DNA of 46,331 bases from a virus: positions 1 through 46,331 of IMG/VR virus record IMGVR_UViG_3300047491_000094. One strand, given 5' to 3'. Positions 1 to 46,331 of the stretch are shown here, one piece after another; within the stretch, counting starts at the first letter, position 1, and each line of letters begins with the position of its first letter. Under the pieces are notes generated by a model. That model had not been told where the DNA came from, did no database searches, and saw only the letters and a list, made by a program, of their open reading frames with translations. The position numbers were made by a program, and so were the translations under genes.

Positions 1-1
1 A

Positions 2-151
2 GACAATCTTAAGGATGTTACTCTTGAGTTTATTGAAGGTGAAACCGTTGAGCAAGATGAGGACGGCACATACCGAGTTATTGATAATTCGATTGGAGAT
101 GATGATGCCCTATATGACCAACGGGAAGAGGGACTACAAAAAGGAACTTAA
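2..151 (+). CDS. C-terminal end of an unknown protein (5' truncated by the window edge)
   Basis: The frame is open from base 2 to a TAA stop and encodes 49 acidic residues rich in Asp and Glu, ending EEGLQKGT. No start codon is visible, so the gene begins outside the window. It lies just upstream of the packaging genes, where a small terminase subunit would be plausible, but nothing in these residues identifies it. Joining the window's right end to base 1 does not supply a start, because that frame meets TAG three codons before the last base. Confidence 0.55.
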   Translation, partial: DNLKDVTLEFIEGETVEQDEDGTYRVIDNSIGDDDALYDQREEGLQKGT

Positions 152-404
152 CTGGGAACATAAAAAGAAACCTAGTCGAGTTAAAGATCGTACACAAAGA
201 AATGCAGCGAGGGCTACTGTGGCAAAAGCTAAAGGCGTAAAAGCTACCTCTATTAAAGGAGACGTAGGTCACAAGAAAGCTATTTCTCGTGGTGGTAAAA
301 ACGGTCTTGCTAATTTGTTTGTTCAGAATCCAACTAACAATCGCTCTTTTGCTAGAACTAAATCTGGCGCAATGAAGAGTGAAAGGAGTCGAAGTGGCAA
401 GTAA
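105..404 (+). CDS. Small basic protein with HNH-like remnant motif
   Basis: A 99-residue, Lys/Arg-rich protein. GGAG lies 6 bases before the third ATG of an ATGATGATG run, which is why I start at 105. The first third is basic (KRDYKKEL). The middle, GDVGHKKAISRGGKNGLANL, has the spacing of an HNH-type fold (DHK, then GG, then N-x-x-NL) but lacks a convincing catalytic His pair. The C-terminus NRSFARTKSG is typical of small phage proteins found next to terminase genes. It overlaps the upstream partial gene. I see a nucleic-acid-binding character but claim no enzymatic role. Confidence 0.6.
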   Translation: MPYMTNGKRDYKKELNWEHKKKPSRVKDRTQRNAARATVAKAKGVKATSIKGDVGHKKAISRGGKNGLANLFVQNPTNNRSFARTKSGAMKSERSRSGK

Positions 405-567
405 AGCACATCCGGGTTTTAAAGCAGTACAAGCTAAGATTGCAGCTAAACAAGGCGTATCTAAAAAAGCAGCAGGTGCTATTCTAGCATCAGCTACACG
501 CAAAGCATCAGCATCAGCTAAACGCGCAAATCCTCGACTAAAGAAGGTTGCAGGACGCGGTAAATAA
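394..567 (+). CDS. Small Ala/Lys-rich basic protein
   Basis: A 57-residue protein starting at GTG 394, with AAGGAG well placed upstream. A GTG at 379 is in frame but has no ribosome site. It begins ASKAHPGFKAVQAKIA and ends in basic repeats (KRANPRLKKVAGRGK). The composition (about half Ala, Lys and Arg) suggests DNA or RNA binding. It overlaps the end of the previous gene by 11 bases and is followed at once by the large terminase gene, so the two are probably co-translated. Function unknown. Confidence 0.65.
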   Translation: MASKAHPGFKAVQAKIAAKQGVSKKAAGAILASATRKASASAKRANPRLKKVAGRGK

Positions 568-582
568 TTGTTAGGAGATAAC

Positions 583-2121
583 ATGGCAGAGAAGATTGAA
601 TACCCAAAAATTACGAAAGAAATTATTGAAGGTTTTGCTACTTCCTGTCTTGTTAAGTATTATGACGAAGCATCGCAGTTTGCAGACTTCCACCGTGAAT
701 GGTGGGATCTTTGCTGTAGTGACGATAAGTTTGTTGCTATTTGTGCTCCTCGTGGTCATTCTAAGTCCACAACCATTACTATCACATATACACTTGCTGC
801 TGTCTTGTTTAGACAACGTAAGTATGTTCTTATCGTAGCAGATACAGAATCACAGGCTAGTTTATTCTTAGGTCAAATTAAACAGATTCTTTACGACTCA
901 ACTGAAATCCACAACTTGTTTGGTTTACAAATGGGTGCAAAAGGTGTTGAGTTTGAGAAAGATACTGAGACTGACATTATTGTTAAGTTCCAAGACCAAA
1001 CACGTTTCCGTATTGTAGCCAAAGGCGCAGAACAGAAACTACGTGGTATGCTCTGGGATGGTGGTCGTCCAGATCTCATCGTTATTGATGACTTAATGAA
1101 CGAAGAACTTGTTGCTAACAAAGATCGTCGTGATAAACTACGTCGTTGGGTGTATGGCTCGTTAATTCCTTGTCGTTCTGAGAAAGGTATCATTCGTTTT
1201 GTGGGTACTCCCATGAACTTAGATGACCCATTAGAATCGTTAATGCCTAAGGAAAACGCCAAGGCTACTGTTGTAGAGGATCTTAAAATATACTCTACTA
1301 AAAAACAAGGCATGTGGCGTTCTGTTAAATACCGAGCACATAACTCTGACTATTCTGCTATACTATGGCCTCAGCGTAAATCAAAACAATTGTTTGAAGA
1401 ACTACGACATGACTTCCAAGAACAGGGTATCCCTGAAGTATATGCTTGTGAGTACTTGTGTAACCCTGTGGATGATAGTATTCGCTATTTCCGCAAAGGT
1501 GACTTTCTTCACATGACTGAAGAAGATCGTAAGAAAAACAAAACATTTTATATTACTGCTGACTTAGCTATTTCTCAACGGGAACGTGCTGACTACACAG
1601 CAATAGTTGTAGGAGGTATGGATGCTAATGGGCAACTACATGTTGTTAATGTCATTCGCGAACGACTTTCTGGGGATGAAATTGTCGCTACTCTTTTAGC
1701 GTTACAACGAATCTACAATCCACTTGCAGTAGGTATTGAGGATACTCAAATCTCTAAAGCAATTGGTCCTTACTTAAACCGCGCCATGATGGAAGCAGGT
1801 AACTACTTAAATGTAGTTATGCTTAAACCCCATCGTCAGGATAAAATGCAACGTGCTAGATCAATCCAAGCACGAATGCGCGCCGGTATGGTAAAGTTCG
1901 ACAAACAAGCCGATTGGTGGTTGATGTTTGAAGATGAGTGTATGTCCTTTCCTCGTGCAAGACACGATGACTGTGTTGATGCATTGGCTTATCAGGGTAT
2001 CCTTATTGATTCTATGTCAGAAGGTATGACAGATGAAGAACTAGAGGAAGAAGAATATGAACGTGAATACGCTGAATCAGGTAACTCTGAACAGGGTCGT
2101 AGCGAAATAACTGGATATTAA
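583..2121 (+). CDS. terL: Terminase large subunit
   Basis: The packaging motor: an ATPase that pumps DNA into the prohead and a nuclease that cuts concatemers. The 512-residue protein starts at ATG 583 behind AGGAG. The ATPase half shows Walker A APRGHSKSTT (55-64) and Walker B LIVIDD (165-170, followed by a helix carrying NEE). The RNase H-like nuclease half shows acidic residues at ADLAIS (D327), GIEDTQ (E386, D387) and HDDCVDAL (461-468). All expected motifs are present and the length is normal. The portal gene follows after one base. The C-terminus is an acidic tail. Confidence 0.95.
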   Translation: MAEKIEYPKITKEIIEGFATSCLVKYYDEASQFADFHREWWDLCCSDDKFVAICAPRGHSKSTTITITYTLAAVLFRQRKYVLIVADTESQASLFLGQIKQILYDSTEIHNLFGLQMGAKGVEFEKDTETDIIVKFQDQTRFRIVAKGAEQKLRGMLWDGGRPDLIVIDDLMNEELVANKDRRDKLRRWVYGSLIPCRSEKGIIRFVGTPMNLDDPLESLMPKENAKATVVEDLKIYSTKKQGMWRSVKYRAHNSDYSAILWPQRKSKQLFEELRHDFQEQGIPEVYACEYLCNPVDDSIRYFRKGDFLHMTEEDRKKNKTFYITADLAISQRERADYTAIVVGGMDANGQLHVVNVIRERLSGDEIVATLLALQRIYNPLAVGIEDTQISKAIGPYLNRAMMEAGNYLNVVMLKPHRQDKMQRARSIQARMRAGMVKFDKQADWWLMFEDECMSFPRARHDDCVDALAYQGILIDSMSEGMTDEELEEEEYEREYAESGNSEQGRSEITGY

Positions 2122-2122
2122 T

Positions 2123-4000
2123 ATGAAAATTGATAAGATTCTAAATTCAGTAAATGTTGCAGAAGATCTAGACCAAGATCAACTAATTAAGATTGGTCGC
2201 CAAGTCTGTGAGGGTTTTGATACTGATATCAGTTCACGTAAACCTTGGGAAAAAGATCTTGAATCTTGGACTAAACTGGCACTACAGATTGCAGATACTA
2301 AAACGTTCCCTTGGACGGGTGCTGCAAACATTAAGTACCCCCTTTTGGCTACTGCTGCTATGCAGTTTGCTGCTCGTGCCTATCCTACATTGGTACCTTC
2401 AAATGGTCAGGTCGTTAAATGCAAGGTTGTAGGCTTTGATCCTACAGGCGAGAAGGAAGCACGTGCTCACCGAGTATCTGTTCATATGTCACATCAAGTG
2501 ATGGATGAGATGGATGGTTGGGAAGAGGACATGGATAAACTACTTATCTCTCTTCCAATTGCAGGTACTTGCTTTAAGAAAACATATTGGGACAGTGCTA
2601 AACAAAAGAACTGTTCTAAATTAGTTCTACCTAAGTATCTAGTTGTTAACTACGATACTCGTTGTATTGAAGATGCGGAACGTGTAACTGAAGTTATTTA
2701 TATTTCACCACGTAAAGTTAAAGAGCGTATGAATCAGGGTGTATTCCTAGATGTTGAACTAGGTGAAGCTTCTGGTACAGATCCTCTAGCTTATGATCGT
2801 GTAAACAAAGCATTCCAGATTGGTTCTGGTGATGATAAGACTACACCATATGCATTCTATGAACAACACACTTTCTTAGATTTAGATGATGATGGTTATG
2901 CTGAACCATACATTGTAACTGTAGAAGCTGATAGTCAAAAGGTTGTACGCATTGTACCTCGTTTTAATCAAACCGGAGTAATGGTAAATGAAAAAGGTAA
3001 GGTCGTATCTATTGAACCTATCCAGTATTATACTAAGTATGATTTCATTCCCAACCCTGATGGCGGTTTTTACAGTATTGGTTTTGGACGCTTACTCGGA
3101 CCACTCAATGAATCAGCGAACACCATTATTAATCAATTGGTCGATGCCGGTTCTCTCAGTAACCTACAATCAGGTTTCATCGGCAAAGGTCTACGAATCA
3201 AAATGGGTGAAGCTAAGTTCTCACCCGGCGAATGGAAAGCAGTCAATGCCACAGGCGATGATATTAAGAAACAAATCTTCCCATTACCAGTACGTGAACC
3301 AAGTGCAGTTCTAATGAATCTACTACAGCTACTACTTACTTCTGGTAAGGAACTAGCTTCTGTAGCTGAGATCTTTGTAGGTAAGATGCCGGGTCAAAAT
3401 ACACCAGCAACTACTACAATGGCTACCATTGAACAAGGCATGAAAGTATTTACTGCGGTATACAAACGTATTTATCGTAGTCTTGCTAAAGAGTTCCAAA
3501 AGATTTATGTACTAAATCGTGAATACATGAACCCAGAAGAGTATGTTGCTGTACTAGATCAACCAGTACAACAATCAGATTACATGGGTCCAGAGAACGA
3601 TATCGTACCCGGTGCTGACCCTGCTGCTGTTTCTAATCAAGAAAAGCAAGCTAAGGTACAAGCACTACTACAATTACTACAGTTGGGTACTCTAAACCCA
3701 ATGGCTGTTACTCAGTTGTATCTAGAAGCATATGAGATTCCTAATGCCGAATCATTTATTATGCAGCCACAACAACCACAACCTGATCCTAAACAACAGG
3801 AAATGGAATTAAAGGCACAACTAGAACAACAGAAGGCAGAACGTGAAATGCAGATGTCTAGTGCTAAACTTCAGATGGAAGCCGCAGGTCAAGAACATGA
3901 GGCTGCTTTGAAGGAACGAGCACAAGATGCAGACCTACGCATGAAACAACTAGAGGCAGTTTTAAAAGCACGTGCAGCGCAAGCTTCTGTGCAGAAGTAA
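2123..4000 (+). CDS. Portal (head-to-tail connector) protein
   Basis: A 625-residue protein immediately after terL, in the canonical terminase-portal order. It forms the dodecameric ring at the capsid vertex through which DNA passes. Sequence features match podovirus connectors: FPWTGAANIKYPL near residue 60, PIAGTCFKKTYWD near 145-160, and FGRLLGPLNESANTIINQL around 320. The last 100 residues are Gln/Glu-rich and predicted coiled coil (EMELKAQLEQQKAEREMQM), a usual portal tail. There is no catalytic motif. The call rests on position plus family-typical sequence. Confidence 0.88.
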   Translation: MKIDKILNSVNVAEDLDQDQLIKIGRQVCEGFDTDISSRKPWEKDLESWTKLALQIADTKTFPWTGAANIKYPLLATAAMQFAARAYPTLVPSNGQVVKCKVVGFDPTGEKEARAHRVSVHMSHQVMDEMDGWEEDMDKLLISLPIAGTCFKKTYWDSAKQKNCSKLVLPKYLVVNYDTRCIEDAERVTEVIYISPRKVKERMNQGVFLDVELGEASGTDPLAYDRVNKAFQIGSGDDKTTPYAFYEQHTFLDLDDDGYAEPYIVTVEADSQKVVRIVPRFNQTGVMVNEKGKVVSIEPIQYYTKYDFIPNPDGGFYSIGFGRLLGPLNESANTIINQLVDAGSLSNLQSGFIGKGLRIKMGEAKFSPGEWKAVNATGDDIKKQIFPLPVREPSAVLMNLLQLLLTSGKELASVAEIFVGKMPGQNTPATTTMATIEQGMKVFTAVYKRIYRSLAKEFQKIYVLNREYMNPEEYVAVLDQPVQQSDYMGPENDIVPGADPAAVSNQEKQAKVQALLQLLQLGTLNPMAVTQLYLEAYEIPNAESFIMQPQQPQPDPKQQEMELKAQLEQQKAEREMQMSSAKLQMEAAGQEHEAALKERAQDADLRMKQLEAVLKARAAQASVQK

Positions 4001-4040
4001 CAACTAACTAACTAACCAGACATTTTCCAGAGAGGAATAT

Positions 4041-4268
4041 ATGACAGTTATTACAGCGAGTGATTTCATAGATTGGAAATCTAATCCAGTTACAAAGGCT
4101 TTCTTTGAAGCGTGTGACATGAGGATTCAGGATGCAAAAGATAGTCTAGCCATTAGTGCAGGTATTGATAGCAACCAAGATAATCTATTACGCGGGTTTA
4201 TCCGTGCTTACTATGAGATGCAAGAATTTCGTATTGATGATTTAGAAGGTATGGAGGTAGCAGAATGA
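4041..4268 (+). CDS. Conserved small protein between portal and co-chaperonin
   Basis: A 75-residue acidic protein behind GAGAGGAA. It contains WKSNPVTKAFFEACDMRI followed by a helix-rich region, a pattern seen in small proteins next to many podovirus portal genes. Its last codons overlap the next gene's ATG by 4 bases, so translation is coupled. Function unknown. A role in capsid assembly is suggested only by position. Confidence 0.7.
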   Translation: MTVITASDFIDWKSNPVTKAFFEACDMRIQDAKDSLAISAGIDSNQDNLLRGFIRAYYEMQEFRIDDLEGMEVAE

Positions 4269-4576
4269 TTAAGATTCTACTACACCATATTCTTGTAAAA
4301 CCAGATGATGCAACTGAAGCAGACCAAGACCTAAAACGGGCAAAGGCTGTCGGTATTATTCTGGAACTTGATAAGCGCGAACAAGCTGCTGTCGAATACG
4401 GCACTGTGGTTAAAATCGGTCCTACATCATTTACTGACTTAGGGCGTGATCCAACCATTTTGAAAGAAGGTGATCGTATCTCTTTTGCTCGTTATTCGGG
4501 TAAAAGTATTAAAGACTCAGATGGTACTGAGTACCTGCTCTTAAATGATCAGGATGTTTTAGTTGTTATTGAATAA
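4265..4576 (+). CDS. GroES-like co-chaperonin (Cpn10 fold)
   Basis: A 103-residue protein with the layout of Cpn10/GroES: an N-terminal strand LLHHILVKPDD, a variable mobile loop ending in a GIIL tripeptide-like element (the host GroEL-binding IVL site), a roof loop (DKREQAAVE), YGTVVKIGP, then KEGDRISFARYSGKSI and a C-terminal LLLNDQDVLVVIE, matching the family's 'vGDkVlf.kyaG...yLil.e.DilaVi'. Length is normal for GroES (about 97). It sits between portal and scaffold, so it may adapt host GroEL for folding the capsid protein, as T4 gp31 does. Confidence 0.82.
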   Translation: MIKILLHHILVKPDDATEADQDLKRAKAVGIILELDKREQAAVEYGTVVKIGPTSFTDLGRDPTILKEGDRISFARYSGKSIKDSDGTEYLLLNDQDVLVVIE

Positions 4577-4587
4577 AGGAAATAAGC

Positions 4588-5409
4588 ATGGATGAAGTCA
4601 TTCAATCTGCTCCCGTAGAAGAGCAACAACCGGCAGAAGTAGTACAACAAACAGAAGATCAACAACCACACATTGACTCTGATCCTTATGAATCAGAAGC
4701 ACGTGAACAAGGTTGGCGACCTAAAGAAGAATTTGAAGGTGATCCAGAAAAATGGCGACCTGCTAAAGAATTCGTAGAGCGTGGTGAACTGTTTGGTAAG
4801 ATTGATACTCTAGGCAAAGAACTTAAGGAAACTAAGAAAGCCCTTAAGATGTTACAGGAGCATCACTCTAAAGTAAAAGAAACAGAGTTTAAACGTGCAG
4901 TAGATGAACTTAAAGCACAGCAAAAGAAACACCTTGAAGAAGGTAATTCAGATGAGTACATTCGTACCACTGAACTTCTAACTGATCTTAAAGCAGAACA
5001 AAAAGCACGTGAGGTTATTAGCCAACAACAAACTGAACAGCAAAAAAATCAAGTTGATCCTCGTTTCACTGAGTGGGTAGGTAAAAACTCATGGTATACA
5101 AAGGATCAAGATATGCGTCAGTTTGCTGATACGCTAGGTCTAGGCTATGCACAGGCTAATCCCGGTGTTGATCCAGACGTTGTTTTAGAGTATGTTTCTA
5201 AACAGGTTAAACAAGCTTTCAAAGACAAATTTGAAAACCCTAACCGCACTAGACCTTCTGCTGTTGAAGGAGCAAGCACTCCATCCACCGCAAAGAAAGA
5301 TTCGATTGAATTATCAGACGACGAGCGTCGAGTCATGAACACATTTATCCGTCAAGGTGTCATGACAAAAGATGAATATATTGCACAAGTAAAGGCAATG
5401 CGAGGTTAA
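4588..5409 (+). CDS. Capsid assembly scaffolding protein
   Basis: A 273-residue protein, very rich in Glu, Lys and Gln, with long predicted coiled coil (about 70-160) and an acidic Gln/Pro-rich N-terminus containing EAREQGWRPKEEFEGDPEKW. This W-R-P-K-E-E-F element is common in podovirus scaffolds. The C-terminus has a short charged helix (DDERRVMNTFIRQGVMTKDEY). It lies just ahead of the capsid genes. Scaffolds template the prohead and then leave. No protease motif is visible, so I see no sign that it is cleaved by a phage-encoded prohead protease. Confidence 0.82.
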   Translation: MDEVIQSAPVEEQQPAEVVQQTEDQQPHIDSDPYESEAREQGWRPKEEFEGDPEKWRPAKEFVERGELFGKIDTLGKELKETKKALKMLQEHHSKVKETEFKRAVDELKAQQKKHLEEGNSDEYIRTTELLTDLKAEQKAREVISQQQTEQQKNQVDPRFTEWVGKNSWYTKDQDMRQFADTLGLGYAQANPGVDPDVVLEYVSKQVKQAFKDKFENPNRTRPSAVEGASTPSTAKKDSIELSDDERRVMNTFIRQGVMTKDEYIAQVKAMRG

Positions 5410-5410
5410 T

Positions 5411-5803
5411 ATGACTAAGAATGAAAAGCGTGTAGTACGTAAGCCCCTTCACCAACGTGGTCCACTAACTATTTCTGGGGAAAAAGATTCCAATTTCGTT
5501 TATCGTTTTGTAAACGATGTGGGTAGCCGAGTTGATCAACTCAAACAAGCTGGCTACGAAATGGTTACTGATGAAAACCTAGTTGTGGGTGAAGCAAGAG
5601 TTTCTGATGCAGGTCAACATGGCTCTGCTAAACGAGTCGTTAGCAAAGACGGCACAGTATCTTATCTAATGCGCCAAAAGAAAGAATGGTTTGAGGAAGA
5701 TAAAGCTGCTAAACGTGAACGTAACGACGAAATCACAAACCAAATCAAAAGTAAAGCTGCTGATGGTATGTACGGTTCAATTAAAATGAGTCGAGATACA
5801 TAA
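5411..5803 (+). CDS. Hypothetical protein in the capsid cassette
   Basis: A 130-residue highly charged protein. It begins KRVVRKPLHQRGPLTI, has a central GYEMVTDENLVVGEARV and a C-terminal RQKKEWFEEDKAAKRERN helix. It starts one base after the scaffold stop, so it is probably translated with it. Proteins of this kind occur between scaffold and capsid genes in marine podoviruses, but no function is established that I can name. Confidence 0.7.
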   Translation: MTKNEKRVVRKPLHQRGPLTISGEKDSNFVYRFVNDVGSRVDQLKQAGYEMVTDENLVVGEARVSDAGQHGSAKRVVSKDGTVSYLMRQKKEWFEEDKAAKRERNDEITNQIKSKAADGMYGSIKMSRDT

Positions 5804-5838
5804 GCAGTTTCTCCAATTTCTGAAAGGAAACAAAAACA

Positions 5839-6462
5839 ATGGCTACAACTTTTCTAAGCCGTCCCGGCTTTAAGCCAACTAAGCACCTAACTGGTGCCCC
5901 TTACAATGGTCAAGCTAACATTTATTATGTTGGTGCCGCTGTAACTCTAGTCCCCGGTGACGTTGTCATTCTAGACGCTGCTAACGGTAACGCTGCTGGC
6001 GTTATGGCTGTTACTATCGGTACTGCTACTTCAGCACCTGTCGGTGTTGTTGTTGGTACCATCAACAGCAAGCTAGATCCACTAACCGGCAAAATGACCA
6101 ATGGTTCTATCGCTCTAGATACTCCACAAACCGCTGGTCAGAATGCTTATGTTCTAGTAGCTGACGCTCCTGATCTAGTATTCCAAACCGAAATTGCTAC
6201 ATACGCAATTGCTAACATCGGTAAGAACCACGAACTAGTTCCAACTACTTATAACACCACAACTGGTAACTCAAACATGAAAGTTATCTACAATGGTGGC
6301 GATCAGACTGATCCTTGGAAACTACTAGGTGCCGAACAGATGAATGACGCAGTCTCAGGTGGCGGTTACGCTCGTCCTGCTGACGGTGATTCAAACGTCA
6401 AGGTATTCGTAATGGCTAACACTCACCAGTATCGTGATGCTGGCGGTACAGCTTCAGTTTAA
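5839..6462 (+). CDS. Probable capsid decoration or minor head protein
   Basis: A 207-residue protein rich in Ala, Gly, Thr and Val with no long helices predicted, consistent with a beta-rich structural subunit. It contains repeated strand-like segments (VGAAVTLVPGDVVILDAANG, APVGVVVGTINSK). It lies 16 bases ahead of the major capsid gene and uses the same optimised codons (CTA Leu, GGT Gly, GCT Ala), which suggests a very abundant product. No family name is recognised with confidence. An alternative is a secreted or fiber-like head protein. Confidence 0.6.
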   Translation: MATTFLSRPGFKPTKHLTGAPYNGQANIYYVGAAVTLVPGDVVILDAANGNAAGVMAVTIGTATSAPVGVVVGTINSKLDPLTGKMTNGSIALDTPQTAGQNAYVLVADAPDLVFQTEIATYAIANIGKNHELVPTTYNTTTGNSNMKVIYNGGDQTDPWKLLGAEQMNDAVSGGGYARPADGDSNVKVFVMANTHQYRDAGGTASV

Positions 6463-6478
6463 TAGGAAGGATTAAATA

Positions 6479-7390
6479 ATGTCTGGTATTATCACTAGTT
6501 CAAGTTTTGCGAAACTACTATGGCCCGGTCTAAACTCAATCTACGGTAAAGAGTATAACGACTATCCAGTAGAATGGGAACAGCTATTTGAGAAGAACAC
6601 ATCTGATCGTGCATACGAAGAAGATCTAGGTCTTTCAAGCTTTGGTCTAGCCCGTACTAAGTCTGAAGGTGCTGGTATTGAATACGATACCGAACGTCAA
6701 GGCTTCACCTCACGCTATAACCATGTCGTATACGCTCTAGGTTTCATCGTTACTCGTGAAATCTACGAAGATGACCAATACGGTAAGGTTGGTGCTCAGA
6801 AGGCTAAGGCTCTAGCTCGTTCAATGCGTCAAACCAAAGAAATCAACGGTGCTAACATTTTCAATTACGCTTTCGATTCATCATATGCTGGTGGCGATGG
6901 TAAGGAAATGATTGCTACTGACCATCCAAACGTTTCAGGCGGTACATGGTCAAACGAACTAACAGTTGCATCTGATCTATCAGAAGCTGCTCTAGAGCAA
7001 GCTGTTATTGACATTGCTGGTTTCCGTGATGATCGTGGTCTACTAATCGCTGCCAAGCCACAAAAGCTTGTTATCCCTTATCAGCAGCAGTTTGAAGCCC
7101 ATCGTATCCTTGGTGCTAACGGTCGTGTAGGTACTGATCTAAACGATCCTAACGCAATCAAAGATATGAGCATCTTCAAGGATGTCGTAGTTAACCACTA
7201 CTTCACCGATCCAGATGCATGGTTCGTTCTAACTGATGTTAAGGACAGCCTCAAGTACTTTGAGCGTCGTGCTGATCAATTTGAAATGGACAACGACTTC
7301 GACACCGAGAACGCTAAGTTCAAGGCTACTGCTCGTTACTCATTCGGCTGGTCTGACCCACGTGGTGTTTACGGCTCACAAGGCGTTTAA
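6479..7390 (+). CDS. Major capsid protein
   Basis: A 303-residue protein, the size expected for an HK97-fold capsid subunit without a long delta domain. Segments such as YDTERQGFTSRYNHVVYALG, a long spine-like helix (AQKAKALARSMRQTKEINGA) and a C-terminal KATARYSFGWSDPRGVYGSQ match podovirus major head proteins. Codon use is the most biased in the window (nearly all Leu as CTA). A hairpin and then a strong terminator follow downstream. Position after scaffold and this codon bias support the call. Confidence 0.88.
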   Translation: MSGIITSSSFAKLLWPGLNSIYGKEYNDYPVEWEQLFEKNTSDRAYEEDLGLSSFGLARTKSEGAGIEYDTERQGFTSRYNHVVYALGFIVTREIYEDDQYGKVGAQKAKALARSMRQTKEINGANIFNYAFDSSYAGGDGKEMIATDHPNVSGGTWSNELTVASDLSEAALEQAVIDIAGFRDDRGLLIAAKPQKLVIPYQQQFEAHRILGANGRVGTDLNDPNAIKDMSIFKDVVVNHYFTDPDAWFVLTDVKDSLKYFERRADQFEMDNDFDTENAKFKATARYSFGWSDPRGVYGSQGV

Positions 7391-7397
7391 TTAACTA

Positions 7398-7424
7398 GGG
7401 GAGGGAGAACAAGTATCTCTCCCC
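7398..7424 (+). promoter_or_regulatory. Hairpin after the capsid gene
   Basis: GGGGA and GAGA (separated by a GG bulge) pair with TCTC and TCCCC around a 7-base loop. No run of T follows. It may protect the capsid mRNA 3' end or act as an RNase processing site. This is inference from structure and position. Confidence 0.5.
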
Positions 7425-7442
7425 TCCTTCTAGGAGAAATTT

Positions 7443-7868
7443 ATGCCACAAGGTAATGTTGGTCCACAGGGCGTAACAGTACTTAATCGTCCAGCTATTG
7501 CTTCGCTAACTAAGGTTATCAAGATTAATACAACTGACGCAACTGCATTTACTGCTTTTGCTCTACCTAAGTTTGCTGTTATTGCTGGTGTTTATGTTAT
7601 TGGTACTGCTGATTCAACCGACACAGGTACTGCTACTATTACTGTAGGCGTTGGTGCTGGCACTGAAATCCTAAACGCATATGACGTTAAGGGTTCAGGT
7701 CAGGGCTACCACGTTGCAGGTGATGCTGCTGGTTCCTATGTTGGTACACAGCTAACTGCTGACACACAATTCAAAGCTAGCTACACTGGTCAGAACGCTG
7801 ACTCAGCCGCTGCTAGTTGGTTAGTTAAGGTGGAATACTACATTCCATCAGTAGGTCAAACCTACTAA
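7443..7868 (+). CDS. Small structural protein (decoration or head-fiber candidate)
   Basis: A 141-residue Ala/Gly/Thr/Val-rich protein behind AGGAG, with alternating strand-like segments (FAVIAGVYVIGTADSTDTG, ATITVGVGAGTEIL) and almost no charge in the core. It uses the same biased codons as the capsid gene and ends at a rho-independent terminator, so it closes the high-expression capsid transcript. The function is not identifiable from motifs. An outer capsid decoration role is the best guess. Confidence 0.6.
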   Translation: MPQGNVGPQGVTVLNRPAIASLTKVIKINTTDATAFTAFALPKFAVIAGVYVIGTADSTDTGTATITVGVGAGTEILNAYDVKGSGQGYHVAGDAAGSYVGTQLTADTQFKASYTGQNADSAAASWLVKVEYYIPSVGQTY

Positions 7869-7877
7869 GTTATACCC

Positions 7878-7935
7878 ATAGGGGGAGTCTATTGTAAGTA
7901 ATTGCAGTATTCTCTCCCTATTTTTATTTTTATTG
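7878..7935 (+). terminator. Rho-independent terminator after the capsid operon
   Basis: ATAGGGGGAG (7878-7887) pairs with CTCTCCCTAT (7912-7921) over 10 positions with one G-U pair. The 24-base loop is followed by TTTTTATTTTTATT. It lies just after the capsid-associated genes and would separate abundant capsid mRNA from the tail genes. The long loop makes it weaker than a compact hairpin. Confidence 0.75.
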
Positions 7936-7978
7936 TTCGGTTCTTAATGTGCACCGTACTTGGTGAAAGGAAAAAATT

Positions 7979-8341
7979 ATGTCAATGAATGCATGGATTA
8001 AATCAGGTAAAGTTTACGAACTAACTCCTGCTGCTGGTATTACTACTGCAACCCCAACATACGGTACTCCCGTATATAAAGATTCCCCTTACGCTTCTTT
8101 TCAAGGTATTGAAACTGGCGATGGCGCAGTAACTGCGACTGTCATTATTCAAGCCTCAAACGATGAAGCTACTTACAAAGGCAATGCCTCTAACTGGATT
8201 ACTATTGCTACTATTTCACTAAGCGACACTGATAGTGCTACAGATGGTTTCACAACTGTTGCTCCTTGGAAATATGTTCGTGCAGGTGTTACAGCTATTT
8301 CAGGTACTGATGCTACAGTTAAAGTTCTAATGGGTGTATAA
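7979..8341 (+). CDS. Small structural protein
   Basis: A 120-residue Thr/Ala-rich, beta-strand-type protein (ASNDEATYKGNASNWITIAT, then WKYVRAGVTAISGTDATVKV). This arrangement of a noisy measurement-like beta sandwich (W-K-Y-V-R-A) is common in small phage head or tail decoration proteins. RBS GGAAA is present. It is the first gene after the terminator and is adjacent to a 62-residue gene that starts at its stop codon. Function unknown. Confidence 0.6.
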   Translation: MSMNAWIKSGKVYELTPAAGITTATPTYGTPVYKDSPYASFQGIETGDGAVTATVIIQASNDEATYKGNASNWITIATISLSDTDSATDGFTTVAPWKYVRAGVTAISGTDATVKVLMGV

Positions 8342-8530
8342 ATGTCTGTCACCACAGAATACGTGTATGGTTCATACCCTGAATCTACACTACCTTATTT
8401 AGATGACTACGGTATTACTGATACTAAATATGGCGTAGTTGTTGATCCCTATTCACCTACCTTTGCATTTCTTCTTTTAGAAGATGGTTACAAGTTATTG
8501 CAAGAGGATAGTAGTGAGATTCTACTTTAA
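8342..8530 (+). CDS. Hypothetical small acidic protein
   Basis: A 62-residue acidic, Tyr-rich protein (TEYVYGSYPESTLPYLDDYG) ending FLLLEDGYKLLQEDSSEILL. The repeated L-L-(Q)E-D elements resemble the short linker repeats placed before spike genes. Its start codon immediately follows the stop of the previous gene. No known family. Confidence 0.6.
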   Translation: MSVTTEYVYGSYPESTLPYLDDYGITDTKYGVVVDPYSPTFAFLLLEDGYKLLQEDSSEILL

Positions 8531-8542
8531 TAAGGAGTTGCT

Positions 8543-10351
8543 ATGACAGCACCCACAAACGTAACATTTACTACAGGCACTACCATTACTAGTGAGTGGT
8601 TAAATGGTGTTAATGATACCATTAATGACAGCACTCAAAATATTACAGGTGCTATTGCTCGTACAATACCAGATAAACTTTCTGACACTATTAATGTCAA
8701 AGATTTTGGTGCAGTTGGAGATGGTGTCACGGATGATACGGCTGCTATTCGTGCCGCATGTTCTTATCTTCAATCTAATGGTGGTGGTCAATTAAACTTT
8801 GAATGTAAAACATATTTAGTATATTCCGATACCAATGACACAAATTATCTTGGAAATTTTAATAGTTTAAATGGAATTAATTTTAATGGTAATGGAGCCA
8901 CATTTTTAATTACAAGAAACTTTAGTTCTAATCAATTAATTTGGATGTTTCAAACACAAGCATGTGTTAATGTTGAATTTTCTAATTTTACTATTGAATC
9001 AACTGGAACAAGAACTTCTATTTATACAGATGGCGTAGGTTTTTTTAAAGATATTCTTGGAAGTTACAATTTTAAATTTTCAAATATCAAAACATATAGC
9101 CTTAGCCAAAGTATTGCATTTAAACCAGAAGGAGTTGGTAATCCTTCAACAAATGTAAACATAGAAAATATGTATGCAGAAAATACAGGTTATCCATTTT
9201 TCTGTGATACAAATGGTTATAATGTAAAAGCACAATATACCACTCAAAGTTGTGGTCGTGGATATTTTTGTTATAATCCTCAAGACCATGATGTTCAGTT
9301 AGTTTCTGATAATAGTCAAGCATTAAGCGATGTTTTATTATATGCTTCTAGTGGTGGAATTTGTCGCAATTTAAAATTAAATTATACTGGTAATACAACA
9401 GATGCTTTAGCTGGCACTCGGTATGCTGTCAGTTTGTATTTTAGAGATGAAATCGCTGCAACCATTGAAAATATTGATTTTAATATTAAAGTATTACGTA
9501 CAGGATTAAATACACCTCACACATCTGCTCTCAATGTTAATAAATTAACTCAGGCTGGAGCACAAGATACCGTTGTTCGTGGACATAAGTTAATTAATTT
9601 TAAATGTTCTGGTTATATGGATACATCAGGAAATCCAATTGGTTTTCTTTCTCAGTATTTTGATGGCGAAACAGTTAAAACAATTGCATTTGAAAATCTA
9701 TGGTTAGGAAATGCTCAATCTACATTTAGATTTGATGGTGTACAAGATGTTGCTGTATTAAAAGATGTTTATTCTGGTGCTTTGATGAACATTTATGGTA
9801 GTGCAAATACTGGTAAAGTTATGTGCGTTGGAGTTGATGCCAATTGTTTAACTTCTGATGCTACAGAAGCAAGTTATGTTGATTATTATTCCTGTAATAT
9901 TCGATTGGCTTCACCGGACAGTTCTAAACAATCAACTATTAATAAAAACTTTTATTCTACAAAGTTAAGTTCTAATTATGTTACTAAATTAATTGGATCG
10001 CCAAACGCTTTATCTTTTGCTGCGGCAGCTTTTAATTCTAATCAAAGTTATGGAAGTACGTTTGTTTCATCTGGAGCAACTACAACATTACTAGATATGT
10101 CAACTATTCTTACAGACAATTCAATTGGTCAAATTGCTTTTGTTGCTGTGACTAATAATATAGCAAGTGCTTTGTGTGCTGTAACTAGAATGGGATCAAC
10201 TTATGCGGTATCTGCTCCATTAAATGCAACAACCGCTGGTACTTGTTCTTTTTCTATGTCTGGTAGCAATTTGCAAATAACAAATAGTACGGGCAGTGGG
10301 GCTACATTTTATCACAGACAAGTAAGAATTTTAGATAACATTGCTTATTAA
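8543..10351 (+). CDS. Tailspike with pectate-lyase-like beta-helix
   Basis: A 602-residue protein. The N-terminus (about 1-50, TAPTNVTFTTGTTITSEWLN) resembles a virion-attachment segment also present in the 101-residue protein at 13990 (S-W-L-N-D-V-N). It is followed by INVKDFGAVGDGVTDDTAAI (about 50-70), the hallmark entry of pectate lyase 3-type beta-helix spikes. The rest is Asn/Thr/Ser-rich repeat strands. Such spikes bind and often degrade surface polysaccharide. The gene is clearly more AT-rich, using TTA for Leu and AAT for Asn, than the capsid genes using CTA. Confidence 0.85.
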   Translation: MTAPTNVTFTTGTTITSEWLNGVNDTINDSTQNITGAIARTIPDKLSDTINVKDFGAVGDGVTDDTAAIRAACSYLQSNGGGQLNFECKTYLVYSDTNDTNYLGNFNSLNGINFNGNGATFLITRNFSSNQLIWMFQTQACVNVEFSNFTIESTGTRTSIYTDGVGFFKDILGSYNFKFSNIKTYSLSQSIAFKPEGVGNPSTNVNIENMYAENTGYPFFCDTNGYNVKAQYTTQSCGRGYFCYNPQDHDVQLVSDNSQALSDVLLYASSGGICRNLKLNYTGNTTDALAGTRYAVSLYFRDEIAATIENIDFNIKVLRTGLNTPHTSALNVNKLTQAGAQDTVVRGHKLINFKCSGYMDTSGNPIGFLSQYFDGETVKTIAFENLWLGNAQSTFRFDGVQDVAVLKDVYSGALMNIYGSANTGKVMCVGVDANCLTSDATEASYVDYYSCNIRLASPDSSKQSTINKNFYSTKLSSNYVTKLIGSPNALSFAAAAFNSNQSYGSTFVSSGATTTLLDMSTILTDNSIGQIAFVAVTNNIASALCAVTRMGSTYAVSAPLNATTAGTCSFSMSGSNLQITNSTGSGATFYHRQVRILDNIAY

Positions 10352-10366
10352 TTAAGGAGAAATAAA

Positions 10367-11488
10367 TTGTCAGATAAAAAAATCTCACAATTAACAGCGG
10401 CAACTACACCGTTAGCCGGAACTGAAGTATTACCTATTGTACAAAGTGGTGTTACTAAACAAGTATCAGTAAATAATCTTACAGCAGGACGAGATGTTAG
10501 CGCAAAAAGTTTATCATTAACCACAACACCATTATCAATTGCAAGTGGTGGTTCAAATGCTACTACATACACAGCACCAGATGGTTATGCAAACTCTGGC
10601 ATTCTTTATTATGATGGTTCTAAATTTTCTACAGATCCAACATTAAATAATTTTTGCTATAGTCCAACATATTCACAATTAAGTGTTAAAAACTTATATG
10701 TTGAAAATTCTTTATTTACCTCTGGTAATGTGGGTGTTTCAACTTCAGTAAGTACTTGGAATGTTAATACAAAAGCACTAGAACTACCTTCTGGAAGTCT
10801 CAATTCATATCTTACAAGTCAATTATACCAAAATCAAAATGCATATACAAATGCTTCTTTGGTTTGGACATATAAAAATACTGGATATGCATCACAATAT
10901 ATACAGTATAATGGTATACATCAATGGAATACTGCACCATCAGGTACAACTGGTGATCCTATTTCCTTTACTACTGGAATGACATTAGATGCTTCTAATA
11001 ATCTAACTGTAAATGCTGGTAACTTAATTATCGGCACATCCGGCAAAGGCATTGACTTTAGTGCTACTGCTAGTGGTAGTGGCACAATGACTTCAGAGTT
11101 GCTTGCTGACTATGAAGAAGGTACTTGGACTCCTACGTTGACTTCAAGTGGAGCCACATTTAGTTATGGTGCTCAATATGGTAGTTATACAAAAATAGGT
11201 CGTCAAGTTACAGCAACATTTCGATTTTATGTGTCTGCATCTGGAACTTTAACTAATTATGTTACCATTTCTGATTTACCATTTGTACCAAGTTCTACAT
11301 ATGGTATGACATACGGTGGTTATGTTATTTTTTCAAATACAACAATTACTCCCTTAATTCAAATTTCTCCTAGTGATGCAAATGCGTACTTAACTGTTGA
11401 AGGGACTGGTGCTGATGCAACCCCATCTTCTCTTGGTATGAGTGGAGTTAATAAATGGCTCAATGGTGTTATTACTTATTTTGTATAA
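10367..11488 (+). CDS. Tail fiber protein (TTG start)
   Basis: A 373-residue protein. The start is TTG 10367, 7 bases after AAGGAG, with no nearby ATG. The N-terminus SDKKISQLTAATTPLAGTEV is the common fiber-attachment motif seen in many phage fibers. The middle is Asn/Ser/Thr-rich, and around 245-290 there is a DYEEGTWTPTLTSSG domain followed by YTKIGRQVTATFRF, a C-terminal receptor-binding module shared among phage fibers. It sits between two beta-helix spikes, so the tail may carry several adhesins. Confidence 0.8.
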   Translation: MSDKKISQLTAATTPLAGTEVLPIVQSGVTKQVSVNNLTAGRDVSAKSLSLTTTPLSIASGGSNATTYTAPDGYANSGILYYDGSKFSTDPTLNNFCYSPTYSQLSVKNLYVENSLFTSGNVGVSTSVSTWNVNTKALELPSGSLNSYLTSQLYQNQNAYTNASLVWTYKNTGYASQYIQYNGIHQWNTAPSGTTGDPISFTTGMTLDASNNLTVNAGNLIIGTSGKGIDFSATASGSGTMTSELLADYEEGTWTPTLTSSGATFSYGAQYGSYTKIGRQVTATFRFYVSASGTLTNYVTISDLPFVPSSTYGMTYGGYVIFSNTTITPLIQISPSDANAYLTVEGTGADATPSSLGMSGVNKWLNGVITYFV

Positions 11489-11497
11489 GGAACAAAT

Positions 11498-13240
11498 ATG
11501 TCTTTAACTAAAGTTCCATATTCGATGATTAGTGGTGAAGTGATCAACGTATTTGATTACATGACCCCTATTCAAATTGCAGCAACAGCAGATCCAAATA
11601 ATACAACAGATGTAACACAAGCTATTCAAGATGCAATGGCTGCTTGTAAAAGTGATACGCCCGGTGTTGGTAATACTTTGTTTTTTCCAGCAGGTACGTT
11701 TTGTTTCAGTGAGTTAGTTGCCGGGTTTGGATTATATACCAACCAAACAATTCGTATTCTTGGTTCTGGTATGCAAAAAACTGTGCTTAAGAATTTAAGT
11801 GCAACAGGTGCTGGTTTACGAGTTGCTGGTGGTACTTGCACTACCATTTCAGATTTGACTATTGATATGAATGGTAGTTCTGGTGTTGGTTTTTATCAAC
11901 CCGGACAATACTCTGTAACTAAAAATATTGAAATTCGCAATCAAGACGTTACTAGTTCAGAGTATTCATTTATTGTTAACGGTTCTTCCGTAGCAACTAT
12001 TGAAAATGTATTTTTAAGCAATGTTGCAAATGGCATTAAAATTGGGCCAATACCAACAAACTATGTAACCATTAATCATGTAATTGTAGGTGTTACAAGT
12101 GGCGTTGCTGTAAATTGTGAGGTTGGTTCAAACATTAGATTTAAAGGTTTGGCTATTGAACCAGATGACACCGTTTCAGCAACACATAATCGATTTATTG
12201 TTGTTGACACTTGTTATCAAATGGATTTTCAAGATGTAACTATTGAAGATGGTTACAACTCTGTATTAAGTCCGGGTGAATATTTTTTAATTCAAGATTC
12301 ATTTAATGTGAATTTTGATAATTGTCGTATTAATCATCATGGTTCAGAAGGGCGTGCTTGGTTTGGAATTGGAACAAACAATCAAGGTGTTTCAATTACA
12401 AATAGTTTGTTTATTGACAACGATATAACTCTCAGCCCAACATATTGGATTAGTCAAAGCGGTGCTACTGCTTCTTACGGTATTACCGTAAAAAATATTA
12501 CAACTTCTTGTGATTCACTTTATAGTATTCAAACACAATCAAATTGTGGTGATGTAGTTGTTGAAAACTGGATTGATACTGATGCTATTGGTTATATTTC
12601 TTTAGGTAGTTTAAACAATAAAGTAGTCAACACAACAAGCAACGTAATTCTTGATAATGCAAATACTAGCAACGTAATTTCTGGCGTATCTGGTACAGTA
12701 ACTGGTACTGCTGTTAGTTCCAATGTATTTGTAAATTTAGACAAACTTAAAGTTACATCATCTATTGTAGGACCAAGCGCAGATGATACGCAATATCTAG
12801 GTTTTACAGCATTGCGTTGGAAAGCCGTGTACGCAGTTAACGGCACAATTCAAACCTCTGATGAACGTGAAAAAACTGAAATTGCAGAATTGTCAGAAAC
12901 AGAAAAAGCTGTTGCTACAAAATTAAAAGGACTTATTCGTAAGTTTAAGTTTAAAGCCGCAGTTGAAGAAAAGGGCAACAATGCTCGTATTCATACAGGT
13001 GTAATTGCTCAAGATGTAAAAGCTGCCTTTGAATCTGAAGGTCTTGATCCATATCAATATGGTGTATTTTGCTATGATGAGTGGGAGCCTGTTTACGAAG
13101 AAAAGTACGAAAATGTTATTACTGAAAACGGAACTGTTGAAAAGGTATTAACTGGTGAAAAAGTACTTGTCAAAGAAAGCGGCAATCGTTTTGGTGTTCG
13201 GTATGATGAACTAGTAGCATTTATTATTGCAGCACTTTAA
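11498..13240 (+). CDS. Tailspike with C-terminal S74 intramolecular chaperone
   Basis: A 580-residue protein. The beta-helix body (about 30-410) has motifs such as FPAGTFCFSEL and SGMQKTVLKNLSATGAGLRV. The C-terminal about 130 residues form a peptidase S74 domain: TSDEREKTEI holds the Ser-Asp cleavage dyad, then ARIHTGVIAQDVKAAFESEG and a final GVRYDELVAFIIAAL. In this family the chaperone trimerises the spike and then cuts itself off. All key positions are present. Codon use is AT-rich like the first spike. Confidence 0.88.
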   Translation: MSLTKVPYSMISGEVINVFDYMTPIQIAATADPNNTTDVTQAIQDAMAACKSDTPGVGNTLFFPAGTFCFSELVAGFGLYTNQTIRILGSGMQKTVLKNLSATGAGLRVAGGTCTTISDLTIDMNGSSGVGFYQPGQYSVTKNIEIRNQDVTSSEYSFIVNGSSVATIENVFLSNVANGIKIGPIPTNYVTINHVIVGVTSGVAVNCEVGSNIRFKGLAIEPDDTVSATHNRFIVVDTCYQMDFQDVTIEDGYNSVLSPGEYFLIQDSFNVNFDNCRINHHGSEGRAWFGIGTNNQGVSITNSLFIDNDITLSPTYWISQSGATASYGITVKNITTSCDSLYSIQTQSNCGDVVVENWIDTDAIGYISLGSLNNKVVNTTSNVILDNANTSNVISGVSGTVTGTAVSSNVFVNLDKLKVTSSIVGPSADDTQYLGFTALRWKAVYAVNGTIQTSDEREKTEIAELSETEKAVATKLKGLIRKFKFKAAVEEKGNNARIHTGVIAQDVKAAFESEGLDPYQYGVFCYDEWEPVYEEKYENVITENGTVEKVLTGEKVLVKESGNRFGVRYDELVAFIIAAL

Positions 13241-13280
13241 TAACAGGTCGGATGACCTATTTGGAAACAAAGGAAATATT

Positions 13281-13538
13281 ATGCTAGAAAAAATTGAAGT
13301 AGTAGATCTTGTTGAGGCTCTTGAAAACGGATATGTTCAAGTACGTACTAAAACTTCTATTCGTGAAGATGGTGTAGAAATTAGCGGCAAGTTTCATCGT
13401 CACGTTGTAGCACCCGGTCAAGATTATTCACAAGAAGATCCACGTGTACAAGCAATTTGCGCTGCTGTTCAAACACCAGAAGTAATTGCTGCTTATCAAG
13501 CTGCTCAAGAGGCTGCTAAACAACAAGTAGCTGAGTAA
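13281..13538 (+). CDS. Small protein downstream of the S74 spike
   Basis: An 85-residue protein starting at ATG 13281 behind AAAGGAAA. An upstream in-frame extension lacks a ribosome site and overlaps the spike gene. It contains VEALENGYVQVRTKTSIRED and a C-terminal Ala/Gln helix. Proteins of this type often follow spike genes and are thought to help fiber assembly or simply ride along. Function unproven. Confidence 0.65.
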   Translation: MLEKIEVVDLVEALENGYVQVRTKTSIREDGVEISGKFHRHVVAPGQDYSQEDPRVQAICAAVQTPEVIAAYQAAQEAAKQQVAE

Positions 13539-13543
13539 TAGTC

Positions 13544-13990
13544 ATGGATCACAATGATCTTTACTACATACCCGGATCGTGGAATGTCATTTGTGATAGT
13601 TGTGGTCGAAAGATTAAAGCCAGCGAAGCAAAACAACGATGGGATGGTTTGATTGTTTGCCCTGAAGATTTTGAGATGCGTCAACCCCAAGACTTTGTTA
13701 AGGCTAGAGCAGACAAGATTACTGTCCCATTTACTCGCCCACGACCAACTGATGTATATGTATTTAGTTGTTCTTTACTTACATCTAGTGGTGTTGCTGA
13801 TGTTGGTGTAGCAGATTGTGCACAGGCTGATAATAGTGCGTATTATAATCAATTCATTTATGATTTAACATACAACTATCCAGACTGGCAAAAACAATAC
13901 TGTACTCCAACAACACGTACTGCAATTGCTGGTATTGGTTATGCTGGTTGTATGACTGCTGGCTATAATTTACAAGGATATCAAATATAA
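13544..13990 (+). CDS. Virion-associated protein with N-terminal zinc-ribbon-like motif
   Basis: A 148-residue protein. Residues 17-41 carry CDSCGRKIKASEAKQRWDG and then VCPEDF, a half-complete zinc ribbon (C-x-x-C ... C-P-E-D, the fourth Cys replaced by Asp). Then comes RQPQDFVKARADK, a signature I know from small structural proteins of podoviruses. The C-terminal half is Tyr/Ala-rich. It overlaps the next gene by one base (TAATG). The structural role is inferred. Confidence 0.6.
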   Translation: MDHNDLYYIPGSWNVICDSCGRKIKASEAKQRWDGLIVCPEDFEMRQPQDFVKARADKITVPFTRPRPTDVYVFSCSLLTSSGVADVGVADCAQADNSAYYNQFIYDLTYNYPDWQKQYCTPTTRTAIAGIGYAGCMTAGYNLQGYQI

Positions 13991-14295
13991 TGGCTAACAC
14001 TACATTCGTCGATTCACAGACACCAGTTGTAGCCTCGTGGCTTAATGATGTAAATGATTTTGTTTACTCATACATTCCACCTAGTGGTTCACGACCACAA
14101 GGACAGGTAACTGCTACAGCAGGTCAGACAATCTTCACGGTTCCGTTTACTTATACTACTGGTACTAACATGCTTAATGTTTGTATCAACGGCATTCGTC
14201 AAATCTTAGGTTCAAGCTATAACGAAACTAATCAAACAACTGTGACTTTTACAGAAGCAGTTCCTGTTAATGCTGTTGTTCAATTCTACGTTTAA
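13990..14295 (+). CDS. Small tail structural protein
   Basis: A 101-residue protein with an N-terminus VDSQTPVVASWLNDVNDFVY, a virion-binding segment similar to the start of the spike at 8543. A beta-rich C-terminal half follows (GQTIFTVPFTYTTGTNMLNV), typical of short tail fiber domains that pack on a base. It may be an adaptor or truncated fiber. It starts inside the previous stop codon. Confidence 0.65.
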   Translation: MANTTFVDSQTPVVASWLNDVNDFVYSYIPPSGSRPQGQVTATAGQTIFTVPFTYTTGTNMLNVCINGIRQILGSSYNETNQTTVTFTEAVPVNAVVQFYV

Positions 14296-14304
14296 GGAGA
14301 TACT

Positions 14305-15003
14305 ATGACTACTTCAGGTACATATGACTTCTCCATTAATCGTGATCAACTAATCACAGGTGCACTGCGTCTTGCTGGTGTTATTGCACAGGGAGAAACT
14401 CCTAGTGCATCACAGGTAAGCGATGCTGCTACTACACTTAATATGATGGTTAAAGCATGGATGGCAGATGGTATGCCACTCTGGGCTATTCGTACTGTTA
14501 CTATTACACCAGTAGCAAATCAAAACACATACACATACGATACACCAAAACTACTTAAACCATTACAAGCATGGAATCGTCAGACTTCTAGTCAAGTAGA
14601 TATTCCAATGCGAATGATCTCTCGTCAAGAGTACAACATTCTAGGTAACAAAAGTACTACTGGTAATCCAATTCAGTTGTTCTTTAATCCAAATCTAAGT
14701 ACAACTGAAATCAAACTATTCCCTACACCGGACAGCACTGCTGCTGCTCAAAATGTAATCTACATTGTAGCACAAGTTCCTTATCAGGATTTTGATTCTG
14801 CTACAGATACTCCAGACTTTCCACAAGAATGGTATGAAGCTATCAAGTATGGTCTAGCAGTACGTTTAGCTGGTGAATATAATATTGATATTGAAACTCG
14901 TCGTACTCTAGTTGCAGAAGCTACAGCAATTAAGAACGAAGCACTAAGCTTTGGTACAGAAGAGAATTCACTGTACTTCCAACGGGATTGGAGATCATGG
15001 TGA
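14305..15003 (+). CDS. Head-completion / tail adaptor protein (P22 gp4-like)
   Basis: A 232-residue protein. The N-terminal helical part INRDQLITGALRLAGVIAQG and SDAATTLNMMVKAWMADG matches the gp4-type adaptor that binds under the portal ring in podoviruses. The following YDTPKLLKPLQAWNRQTSSQ and WYEAIKYGLAVRLAGEYNID continue the family pattern. It acts in closing the filled head and attaching the tail. The next gene's ATG overlaps its stop (TGATG). Confidence 0.78.
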   Translation: MTTSGTYDFSINRDQLITGALRLAGVIAQGETPSASQVSDAATTLNMMVKAWMADGMPLWAIRTVTITPVANQNTYTYDTPKLLKPLQAWNRQTSSQVDIPMRMISRQEYNILGNKSTTGNPIQLFFNPNLSTTEIKLFPTPDSTAAAQNVIYIVAQVPYQDFDSATDTPDFPQEWYEAIKYGLAVRLAGEYNIDIETRRTLVAEATAIKNEALSFGTEENSLYFQRDWRSW

Positions 15004-15251
15004 TGCATCAAGAATGTCCAAGCGATGAACATATTGGTGCTCTATATAATAAGATTCACGAGATTGATAAACGGGTTACTCTAGTAGAACAATCACTAGA
15101 AGAACTGACAGAGATTAAATCTGATGTCCATGCAATTAAACAAATCCTTGAACAAGGTCGTGGCATGTTTAAAACAGCACAGTTTATTGTATGGGTCATT
15201 GGACCTATTCTTGGTTTTATTTATTGGGTTAAGAATCACGTAACACTTTAA
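15003..15251 (+). CDS. Small membrane protein with coiled coil and one TM helix
   Basis: About 82 residues. A coiled-coil-like segment (EIDKRVTLVEQSLEELTEIK) is followed by a single C-terminal membrane helix (FIVWVIGPILGFIYWV). Starts at 14997 and 15003 are both possible. I choose 15003 because it overlaps the previous stop and lies 10 bases after GGAG. It could be a spanin or holin-related protein, or a virion membrane-contact protein. It sits away from the lysis cassette, so the role is uncertain. Confidence 0.6.
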   Translation: MHQECPSDEHIGALYNKIHEIDKRVTLVEQSLEELTEIKSDVHAIKQILEQGRGMFKTAQFIVWVIGPILGFIYWVKNHVTL

Positions 15252-15261
15252 GGAGGCTCTT

Positions 15262-17085
15262 GTGGCTACTGCACAACCTAACGCTTTAAAATCTTTGCGA
15301 GTGCCATTAGTCGGCGGTTTCTTAAATCGTAATGGTGAGGCTAACACAGACCAACGTTTTATTAACTGTTATCCTGAATCTGTTAAAGCACCAATTAGTG
15401 ATCAAAAGAAAATATACTTAGTACAACGTCCCGGTATTACACCTATTGCTACTATTGATACTGTCAATGAAGCACGTGGTCTTAAGTATTGGAATAATAA
15501 CTACTACACTGTATATGGTAACAAACTAAAGAAAACAACAAGTGGTGGTGTTACTACAGATTTAAAAACACTAACAACATCTACTGGTGAATGTGCATTT
15601 GAACTTGGTACTGTACCTGAAGGTAACGTTCTTTGTTTAGCTGATGGTGAATATGTTTATGTTATCGAAGCTGATGATACTGTAACACAAGTACCTCTTG
15701 TTCTTGATGATTGGGAAGCTAGTACAGCATATGTTGCTGGTGATCGTATTAAACCAACAACAGCAACTGGTTATTACTATCAAGCATTAGATGCTGGTAC
15801 GTCAGATAGCACAGAACCAACATGGCCTATTTTCATTGGTGAAACTGTTGTTGATAATGACATTACTTGGGAAGCTAAAGGTTATCTAAACGATGCTGGT
15901 GCTTGGCAAGCAAGTTATGATTATCAAATTGGACAGCAAATCTCTGTAACAGTTGGTGGTACAGCATATCTATTTGGTATTTCTGTAGCTGGTCAGTCTG
16001 GTGGTTCTGAACCTGATTGGTCTATTACTACAGGACAAAGCACAACAGATAATGAAGTTGTTTGGACATGTCTAGGACCATTCCTTGACGATGCTCCACC
16101 TAAGTATCATAAACCTAGCTTTGCATTTATGGATGGGTATCTATTCCTTATCCTAAAGAAAGCTGATGGTTCAGATTCTGCTGATATCTACAACTGTGAT
16201 GTGGATAATCCATACTCATGGAATCCAGTAAACTTTATTGTTGCAGAACAGTTCCCTGACAACCTACAAGCACTTGCTCGTCAGAACAACATGCTAGTGG
16301 CTTTCGGTGATACTAGTACAGAGTTCTTCTATGATGCAGGGAATGCCTCAGGAACACCCCTAGCGCGCAACACAAGCTACACATTACAAGTAGGTATAGC
16401 TGCCCCTTACGCCTTATATCAAAATGAGAAGTTCTGTTTGTTCATTGGACAATCACAGTCAGGTGGTCGTGCAGTTTGGATGCTTGATGGTTTCGTACCT
16501 AAAAAAGTATCAGACGAATATATTGAACGTATTATTGATACACTAACACACGATGAGATTATGAATGTATCTGGCTTTGGTCTACGTACCAATGGTCATT
16601 TATTTTACACAATCTATTTACCAGACTTTGCTCTTGTATATGATTTAGAAGAACGTATGTGGTGGGAATCTACTGCTGTTGATGTTCTACAAATGACAGA
16701 CGATGATTCAGGTAAAGCAATCATTCAAAGTAAAACAACAGGTAAGATTTACTATGTAGATCCTAGTGTTGGTACAGACGATGGTACTCCTATTGAAATG
16801 CAAGCTTATACTTTGAAATATGACTTTGACAGTATGAACTTAAAATCAATGCAGGGGATTCACGTAGTTTGTGATCAGGTTGGTACTAATACCACAATGC
16901 AATTACGATGGAGTGATGATGATTACCGTACATGGTCAGATTGGCGAACTCTTAACTTTAATCCACGTGCATACTTTTCTAATCTGGGTTCTTTTAGACG
17001 CAGGGCGTTCAATCTTAAATACTCAGGTGGTTTACCTGCAAGATTTGAGGCGTTTGAGTTTGACGTAAGACTCTGGAAGGCTTAA
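15262..17085 (+). CDS. Tail / DNA-stabilisation protein (P22 gp10-like)
   Basis: A 607-residue protein with GTG start 15262 behind AAGGAGG. Family-typical segments are GFLNRNGEANTDQRFINCYP (about 18-38), VQRPGITPI, RQNNMLVAFGDTSTEFFYD, and FIGQSQSGGRAVWMLDGF followed by YIERIIDTL. Such proteins form the tail hub below the adaptor and keep packaged DNA inside. Residues 150-280 contain two related beta segments (WEASTAYVAGDRIKPT and WQASYDYQIGQQISVT), i.e. carbohydrate-binding-type repeats inserted in the hub. Confidence 0.8.
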   Translation: MATAQPNALKSLRVPLVGGFLNRNGEANTDQRFINCYPESVKAPISDQKKIYLVQRPGITPIATIDTVNEARGLKYWNNNYYTVYGNKLKKTTSGGVTTDLKTLTTSTGECAFELGTVPEGNVLCLADGEYVYVIEADDTVTQVPLVLDDWEASTAYVAGDRIKPTTATGYYYQALDAGTSDSTEPTWPIFIGETVVDNDITWEAKGYLNDAGAWQASYDYQIGQQISVTVGGTAYLFGISVAGQSGGSEPDWSITTGQSTTDNEVVWTCLGPFLDDAPPKYHKPSFAFMDGYLFLILKKADGSDSADIYNCDVDNPYSWNPVNFIVAEQFPDNLQALARQNNMLVAFGDTSTEFFYDAGNASGTPLARNTSYTLQVGIAAPYALYQNEKFCLFIGQSQSGGRAVWMLDGFVPKKVSDEYIERIIDTLTHDEIMNVSGFGLRTNGHLFYTIYLPDFALVYDLEERMWWESTAVDVLQMTDDDSGKAIIQSKTTGKIYYVDPSVGTDDGTPIEMQAYTLKYDFDSMNLKSMQGIHVVCDQVGTNTTMQLRWSDDDYRTWSDWRTLNFNPRAYFSNLGSFRRRAFNLKYSGGLPARFEAFEFDVRLWKA

Positions 17086-17086
17086 C

Positions 17087-18367
17087 ATGGCTTTACGAAA
17101 TAACTTTGTACTACCACCACCGCCTAATCCTGACGAAGATATTAATGGGTACTCATGGCGAGATTGGTTTCGTCAGCTACGTGATTATATTGTAAACAAA
17201 GGTACAATCCTGTGGAGTCAAATTGATTTCACAGGATCTAACATTACTGATATTCTTACTCGTAGACATAACGATCTACAAGTAATACAAGGTGGTGCTT
17301 CTAATCAATATTATCATCTAACTAGTCCTGAATATACAGGTACAGGTAGTGGAGTATTTGTACGTAAAACTAATCCTACACTAGAATCACCTAATACAGA
17401 CAATGTAGATTTTAGTACTTCTAGTGGATCTCCTACATATGCTGAAGGTCGTGTGTTTTATGATAATGTAAATAAAGCATTAGCATATTACAACGATGCA
17501 AGTGATGTTACTGTACAGGTAGGACAAGAGAATATTGTTCGTGTATATAACAATACTGGTAGCACTATTCTTAATGGTCAAGTCTGTTATATCAATGGTG
17601 CATCAGGTGCTTTCCCTACAGTAGCATTAGCCAAAGCAGATTCAAGCACTACTAGTCAAGCAACACTTGGTATTTGTACAGCAGATATTGATACTGGTGG
17701 TTATGGTTATATTACTACTGATGGTATTGTGCATGATATAAATACTAATGGTATGACAGCAGGTGCTACAGTATATCTCTCTGCTGCAACTGCTGGTGCG
17801 TATACTACAACTGCTCCACTACAACCAAGCTATGCTATTGTAGTTGGTTATGTGACAGAAGTAAGTGCAACCACTGGTGCTATATATGTACAGATTGATA
17901 GACTACCTTGGTTTCCAAATGGTGAGATTCGTCTAACTGCTGCATCCACAGCATTACCTACAACACCCACAATATTTACATCACCTTCTGTAGTAACAGA
18001 ACAGGGTATGAGTTATGATAATGCTACAGGTGTTCTTACTATCAATGTAAGTGGTTCGTATGCTTTATCACATACATTTAACTGTTCTCCTTCGGCTGCT
18101 AATAAGAAAGTATATTTCTATGTAGAGGAATCTACAGATGGTGGTAGCACTTGGGTGATTGCTAGATATAGTGCAAGACAATTAGAACTTATTAATGGTA
18201 CAGAAACACAACTTACTATTGTAGGTTCTAGATATTATGCTATGGGTACAAAGATTAGATACTATCTTTGGGGTGATGCAACTGTGACATTAAAGACTAC
18301 AGATCTACCGGGTACTACCGCAGGTACTGTAACACTTCCAGCATATCGTCTAACTTTGGCTGGTTGA
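17087..18367 (+). CDS. Structural protein, tail or head fiber-like
   Basis: A 426-residue protein. The N-terminus has a Pro run and SWRDWFRQLRDYIVNKG, a helix used for virion anchoring. It is followed by HNDLQVIQGGASNQYYHLTS, a Gly/Gln/Tyr fiber-neck motif common in phage fiber proteins. Next is RVYNNTGSTILNGQVCYING, typical of phage beta-domain structural proteins, and the C-terminal 150 residues form a beta sandwich (TFNCSPSAANKKVYFYVEES). Its stop codon lies inside the -35 element of the next promoter. Confidence 0.7.
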   Translation: MALRNNFVLPPPPNPDEDINGYSWRDWFRQLRDYIVNKGTILWSQIDFTGSNITDILTRRHNDLQVIQGGASNQYYHLTSPEYTGTGSGVFVRKTNPTLESPNTDNVDFSTSSGSPTYAEGRVFYDNVNKALAYYNDASDVTVQVGQENIVRVYNNTGSTILNGQVCYINGASGAFPTVALAKADSSTTSQATLGICTADIDTGGYGYITTDGIVHDINTNGMTAGATVYLSAATAGAYTTTAPLQPSYAIVVGYVTEVSATTGAIYVQIDRLPWFPNGEIRLTAASTALPTTPTIFTSPSVVTEQGMSYDNATGVLTINVSGSYALSHTFNCSPSAANKKVYFYVEESTDGGSTWVIARYSARQLELINGTETQLTIVGSRYYAMGTKIRYYLWGDATVTLKTTDLPGTTAGTVTLPAYRLTLAG

Positions 18368-18392
18368 CAATGTTGTATAAATCTGGTACAAT
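18364..18392 (+). promoter_or_regulatory. Consensus sigma-70 promoter
   Basis: TTGACA (18364-18369), 17-base spacer, TACAAT (18387-18392): a perfect -35 and a five-of-six -10 at ideal spacing. Transcription would start near 18399 and enter the gene at 18419. It sits in the only real gap between structural genes in this part of the arm. Confidence 0.75.
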
Positions 18393-18418
18393 ACTCATAT
18401 ATACTTTGAAAGATAAAT

Positions 18419-18772
18419 ATGATTGAAGAACTAATTGCCAAAGTGTTTGTGGCACGTAACAATACACACATAGCACACTGGAAAACAAAGTCTTACGCAG
18501 AGCATGTTGCACTAGGTGATTTTTACGATGAGACTATTGACATCTTAGATAATCTTATTGAATGTTATCAAGGTAACTTTGGTCTTATTAAGGACATTCC
18601 TCTTGAAGAAGCACATCATAATGGTTGTGTTAAATGTCTAAGTGATCATGTAGCATGGATTGCTAAGAACCGTAGTAAGATTGCACGTAATGTTGCAGCA
18701 CTAGAAAATATCGTAGACGAACTAACAAGTTTATATTTAAAGACTTTGTATAAACTAGAAAACCTATCCTAA
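18419..18772 (+). CDS. DUF5856-like helical (Dps/ferritin-like) protein
   Basis: A 117-residue all-helical protein. VARNNTHIAHWKTKSYAEHV followed by LGDFYDETIDILDNLIECYQ resembles the first two helices of Dps/ferritin-like four-helix proteins, with His/Asp/Glu spacing that could hold metal. This matches the phage DUF5856 group as I remember it. No role is established. Its own promoter and lack of a typical structural composition suggest an accessory rather than a virion function. Confidence 0.6.
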   Translation: MIEELIAKVFVARNNTHIAHWKTKSYAEHVALGDFYDETIDILDNLIECYQGNFGLIKDIPLEEAHHNGCVKCLSDHVAWIAKNRSKIARNVAALENIVDELTSLYLKTLYKLENLS

Positions 18773-18781
18773 GAGGATTAC

Positions 18782-19237
18782 ATGTATACTATTCGCCAAG
18801 CACATATTAATGATGTACCTGTTCTTGCCATGATGGGTGAGAAGTTTTATCAGTATTCTGCATTTAAGAACTATGTTCCTTATGATGTAGAATCTGCTGC
18901 AAGTAAACTAGCACAGTTATTACTGTCTGGTTTTTTGTACGTAGCAGAACATGACGAGGATGGAATTATTGCAGGACTAGCAGGAACTATGACTACTGTG
19001 TGGTTTAACAATGGTCTTCCTGTTGCATCAGAGATGGCTTGGTGGGTAGAAGAAAAACATCGTAAGAGTCCGGTAGGAATTCGGTTATATAAAGCATTTG
19101 AAAATTGGGCTTTAGAGCGTGGTGTGACAACACTTATTATGTCTGATCTAGTTATTGAAGATCAAGCACCCGCAGATAAGTTATTTAAAAAGATGGGCTA
19201 CTCCGTTGTTGAGAGAGCACATATTAAGAAAGGGTAA
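18782..19237 (+). CDS. GNAT-family N-acetyltransferase
   Basis: A 151-residue protein with the GNAT order: IRQAHINDVPVLAMM (strand 1/helix 1), a central FLYVAEHDEDGIIAGLAGTM, and VASEMAWWVEEKHRKSPVGI, where the last part resembles the acetyl-CoA-binding V-x-x-x-x-R/K-x-x-x-G-I loop (R-K-S-P-V-G-I). A C-terminal KLFKKMGYSVVERAHIKK completes the fold. The substrate is unknown. Acetyltransferases among phage internal-protein genes occur elsewhere and may modify host or virion proteins. Confidence 0.78.
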   Translation: MYTIRQAHINDVPVLAMMGEKFYQYSAFKNYVPYDVESAASKLAQLLLSGFLYVAEHDEDGIIAGLAGTMTTVWFNNGLPVASEMAWWVEEKHRKSPVGIRLYKAFENWALERGVTTLIMSDLVIEDQAPADKLFKKMGYSVVERAHIKKG

Positions 19238-19240
19238 ATA

Positions 19241-20617
19241 ATGGCTGCTGCAACTTTAACAACCATTGCTATTGGTGCTGCTATTGGTGCCGGTGTCGGT
19301 GCTGTTGCTACGTATGCTTCTGGTGGTAGAGGTGATGCGCTTTGGAAAGGTGCATTAGTCGGTGCTGTATCTGGCGCAGTTACTGGTGGTGTTGGTTCTT
19401 GGGCTGGTAGTGCTGGTGGTTTAGCATTAAGTTCTACTGCCGCAGGTGCTCTTGGTGGTGCAGCGGGTGGTGTTACTGCTGGCGCACTAGGTACTGCACT
19501 AAGCGGTGGTACCGGACAAGATTACCTTAAGAACATTTTAACAGGTGGTGTAACAGGTACTGCATTGGGTGCTGCTGGTGGTTATCTACAGAGTGGTACA
19601 GAAGCTGGTGTTAATCCAGTAACCGGTGAAGCTGCTCCAACAGGATCACCAACAATTACAGCAGATCCAAATGCACCTTCTGGTTTAACTACTGGCGATG
19701 CTGCTTCTAGTGTACAACAATCTATTAGTGGTCCTACAGCATCAACAACTTCAGGATTAAATATTGATCCAAATGCAGGTACTGTTTCCAATGCTGGTCA
19801 AACAACTACCTATAACATGACAGGTCAAACGTTTCCAACAGAATCTGCAACTGCTCCTTGGGCTAATACATATGCAGCAAATGCCGATGCCGTTGCCAAA
19901 GATTTAACATCTTTACAAGGTGGTGGTTTAAATATTAATCCAGATACTGGCACTGTTAGTGATGGTGGTTTATCAACAACTTATAATAAAGTTGGCACAT
20001 ATCCCACTGAATCGGTCGATTCTCAAAATTTTAAAAATTGGGAAGAGATGACAAATAAAACAGCAGCGGATTTATACAAAACACAATCAACACCAACTGT
20101 GGCACCAACTACAACTGGAACAGGAACTAAAATGGGTCTTGAAGATTATCTAAAAATGCAAGGTAAGGCACAGCTAATGGGTGGTGGTATTAAAGCCCTA
20201 GGTGCTCTTGCTACTGCACCAGAAACACAACAAAACAAACAGGCATTGATGGATCTTTATAATCAACAACAAGATCAAAATCAATACTATCAGAATCTAA
20301 TGCGTGGTACTTATGAAAACCCACAAGGTTATCTAGGTTCACCTGAAGCGGCTGCCACACGTAGTGCTGCTCTACAAAAGATTCTTGCTGCTAATGCTGC
20401 CGCTGGTCGTCGTACCGCTGGTAGTGCTGCTTACAATCAGTTAATGATGAATCAGCTACAAAACCTAGGTGCCTATCGTCAAGGTATGCCTCGTCCATCT
20501 TATGGTACTGCACTACAGACACTACAGGGTGCACAACAATATAGCCCAACTGCGGATATCTTTGGTGGTCTAGCTTCTATGGCTACCCCACTATCACTCT
20601 ATTCCCTATACGCATAA
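19241..20617 (+). CDS. Internal virion protein with Gly-rich membrane-active N-terminus
   Basis: A 458-residue protein. Residues 1-120 are a run of Gly/Ala-rich hydrophobic segments with GxxxG spacing (IGAAIGAGVGAVATYASGG), as in ejection proteins that enter the cell envelope. Residues about 165-260 hold two related copies of a segment (GLNIDPNAGTVSNAGQTTTY and GLNINPDTGTVSDGGLSTTY). The C-terminal third is helical and Gln/Asn-rich. It precedes two other internal-protein genes, the usual podovirus order. Confidence 0.65.
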   Translation: MAAATLTTIAIGAAIGAGVGAVATYASGGRGDALWKGALVGAVSGAVTGGVGSWAGSAGGLALSSTAAGALGGAAGGVTAGALGTALSGGTGQDYLKNILTGGVTGTALGAAGGYLQSGTEAGVNPVTGEAAPTGSPTITADPNAPSGLTTGDAASSVQQSISGPTASTTSGLNIDPNAGTVSNAGQTTTYNMTGQTFPTESATAPWANTYAANADAVAKDLTSLQGGGLNINPDTGTVSDGGLSTTYNKVGTYPTESVDSQNFKNWEEMTNKTAADLYKTQSTPTVAPTTTGTGTKMGLEDYLKMQGKAQLMGGGIKALGALATAPETQQNKQALMDLYNQQQDQNQYYQNLMRGTYENPQGYLGSPEAAATRSAALQKILAANAAAGRRTAGSAAYNQLMMNQLQNLGAYRQGMPRPSYGTALQTLQGAQQYSPTADIFGGLASMATPLSLYSLYA

Positions 20618-20629
20618 TAGGAGGTTAAT

Positions 20630-21544
20630 ATGCAACCATTAACCAACTATCGTATGGGTACTGGTCTTGCTGCTACTATTATGGGTCAGCAAGCAGGATT
20701 AGAAGCAGAGTCGCAGGGTCTTGCAAACCTAATGAAAGGTATGCAAATGCCAGCAGAAGCCCTTAAAGGGCAAGAAGCTGCAATGCTTATGCAAGATCCT
20801 AACTATCTACAACAAAAGACTGCTAATACTCTTATTGAATTAAGTAACCAATATCAAGCTAGTGATTTTCAACAAACACTAAATGCTGCTAATCGTGTAA
20901 AGATTCAACTTGATGCTGCTGCGGGTGATCCTAACAAAGAACGTCAAATTGTAATGCAAGCTTTAAGTGCATTGAAGATGGACCCTAATTCTGAGTTTGG
21001 TCAGTATGCTATGCGCGATCCACGTGGTGCTCTTGATAAGTTTATTCAGGGTACTGAAGTAGCTATGACTCGTAGTGCTAAACAAATTGGTGCAGAGAAG
21101 ATTCAAGGTATGCAGGATACTGCTGCTATGGAACGTACTTTACTCAAAGAAAAGGGTGATACTGCACGTGCTGGTATGTCCGCTGGTGTACAAGCTGCTG
21201 CTGCAAACAAAGCATTAACTGGTCAAATGATTCAGTACTCAAATCAGTTACGCCAAGAGTTAGACAATCTTAATACAAATCTACGTCAATTGGAAACTAA
21301 AGAATTAGACAATGCTATTATGCAAGATCTAATTAAACGTGGCAATAAAAATCCAAGTACAGCAGATGTAGAAAAAGCTAAGTCTGGATTTAAATCTGCA
21401 CTAGAAGATCGTAAGAAACTTGTTGAAGATGATTTAACTACTGTGCGTGGTTCTGTTGGTAAACAACTAGGATTAAAATCTACCACAGGTACAGGCGGTG
21501 GCAACTATGATTACGTTCCCGGTCAAGGATTAGTTCAGCGTTAA
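20630..21544 (+). CDS. Internal virion protein (ejection protein) candidate
   Basis: A 304-residue, almost wholly helical protein rich in Ala, Gln and Met (QQAGLEAESQGLANLMKGMQ; RQELDNLNTNLRQLETKELD). It lacks catalytic motifs. Its place between the Gly-rich protein and the 1685-residue protein matches the middle member of the three-protein ejection set of T7-like podoviruses (gp14-gp15-gp16). RBS AGGAGG. The function is inferred from position and composition. Confidence 0.62.
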   Translation: MQPLTNYRMGTGLAATIMGQQAGLEAESQGLANLMKGMQMPAEALKGQEAAMLMQDPNYLQQKTANTLIELSNQYQASDFQQTLNAANRVKIQLDAAAGDPNKERQIVMQALSALKMDPNSEFGQYAMRDPRGALDKFIQGTEVAMTRSAKQIGAEKIQGMQDTAAMERTLLKEKGDTARAGMSAGVQAAAANKALTGQMIQYSNQLRQELDNLNTNLRQLETKELDNAIMQDLIKRGNKNPSTADVEKAKSGFKSALEDRKKLVEDDLTTVRGSVGKQLGLKSTTGTGGGNYDYVPGQGLVQR

Positions 21545-21562
21545 TTATTTTTAGGAGGCTTT

Positions 21563-24500
21563 ATGCCAGTTGTAAATATTCCAAATGTGGGGAGTGTTAC
21601 CTTTCCAGATACGATGTCCCCAGAGGATATTACAAAAGCTATTGAAAATGATATTTTAAAAACTCCTAAAACTGTTTCTCCTAAAATACCAACACCTGAA
21701 GTTTCTACTGGTGAAGCTGTGGGTGCTGGTTTCTTAGGATCTGCTTTGGGTTTAAGTCGTTTCTTTGGTGGTGATGTAGCAGAGTCACAAACTAAAGCAC
21801 GACAAGCAGAAGAAATAGCTTCTGAACAACACCCTATTGCTACTGGTGCTGGTAAACTAATTCCTAGTGTTATTGCTGCTGCTCCCGGTATGGTAGCCGC
21901 TGCACCACTTACTGCTGGTATGGGTGTACTTGGTACTATGGGTGTTGAAACAGCACTTGGTGGTGTACCTGTTGGCGGTGGTATGGGTGCAGAACAGTAT
22001 CAACGTGTTCTTGATGCAACTGGTAATAAAGATCTTGCTCTTAAATCTGCAATGACTACTGGTGCTATGGGAGCAATTGGTGTTGGTGCACCCGCTTCTT
22101 TGGGTGGCGGTATTCTTAAACGTATGGCAGGTGGTGCAGCTATTAATGTACCATTGTCTGAAGCTGAAATTGCTGCACAAAATAAACTACTTCAAGATTA
22201 CCCAACACTACAACAAGAACAATTTGATCCTACAAATATGGGATTACAAGCTGGTCTTGGTGCAGTCTTTGGTGCACTTGGTCCTCGTCGTTTAGGTAAT
22301 AAACCAGCAGTTGAAACTAAAGGCAAGTTAGAAAGTACACCAGAATCTCTACGTATGGAAGAGAATGAGCGTACTTTTATTGAAGATCAGATTAAACATT
22401 TTGAGTTTCAACGTGATCGTGCACAAGCGCGACTTATGGAAATTGATAAACAACGTGTTGATGGTGAAGTTCCTACTGAAGTTTTAGACGAACAATTAAA
22501 ACTTGAGTCTGAACTATCTCGCGCTGAAGAAAAACTAGCTGCTCTTAATGCAGCACCCGGTGCTAAGATTGCGCCAAGTGTTCGTGAAACAGGAGAACCA
22601 TCTGGTAGAGTAGCTGGTGAAACACCCGCTAAAACTGACGCAGAGGGGTCTAGAATCGACGAACAACCTACTGGTGATACCTTACCTCGTTCTGACTTTG
22701 ATGAGCGCGTAGAAGGGGTTAATCCAGAATCTGATGTTCCACCGCATTTGCAGTTAATGGATCGTGAGATTGATGGTATTCCTGACAATAAGATTATTCA
22801 ACCAGAACCACGTTCATATTGGGAAGATCATCTTGACGGTTTAAATTCTAAAGTTGCAGATGATACTGAAGTATTAGAAGGTATTAATGAGCGTATTGCA
22901 CAGCATGAAGAAAGCGGTTCTACTAGTCCGTACTTAGATGATCTATACGCACAACGTGAGCGTGTTGAAAATCGTATGAACGATTGGCATAATCGTATTT
23001 CAGACACTGAAAAGCTAATTGCCAATGAAAAGAAAACAGCAGTTATCCCACAAGAAAACCAAACTGTTCTAGCTAATCGTGCAATTAATGAAATACTAGC
23101 TGATAAGAACATTTCTGCTGAAGATAAACCAGCAGCTATTGCTTCTCGTGTTGCTGCTATTTATGCTAATAATGAGGGTGGTATTCATTTTGTTGGTTTA
23201 AAATCTAATAAAGATTTAATCACATCTACATTAGATACACTACACAAAATCACTAGTCAAAAAGATAAGATTGTTGTTATTCAAACACCTAATGTATCTA
23301 AAGGTAGTTTTCATGCAGTAGGTAATACTGCTGTTATGTTTGTATCTGATGTTCGTAGATCTGCGTTTGACTCTGTTAAACGTATGTTTAGACCTGAAGA
23401 TGTAACACGTGCAGCTTTAGTACATAACATTGGACATGAGTATGGTCATTTTTATATGACTAAACTCGTACAAGCTTATGGTACAGATAGTTCTGCTATT
23501 CGTCGTTTAATGATAGAGTTTGATAAGTATAAAGGTATTGGTGGTGTAGAACGTTTACGTACTATTTCATCTATGCCATTACCAGAAAAGCTAGAAGGTG
23601 AAAACTTTGTACGCAAAGCTGGATACTACGATGATTTTCCTGAGTACTTTGCTGAGGCATTTAACCGTGCTATCAACTCTGGTAAGCTACCTGACAATCC
23701 ATTTTTACGTGAAATGTACACAGGTCTACGTAAGATTACAGATGCTATCTATGAAAAACTACGTGGCATGGGTATCCTTGTTAGCAAACAAGATTACACA
23801 ACACAAGCTATTAATGATATTTTAACTAGCAATGTTGAGTTTATGTCTGTTGCTGCTAGACATATGGATGCACAAAGTATTAAGTCTCAAATAGACCATC
23901 GTTTAAATGAGAATCAACGTGCTCAAATAAATAACATAAACCTAGAACAAGCACAGCGTCAGGTACACGATTACTTTAAAACTAAAACTGATAAAGATTT
24001 TGTTCCGGTTGACACGAATAAAGTAGTTGAAGAACAAAAAGCAACTGAAGATCCTAGCTGGTTAGCTACTAAATTTGCAACTAACTTCTTTGGCTTTGAT
24101 CAGATTCGTCAAGTCTTAACTCAAGTACCACTTGTTCAAGCTGTTGCTCGTGCTATTAATAATGCTGACTACAAAGCAGATCAAATCTCAAAAGCTTTGT
24201 TGCACGGTGTTGTTGACTATGCAAATTGGAGAGCAGATTCTGTATACAAAGGATTTGTAAAAAATCTACAGCATTATAAGAACATGGATTCTGTTGCTGT
24301 TATTTTACAACGTATGCCTAACAAAGACTATGCTCCTATTGAACGTGTGTTTAGATTGGGTTTTGAAGAAAGTCTTGATTACCCACAAACATTGCAAAAG
24401 TATGGTCATCTATTAAACGATGAGCAGAAACAAGCATTTACTGTTTTGTCTGATATGTTTAGACGACAGTGGGAAGAAGTAACTAAGCTAGGTATTAACT

Positions 24501-26620
24501 TACCACAACGTAAAGGTTGGTATCCATCTGTACGACAAGGCGATCACTTTGTAGAACTTAAATACAATGGTGTTGTTGTTTATCGTCAACAAGTACGCAC
24601 AGCTATGGAAGCTAAACGTGTTGCTAAGTTAGTACAAGAATCTGGTAAATACAAAAACCTTGAAATTAATACAGGTAAGAACCCAGATACTCGTGCTGAA
24701 ATGGAGCAACGTGAGTTTATTACTTCTGCTATTCTAACTGAACTAAGTAAAAAAGGTCAAAGCGAAGCGTTTGATGTTGTAGAGTCTTTGCTTGATCGTT
24801 TAGAAAGTAAACCTAAGCTTGGTAAACACCATGAGCAACGTTCTAATATTCTTGGTTACAAGGGTACAGAGATTTTTGCTGATGATGACTTACGTGGTTT
24901 AAGTTTTAAGGAAGCTATTAAATCTTCTGCTGAAGATTATGCTGGCACTATTCGTAAAATTCTTATCTCACGTGAAACTAATCCATTAATTAACACACCA
25001 AATGGTTTAGATCAATCGCATCCTAATGCGTTTTATGCTGCTAAACTTATTCGTGATACAGCATTAAATCGTGTTGAAGGTTGGACTCCCGGCTTTGATG
25101 CTATGGTTCGTGATGTGTTTGATAAACTATATCAAAAGGCTGTAGGTAAAGAATCTAAGATTCCTTTCTATGATCGTTTAACTGGTGTTGGCACACACTT
25201 CTTTTATATTCAAGCATTGACTATGAAAGCAGGGTTCTGGATTAGCCAAGTACTAAGTTCTCCTTTGGCGTTGCGACATCTACTACGTGAAGCTAGTTTA
25301 GTAGACTCATTAAAATCTGCTGGTATTGGTACATATAATATGGTACATCCTAGCGAAGATTTTATGAAGTGTGTTTATTGGTTATCACAAAACACTAACG
25401 TATATCATCCATCTTTGGTAAATGAAATTACAAGTCTACCTTTAGTTAAATTTATTAAAGAAGGATCAATGCCACATAAGATTGTTCAAATATTAACTGG
25501 TGAAACTCCGTCAAGTATGGCAGATAGTTTCTCACGTTACTGGACATCTGCTATGATGTATGCTCATTATTCTGAACTTGGATATACAGGTAAAGCTTTG
25601 TATCAAAAGGTAGCAGAATCAACTGATGCTACTATGGTTCGATATGGCAAGCGTTACCGTGCTCCATTCCTTAAAAAGATGGGTATTATTGGTGAAGCTA
25701 TGGCTCCACTACATACATTCTCTCAAGCACAGTGGGGTAACTTTGTATCTGACTTTGCTTTAGGTAAACGTACTGGTAATTGGAAACCATTAGCTGCATC
25801 GTTCTTAGTTTCTGTTGCATTGGGCGGTGTAATTGGTGCACCACTTGTGGCTGAGTATGAGTTTATTCGTAAGGCTGCTGGTCTAGAAGATGTTATGCCT
25901 AGCATTGTAGAACTAGCTATGAAATCTGGTAGTGATTCTTTGGCTTTTGGTCCATTGATTAATACTGGATTTGACTTAGGTTCTAGCTTACGTACTAGCC
26001 CACTAATTGCTGGTATGGCACAAGCTGATGCTTCTATTATGGATTTATTCCCTGCGTTTAAAGCTGGTGGTAAAACCTTAGAGAATGCATTGACAATGGT
26101 TAAGTACAAAGCAGGTGGTTCAGTATCCGATGCTGAGTATCGTGCTGCTGCACTTGGTATTCTTCCTAAGGGTTGGATGACAGGTTTAGCAGAAGATGTT
26201 AAGTTTGGTGCTACAGAACGTGCAATGGTTCCAACATCATCTGGTGCAGGTCTAGTACCACAAACTGGTAAAGAGCGTTTAGCTAGTTATGCTGGTGTAC
26301 GCACACAAGAAGCTGCAACAGAATCAAAACAATACCAACTACTTTCTGAAGAAACAAAGACTCGTCAAGATAAGATTAGAAAACAAATTGATATTCTTGG
26401 TGATGCTATGTCTAAGGGTGATGATGATAGACGTATTAAAGCATTAAACAAACTTGAAGAACTTGGTGTTAAACCAGATTCAATTCAAGAACAGTTAATG
26501 AGCGAACTGTCTGGTCGTCAACGTAGTCTCTTAGAACGTTTTGTTTTAGGTGCTAAGGGTAAAGGTACTGGTTTTGAATCACAACGTAGATTACAAGAAA
26601 TGATGGAGTATAACAAATGA
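21563..26620 (+). CDS. Giant internal virion (ejection) protein with HExxH metallopeptidase motif
   Basis: A 1685-residue protein, the largest here. The N-terminus (about 50-250) has Gly/Ala hydrophobic segments; then charged coiled coil (270-480). Around 625 lies HEYGH (625-629), a zincin HExxH motif, with EYFAE (694-698) about 65 residues on giving a candidate third zinc ligand. The rest is helical, ending in RYWTSAMMYAHYSEL (about 1320) and a basic tail. It occupies the gp16-like slot, usually a peptidoglycan hydrolase. Here a protease or peptidase domain may replace that enzyme. Confidence 0.75.
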   Translation: MPVVNIPNVGSVTFPDTMSPEDITKAIENDILKTPKTVSPKIPTPEVSTGEAVGAGFLGSALGLSRFFGGDVAESQTKARQAEEIASEQHPIATGAGKLIPSVIAAAPGMVAAAPLTAGMGVLGTMGVETALGGVPVGGGMGAEQYQRVLDATGNKDLALKSAMTTGAMGAIGVGAPASLGGGILKRMAGGAAINVPLSEAEIAAQNKLLQDYPTLQQEQFDPTNMGLQAGLGAVFGALGPRRLGNKPAVETKGKLESTPESLRMEENERTFIEDQIKHFEFQRDRAQARLMEIDKQRVDGEVPTEVLDEQLKLESELSRAEEKLAALNAAPGAKIAPSVRETGEPSGRVAGETPAKTDAEGSRIDEQPTGDTLPRSDFDERVEGVNPESDVPPHLQLMDREIDGIPDNKIIQPEPRSYWEDHLDGLNSKVADDTEVLEGINERIAQHEESGSTSPYLDDLYAQRERVENRMNDWHNRISDTEKLIANEKKTAVIPQENQTVLANRAINEILADKNISAEDKPAAIASRVAAIYANNEGGIHFVGLKSNKDLITSTLDTLHKITSQKDKIVVIQTPNVSKGSFHAVGNTAVMFVSDVRRSAFDSVKRMFRPEDVTRAALVHNIGHEYGHFYMTKLVQAYGTDSSAIRRLMIEFDKYKGIGGVERLRTISSMPLPEKLEGENFVRKAGYYDDFPEYFAEAFNRAINSGKLPDNPFLREMYTGLRKITDAIYEKLRGMGILVSKQDYTTQAINDILTSNVEFMSVAARHMDAQSIKSQIDHRLNENQRAQINNINLEQAQRQVHDYFKTKTDKDFVPVDTNKVVEEQKATEDPSWLATKFATNFFGFDQIRQVLTQVPLVQAVARAINNADYKADQISKALLHGVVDYANWRADSVYKGFVKNLQHYKNMDSVAVILQRMPNKDYAPIERVFRLGFEESLDYPQTLQKYGHLLNDEQKQAFTVLSDMFRRQWEEVTKLGINLPQRKGWYPSVRQGDHFVELKYNGVVVYRQQVRTAMEAKRVAKLVQESGKYKNLEINTGKNPDTRAEMEQREFITSAILTELSKKGQSEAFDVVESLLDRLESKPKLGKHHEQRSNILGYKGTEIFADDDLRGLSFKEAIKSSAEDYAGTIRKILISRETNPLINTPNGLDQSHPNAFYAAKLIRDTALNRVEGWTPGFDAMVRDVFDKLYQKAVGKESKIPFYDRLTGVGTHFFYIQALTMKAGFWISQVLSSPLALRHLLREASLVDSLKSAGIGTYNMVHPSEDFMKCVYWLSQNTNVYHPSLVNEITSLPLVKFIKEGSMPHKIVQILTGETPSSMADSFSRYWTSAMMYAHYSELGYTGKALYQKVAESTDATMVRYGKRYRAPFLKKMGIIGEAMAPLHTFSQAQWGNFVSDFALGKRTGNWKPLAASFLVSVALGGVIGAPLVAEYEFIRKAAGLEDVMPSIVELAMKSGSDSLAFGPLINTGFDLGSSLRTSPLIAGMAQADASIMDLFPAFKAGGKTLENALTMVKYKAGGSVSDAEYRAAALGILPKGWMTGLAEDVKFGATERAMVPTSSGAGLVPQTGKERLASYAGVRTQEAATESKQYQLLSEETKTRQDKIRKQIDILGDAMSKGDDDRRIKALNKLEELGVKPDSIQEQLMSELSGRQRSLLERFVLGAKGKGTGFESQRRLQEMMEYNK

Positions 26621-26988
26621 CATATGCATTTAGCGAGAAGTCTAACACTAAGTTAGATGGTGTAGATGAACGTTTAATTCGGGTAGCTACACTTGCACTT
26701 CAGCTAAGTCCTGTGGATTTTGGTATTACAGAAGGGGTGAGAACACTAGAACGCCAGAAAGAACTGGTCAAGGCTGGTGCTTCTCGCACCCTTCGCTCCA
26801 AACATCTAGAAGGTAAAGCTGTAGATGTTGTAGCTTATGTTAATGGTAAGGTAGCTTGGGATTGGCCTCTCTATGAGAAAATTGCTAAGGCATTTAAACA
26901 AGCTGCTGCTGAACTAGATATTAACATCAAATGGGGTGGCGATTGGGCTACCTTTAAAGATGGACCTCACTTTGAATTGGTGGATTAA
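26617..26988 (+). CDS. Endolysin, M15-family peptidoglycan peptidase
   Basis: A 123-residue single-domain peptidase. GITEGVRTLERQKELV matches the M15 (VanY / L-alanyl-D-glutamate peptidase) entry. SKHLEGKAVDVVAY gives the zinc ligands His and Asp, and GPHFELVD gives the final His with the catalytic-site Glu environment. T5 endolysin belongs to this group. No signal peptide, so it needs a holin. The start overlaps the giant protein's stop (ATGA) and the lysis genes follow directly. Confidence 0.85.
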   Translation: MTYAFSEKSNTKLDGVDERLIRVATLALQLSPVDFGITEGVRTLERQKELVKAGASRTLRSKHLEGKAVDVVAYVNGKVAWDWPLYEKIAKAFKQAAAELDINIKWGGDWATFKDGPHFELVD

Positions 26989-26990
26989 TT

Positions 26991-27257
26991 ATGGCTAAAT
27001 CTCCTGCATGGCAACGTAAAGAAGGTAAGAATCCTAAAGGCGGTCTTAACGCTAAAGGTCGTGCTAGTTACAATAAAGCAACTGGTGGCAATCTAAAACC
27101 TCCTGCACCTAAGCCTAAGACTAAAGCAGATGCTGGACGTAAGGCTAGTTTCTGTGCACGTATGACAGGTATGAAAAAGAAACTTACTTCTGCTAAAACA
27201 GCTAAAGATCCTAACAGTCGTATTAATAAATCATTACGTGCTTGGAATTGCAAATAA
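26991..27257 (+). CDS. Small basic protein, DUF6321-like
   Basis: An 88-residue Lys-rich protein. RASYNKATGGNLKPPAPKPK and SFCARMTGMKKKLTSAKTAK with RINKSLRAWNCK form a conserved phage-protein signature (DUF6321 as I recall). It has two Cys residues. It is frequently found near terminase or lysis genes and its function is unknown. The next gene's start overlaps its stop (TAATG). Confidence 0.7.
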   Translation: MAKSPAWQRKEGKNPKGGLNAKGRASYNKATGGNLKPPAPKPKTKADAGRKASFCARMTGMKKKLTSAKTAKDPNSRINKSLRAWNCK

Positions 27258-27694
27258 TGGAAGATATTATAAAAACAGTTCGTAAGTATGAAGGTCAGTT
27301 AGCAGATAAGCTAGGTCTATTAGATACAATTAAATATCAGAATCGTAGACCACAGGAACTTGGTGTTACTGGTGAGCATAATGGTCAGGCTGATGCGTTA
27401 CGTCATATTATTGGTTCTGCTCAATATGCACGTGAGTATGGTCCTACATTAGCTAATATATTTACAACTGGTCATGAATATTTATTTTATCCATTTGAAC
27501 CTCACGGTGCTGCTATGGATATGGATCTACACAACAATGCGATTGGTCGTGATCTAGCTGCAAAGTACAAGACACAAGCTGAAGTAGAACAGGCTGCACT
27601 GGAACTACTACGACAGGCTAAAGAATCTGGTCAATGGAGTAAAGGTGTTCAAGGTGTTCCTCGCTGGCTACAAAAAAGTGAGGAGAACTACTAA
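27257..27694 (+). CDS. DUF6973-like protein in the lysis cassette
   Basis: A 145-residue protein starting at ATG 27257. Its core HNGQADALRHIIGSAQYARE, GHEYLFYPFEP and MDMDLHNNAIGRDLA matches the 'D-A-x-R-H ... H-E ... M-D-L-H-N-N-x-x-G-R' pattern of DUF6973-type proteins. The conserved His, Glu, Asp and Asn residues look catalytic or metal-binding. It sits between the endolysin and the holin, so a second lytic or envelope-acting role is plausible but unproven. It overlaps the holin start by one base. Confidence 0.6.
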   Translation: MEDIIKTVRKYEGQLADKLGLLDTIKYQNRRPQELGVTGEHNGQADALRHIIGSAQYAREYGPTLANIFTTGHEYLFYPFEPHGAAMDMDLHNNAIGRDLAAKYKTQAEVEQAALELLRQAKESGQWSKGVQGVPRWLQKSEENY

Positions 27695-28140
27695 TGGCAT
27701 TTGATCCTATTAGTGCAGCTATAGACTTTGGTAGTAAGATAGTAGATCGTATATGGCCTGACGCTACAGAGAAACAGAAAGCTGAAGCTAACTTAATTAT
27801 TGCTGAGTTAGCACACTCTGAAACAATGTTTGCAAAGGAAGTAGAAGATCGTGACTCTGCTAGAAAACGTGAAGCGGCGGTTGCTACATCCGATAACACG
27901 CCGTACATTGCTCGTATTACGCCAACTATTCTTGCCCTTGGTACTATCCTTCTTAGCTTTGTATTGTTTTATATTGTTGCTTTTGACACTAGCGTATTTT
28001 CAAATGCAAACAAAGATATCATTATTTACATTTTGGGTGTACTTAGTGCTATAGATACACAAATAATTGGATACTATTTTGGTAGTAGTTCTGCTAGTGC
28101 TGAAAAAACAAAGACCATTGAATCAATGTTAAGGAAATAA
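27694..28140 (+). CDS. Holin of the 3-TM (GTA holin-like) superfamily
   Basis: A 148-residue protein. The N-terminal half is soluble and charged (KQKAEANLIIAELAHSETMF, then RDSARKRE). The C-terminal half has two clear membrane helices (PTILALGTILLSFVLFYIVA and DIIIYILGVLSAIDTQIIGY) ending in YYFGSSSASAEKTKT, a hallmark of the 3TM holin family found in gene-transfer-agent and podovirus lysis cassettes. It would open the inner membrane for the endolysin. Confidence 0.78.
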   Translation: MAFDPISAAIDFGSKIVDRIWPDATEKQKAEANLIIAELAHSETMFAKEVEDRDSARKREAAVATSDNTPYIARITPTILALGTILLSFVLFYIVAFDTSVFSNANKDIIIYILGVLSAIDTQIIGYYFGSSSASAEKTKTIESMLRK

Positions 28141-28141
28141 T

Positions 28142-28567
28142 ATGGCAGACACTTTACTAGATATCTACGGTAACTTTAACCGTTTAATGGACGCGTATCA
28201 ACGTGATGCTGAAGCGTATAATCAGGCGTACTACTCTGGTAGTCCATTACCTGAACGTCCTGTAGAACCAGATCGTCCTCCATTTCCAGAGTATGGTTAT
28301 GGTGATCCATTACGTGCTGTTAGTCCTTATGAACTTTATCAAACTGCTTTTGGTCGTGGTACTCCTGATGTGTTAACTAACGAAGCATGGTCACTTGCTA
28401 ATATTAGTACACCATTCCTTGCTAGTACACCAGAGACTGCTTACGATAAAGGCAATGTAGCTAAGGTAAATAACCCACTGTCTTACGTAGGTCCACAAGA
28501 GTTTTATACTGGTCAAACAGATGAAACTACTATGAACACTATGCAAGGTCAGAACATTTTCTATTAA
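28142..28567 (+). CDS. Hypothetical protein, Pro/Tyr-rich
   Basis: A 141-residue protein with a helical start (IYGNFNRLMDAYQRDAEAYN) and then a Pro/Tyr-rich middle (PERPVEPDRPPFPEYGYGD). It has no recognised domain. It is the last full-length gene of the plus-strand arm, immediately after the holin, and could be a late virion or lysis accessory protein. Confidence 0.6.
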   Translation: MADTLLDIYGNFNRLMDAYQRDAEAYNQAYYSGSPLPERPVEPDRPPFPEYGYGDPLRAVSPYELYQTAFGRGTPDVLTNEAWSLANISTPFLASTPETAYDKGNVAKVNNPLSYVGPQEFYTGQTDETTMNTMQGQNIFY

Positions 28568-28576
28568 GGAGTTGTT

Positions 28577-28624
28577 ATGGGATGTGGTAAGAAACGTGGC
28601 AAGATGCCACCAAAGCGCAAATAA
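28577..28624 (+). CDS. 15-residue Lys-rich micro-protein
   Basis: MGCGKKRGKMPPKRK, starting 7 bases after AAGGAG. Micro-proteins beginning MGCGKK occur at the ends of late arms in several podoviruses, as I recall, but have no known function. Its last codon runs into the bidirectional terminator. The good ribosome site is the main evidence that it is translated. Confidence 0.5.
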   Translation: MGCGKKRGKMPPKRK

Positions 28625-28626
28625 AA

Positions 28627-28665
28627 AAAGCCCCCTTGGATTTTGTCCTTGGGGGCTTTGTGTTT
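28627..28665. terminator. Bidirectional rho-independent terminator between the two arms
   Basis: AAAGCCCCC (28627-28635) pairs with GGGGGCTTT (28651-28659), nine base pairs, with a further inner GGA/TCC helix. On the minus strand the stem runs into seven T residues; on the plus strand CTTTGTGTTT follows. It sits at the junction of convergent operons and would stop both. Confidence 0.85.
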
Positions 28666-28803
28666 CTAGTCTTTAATTTTTACATAGTGAATACGAACGA
28701 ACAACAAATCAATTGTCATTACGAACGATTCATCTTCATCGCATGGAGGGAACTCTATACCAAGCATTGCTCCTGCAATAAATTGTATTTGAAATAAACT
28801 CAT
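28666..28803 (-). CDS. Small hypothetical protein, last gene of the minus arm
   Basis: A 45-residue protein (MSLFQIQFIAGAMLGIEFPP...) ending FVRIHYVKIKD. AGGAG lies 9 bases upstream and its ATG overlaps the ribonucleotide reductase stop by 4 bases (ATGA). Similar short proteins with a G-I-E-F-P core occur after nucleotide-metabolism genes in phages. Function unknown. Confidence 0.6.
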   Translation of the reverse strand: MSLFQIQFIAGAMLGIEFPPCDEDESFVMTIDLLFVRIHYVKIKD

Positions 28804-30440
28804 ATACCACATACTCCTGAAGTACAAGCACGATCTACGTTCTCTTCAAAGACAACACCTTTGTGTTTGATAGCTTCTTCATAAGGTACTTCTGTTAGAG
28901 GCTGACCGCCACGACTTCCATCTGGATAACAAGTGAATCCCCGTAAGCGAGGGGCGTACTTAGACAGTGTTTCAGCAAATCGTTCCACGTCTGATTCAGA
29001 ATTTCCTTTGCTTCCCCACGCAGGTAGATTAATTGTCGATGAGATTGACATGTCAACGTAATCTTGAATGTCTGCTTGGAACTTGATTCGCTTTTCAAAG
29101 TCATGACTTAAACCATAAGCTGTTTGAATCTTGTTAGGATCTAGACCATACTCTTTGATTAGCTGGTCTGCTGTAGTATCGACGACGTATTCGTACTTCC
29201 ACTTTGTTCCGTCTGTGAGATAACGTCTTTTATAAGCGACCGCGAAAAGTGGTTCAATGCCTGTTGTAGTTCCTGCAAGAATGCCAATTGATCCAGTAGG
29301 GGCAATGGCTCTATACGCGACAGGCTTGCTAATATAGAGTCTCTCACAGTGTTCGTTAGCTGCTGTTTCTGATTCATCTTTGTATACCTTTAACCATTCA
29401 TGGAGTTCTGGTGTTACTTCGTAGTCGTATCCTCGTTGGAGTAACCATGCGTGAATACCCATAAGTCCCAATCCAAGACGACGATTCTTTTCCCGCACTT
29501 TACTAACTTTGTCGTAGGGTAGATCAGCGCGGAGAGTGCCGCAGACGAGGAACTTGCTTCCCAAGGATACAATAGATTTGAATTCTTCCAAATCTTTAAT
29601 ATTAGACATATTGATTGAACCAAGATTGCATACGTCAGAATCATCCGCACTTGTAACTTCTGTGCAAGCATTGCGAAGTGTTTCATTTTGTTTATCACCA
29701 AAGTTAAAGCTAAAGCCGGGTTCACCTGTCATCATTGCTTGACGACAGTTCTGTACAAATGTGTGTAGCTTTGCACGATCTGCATTGTACAACCATTTGT
29801 CATCGTAGTTAACAGAAATGTTGGTCATGTCCAATGGTGCAGGAGCATTAAAGTCTTTGTCTTTACGTGCCTTGGTTTCTTCATCCCAATTCTTTGCATT
29901 TAGAAATGCAGGGATATCTTCATGTAACCAGTTAAGGCTTGCGTAGATTGCACTCCGTCGGCTCCCGCCCTGCATCACTCCCCGACCCACTTCGTTGATC
30001 ATCTGCATCAAAGGAATTGGACCGCTGGATAAACCCCCTGTGCGGCTCAAAGGCTTCCCACTTGGACGCAAAATGCTGTAGTCGATGCCGATTCCTCCAC
30101 CCGTCATTAAGCAACTTACTGCGCGTTGAGTTAGAGCTGCCCATTCTTCCCTCGTATCTTCCTCTGCACGTAGCAGGAAACAGTTATTGAAGTAGCTATT
30201 TTTACGACCAGCATACCATAGGTATCGACCACCGGGTACAAATTTAAACTCTTTAATGTATTGTGCAAGTTGTGTACGTTCGTCCTCTGACATCAGCGGA
30301 CGATCTTTACCCCACCTTGAACCACATACATCTTCTACTAGACGATCAGCTAGTGCATCCCAAGTATCTTCGGGACCTTGTGCATATTTAAAACGGAAAA
30401 TGTTTTCGCTAAAGCTATTTTTGAATCGTTGAATTTGCAT
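28800..30440 (-). CDS. nrdJ: Class II (B12-dependent) ribonucleotide reductase
   Basis: Reduces ribonucleotides to deoxyribonucleotides for phage DNA synthesis. The 546-residue protein has the paired redox Cys residues at C87 (FNNCFLL) and C271 (SDVCNLGS), the radical Cys-x-Glu motif NACTEV (C259, E261), and a C-terminal CTSGVCGI tail (C539, C544) that passes electrons from thioredoxin. No small subunit gene and no glycyl-radical motif are present, so a monomeric adenosylcobalamin enzyme is the best reading. Start 30440 is chosen because the upstream extension overlaps two other genes. Confidence 0.85.
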   Translation of the reverse strand: MQIQRFKNSFSENIFRFKYAQGPEDTWDALADRLVEDVCGSRWGKDRPLMSEDERTQLAQYIKEFKFVPGGRYLWYAGRKNSYFNNCFLLRAEEDTREEWAALTQRAVSCLMTGGGIGIDYSILRPSGKPLSRTGGLSSGPIPLMQMINEVGRGVMQGGSRRSAIYASLNWLHEDIPAFLNAKNWDEETKARKDKDFNAPAPLDMTNISVNYDDKWLYNADRAKLHTFVQNCRQAMMTGEPGFSFNFGDKQNETLRNACTEVTSADDSDVCNLGSINMSNIKDLEEFKSIVSLGSKFLVCGTLRADLPYDKVSKVREKNRRLGLGLMGIHAWLLQRGYDYEVTPELHEWLKVYKDESETAANEHCERLYISKPVAYRAIAPTGSIGILAGTTTGIEPLFAVAYKRRYLTDGTKWKYEYVVDTTADQLIKEYGLDPNKIQTAYGLSHDFEKRIKFQADIQDYVDMSISSTINLPAWGSKGNSESDVERFAETLSKYAPRLRGFTCYPDGSRGGQPLTEVPYEEAIKHKGVVFEENVDRACTSGVCGI

Positions 30441-30594
30441 TATTGTTCTTCTTAAAATCGTTAAGTTCTTTTTCCCATTCTTCATGTTGCAGTTCACGTA
30501 GTAGTGTACGTTTATGCTTACGTTGAATGTGTGCTTCTTTTAGGTTAGGATTCGTAGGTTCCTTCTTCCCGACCCATGATCTCGTTATCTTCAT
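30415..30594 (-). CDS. Small charged protein overlapping the reductase start
   Basis: A 59-residue Lys/Glu-rich helix protein (HIQRKHKRTLLRELQHEEWE). It overlaps the upstream gene by 50 bases and the reductase start by 26, and its start has only a weak GAAG ribosome site. The charge pattern and the continuous frame favour a real gene; function unknown. Confidence 0.45.
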   Translation of the reverse strand: MKITRSWVGKKEPTNPNLKEAHIQRKHKRTLLRELQHEEWEKELNDFKKNNNANSTIQK

Positions 30595-30748
30595 CTTCAA
30601 ACTTTGTAACTAGGTTATCAAAACGTTCTTCAACTTCATCTTGGAATCTTTGTATAATATCCTCAGATGTAATGTTTAGAATTTCTAGAATAGATAGTTC
30701 ATCTAGTTCCTTTAGTCTGTCGAACAGTTCGTTAATTGTTAGGCTCAT
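30545..30748 (-). CDS. Small acidic helical protein
   Basis: A 67-residue protein: ELFDRLKELDELSILEILNI, TSEDIIQRFQDEVEERFDNL and an acidic tail. The L-K-x-L-D-E ... I-L-x-I-x-S-E-D-I-x-x-R-F signature recurs in small early proteins of many podoviruses and myoviruses. Overlaps the end of thyX by 17 bases. Function unknown. Confidence 0.65.
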   Translation of the reverse strand: MSLTINELFDRLKELDELSILEILNITSEDIIQRFQDEVEERFDNLVTKFEDEDNEIMGREEGTYES

Positions 30749-31370
30749 TTACTAATACTCCCCATGATACAGGGAAAAGTTCTTTCATGTTGTTGCTAAT
30801 TTGTTTAGCAATTTCTTGTGTCTCACGTTGAGTATGTGAGTCAAGTCGTAGATTGCACACTCGTGCAAAAGCATATAGACTACCAGACCAGATCCATTCT
30901 GTCATGGTGTTCTGTGGTAAGATCATACGTGCTTGCTCTGCACAAATACCTGCTGCAAGCATGTCGTTGTACTCATTTAGGGCTATTTCAATACAGCTAG
31001 ACCATTGCCCAGATCCAAGTTCATAAGGCACACGCTCATCACTACTACCTTGCTTTACATTGCTGGCTGACTTGCGCCAAGTATTAGGTAGATAGAACTC
31101 AGGCTCAGTACTAACATACCGCCTACTGACTTCATTCCAAGCCAGACCAACAGTATGCTTAACCAACTGCCTAGCAACAAATATCGGAGCTTTAATCCGA
31201 AAAGATGCAAAGGCGTGAGAAAAAGGAGACCAGTGGTTATGAGTAGCAAGGTATGAAATGAGTTTGCTGTCAGCGTCATTTAGTTCTTCCGATGTTTTAT
31301 CAAAGCTAACTCTAGCTGCATTAACTACAGAAAGATCCGTACCTATACTATCTAGTAGGGTTACTTTCAT
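30732..31370 (-). CDS. thyX: Flavin-dependent thymidylate synthase
   Basis: Makes dTMP from dUMP using methylene-tetrahydrofolate, FAD and NADPH. The 212-residue protein starts at ATG 31370, one base after the upstream gene's stop. The ThyX motif appears as ARQLVKHTVGLAWNEVSRRY (66-85): R67, H72, N79, E80, S82 and R84 are kept, while the first Arg of the classical RHR is Lys71, as in many phage enzymes. FSHAFASFRIKAPIFV upstream is also typical. It acts together with the nearby reductase, MazG and the deaminase-like protein. Confidence 0.88.
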   Translation of the reverse strand: MKVTLLDSIGTDLSVVNAARVSFDKTSEELNDADSKLISYLATHNHWSPFSHAFASFRIKAPIFVARQLVKHTVGLAWNEVSRRYVSTEPEFYLPNTWRKSASNVKQGSSDERVPYELGSGQWSSCIEIALNEYNDMLAAGICAEQARMILPQNTMTEWIWSGSLYAFARVCNLRLDSHTQRETQEIAKQISNNMKELFPVSWGVLVNEPNN

Positions 31371-31371
31371 A

Positions 31372-31626
31372 TCACTCACTTTCAAAGGTAATCTCCACAG
31401 TATCTTCTTCGATTGTCCTAAAGAAAATAATATTGTCTCTAGGAATACTAATAGATCCATTCCAACAACCTGATGCTGGATCATAGGTACAAGCTACTTC
31501 AACAAAGTCATCATCTTCATGTACTAAATAACCTAATGTGTAATTAGCTGAAGGTGGTGAAGGTTCTGTACGCCAACCTGAAGCACTACATGCATCTAAC
31601 CATGTGACTTTAACTGCTGGTAACAT
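31372..31626 (-). CDS. Small conserved phage protein
   Basis: An 84-residue acidic protein behind AAGGAA. It reads KVTWLDACSASGWRTEP early, then GYLVHEDDDFVEVACTYDP and a C-terminal IPRDNIIFFRTIEEDTVEIT. This K-V-x-W-x-D-A ... G-Y-L ... I-P-x-x-x-I family is a frequent small early protein in phages that I cannot tie to a function. Its stop is one base from the thyX start, so the two are co-translated. Confidence 0.65.
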   Translation of the reverse strand: MLPAVKVTWLDACSASGWRTEPSPPSANYTLGYLVHEDDDFVEVACTYDPASGCWNGSISIPRDNIIFFRTIEEDTVEITFESE

Positions 31627-31822
31627 TTAACTGTTCCTTTAATTGTTGGATAGTTTCTGTTGCTTCTACAAGTGCTTTGCGTAGTTCTTGATTATTTTTC
31701 ATACACTGACGTAAGGCACTGTAGATTTGCGAGGTTTCGTGGTTAATCGTAAGAGGTGGCTTAACCAGTGCTTCAGCACGAATGCTATCAGCGATTATCT
31801 CCTGATCCTGTAATGGTTCCAT
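31610..31822 (-). CDS. Small helical protein
   Basis: A 70-residue protein with a long C-terminal helix (RKALVEATETIQQLKEQLNV) of coiled-coil type. RBS CGGAAA. It overlaps the mazG-like gene end by 35 bases and the next gene start by 17. No recognised family. Confidence 0.55.
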   Translation of the reverse strand: MEPLQDQEIIADSIRAEALVKPPLTINHETSQIYSALRQCMKNNQELRKALVEATETIQQLKEQLNVTSS

Positions 31823-32120
31823 TGTCTTTCCGTTTAGTTAGTTTAGCATAGTTAATACGCATGGTATCTTCCAGTGTAAATCCAAGAGCATCTGCTAGTC
31901 GAGCACAGTACCAGAGTACATCACCAACTTCTTGGATCATACCTGCCGTATCCATGCTACCATCACGAATCATCTTTTTAACTTTACCTGCTACTTCACC
32001 TGCTTCGCTAGTAAGACCAAGTGCTAGGTAGTAAAGTTCAATGGCTGCGCCTGAACCTGCTTGTGGGTATACAGCAGTCTCTAGTGTTTTAACTTGATAG
32101 TCGTTAGCCTGTAATCCCAA
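31788..32120 (-). CDS. MazG-like nucleotide pyrophosphohydrolase (TTG start)
   Basis: A 110-residue all-alpha protein. TSEAGEVAGKVKKMIRDG and IQEVGDVLWYCARLADALG are the two halves of the MazG metal site (E-x-x-E and E-x-x-D). It hydrolyses nucleoside triphosphates to monophosphates. The start codon is TTG 32120, 5 bases after a strong GGAGGT. No ATG is available in frame before the conserved core. In phages it may tune (p)ppGpp or dNTP pools. Confidence 0.82.
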   Translation of the reverse strand: MGLQANDYQVKTLETAVYPQAGSGAAIELYYLALGLTSEAGEVAGKVKKMIRDGSMDTAGMIQEVGDVLWYCARLADALGFTLEDTMRINYAKLTKRKDNGTITGSGDNR

Positions 32121-32337
32121 TTGACACCTCCATTGAATTATTCTGTGCTGATACTAGTTCTTCATGTGCAATAAGAGCGTTTAGATAATCACGTGCTTTG
32201 TGTAGATCACGTAGACCATCTTTCTCTTGCCAACGGAATACATACTTAATGATGTTACCTTCTGCAAATGGAATCTTTTTTTCTATTAGAAGATCCATTA
32301 GCTTTGTGTCTTTGTAGTGTGTAGGTGATTTAATCAT
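32104..32337 (-). CDS. DUF3310 protein
   Basis: A 77-residue protein with the DUF3310 pattern: an early HYKDTKLMDLLIEKKIPFAE, GNIIKYVFRWQEKDGLRDL and KARDYLNALIAHEE. The family is a standard small phage gene often annotated as nucleotide-metabolism associated, without proven activity. It overlaps the phosphoesterase stop by 4 bases (ATGA) and the mazG start by 17. Confidence 0.8.
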   Translation of the reverse strand: MIKSPTHYKDTKLMDLLIEKKIPFAEGNIIKYVFRWQEKDGLRDLHKARDYLNALIAHEELVSAQNNSMEVSIGITG

Positions 32338-33098
32338 ACTTTAGGATATTTCTTTTTAAGATAGTCAAGAGATACAAACATCTCATCAAACGAACCATTG
32401 TTAACTTCGTGTAGCATTAAAACTCCACGCCAGTGTTTGTTTGATTGATGATCTAGATAGCCTTCATCGTGCTCGTAGCAACTACCTGCGATAATGCAAG
32501 TAATAGTGCTCCCATCAGGACGCTTACCATAAGCCACTTGCCTTCCTTGTTGGTGACCTTGGACACACGACATATGCATCTTTGATACCAATTGATTAGC
32601 TGACGTAGTAGGACGACCCATAACGCCAGTAGGGAAGTAATGGCAATAAGCAACTCCCTCAATAAAAACCGGCTGCAAAAAGTCGTAAACTTCCCAATCC
32701 CCGTAAGGTAAGTCATCATATTTAATTAGTCCTTCCAACTTTGGATCATCGTTAATAGCACGTTGGATTCTGTGCTCATGATTGCCTAGGGTTAAAACCA
32801 TGCGTGGTTTATAAAGCTTGCCCTTGCTACGTTTCTGTTTAGCGTTGTATTCAAACAGCGGTGTAAGCAGTGCTTGCATAGCATCTGTTGCTGCTGCAAT
32901 GTCTTTAATGTAACGTCTGCCTTCAAACGATTTCTTACCTTTGTCGTAGCTACTTAGGCTCTCCATGTCTGCGAAGTCGCCTAAGTGTACTACAACTTCA
33001 GGTTTCTTTTCTACCATGTAATGCCCAATGCGGGTCAGGTATTCAAACTTGTCGCCGTCTTTTACTTGGCTGTCTGGAATTACTAGGTGCTTTGCCAT
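32334..33098 (-). CDS. Calcineurin-like metallophosphoesterase
   Basis: A 254-residue protein with the metal-binding motifs in order: IPDSQVKDGDKFEYL (D8-x-Q, a variant of D-x-H), VVHLGDFADMES, LGNHEHRIQ, and VQGHQQGRQ near 180. The layout is that of phage phosphoesterases related to Mre11/lambda phosphatase. The substrate is unknown; nucleic acid end processing or protein dephosphorylation are options. It overlaps the endonuclease gene by 56 bases. Confidence 0.82.
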   Translation of the reverse strand: MAKHLVIPDSQVKDGDKFEYLTRIGHYMVEKKPEVVVHLGDFADMESLSSYDKGKKSFEGRRYIKDIAAATDAMQALLTPLFEYNAKQKRSKGKLYKPRMVLTLGNHEHRIQRAINDDPKLEGLIKYDDLPYGDWEVYDFLQPVFIEGVAYCHYFPTGVMGRPTTSANQLVSKMHMSCVQGHQQGRQVAYGKRPDGSTITCIIAGSCYEHDEGYLDHQSNKHWRGVLMLHEVNNGSFDEMFVSLDYLKKKYPKV

Positions 33099-33480
33099 GA
33101 TCTTCTGTGATCCATTGTTTAAGTTGTTCTGTGTCTTTAATAGAACACCATTTAAATTCGTGCTTATCTGCCCATTGTGCGTGGGTTGTTTTCATACCAC
33201 CACACTTTTTGTTAGGGTCTGCAAAAACAAATCGTAGATCAATGTCTGGATGTTGTTCTTTGATAAGTACGTATTTTTTCCGTTCGTTATAATCTGCTAG
33301 GTATCCTTTAGTTTCAATGAGAAGACCTTTGAGTAGAGTCCAATCAACTGTGTAGGTATGATTAGATTCAGGAACGATGTAGGGTACTTTAGTAACCTCG
33401 TAGTCATACTCTACATCGAATCCTTTTAAGATCTCTTCAAACTGAAGTTCTAGCTTAGAGCGTCTGCGTTTAACCGACAT
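33043..33480 (-). CDS. Endonuclease I (T7 gp3-like Holliday-junction resolvase)
   Basis: A 145-residue protein with the T7 endonuclease I catalytic arrangement: KLELQFEEILKG (first Glu), TYTVDWTLLKGLLIETKGYL (Asp, then E-x-K). A later FVFADPNKKCGGMKTTHAQW is typical of the family. It resolves branched replication intermediates and degrades host DNA. The basic tail (PSKRRRQV) overlaps the phosphoesterase gene. Confidence 0.87.
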   Translation of the reverse strand: MSVKRRRSKLELQFEEILKGFDVEYDYEVTKVPYIVPESNHTYTVDWTLLKGLLIETKGYLADYNERKKYVLIKEQHPDIDLRFVFADPNKKCGGMKTTHAQWADKHEFKWCSIKDTEQLKQWITEDHGKAPSNSRQPSKRRRQV

Positions 33481-33682
33481 TAACTAAGTCAGAGCCGTTT
33501 GGTTTGTTGGAGTAGTATCCTTCTCCATTCCATTGACAGGGGTACCAGACATCAACGGCTCCATCGTAGATTGCTCCATTGATATATCGTCCATCAAAGA
33601 CTTCATAAATTCTAACTCCCTCTCCATTGCGGGTTTTAACTGGCTTGGTAAATCTAATGCGTGGATTGTTCTCTGTGCCCAT
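33470..33682 (-). CDS. Small conserved phage protein overlapping the exonuclease gene
   Basis: A 70-residue protein starting at ATG 33682 behind GGAG. TKPVKTRNGEGVRIYEVFDG and AIYDGAVDVWYPCQWNGEG form a beta-rich pattern (K-x-R-x-G-x-x-V-R-I ... W-x-P-x-x-W) common in small early phage proteins. Almost all of it (199 bases) lies within the 3' end of the exonuclease gene in another frame. Confidence 0.7.
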   Translation of the reverse strand: MGTENNPRIRFTKPVKTRNGEGVRIYEVFDGRYINGAIYDGAVDVWYPCQWNGEGYYSNKPNGSDLVNVG

Positions 33683-34329
33683 GTTTCTCCTTTGTTTTGC
33701 ATAATCCATAAACATTGTGCGTTCATGATAAAACGTTCATTGTCCCACTCGTATAGGGCAAAGACTTGATTGAGCATGTCAATCTCATCTGTTAAGTGGT
33801 CAATGATCTTTGCAGCTTTAACAGGACCAATCTTATCTACACCAAAAATATTATCTGACCTATCACCAATAAGCATTTGCTTATAGAAGGTACGCAAACC
33901 AGTAAGCTGATCTACATGGGTGTATTCTAATTTGTTCCAGTTAAAGTGCACACCGGGAATCATGAGCAGATCTTTGTCGAGAGAACATACAACAGTTTCA
34001 TCAGTTTGTTCAATACCCAACAGATCATCCGCTTCACAACCTTGACTAACTTCTGCATTCCATTCTTTAATGAGATATTCACGACAGTCCTGTAAATAAC
34101 ATGGTGGTTCTTTGTCTTTGCGATTAGCTTTATATTCTGTGTTAATAGCTTTGCGAAAGTTACCACGACCTGTTAGATATGCTTTGTACTCTTTGCTTTC
34201 AGTAGCTTCTAGAATCTGTCGCATCAACACATCAACACGATAGATAGCTACATCTACAGGGTCATAGTCTTGTACTGTAGCAGCGCATCTAAACGCTACT
34301 AGGTCAGCATCAATAAGAGCAATTGCCAT
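33484..34329 (-). CDS. 5'-3' exonuclease (T7 gp6 / flap endonuclease family)
   Basis: A 281-residue protein that removes RNA primers and degrades host DNA. Motifs: IALIDADLVAFRCAA (first Asp), EADDLLGIEQTDETVV, CSLDKDLLMIPG, and IGDRSDNIFGVDKIGPVKAA (the H3TH-like region of flap nucleases). The catalytic core ends near residue 210. The last 66 residues are Met/Ser/Thr-rich, without family match, and coincide with an overlapping gene. RBS GAG before the ATG. Confidence 0.87.
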   Translation of the reverse strand: MAIALIDADLVAFRCAATVQDYDPVDVAIYRVDVLMRQILEATESKEYKAYLTGRGNFRKAINTEYKANRKDKEPPCYLQDCREYLIKEWNAEVSQGCEADDLLGIEQTDETVVCSLDKDLLMIPGVHFNWNKLEYTHVDQLTGLRTFYKQMLIGDRSDNIFGVDKIGPVKAAKIIDHLTDEIDMLNQVFALYEWDNERFIMNAQCLWIMQNKGETWAQRTIHALDLPSQLKPAMERELEFMKSLMDDISMEQSTMEPLMSGTPVNGMEKDTTPTNQTALT

Positions 34330-34506
34330 TTATACTCGCATCTTAGAATCATAACCACCTTTAACCTTAACAGATGGTGTGTTAAACTTTACATGAGTGT
34401 CTGTTGATCCACAGTTAGGACATTCAACTTTGTCAGTAGATTCAACTAGCTTTTCAAACTCATGTGAACAATCACCACAAATAAAATCATATAGTTTTTT
34501 AGCCAT
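34330..34506 (-). CDS. Zinc-ribbon protein (FmdB-like)
   Basis: A 58-residue protein found by direct reading. MAKKLYDFICGDCSHEFEKL then VECPNCGSTDTHVKF gives two C-x-x-C pairs, the FmdB-type zinc ribbon common in phages. RBS AGGAG is 6 bases upstream. Its stop lies next to the exonuclease ATG, so translation is coupled. It may be a regulator or nucleic-acid-binding protein. Confidence 0.78.
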   Translation of the reverse strand: MAKKLYDFICGDCSHEFEKLVESTDKVECPNCGSTDTHVKFNTPSVKVKGGYDSKMRV

Positions 34507-34536
34507 ATATTCTCCTATAAAAAGTGGGGAGGACAG

Positions 34537-34590
34537 CTACTCGTCTGCCAATTCGTTGATGCCATGTGGGGAAACTAGGAAAATCCACAT
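34537..34590 (-). CDS. Possible 17-residue peptide gene with hairpin over its start
   Basis: MWIFLVSPHGINELADE, with GGGGAG about 10 bases upstream (a further ATG at 34599 would add three residues). The start lies in CATGTGG (34585-34591), which pairs perfectly with CCACATG (34563-34569) inside the gene. The hairpin could mask the start. The peptide is too short to judge by composition, so this is tentative. Confidence 0.3.
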   Translation of the reverse strand: MWIFLVSPHGINELADE

Positions 34591-34619
34591 GTTTAGCATA
34601 CTCCCCTTGCCTAGTTGAC

Positions 34620-34799
34620 TTAAGACTTAGGTAGCTTTAGAAGATCAATAATACCTTCAAGCAAACCCTGCGTATCTTTATGGATTACTTTAGCAGTAGT
34701 CCAATCATCGTTCTGATTACGACCTGAACACTCTAGCATAAAACCATTGTCATATTCGTAAACAGTAAAGCTTTCATCGCGTTTAGTAATTGCTGGCAT
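34620..34799 (-). CDS. Small hypothetical protein
   Basis: A 59-residue protein (MPAITKRDESFTVYEYDNGF...) with a C-terminal KVIHKDTQGLLEGIIDLLKL. I start at 34799, one base after the upstream stop. An ATG at 34847 would add 16 residues but overlaps the previous gene by 47 bases. It resembles small single-strand-associated early proteins only in size. Function unknown. Confidence 0.6.
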   Translation of the reverse strand: MPAITKRDESFTVYEYDNGFMLECSGRNQNDDWTTAKVIHKDTQGLLEGIIDLLKLPKS

Positions 34800-34800
34800 T

Positions 34801-34965
34801 TTAGATACTTTCAATTGAGTAGCCTTGGGCTTTGAAACCACCTTCATAAATACCTAGACTGCGTAGCAATTTGCGTACTGCATTCTTAGCTTCGTCATAT
34901 GAGGTAAAACCTGACTTGAATTCTTTGGTAGTTAGCTTGCGATTATTTTTCTTTACGATATACAT
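34801..34965 (-). CDS. Small basic protein
   Basis: A 54-residue protein: MYIVKKNNRKLTTKEFKSGF followed by SYDEAKNAVRKLLRSLGIYE. AAGGA lies upstream of the ATG. The Y-D-E-A-x-x-x-V-R-K-x-L-R helix is a common short phage module. It follows the SSB terminator and so starts a new transcript or relies on read-through. Confidence 0.6.
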   Translation of the reverse strand: MYIVKKNNRKLTTKEFKSGFTSYDEAKNAVRKLLRSLGIYEGGFKAQGYSIESI

Positions 34966-35000
34966 AGTGTGTCCTTTCTTAAGGGTTAATTACTGTAACC

Positions 35001-35022
35001 AAAAAGGGTACGATTGTACCCT
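35001..35022 (-). terminator. Rho-independent terminator after the SSB gene
   Basis: On the minus strand AGGGTAC, loop AATC, GTACCCT, then a run of T. The seven-pair stem and T run (35001-35005) begin about 10 bases after the SSB stop codon. Confidence 0.82.
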
Positions 35023-35031
35023 AATTGGGTA

Positions 35032-35583
35032 TTACATAGGAATGTCGTCTTCTAGATCGTCAACTGTTGGTAGCTTGTTGACAGGTTCCTTAGACTCTAG
35101 ACCAAATGGATCGTCATTGCCAAACACATAAGCTTCAAACTGTTTAGCTACTTGGATAACTTCAGGGACTGTTGGAGATTTCTTATCAGTCTTGAGTAGT
35201 TCAATTGCAGATGATAGTGAAGATTGTCGGACAATGAGAACTTGTCGCTTTGCTCGTTCTTCTGGTGTTTCATATGTTGATTTGGGTGATGTGCTAGGTT
35301 TGCTAGTTGACACTGTGCTACCTCCTGTTGCTGCGGGTACTACTTCACCACGTGGTACGACTGACTGCCACTCCCAGTATTGCTCACCTTTAATGGCTAC
35401 TACTGTAAATTCATCGCCTTGGTTAGCGTTTTTGAGTGTGGTGTAAACATCTTTATTCTTGAAGCTGACGATCTTACGTGACTCGTTCTTACCTGAGTTT
35501 AGGTTCTTGAAGTCAACGGTAAGCATGTTGTACTTGCCTTTGTTCTCGTCTTGCTTGTCAAAGATTTTGATGTCGAATTGCAT
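35032..35583 (-). CDS. Single-stranded DNA-binding protein
   Basis: A 183-residue protein. The N-terminal OB-fold part (1-80) includes YNMLTVDFKNLNSGKNESRK and EQYWEWQSVVP. Then a Ser/Thr/Pro linker (85-105), a conserved helix YETPEERAKRQVLIVRQSSL, and an acidic C-terminal tip DDLEDDIPM. The acidic tip is the usual site that recruits polymerase and helicase in phage SSBs such as T7 gp2.5. It has its own promoter and terminator, fitting a protein needed in large amounts. Confidence 0.82.
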   Translation of the reverse strand: MQFDIKIFDKQDENKGKYNMLTVDFKNLNSGKNESRKIVSFKNKDVYTTLKNANQGDEFTVVAIKGEQYWEWQSVVPRGEVVPAATGGSTVSTSKPSTSPKSTYETPEERAKRQVLIVRQSSLSSAIELLKTDKKSPTVPEVIQVAKQFEAYVFGNDDPFGLESKEPVNKLPTVDDLEDDIPM

Positions 35584-35638
35584 TAGGATCTCCTAAGTAT
35601 TGTGGGAATTGAAGGCTTCCCTGTTGCCTTATATATAT

Positions 35639-35667
35639 AGTATAGCTTAGAGTTTTACTTCTGTCAA
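35639..35667 (-). promoter_or_regulatory. Consensus sigma-70 promoter for the SSB gene
   Basis: On the minus strand TTGACA (35667-35662), 17 bases, TATACT (35644-35639). The -35 is perfect and the -10 matches five of six. The -35 lies inside the last codons of the polymerase gene. Transcription would start near 35632, upstream of the SSB ATG at 35583. Confidence 0.8.
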
Positions 35668-36381
35668 CTCTAGCATGTTAGGTCCAACAGATACTTCACC
35701 GAGCATAGGAATATTCCAAGGAGTGTTGTATGCTTGAGACACTAACTGTGGTAAATCTCTAAAGACTTGATCAAACATATTGACAACCTCATCTACTTCG
35801 TGTTCCGGTACGTCAGCAACAATAGAATCGTGTACAGTGGAAATAAGCTTACCAGTAAGGCTAGCACGTTTCCATCGTTGCCGTACTGCCACCCTAGCCA
35901 CAGCCATAACATCGGCACCACAACCTTGATTGGGGTAGTTAGTAATGTCAGGTTCGGAGTAGACAAGTTCGCCTCGCTTGTTCATACGTGGATTAAACTC
36001 ATACAGTCTACCAAACGGTGACATAATCTTACCAGTTGTAGTAGCTTGTTTGATGTACCGCATGTGAGTTAGATAGATTTGTTTGTACTTAGCATAGTAA
36101 TTGTCGATGACGTTTTGCCAGAAGTCTTGTGACTTACTTACTGGCATAAAGTCTGGGTCTTTGCTATACGCAAATGCTGAACCACGATAGATCCAACGGA
36201 ATAGAAAGACTTTAGCAATTAGTCGAGAGGGTAGATTAAAAGCTTCTTGATTGGCTTTGTGAATGTCATGCTTAGTAGGATCATTAATAACCCCATGCCA
36301 CTCTTCAATACCTACAGGATCTTGTGATAAGAATAAGTAAGTACACCACTCTAGACTTTTTGCATCGACGTTAACAATCAT
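35647..36381 (-). CDS. DNA polymerase I family, C-terminal catalytic part (fingers/palm)
   Basis: A 244-residue protein starting within the stop of the 61-residue gene (ATGA). It carries motif A (VNVDAKSLEW, D6), motif B (PSRLIAKVFLFRWIYRG, R53, K57, Y65) and motif C (TVHDSIVAD, H184, D185), i.e. both metal-binding aspartates of family A polymerases. It lacks everything before motif A, which is encoded 180 bases upstream in a separate gene. The motif B end reads Y-R-G rather than Y-G. It must act with the N-terminal part to be a full polymerase. Confidence 0.85.
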   Translation of the reverse strand: MIVNVDAKSLEWCTYLFLSQDPVGIEEWHGVINDPTKHDIHKANQEAFNLPSRLIAKVFLFRWIYRGSAFAYSKDPDFMPVSKSQDFWQNVIDNYYAKYKQIYLTHMRYIKQATTTGKIMSPFGRLYEFNPRMNKRGELVYSEPDITNYPNQGCGADVMAVARVAVRQRWKRASLTGKLISTVHDSIVADVPEHEVDEVVNMFDQVFRDLPQLVSQAYNTPWNIPMLGEVSVGPNMLELTEVKL

Positions 36382-36563
36382 TTTTGTACATAATCCTGCA
36401 TAATTTTAAATGCTTCGTGATTAGCATCTTCCATGTTAGTAGCTTCTAGTAATACAGTCTCACCATTGTCGTGATCTTTAACTAGAAAGTACTGACCCAT
36501 TTGAGCAACATAAAAAATACTGTACTCTAAATACTCTTTAATATCTTCATCTGTAATAGCCAT
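36378..36563 (-). CDS. 61-residue protein inserted between the two polymerase genes
   Basis: MAITDEDIKEYLEYSIFYVA begins in the TAATG overlap with the upstream polymerase gene and ends in ATGA overlap with the downstream one. The rest is YFLVKDHDNGETVLLEATNM and a C-terminal helix. It is not similar to a homing endonuclease, intein or intron-encoded protein. The function is unknown; a linker or clamp role for the split polymerase is possible but speculative. Confidence 0.7.
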   Translation of the reverse strand: MAITDEDIKEYLEYSIFYVAQMGQYFLVKDHDNGETVLLEATNMEDANHEAFKIMQDYVQK

Positions 36564-37744
36564 TAGTACCTCGATATACAAAAACGTTTAGCTTCTTTAG
36601 GTAAGTTTTGTTGGTTAGGTTTAGTGCTGCTTAGTCTACCAGTAGCAGCAACACATTGATTAAGGTTACTGTGTAGCATATTTGGCTTCCAGTTATGTTT
36701 ACTAATGACATTTGGTAGTCCGTCTAAATACGTTGATTTTAATTTCATAAGCTTGGAACGTTCTAACAACCATGTTATCATTCCTTTGCTTGTTTTGTTT
36801 GTTTTGAGTGACAACAACGTAGATTCGTCTGTGCTGTAGTAACCTTCTTTTTTTAGTTCTGATCCTTTGAGTGGTTCAACAAGTCGCGGTAGGACATGCT
36901 GTTTAGGAACAATCTTATAGCGTGTTTGACCCACTTTCTGACCTGTCTTATAAACTCCGATAGGTAGTCTAGTATCTTCTGTAATAGTTCCACCATATAA
37001 GAGACAAGAAATATGATCATTAGAATCAAAGTTAATGGGAACGTTGCCAATAAACTCAATAAGTTTACGTTCAAGTTCTCTGACCTGCGCATCCAAGGAT
37101 TGCGATTGTTGTAGTGAAGCTTCTGTGTCATAGCATATACCATTAAACTCCATATCTTGTAGTACAAGCAAGTCGTTACAGTGTAGTCTGAACAGTCTAA
37201 ACTGTCCGTGATACTCATCAGCAAACTTAGTTACTTGGTTTTTAAACACAGCGTAAGTAAGTTCAACGTCTTGTGCACCGTACTCAGCTAAAACGTCAAA
37301 AGGAATAGCGTCAGTGTCAATACCTTGCGCCCAATACTCAGCTACACGATCTAATTTATGACCGACCATATAGTTATCACAGGTAGTATTGAGATCGGGA
37401 TAACGCCAAGTCTGAGCCGAGAAGATATACTCGGCAAGCTGGCAGTCCCAGACACAGTTAGTTTGGTAGCCTAGTTCACGTTGTAGCCAGTTAAGATCGA
37501 ACTTTAAATTAAAACCAACAACACAAGAAGCCCTGTTAAGAATAGGAAGGGCGTGTGCAAAGTTATCCTTTGTTAATACTATAGGTGGATTGTCTGCTTC
37601 TTTAAGTTGGATTGTTACTAACTTATTGTTAAGATCAAATGCATTACCTTTGTTGGATGTAGTACACTCAACGTCAACGACCACAGGATTCTGGCAAAGC
37701 TTCGCCAAAATCGGTGTACTGCCAATCGGTGATGTTGTACTCAT
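36563..37744 (-). CDS. DNA polymerase I family, N-terminal part (3'-5' exonuclease and thumb)
   Basis: A 393-residue protein starting at ATG 37744, 7 bases after AAGGAG. Exonuclease motifs: VVVDVECTTS (D24, E26), VGFNLKFDLNW (N79, D83) and EYGAQDVELTY (Y155, D159). Then FNGICYDTEASL and, at the very end, ATGRLSSTKPNQQNLP, the family's T-G-R-L-S-S motif just before motif A. It stops at RFCISRY. In intact relatives motif A follows within about ten residues. That sequence is found in the next-but-one gene. Confidence 0.87.
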   Translation of the reverse strand: MSTTSPIGSTPILAKLCQNPVVVDVECTTSNKGNAFDLNNKLVTIQLKEADNPPIVLTKDNFAHALPILNRASCVVGFNLKFDLNWLQRELGYQTNCVWDCQLAEYIFSAQTWRYPDLNTTCDNYMVGHKLDRVAEYWAQGIDTDAIPFDVLAEYGAQDVELTYAVFKNQVTKFADEYHGQFRLFRLHCNDLLVLQDMEFNGICYDTEASLQQSQSLDAQVRELERKLIEFIGNVPINFDSNDHISCLLYGGTITEDTRLPIGVYKTGQKVGQTRYKIVPKQHVLPRLVEPLKGSELKKEGYYSTDESTLLSLKTNKTSKGMITWLLERSKLMKLKSTYLDGLPNVISKHNWKPNMLHSNLNQCVAATGRLSSTKPNQQNLPKEAKRFCISRY

Positions 37745-37850
37745 TTCCAAACTCCTTGGTTGCTCTGACTAGAAAGTTAAATACTTCCTGTTCTGCTTTT
37801 GTTTCTGTTGTTTCTAATACTGTAAAGTCAATTGGTATTGTCCATTTCAC
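37674..37850 (-). CDS. Small acidic protein (GTG start)
   Basis: A 58-residue protein, VKWTIPIDFTVLETTETKAE... to TDFGEALPESCGR, found by direct reading. The GTG start at 37850 overlaps the upstream stop (GTGA) and has AAGGAG well placed. Its last 71 bases overlap the polymerase start. Function unknown. Confidence 0.65.
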   Translation of the reverse strand: MKWTIPIDFTVLETTETKAEQEVFNFLVRATKEFGNEYNITDWQYTDFGEALPESCGR

Positions 37851-38059
37851 CAGCGTACTCCTTGTTTAATATCTTTCATTGTCAGTTTGTTGACACGTGT
37901 TTCTAGAACCTTAAGACCAGCTAGTAATGAAGCTTTAGCATCTGGTAATGATTTAAAACAAACGTAGTCTGGTATCTCATCATCAGCATCTTGATACGGA
38001 AAGATTTCAATTAGTATCTGTGCGGTTATCTTGTAGTTGTTCGTAGTATCCTGAGTCAT
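37847..38059 (-). CDS. Small hypothetical protein
   Basis: A 70-residue protein (ITAQILIEIFPYQDADDEIP, then FKSLPDAKASLLAGLKVLET) with AAAGGAT upstream. It ends in KDIKQGVRW, whose coding bases form the ribosome site of the next gene. No recognised family. Confidence 0.62.
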   Translation of the reverse strand: MTQDTTNNYKITAQILIEIFPYQDADDEIPDYVCFKSLPDAKASLLAGLKVLETRVNKLTMKDIKQGVRW

Positions 38060-38234
38060 ATCTATCCTTTGTATCTACATCACACATAGTTCTGAATGCC
38101 TTATAGTTAAGTGCAGGGTTGTCTTGACGTAGCCAATCTAACATAGCGTTAGCTATACGTGCACGTGCTGGTCCATGCAGACCAGAGTTACGTATAGCTT
38201 TGGCTATGCAGATGACATACTTTCTAGCTAACAC
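38007..38234 (-). CDS. Small basic/helical protein
   Basis: A 75-residue protein (ARKYVICIAKAIRNSGLHGP, RIANAMLDWLRQDNPALNY). No ATG fits: GTG 38234 with GGAAATGG about 10 bases upstream is preferred to TTG 38255, which has no site. It overlaps the next gene by 53 bases. The helical, basic character would fit a small DNA-binding protein, but no domain is recognised. Confidence 0.55.
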   Translation of the reverse strand: MLARKYVICIAKAIRNSGLHGPARARIANAMLDWLRQDNPALNYKAFRTMCDVDTKDRYDSGYYEQLQDNRTDTN

Positions 38235-38382
38235 TTTTAAACCATTTCCAACCAAAAATTAAACGCATAAAAAATAAATGTATAACATTTGGTTTTGTTT
38301 TAGCACCAACATGAAATCCATTCCATAGTGCTATATATCCAGCAGGTTTAGGAACATCTATACACATAACTAGTTGGTTCAT
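38224..38382 (-). CDS. Small protein with hydrophobic C-terminus
   Basis: A 52-residue protein: MNQLVMCIDVPKPAGYIALW then HLFFMRLIFGWKWFKSVS. Its ATG overlaps the helicase stop by 4 bases (ATGA). The C-terminal hydrophobic/aromatic stretch could be a membrane anchor or amphipathic helix. Not recognised. Confidence 0.6.
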   Translation of the reverse strand: MNQLVMCIDVPKPAGYIALWNGFHVGAKTKPNVIHLFFMRLIFGWKWFKSVS

Positions 38383-39625
38383 TCTATGTCCTCGTATCGT
38401 GCAATGTCAGGACGTATACGTACTGTGCTACGACCATGCCGTTGTTCAGGGTCAGAGTCTACATCACCTGCTAGTTTGTTTTTGCTAAGATGTAAGTGAC
38501 GCATGTACTCTTCGCTAACATCGTGGGTCTTACCAATACCTAGAATCCAGTCAGCTTCCGCTGCTTTGGAAGTCTTGGCATTAGCTACGTTCTCCATAGT
38601 TAACCAGCGTTTACCTTCACCGCTTGCATCTGCTTGGCATACTGCAATAGCAGGACAATACTCTTTGGCAATCTCACGACCCCAGACATAGATAAGACCA
38701 AGACGTAGATCTTCACGATCACCTTCAAAGCCTTTGATCTTGTCGATCTGATCAAAGATAACCATGCTAGGTTTGTGTTCACGACATAGTTGTTCTACTT
38801 GTTTACGATGTATAGCAGCAGAGTCAAAGATCTTGATGTACTCACCACCTAGATCACGAAACTTTTGTTGGTTGCATGAAACGTCAGAGAACAGTTGTGC
38901 CATGTCCACGCCTAGCATGGCTTGGTACAATCTTAGCTGGACTTTGTTTCCTTGCTCTTCGTTGTTAAACCAGAGAATGGGACCAACATACTCTTCATCA
39001 TTGTTTGCCACTCTTGCATGAAGTTGCTGTGCAAAGTTTGATACTTCGCTAACAAGGAAAGTAGTTTTGCCTGTTTCTGGTCTGGCGAAAATGAAGCCGA
39101 AATCACCTCGGCGTAGAGATCCGAGCATTCGGTTAAGAGTTTGTAAACGCCAGCGTAGTCCGGGAGTTTTGATTGAATCATTGTATAGTTCCTCAAGGTT
39201 ATCGGTTACGAACAGATCATCGGATGGTTTGCCGTTGGTTATATCTTGTTCGGATACTGCACGTGCTAGGGTAAGAAGGTCAGCAAATTCTTTGCGACCC
39301 TCGCTAACTTCTAAAGATGCTAACGCTAGTTCGTAAGCTTTCTGTCGTTGCTCAACTTCTGTAACAACATCAGCAAGAACAATAGAGTCAGTGTCGATAG
39401 ACGATAGTTCAGATAGTAGTTCAGTTAGTACAGGTTTGTCTTTCTCAAGACAGTTAGTTAAAACAAAAAGACTATACTCATCTACAGTAAGATCTTTTTT
39501 AGTTTATCTAAGTATGTAAATAGTATATTAAGTTCTTTATTATCTTTATATACTGTCTTTATACTATCACTATACTTAGTATATGTATTATAGTTTAACA
39601 GGAATTTCAGGAGTTGTAAAGACAT
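38379..39625 (-). CDS. Replicative DNA helicase, read through a predicted -1 frameshift
   Basis: The helicase frame is open upstream to a stop at 39504-39506 but has no ATG, GTG or TTG before Met 39128, which sits just ahead of Walker A. A second frame starts at ATG 39625 (AAGGA 9 bases upstream, MSLQLLKFLLNYNTYTKYSD) and stops at TAG 39482. The two join at A-AAA-AAG (39500-39494): a -1 slip gives KLKK-DLTVDEYSL and a 415-residue protein. Walker A is ARPETGKTTF (K about 187), Walker B region MVIFDQIDKI, with LSKNKLAGD near the end, as in RecA-like DnaB/gp4 helicases. The N-terminal helical domain suits this family. Confidence 0.82.
39471..39500 (-). promoter_or_regulatory. Slippery heptamer and downstream hairpin in the helicase gene
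   Basis: A-AAA-AAG (39500-39494) in the phase CTA-AAA-AAG allows two tRNALys to slip back one base. After a 5-base spacer, ACTGTA (39488-39483) pairs with TATAGT (39476-39471), six pairs with one G-T. The hairpin is weak. A second stem, TGTCTT-GAGA-AAGACA, lies at 39452-39437. The zero-frame stop TAG is inside the first hairpin. Confidence 0.65.
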
Positions 39626-40367
39626 TCGTTAGTTCCTTGATTGTTGCATCGTCATATTCTTTTGGGTCGAGTTCAGTATACACAGTTGACACGGGCAATC
39701 CAATGCTTCTCGCCATTTGTGAGTACTTGACCACCTTGGTTTTCATATCGTCATCTAGCCATATAATAATATTATCAAACATTTTCTTATAACGCAAGAG
39801 TTTTGCTAAAGAAATATGTGAACCAAACAGTGGACTTGCACACACATTTGTGTTATGTGATACCTTAATAGCAGAAATAATATCTTCTGTCAAGACACAA
39901 GTACGACTACGCTTGTTACCAACCACGTGAAGAAACTCATGTAGTTTACCTTGACTGAACCACTTAGCTTTATTGGGTAGTTCACCAAGGTATCTGCCTT
40001 GCCAACCTAACAAACCATCGGGAGATAAGTAAGGGAAGATCAAGCGTTGTTGGTATTCTGACCACAGTAAAGTGTTGTTAGTTATATCCTGCTGCGTTAG
40101 TGTATACTTCCTGAGCCATTCCAAGGCACGTGGTGGGAGTTGTTCATCAACGTCTGATGGAAGTACAATTGCTTTGCCAGTTGAGATATGATCAACTCTG
40201 CTCCCTGCCTGTAACCTTTGAACTCCTGATGCAGTCTCCAAATAACCACAGCGAAAGCAGTACTTGTGACCATCAGAATACACAGCAAGATTATCTCCAT
40301 CTCTGTCATTACCAATCCTCCGACAATTCGGACAAGCCTCGTGACCAAGGCAGTGTGACGTACTCAT
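39588..40367 (-). CDS. DNA primase with zinc ribbon and TOPRIM domain
   Basis: A 259-residue protein. The N-terminal zinc ribbon is HEACPNCRRIG (C-x-x-C) with HKYCFRCGYLE. The TOPRIM part has VLTEDIISAIKVS (the Glu) and NIIIWLDDDMKTK (D-D-D) followed by DPKEYDDA. It corresponds to the primase half of T7 gp4, here separate from the helicase gene that starts 38 bases inside its 3' end. It makes RNA primers at the fork. Confidence 0.85.
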   Translation of the reverse strand: MSTSHCLGHEACPNCRRIGNDRDGDNLAVYSDGHKYCFRCGYLETASGVQRLQAGSRVDHISTGKAIVLPSDVDEQLPPRALEWLRKYTLTQQDITNNTLLWSEYQQRLIFPYLSPDGLLGWQGRYLGELPNKAKWFSQGKLHEFLHVVGNKRSRTCVLTEDIISAIKVSHNTNVCASPLFGSHISLAKLLRYKKMFDNIIIWLDDDMKTKVVKYSQMARSIGLPVSTVYTELDPKEYDDATIKELTNVFTTPEIPVKL

Positions 40368-40530
40368 GTGAAGGCTCCCGATAATTGTTAAACATGATAG
40401 CTATAATTTCTTCATGACAGCTACCACAGTACTGACTGTACTCTCGTTTGCCATCTTTGTCTGGTGGAAATTTACGACAGAGATCTTCTTCAGACATCTG
40501 TGCATTACACGCTTTGCATCTACCACTCAT
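40309..40530 (-). CDS. Small zinc-finger protein
   Basis: A 73-residue protein with two Cys pairs: RCKACNAQMSEEDLCRKFPP and YSQYCGSCHEEI (C-x-x-C ... C-x-x-C). GGAAG is upstream. Similar 'CKACNA' proteins precede primases in T7-like phages. It overlaps the primase start by 59 bases. It may bind nucleic acid or host proteins. Confidence 0.72.
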   Translation of the reverse strand: MSGRCKACNAQMSEEDLCRKFPPDKDGKREYSQYCGSCHEEIIAIMFNNYREPSHEYVTLPWSRGLSELSEDW

Positions 40531-40539
40531 GATACTTCC

Positions 40540-40695
40540 TTACTGGCAGGTTACATTACAAGCACCGCTAGAATCGCAGCACTCAAGACAGGATAGTGTG
40601 CGACCATCTGCTGTTTGGATATACCATGATCGACAAGCAGCAAAGGCTAGGCTAGAGATTGACACTAGGGCTACCACAGTAATTAGTTTTTTCAT
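40540..40695 (-). CDS. Secreted Cys-rich small protein
   Basis: A 51-residue protein found by direct reading. MKKLITVVALVSISSLAFAA is a textbook signal peptide (basic n-region, hydrophobic core, AFA-A cleavage). The mature about 32 residues carry six Cys (ACRSW, LSCLECCDSS, GACNVTC), suggesting disulfides after export to the periplasm. An F-A-A-C lipobox is a weaker alternative. AAGGAAA precedes the ATG. Such an exported early protein could alter the envelope, e.g. exclude other phages. Confidence 0.65.
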   Translation of the reverse strand: MKKLITVVALVSISSLAFAACRSWYIQTADGRTLSCLECCDSSGACNVTCQ

Positions 40696-40906
40696 TGTGT
40701 TTTTCCTTTATATACTTTTCGTATGTTGACATTAGTGTATAGAACTTCATGTCATATAATTGTTTCATACCAAGTAATACATTAGCAATCTCGTCATGTG
40801 TAGATGGTGGGTCTGCATCCATTACATTAGCAAACAACACATCAAGATCATCGACAACTTGCCAGCATTGCATGATACGTTGTTCAAGATCAAACTGTAC
40901 GCTCAT
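40652..40906 (-). CDS. Small acidic helical protein
   Basis: An 84-residue protein starting at ATG 40906 behind GGAAG. SVQFDLEQRIMQCWQVVDDL, DEIANVLLGMKQLYDMKF and a Lys/Glu-rich tail. This Q-F-D-x-E-Q-x-I-M-x-C-W-x-V-V-D-D-L signature is known from small conserved proteins in many phages, function unknown. Its 3' end overlaps the secreted-peptide gene by 44 bases. Confidence 0.68.
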   Translation of the reverse strand: MSVQFDLEQRIMQCWQVVDDLDVLFANVMDADPPSTHDEIANVLLGMKQLYDMKFYTLMSTYEKYIKEKHNEKTNYCGSPSVNL

Positions 40907-41054
40907 CGTTATCTTCCATAAGCACAAGGTCAACAATCATCATAGCCTCATCAACTAGATCATTGGCAATGTCAGGGTTGGTTACATAGTCTGCATTGCG
41001 TAGTGTATCACGAATGACACGCAGTGCATTGATGTATGGTGTTGCTTCGTTCAT
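40890..41054 (-). CDS. Small acidic protein
   Basis: A 54-residue helical protein, MNEATPYINALRVIRDTLRN to VDLVLMEDNDERTV, found by direct reading. AAGGAG lies upstream of the ATG. It overlaps the next gene by 17 bases and carries that gene's ribosome site. Function unknown. Confidence 0.62.
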   Translation of the reverse strand: MNEATPYINALRVIRDTLRNADYVTNPDIANDLVDEAMMIVDLVLMEDNDERTV

Positions 41055-41063
41055 GTTATCTCC

Positions 41064-41546
41064 TTACCAAGATGCTTGATAGTAGAAATCATAACACTTA
41101 AAGGTGTCATCGTCAAGTAGGTTGTTGATAATAGTAACAGTATTTTCTAGGTCAGAGAAGTACCACTCATCATAGTCTGTACTACCGAAGAAAAAACCAG
41201 ACTGTGATGGTAGTAGTGTATCAGCTTGACTACGATCTGTCAATACTTGTTTACAAATATTACGCAATTCTTCTAGATCATCAGTACTTACCCAATAAGA
41301 CTGACAGTTATCTTCACCCTTCTGTACGTTTTCTACAAACCAGTTGTGAATAGCATTAGCTTTACGCCAATAACCTACGACACGACTGACTTCAAAACCA
41401 TAGATGTCTGGGTTGTCAAGTTCAGGGAATAGTTCAACAAGTTGTTTAAACTTTTCTGTAACTACAGGTTGAAATTCTTCAGTGCTGTTTTTGTAATTAT
41501 GTTTATTAACGTATGTCTTAGCAGACAAGTACATGTCAAGACCCAT
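41064..41546 (-). CDS. Conserved phage/bacterial protein of unknown function
   Basis: A 160-residue protein starting MGLDMYLSAKTYV, a start shared by a widespread family of unknown function. SRVVGYWRKANAIHNWFVEN and a C-terminal FFFGSTDYDEWYFSDLENTV also fit that family. RBS GGAG. It lies among early genes and is likely an accessory host-interaction protein. Confidence 0.72.
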   Translation of the reverse strand: MGLDMYLSAKTYVNKHNYKNSTEEFQPVVTEKFKQLVELFPELDNPDIYGFEVSRVVGYWRKANAIHNWFVENVQKGEDNCQSYWVSTDDLEELRNICKQVLTDRSQADTLLPSQSGFFFGSTDYDEWYFSDLENTVTIINNLLDDDTFKCYDFYYQASW

Positions 41547-41548
41547 GA

Positions 41549-41683
41549 TTAAATCTCCGTGTAGGCTACGCTTGCTTGTGGACCATACATATAGTGTGCT
41601 TTCTTTTCAGCATCGTTGTGGTTACGTGCATGTACATAACCACGTTCTTCACCATACTTATCGTATACAATAAATACTTTCAT
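41549..41683 (-). CDS. Small hypothetical protein
   Basis: A 44-residue protein, MKVFIVYDKYGEERGYVHAR to ASVAYTEI, with GGAG upstream. It overlaps the next-upstream gene by ATGA and lies 2 bases from the following start. It resembles other short K-V-F-I-V-Y-D-x-x-G phage proteins. Function unknown. Confidence 0.62.
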   Translation of the reverse strand: MKVFIVYDKYGEERGYVHARNHNDAEKKAHYMYGPQASVAYTEI

Positions 41684-41877
41684 GCTAACTCCTGTGCTTT
41701 TTGTTTGACATAAGAATACGTTTGGTTATCAACGTGTGCACCTTTGATATGTTTAAGTGCAAACATACCATCTTTGTTTGTAGTTACAAAACGGGACCAT
41801 TGCCGTTCGTTCCAGCCTTGTTGTCCAAAGAATACGTCGATATATTTGTTAGCCTTGCGTAGTACGATGTGTGTCAT
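41680..41877 (-). CDS. Small basic protein
   Basis: A 65-residue protein: THIVLRKANKYIDVFFGQQG and then NERQWSRFVTTNKDGMF. GGTGG precedes its ATG. Both ends overlap neighbouring genes by 4 bases. It has no recognised domain. Confidence 0.62.
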   Translation of the reverse strand: MTHIVLRKANKYIDVFFGQQGWNERQWSRFVTTNKDGMFALKHIKGAHVDNQTYSYVKQKAQELA

Positions 41878-42863
41878 GCTGCCACCTTATATTGTGCGTC
41901 GTTAATAACAGCTAGTGCTTTCTGCCATGCACGTTCTTTGAGTGTAGAACCTGCGCCAAACCATGCGCTATTCATACGTGTATCGGTAGACCTACCTCGG
42001 ATGTGGTCAACTACATATGTGATGCCATTGAATGCACCCCATAGTGTTTCACTTGCACCGGGTCCACGACGATAGCCTTCCCAGAACTGTTTGAATACTC
42101 GGTTGTTAGATACGTAATCGTTGAACTCTTCTTCGTCCATGTTACGTTCTTCTAACAACTCAGCAAACCAACGTGCTGCGGTTAGCTTAGACAGTTGTAC
42201 CTTAGCCATCTCATTAGCATAGTGACCCATTGCTTGGAACTCTGCGTTCATTAAACCAAGATCAAGCTTGACTGCATTGGCATCAAACTTACGTGAGTGG
42301 CGTACCTTTACTGCTGCTTCGCCATTGTTTACATTAGCATGGAATGTATTGCTACATACTACACGCATGTTAGTATGCTTGGCTGTGGTTGCCATGCTAT
42401 AGTCAGCAGACGTAGCTAGTAGTACGTATTGCTTAACAATGTCATTGCTCCCAATAGAAAGTTGTTCACCAGTTCTAGCCATAGCCCAGAACTTAACGCC
42501 ACCACGAATAACGCCAGCAGTATCCATAGTAAGACCATTCTGGCTACATAACTCGCGGAAGAATTCAAGTACTTGGCGAGGCTGTACAATGTTATAGTTG
42601 TCAGATACCACGCTAAGAGGGCGCAGATTATCGCTACGATATAAGACATGCTTGGAATCCATACGATGTGTAGCACCCCATTGTGTTTGATACTCAACAG
42701 GTGCTCGGTTAATAGTAAAGTTCATACCTGAACGATCAAACCATGTATCAAAGTCTGCGCCGTCAGGTATAACATTTTCTAGTCCATGCCATGATTGGTC
42801 AGTGTTAGATGCACGTGCCATACTATACGTGCCATCTGCCATGATGTCAAGTTCATGCGCCAT
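41874..42863 (-). CDS. DUF932 protein (phage/plasmid-like family)
   Basis: A 329-residue protein starting at ATG 42863 after AAGGAG. SWHGLENVIPDGADFDTWF, YRSDNLRPLSVVSDNYNIVQ, PRQVLEFFRELC and a long central region match the DUF932 pattern found in phages and plasmids. It is thought to be involved in DNA metabolism or defence, but the function is not established. It is the largest early gene and is intact relative to family length. Confidence 0.82.
   Translation of the reverse strand: MAHELDIMADGTYSMARASNTDQSWHGLENVIPDGADFDTWFDRSGMNFTINRAPVEYQTQWGATHRMDSKHVLYRSDNLRPLSVVSDNYNIVQPRQVLEFFRELCSQNGLTMDTAGVIRGGVKFWAMARTGEQLSIGSNDIVKQYVLLATSADYSMATTAKHTNMRVVCSNTFHANVNNGEAAVKVRHSRKFDANAVKLDLGLMNAEFQAMGHYANEMAKVQLSKLTAARWFAELLEERNMDEEEFNDYVSNNRVFKQFWEGYRRGPGASETLWGAFNGITYVVDHIRGRSTDTRMNSAWFGAGSTLKERAWQKALAVINDAQYKVAA
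42822..42850 (-). promoter_or_regulatory. Candidate sigma-70 promoter inside the DUF932 gene
   Basis: On the minus strand TTGACA (42850-42845), 17 bases, TATAGT (42827-42822). It lies just inside the gene's start, so it would give transcripts lacking the DUF932 start but covering downstream genes. Coding sequence could produce it by chance. Confidence 0.4.
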
Positions 42864-43110
42864 TTGCTTGCTCCTTAGCTGCTTCATGTTGATCACGTAA
42901 TACTTTAGCTTGATGCTCAGGGATAAAACGATTGACACATTGCAGTGTTAGTTGCCGTTGTTTATCCATGACGTACCATGTTAGTTTGTCATTGATGTAC
43001 ATAGAATCTACATACATAGCTTCTTCAAGAAGCTTAAGCATAGCAGATACTTTCTCATTAGGGATAGCAATATAGTTACCCCAACCAAATTCAAATACTG
43101 TATGACTCAT
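42853..43110 (-). CDS. Small hypothetical protein
   Basis: An 85-residue protein starting at ATG 43110 behind GGAG. SHTVFEFGWGNYIAIPNEKV, a helix, then KQRQLTLQCVNRFIPEHQ. The longer upstream frame lacks a ribosome site. It overlaps the DUF932 start by 11 bases. The YIAIP and LQCVNRF segments look like a small folded alpha/beta protein. Not recognised. Confidence 0.62.
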   Translation of the reverse strand: MSHTVFEFGWGNYIAIPNEKVSAMLKLLEEAMYVDSMYINDKLTWYVMDKQRQLTLQCVNRFIPEHQAKVLRDQHEAAKEQANGA

Positions 43111-43123
43111 AGTATACTCCAAG

Positions 43124-43327
43124 TTATGCAGAAAGGGAAGCTTCAACGTAAACAGTAGCACCATTAATCTGTTCGTTGACATCATCACGTGTCATGTAAT
43201 CATTGTCAGCTAAAAACTCACCGATTACATTATGTAATTGTTCTGTACTAATGTTGTTGTTCATGGATTGTAGATGATTCTCAACTACAGATTGGATGTA
43301 TTGCTTTAACATATCATCAAATGTCAT
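43124..43327 (-). CDS. Small acidic protein
   Basis: A 67-residue protein (TFDDMLKQYIQSVVENHLQS, NGATVYVEASLSA) starting at ATG 43327 behind GGAG, with an ATGA overlap to the upstream gene. Largely helical and acidic. No recognised family. Confidence 0.6.
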   Translation of the reverse strand: MTFDDMLKQYIQSVVENHLQSMNNNISTEQLHNVIGEFLADNDYMTRDDVNEQINGATVYVEASLSA

Positions 43328-43632
43328 TTGGTATACTCCACAACTTGGATGCCGTAAGCTTTGATTGCTTCTTGGCAAATGGGGCAAGGTTTTGCTAACA
43401 TCGGTTGACCATCCTTGCCGTAACGTTCAACCGAAATTCGATAAATCTTTTTGTGTCGTGCTTTTAGTATGGCTGCTACTTCAGCATGTAAGAACTCTTT
43501 GTCGTCAAGACCTACTCGCTTTGCAAAGTATTTTTGTATTGGATGTGTACGTTCGTAGGAGTTAAACGCAGTAGACAGAAGTTTACCGCGTTTGTCATAG
43601 CATTTAGCGAGTATGAAATAACGTTGTGACAT
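43324..43632 (-). CDS. Cytidine/deoxycytidylate deaminase-like protein
   Basis: A 102-residue protein with the zinc motif of the deaminase fold: EFLHAEVAAILKARHK (H-A-E) and AKPCPICQEAIKAYG (P-C-x-x-C), about 25 residues apart. It is shorter than typical dCMP deaminases (about 150), lacking the N-terminal extension. A dUMP-generating role for ThyX is plausible; an RNA or protein target cannot be excluded. The residues visible are those needed for zinc hydrolysis. Confidence 0.72.
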   Translation of the reverse strand: MSQRYFILAKCYDKRGKLLSTAFNSYERTHPIQKYFAKRVGLDDKEFLHAEVAAILKARHKKIYRISVERYGKDGQPMLAKPCPICQEAIKAYGIQVVEYTK

Positions 43633-43847
43633 TATTCTTTGTATCCGTAGTGTTCAAGTATGAGTAGATAAGCGTCGATGAGTGCGTCAATTTTTAGCAA
43701 GTCAACCTTTGGATCTTTGCTAAACACATAACCATGATTAGTTTCTTTTACTTTTTGCATATCTCTACGCAAGAAGTAAATAGCTTGGATCATTTCGTCT
43801 TTGATGATTTCGTCGAGTGCTTCGTCGCTGATTTCGATTGTTGCCAT
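43632..43847 (-). CDS. Small acidic protein
   Basis: A 71-residue protein (MATIEISDEALDEIIKDEMI... LLILEHYGYKE). Starts at ATG 43847 after a weak GGGAT. A TAATG-type link joins it to the deaminase start. Helical, acidic. No recognised family. Confidence 0.6.
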   Translation of the reverse strand: MATIEISDEALDEIIKDEMIQAIYFLRRDMQKVKETNHGYVFSKDPKVDLLKIDALIDAYLLILEHYGYKE

Positions 43848-44002
43848 TCTGAATTATCCCAATAGTTATCACATGAACCATCATTTTTAAGTGGTGGTGC
43901 AATGAACATAGACTGTCTGTACTCATTGATTGGTGCAGTATGTCTGTAGCATGATAAGCTACGATTGCAGCCTTCACCACTACACATTGTAATGTCTGCC
44001 AT
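43790..44002 (-). CDS. Small Cys-rich protein
   Basis: A 70-residue protein: MADITMCSGEGCNRSLSCYR carries three Cys in C-x4-C-x4-C spacing, a metal-binding-type head that recurs in phage early proteins, followed by PLKNDGSCDNYW and a Ser/Lys tail. It overlaps the upstream TM peptide stop (TAATG) and the downstream gene by 58 bases. Function unknown. Confidence 0.65.
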   Translation of the reverse strand: MADITMCSGEGCNRSLSCYRHTAPINEYRQSMFIAPPLKNDGSCDNYWDNSEWQQSKSATKHSTKSSKTK

Positions 44003-44097
44003 TATAGGTACTTATCAATTAGATTAACAATAGAAAGACCGCACATGAGCAGACCAATGAGAATGACAGCATCAATAATACTCCGATAGTTAATCAT
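44002..44097 (-). CDS. 31-residue single-TM peptide
   Basis: MINYRSIIDAVILIGLLMCG and SIVNLIDKYL form one membrane helix. The start overlaps the upstream stop and the stop overlaps the next ATG, so it is placed in a translationally coupled string. It has no known family. Confidence 0.55.
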   Translation of the reverse strand: MINYRSIIDAVILIGLLMCGLSIVNLIDKYL

Positions 44098-44324
44098 AGC
44101 AAATCCACTCCAAGAATTTTGTCGTTGGTTTTATCATAGCGGATAATGATGTTGTCATCAATCTGTTTCATACGACCCCACGATAAACCGCGATAGTTTA
44201 CACGCAAGAAGTACGTTTCAATATTTTGTTTCTCAGTCTGTACATTTACAGGAAATGGTTTATTATGAGAAACACTTACGTGTGCACCACTTTTTTCTAA
44301 ATAAACATCAAGTCCACTACTCAT
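44094..44324 (-). CDS. Small hypothetical protein
   Basis: A 76-residue protein starting at ATG 44324 behind GGAG (a TTG 12 bases upstream is in frame but has no site). SGLDVYLEKSGAHVSVSHNK and a C-terminal beta-rich half. It overlaps the upstream 59-residue gene by 8 bases. Not recognised. Confidence 0.58.
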   Translation of the reverse strand: MSSGLDVYLEKSGAHVSVSHNKPFPVNVQTEKQNIETYFLRVNYRGLSWGRMKQIDDNIIIRYDKTNDKILGVDLL

Positions 44325-44496
44325 CTCTATCTCCAAAACGTTCGTTTAATTCTTGAACAAGTTCGTCGTCTGTATAATTTGTATATCCTTTAAATCCATG
44401 TAAAAACATAGAGTAAAGATATTCCATAGCACCTGACCATGTTGTATCCATGTCATCAGTTATTAATCTATCAATAGCTAGTTGTCTATTATACAT
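44317..44496 (-). CDS. Small acidic protein
   Basis: A 59-residue protein found by direct reading: MYNRQLAIDRLITDDMDTTW, then GYTNYTDDELVQELNERF. AGGT is upstream. A consensus promoter overlaps its first codons, so transcripts starting there would not encode its start. Function unknown. Confidence 0.58.
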   Translation of the reverse strand: MYNRQLAIDRLITDDMDTTWSGAMEYLYSMFLHGFKGYTNYTDDELVQELNERFGDRDE

Positions 44497-44515
44497 ATAA
44501 TTACCTATCTGTCAA
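44488..44515 (-). promoter_or_regulatory. Consensus sigma-70 promoter overlapping early genes
   Basis: On the minus strand TTGACA (44515-44510), 16 bases, TATAAT (44493-44488): both hexamers perfect. Transcription would start near 44481 inside the 59-residue gene and serve the genes to its left. Confidence 0.6.
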
Positions 44516-44740
44516 GTAATCATAACGATCTTCTGCTGCACAAGTCATGCGTTCAGCATAATTGTCCCAGAAGTCATCACTTGCTAGTTCAAAAGCTTTC
44601 TTTTCTACAAACTCATTGATTATATCACTACAATCTTTGCCGTCAAGTTCGATAGCATCAATCCAGAAATCATCTTCATCTCCATCATAAAAAACTTCAA
44701 ACTCAAATCCTAGCAACTTAAGTGTACATGAATAGCTCAT
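44501..44740 (-). CDS. Small acidic protein
   Basis: A 79-residue acidic protein (EVFYDGDEDDFWIDAIELDG, then FELASDDFWDNYAERMTCAA) with GGAAAGG upstream. Acidic, with possible DNA-mimic character by composition only. Its final codons contain the -35 of the promoter at 44510-44515. No recognised family. Confidence 0.62.
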   Translation of the reverse strand: MSYSCTLKLLGFEFEVFYDGDEDDFWIDAIELDGKDCSDIINEFVEKKAFELASDDFWDNYAERMTCAAEDRYDYLTDR

Positions 44741-44803
44741 AAAGCACCTTTCCTGAGTCTACAACGAATAAATATACGTTTAGGTATAGCTGTGTATAGG
44801 AAA

Positions 44804-45040
44804 TCATAAAAAATCGCTAGAATCGCTTGAAACAGGGCTTAAATCAGAAAAAGGCTTAACCATGCGGGTTTCACTGGTGTTTATAAAAACACATACATTT
44901 TTCTGATCAATGACGTAAGAATCCATAATTTTACGACAACGACTGATAGCTTTTTTCATGTCAGTATAAACTTTGCCATAACGATAGCTGTGTAGTTCAC
45001 CCCAATCGTCGCGTCTGTTAAGCATGAGATAGTATGCCAT
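44804..45040 (-). CDS. Small hypothetical protein
   Basis: A 78-residue protein (YYLMLNRRDDWGELHSYRYG, YTDMKKAISRCRKIMDSYVI) with a Ser-rich tail. It follows a TM peptide gene with a spacing of 2 bases. The 63 bases after it (44741-44803) hold no further gene. Not recognised. Confidence 0.6.
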   Translation of the reverse strand: MAYYLMLNRRDDWGELHSYRYGKVYTDMKKAISRCRKIMDSYVIDQKNVCVFINTSETRMVKPFSDLSPVSSDSSDFL

Positions 45041-45042
45041 GA

Positions 45043-45120
45043 TTATTTCCCAAACAGTTCAATTAAATAAGTAAATACAGCTAAAATTGTAAATAGACCA
45101 ATGATATGTTTATAATACAT
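45043..45120 (-). CDS. 25-residue single-TM peptide
   Basis: MYYKHIIGLFTILAVFTYLI with ELFGK: one membrane helix. AGGAT lies 5 to 6 bases upstream. It joins two other tiny membrane peptides in this early block. Confidence 0.5.
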   Translation of the reverse strand: MYYKHIIGLFTILAVFTYLIELFGK

Positions 45121-45160
45121 GATTAATCCTAAAATTTGCCGTTGGATATACATAGAAATG

Positions 45161-45182
45161 ACCGACCCAAGGCTTGGGCGGT
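45161..45182. repeat. Near-perfect inverted repeat (hairpin)
   Basis: ACCG, an unpaired A, CCCAAG then G then CTTGGG and CGGT: ten pairs with one bulge and a very short loop. It precedes a terminator in the gap between two early genes, in a GC-rich patch unlike its surroundings. Confidence 0.6.
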
Positions 45183-45203
45183 GCTGACGAAGCGCAGCAG
45201 CAT

Positions 45204-45239
45204 AAAAAAAGGCAAGATCGGCTTGTGACCGACCCTGCC
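45204..45239 (-). terminator. Rho-independent terminator in the early block
   Basis: On the minus strand GGCAGGGTCGG, a 7-base loop, CCGATCTTGCC (11 pairs, two G-T), then seven T (45210-45204). It follows the gene at 45248-45736 and would limit its transcript. Confidence 0.8.
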
Positions 45240-45247
45240 TCTAGTGA

Positions 45248-45736
45248 TTAATACAAAGCGTCAGGAACTGATGGTTCTTGTGCTTTGCTGTTACCTGTTT
45301 GCAATGCAATGTTTTCGGAGACATCTGCGAGAACTTGTTTGGCGATCTCAATGTCTTCATCACGATCTTTTTCCATTGCGATGACTTTGTCAGTCAAGAA
45401 TGCAATAGACTTGGATAGTGAATCAAGCACTGAATCAACCTTGCCACCATCAGCAGATGTAGCATGTACTTGCATTGACTCTAGGTTGTCGATGTGTGCT
45501 GTAGCGATTGACGAATCATTGCGCTCACGAGCAGCAGATGCTTTCTTCCATGAATCACGGAAGTCGGCAATTTCATCACACAACGACGAGAGTTCGTGAC
45601 GGAGAGGATTGCGATAGCGAGTAGCTGTGAACAGAACTTCATCCATGAGTTGTTGAGCGAGGAAGATCTTAAGACCTGCTGGTGCAGTCTTCTTCAGTTG
45701 GTTGAAAGCGTCGAAGTTGAATTTGTTGTCAGACAT
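45248..45736 (-). CDS. Early helical (coiled-coil) protein
   Basis: A 162-residue protein with AGGAG upstream. FNQLKKTAPAGLKIFLAQQL, then LSSLCDEIADFRDSWKKASA and a long helix to SKSIAFLTDKVIAMEKDRDE. It has no known family. It is the first gene of appreciable size from the right-end control region, closed by its own terminator, so it is likely transcribed soon after infection and could act on the host. Confidence 0.68.
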   Translation of the reverse strand: MSDNKFNFDAFNQLKKTAPAGLKIFLAQQLMDEVLFTATRYRNPLRHELSSLCDEIADFRDSWKKASAARERNDSSIATAHIDNLESMQVHATSADGGKVDSVLDSLSKSIAFLTDKVIAMEKDRDEDIEIAKQVLADVSENIALQTGNSKAQEPSVPDALY

Positions 45737-45751
45737 GATTGATACTCCTGA

Positions 45752-45835
45752 TTAGATGAAAAAAGAAACACAAAGAACTGCAAATACTACACCACATACA
45801 ACTGCAATGATATTGTTTTCTGTATTTAAAGTCAT
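45752..45835 (-). CDS. 27-residue single-TM peptide, first gene of the minus arm
   Basis: MTLNTENNIIAVVCGVVFAV with LCVSFFI: one membrane helix. AAGGAC lies about 8 bases upstream of the ATG. It is the first gene read leftward from the non-coding right end. Confidence 0.5.
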   Translation of the reverse strand: MTLNTENNIIAVVCGVVFAVLCVSFFI

Positions 45836-45873
45836 GATGACCGTCCTTCTTGATTTATTTAATAACGAATCCC

Positions 45874-45971
45874 GCAGGGATGAGTCCCTGCTCAGAGGGC
45901 GAAGCCCGATAGCGAACGAAGCGAGCTTCCTAGACGGAGTGCGTATAATTGGAGGGGACCCACGAAGTGGG
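45874..45971. repeat. Cluster of mini-hairpins with GAA-type loops
   Basis: GCAGGGA-TGAG-TCCCTGC (45874-45891), GGGC-GAA-GCCC (45897-45907), GAAGC-GA-GCTTC (45918-45929) and CCCAC-GAA-GTGGG (45959-45971). Two have the C-GAA-G loop closure known to form unusually stable single-strand DNA hairpins. They are spaced 5 to 30 bases apart in GC-rich sequence. Confidence 0.7.
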
Positions 45972-46180
45972 GAGGAGGCCGTTTATGCCGCACGTAGCCC
46001 GCAGCGATGAGCGTAGCGAAGAGCGTAGGGTGAGCGACAGCGAATCGACGGACGCGTAAAGCGAAGAGAGCGAGAGGCAGGGCGAATCCTGAAGGGAAGA
46101 GTGCGCTTGTATTTTGTTGATAATCATTCCCATTTTATTGAAGCAAAAGATATGATCCCAATAAGGCTAGTCTATTGATT

Positions 46181-46228
46181 ACACTAGATGTAGTGTTATA
46201 GCATACCATTACACACTACCTATAGTGT
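46181..46228. promoter_or_regulatory. Pair of operator-like palindromes with identical arms
   Basis: ACACTA-GATG-TAGTGT (46181-46196) and ACACTA-CCTA-TAGTGT (46213-46228): perfect 6-base arms, different 4-base centres, 32 bases centre to centre (three helical turns). They flank the -10 and -35 region of a minus-strand promoter candidate. No repressor gene is recognised in the window. Confidence 0.7.
46195..46203 (-). promoter_or_regulatory. Extended -10 promoter between the palindromes
   Basis: On the minus strand TGC-TATAAC (46203-46195), an extended -10 with five of six consensus bases. No -35 of good match lies at 17 bases, where palindrome 2 sits instead. It would read leftward into the early genes. 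Confidence 0.45.
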
Positions 46229-46331
46229 TTATATGAGGGGGTAGGGGGGAAAACTTACTACTTTTATTCTATGTGAGTTACACCTTAACAAAATTTTTAT
46301 AGTTTTTTAAAACAAGGTAGGGGTGTTATGT

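Follow-up and report, generated by a model that had tools for sequence, protein, structure and literature searches.

The window, meaning the whole 46,331-nt stretch of viral DNA analysed, carries a replicative family A DNA polymerase that we believe, at a probability of about 0.87, to be permanently encoded as two subunits. Sequence comparisons show the split itself, its site, its single deep origin, the conservation and co-variation of the two halves and the lack of an intron. An active site built from two chains across a whole clade would amount to a natural experiment in protein complementation, and the split enzyme could serve as a ready-made split polymerase for biochemistry. The small gene between the halves is probably not part of the enzyme.

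The two polymerase genes and the break between them

All window features given here are on the minus strand. The N-half (36563..37744, 393 aa) matches PF01612, the 3'-5' exonuclease (E 1.2e-11), and the N-part of PF00476 (profile positions 41-135 of 381), so that it contains the exonuclease plus the thumb and first part of the palm. The C-half (35647..36381, 244 aa), which starts MIVNVDAKSLEW, matches PF00476 positions 192-378 of 381 and covers the palm from motif A onward, the fingers and motif C. Between them the halves hold the family A hallmarks that we take to be ExoI-III, the TGRLSS element and motifs A (D..E), B (R..K..Y) and C (HD). Where family A polymerases are single polypeptides, the window has two genes in different frames. 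A profile search of the record found no PF00476 gene beyond the two halves, Pfam scans of all three proteins found no Hint/intein domain at the break, and Pfam/PHROG scans found no homing endonuclease between the pieces.

The earlier note had placed all three exonuclease motifs in the upstream gene, and they are there: besides the PF01612 match, the DEDDy residues D24, E26, N79, D83, Y155 and D159 are invariant in a six-row alignment. It had also described the downstream gene as starting a few residues before motif A and containing motifs A, B and C, which we located at D6/E11 (DAKSLE, 36349..36366, unbroken in the window), R53/K57 and H184-D185, respectively. The description of the upstream gene as ending just after TGRLSS was accurate in that the element is near the end, but 20 more residues follow (..TKPNQQNLPKEAKRFCISRY), the last of them reading ..AKRFCISRY. 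The few residues thought to be lost at the break amount to about 3-4 turn residues when compared with the intact polymerases of HMO-2011 (SRFDGGKVMEADF) and phiKT (SRFGDDGQIIQSDF).

The slot between the halves is occupied by P0002 (36378..36563), an orphan gene of 61 codons whose proposed overlaps with both halves we confirmed. At junction 1 (36561..36580) the N-half ends TGTATATCGAGGTACTAATG and shares TAATG with the small gene, with an Arg codon AGG at the expected Shine-Dalgarno position for the next ATG; at junction 2 (36378..36381) the small-gene stop overlaps the C-half start as ATGA. The surrounding replication module includes a separate 5'-3' exonuclease (33484..34329; phrog_107, E 2.5e-57), part of a DnaB-like replicative helicase upstream of the polymerase (38379..39128) and a DNA primase (39588..40367; phrog_47, E 1.2e-24). 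Each chain has its own start and stop and would be a separate translation product, with the overlaps coupling translation in the window.

For the fold we used a relative, L048, in which N and C are in one frame with a single TAG between them. Glycine was put in place of the TAG, and the chain was put into an alignment with 31 more read-through rows. These frame-0 rows replaced a MAFFT alignment of separate halves together with a fused chain, which misplaced the N-halves. The resulting model, which is of the relative and not of the window's own proteins, had a pLDDT of 89.1 and a pTM of 0.86, and Foldseek matched it to Bst, Klenow and apicoplast (apPol) polymerases, with query-length TM scores mostly of 0.73-0.77. 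Judged on this single-chain model, the combined halves are predicted to fold as one Klenow-like enzyme. Residue 392, at the stop, falls in the turn that joins strand 387-388 to strand 393-399, and each flanking chain is therefore predicted to carry half of a hairpin, the second strand of which runs into the catalytic Asp of motif A. We infer that the two free chains would close this hairpin across the break, assembling non-covalently with the hairpin strands paired. The N chain would bring the proofreading exonuclease and thumb, and the C chain motif A, the fingers and motif C; neither half alone would be a polymerase.

The split among relatives

The five nearest phage records for both halves by tblastn were MW202697, MEP401, MEP402, Alcaligenes phage QDWS535 and MW202796, and all five have separate N and C genes. 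Their slots hold an R67-type dihydrofolate reductase homologue in MW202697 (E 2.5e-17 to PDB 1vie), a 77-aa ORF in MEP401/402, nothing in QDWS535, where the halves overlap, and, in MW202796, a 3.6-kb stretch that includes a cytosine methyltransferase gene among others. Viral contig scans with the alignment of each half as query returned 80 loci per half, and both halves were separate ORFs in every one of the 114 non-redundant loci of this first set. Two scans that started from divergent members, plus one of bacterial genomes, raised the total to 312 loci: 209 non-redundant split loci, 77 redundant ones, 11 without an N-half, 14 with an N match below 60 bits and a single intact one (L180), an outgroup locus in a bacterial genome. 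Split members served as the bait for these searches, so that the lack of intact ones is valid for the sampled neighbourhood only.

The window's break position is common to 207 of the 209 split loci, the other two being ICP2 (L006) and VP41s3 (L007). In this main type the N-half runs a few residues past (S/T)R(Y/F), and the C-half Met is five residues ahead of the motif A Asp; the window has the MEP401-type SRY/motif A break. The C-half begins with ATG in all 163 loci matching from profile position 1, and an SD-like sequence precedes that ATG in just 90 of them. From the N stop to the C gene the 209 loci divide into 33 with 14 nt or less, 19 with 15-100, 106 with 101-400, 45 with 401-1000 and 6 with more than 1000 nt. 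The full range is -17 nt to 3.6 kb, with a methyltransferase and other genes among the contents, and 33 of the loci have no insert.

Residue conservation was scored in 105 loci with near-complete halves. The ExoI D and E are present in 100 (5 gaps) and the ExoII and ExoIII residues in 105. The motif A D is kept in 98 (5 gaps, 1 T, 1 M) and its E in 102 (2 gaps, 1 D), the exceptions being largely loci with an interrupted motif A. Motif B R and K are kept in 103 (2 gaps), and motif C H and D in 104 each. Distance matrices of the two halves gave a mirror-tree r of 0.90 (n = 105), against a maximum of 0.21 in 1000 permutations. Median dN/dS in close unscarred pairs was 0.142 for N (460 pairs) and 0.099 for C (1182 pairs); for the window's own halves dS to the nearest relatives is saturated, hence no ratio is given. 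Both halves are under purifying selection across the relatives. The same split in 207 loci, together with this co-variation, the retained catalytic residues and the low dN/dS, supports the two-chain polymerase first suggested for the window in the earlier note.

In a 67-row tree with 5 open forks, in which SIO1, CW02 and VpV262 sit on long branches, the 54 split rows form one clade (95/100). HMO-2011, CRP-212, VpV262, phiKT, C56, JSF7, SIO1 and CW02 are intact and outside it. The Vibrio phage ICP2 group (Icepovirus) resembles the window in having its polymerase in two genes and differs in its break, which is about 12 residues upstream (..QNISN* / MSDIKRC..). Its slot is variable, with nothing, an 86-aa ORF or an HNH-like gene; ICP2_2013_A_Haiti and Saratov-12 have a 9-nt spacer, GGAATTACT. 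ICP2-type rows, labelled SPLIT2 in the tree (L006 and L007 are the same as, or near-copies of, such rows), group with intact Autographiviridae (100/98), so this split is a second, independent fission. The C-gene there has its own ATG, which questions the spliced GenBank annotation of ICP2, a join around gp51 (HNH-like ORF, E 0.011).

We suggest a single break, at the beta-hairpin turn before motif A, in the common ancestor of a large clade of Zobellviridae-like phages. The window resembles Zobellviridae in the replication module, the part compared, and may belong to that family. The most likely origin would be the insertion of a homing endonuclease cassette that brought its own copy of the C-gene start. 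To judge from the sequences of present-day relatives, we lean towards this origin with modest confidence. Cassette-type structure is still present in relatives such as L177. Compared with L020, its flanking DNA is identical on both sides of the insert except for one edge base. The insert contains, in order, an HNH gene in fusion with the original first C-gene codons, a ribosome-site-like stretch, a synonymously changed copy of the first C-gene codons and a 5-nt misfit.

Contents of the slot and alternative readings

P0002 had no tblastn match at E <= 1 in 50,697 phage records and no PHROG match, and its one Pfam match was sub-threshold (E 0.068). The sole IMG/VR match was a contig with the same genes (3300042261_000128; L008, 100% across both halves). 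A single-sequence prediction gave an alpha-beta-beta-beta-alpha fold (pLDDT 77), for which a fold search returned no match at E <= 0.001, HicA being among the weak ones. Across the 114 loci of the first set, 17 slots are empty, 50 hold a recurrent small family and 47 hold something else. The recurrent family is small and helical (pattern EEAxxxHTxxEFxxxIxxxGxxxVLxxL..) and is confined to the slot among the loci compared. Of 16 members, no two matched a common Pfam or PHROG family (best E 0.0046 and 0.014), and one member used as query matched only MEP401/402 among phage records. P0002 was considered as a member of this family and ruled out (hhalign probability 0.2). The family, absent from the window, may be a true polymerase partner in the phages that carry it.

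The earlier note had also offered a three-chain enzyme, with the 61-aa protein as a third subunit, linker or clamp bridging the halves. The overlap of the P0002 gene with both halves is what such an arrangement would look like, and the presence of the slot-only family in 50 of 114 loci suggests that some slot proteins may serve the polymerase. P0002 itself is outside that family, with a single IMG/VR match, none in phage records and no confident fold match. Moreover, the 33 of 209 loci without an insert include the window's close relatives L009, L013 and L020, and two further near relatives (L012, L014) have unrelated ORFs in the slot. We therefore regard the third-chain proposal as very unlikely; the linker or clamp role is unsupported because P0002 has no relative outside its own contig. 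The slot would instead tolerate the arrival of unrelated small genes, P0002 being one of these.

An insert that is a self-splicing intron or its remnant, so that a single polymerase is made, is a still poorer prospect. Group I introns are known from phage DNA polymerase genes such as that of SPO1, and the possibility was raised for MEP401 (PMC10580990). In the window a permissive Rfam search gave no group I intron (RF00028) and a single chance match on the other strand, and the insert is entirely coding. The same search recovered the SPO1 polymerase intron (E 7e-4) and a group I intron in L081 (E 3.7e-9), just ahead of motif B of the C-half. Only such E-value searches were relied on, because the gathering threshold, which returned only tRNAs in 7 + 11 loci, misses the SPO1 intron (25.6 bits vs 50). 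The splits without an insert, the halves 3.6 kb apart in L005 and the invariant C-half ATG also speak against splicing, which answers the "perhaps an intron" reading of MEP401/402. The earlier note saw no intron or intein near motif A, and the window indeed shows none, nor an endonuclease gene between the halves; 16 of 209 relatives, however, have homing endonucleases in the slot. Fusion of the halves at the split by stop read-through, or by a frameshift, which like splicing had been named as evidence that would overturn the two-chain reading, is extremely improbable. L009 and L048, two of the 17 loci (of 114) whose halves are at most 14 nt apart, do have the N stop and C start in frame. However, the C frame relative to the N stop varies among these 17 (9/6/2), so no common frameshift or read-through fuses the halves, and those of the window occupy different frames on either side of a third gene. 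We give equally little credence to the halves being decaying remains in a phage replicated by another polymerase: nothing in the window favours this, although the record may be incomplete, and against it stand the lack of another PF00476 place in the record, the catalytic residues kept across 105 loci and the low dN/dS. The preferred reading is thus still the two-chain enzyme.

Coding gaps in motif A of relatives and comparison with known systems

The window's frame runs through motif A without a gap. Among the 209 split loci, D-x4-E is in frame in 187, the C-gene is broken inside motif A in 18 and before motif B in 4; breaks elsewhere in C occur in L115 and L179 only. Each motif A break consists of 1-7 inserted nt, placed at D-A-x-x-L^E^W in 17 cases; in L001 the zero frame reads DAKSS* and another frame gives LEW. 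In-frame 6-nt gaps, all with TAG or TAA, are found in L179, L196, L211, L240, L250, L306, L316, L345 and L384. The last two came from a pattern scan that reported 119 stretches; among 87 of these, 6 encode a split polymerase, 3 of them new. Leu codons flank the stop on both sides in five of the nine in-frame gaps (CTT TAG CTT, CTG TAA CTG), and L080 reads CTT TGA G. CTT is the zero-frame codon that precedes 11 of 14 L^E gaps, and it stands at that place in 46 of 185 ungapped loci (p 9e-5, uncorrected for kinship). Five loci (L250, L300, L306, L345 and L364) are all from metagenome 3300020045.

Endonuclease genes, counted with five queries (phmmer, E <= 1e-4) in spacer ORFs of at least 60 codons, are present in 16 of the 209 spacers: motif A has a gap in 9 of these loci, motif B a break in 4, and 3 show neither. 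A motif A gap is found in 9 of the 193 endonuclease-free loci (Fisher p 2e-7 for the association, uncorrected). Downstream of the gap the sequence is still constrained, with a dN/dS of 0.05-0.27 (11 of 17 computed cases with defined dS), a value that averages both lineages because each pair consists of a gapped and an ungapped relative. Rfam searches of six gap-bearing loci at E <= 0.1 gave only tRNAs, and introns were rejected for the gap-bearing loci since 1-7 nt is too short for one. The gaps may be dead genes or assembly faults.

Alternatively, homing endonuclease cassettes would enter the slot, supply a recoded second-gene start and leave or need a gap of 1-7 nt. Such a gap, between the two motif A carboxylates and usually with a stop straight after a Leu (CTT) codon, would block cleavage. 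The ribosome would shift or hop across it, +1 at CUU UGA, for which RF2 (prfB) frameshifting serves as a model, or at UCU UGA, or +4/+6 between matching Leu codons. If the peptidyl-tRNA re-paired immediately ahead of the Glu codon, the usual spacing would return, and any polymerase from gapped loci would need recoding of its second half. The landing codon fits poorly in L179, L250, L306, L316 and L177 and is therefore a point against one common hop. We put the chances at even that the clade is the family A counterpart of T4 39/mobA/60, with a recoded motif A in relatives and not in the window. If so, a replicative polymerase would undergo programmed recoding within its catalytic motif, and if the gaps are real, life with endonuclease-protecting interruptions in essential genes could be tested outside T4. 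Motif A coding gaps in these phages appear not to be described in the open-licence literature.

In T4 (PMC5009743), an endonuclease split gene 39, and translation of gene 60 bypasses a 50-nt gap, which may have served as protection against cleavage. The window's relatives share the endonuclease between the pieces and the gap near the start of the second piece. Their gaps differ in being 1-7 nt, not 50, and inside a catalytic motif, and the window has neither endonuclease nor gap. The SPO1 polymerase resembles the split clade in having an insertion in a phage family A polymerase gene, but this is a group I intron in what is annotated as one spliced gene, and the window has no intron signal. Aeromonas phage 25 has a split polymerase whose parts, 43A and 43B, co-purify with activity, and the split nrdA of Aeh1 is functional (PMC2988022). 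Like the window, these are replication enzymes in pieces; theirs are split by or near a homing endonuclease and reassemble into active enzyme. They differ in being a family B polymerase and a reductase, and the window has no endonuclease between its pieces.

The closest known systems are MEP401 and MEP402 (Methylophilales phages, Zobellviridae), which like the window have an ORF with the exonuclease and PF00476 N-part and another with the PF00476 C-part. The break is the same and has a small ORF within it, though a different one from the window's; the C-halves are 38% and the N-halves 43% identical. The split with its small ORF was reported in 2023 for MEP401/402 and most group I relatives, an intron being left possible (PMC10580990). 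Because the MEP401/402-type split is already in print, the window is a further member of a published type, to which our comparison adds clade-wide fixity, a second fission, the exclusion of an intron, a dispensable slot and the motif A gaps of the relatives.

Small proteins between the polymerase genes

The slot separating the N-half and C-half genes of the family A DNA polymerase varies in content among relatives. In 50 of the 114 slot loci of our first non-redundant set, it encoded a small, acidic, helical-looking protein of the EEAxxxHTxxEF family (e.g., 5158-5391 of locus L002). Among the loci examined, this family was confined to the slot between the polymerase halves. It is possible that these proteins are an accessory subunit of the polymerase in the phages that carry them.

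Another slot protein, found in 10 loci (L135, L138, L141-L143, L152, L154-L156 and L158), combined a hydrophobic stretch at its N-terminus with the conserved tail DPILPRALPPLVEGGEVYFE. In the environmental phage MW202697 (L001), a homolog of R67 (type II) dihydrofolate reductase lay between the polymerase halves, at 4849-5055 (E = 2.5e-17 to 1vie).

The end of the N-half gene

The final Arg codon of the N-half gene is AGG in the window (36569-36571), as it is at 59 of 173 loci; at other Arg positions of this gene, AGG accounts for 15% of the codons. This AGG may also serve as a ribosome-binding site of the following gene.

Interruptions within the C-half gene

Motif A was interrupted by insertions of 1-7 nt or by stops in 18 of the 209 non-redundant split loci of the larger set (e.g., L080, L211, L213, L177 and L384), and these interruptions were associated with homing endonucleases in the slot. 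Such sequences are candidates for a programmed frameshift or hop. At one motif B break, a group I intron match lay directly upstream of the motif (L081, 5669-5989); the same HNH type was found in the spacer at the other three (L093, L225 and L247).

Comparison with Vibrio phage ICP2

The ICP2 polymerase, which has a second, independent break, is annotated as a join in GenBank, but by sequence it consists of two genes separated by an HNH-like ORF (L006, 6203-6652). The polymerase is likewise two genes in ICP2 relatives without this ORF.
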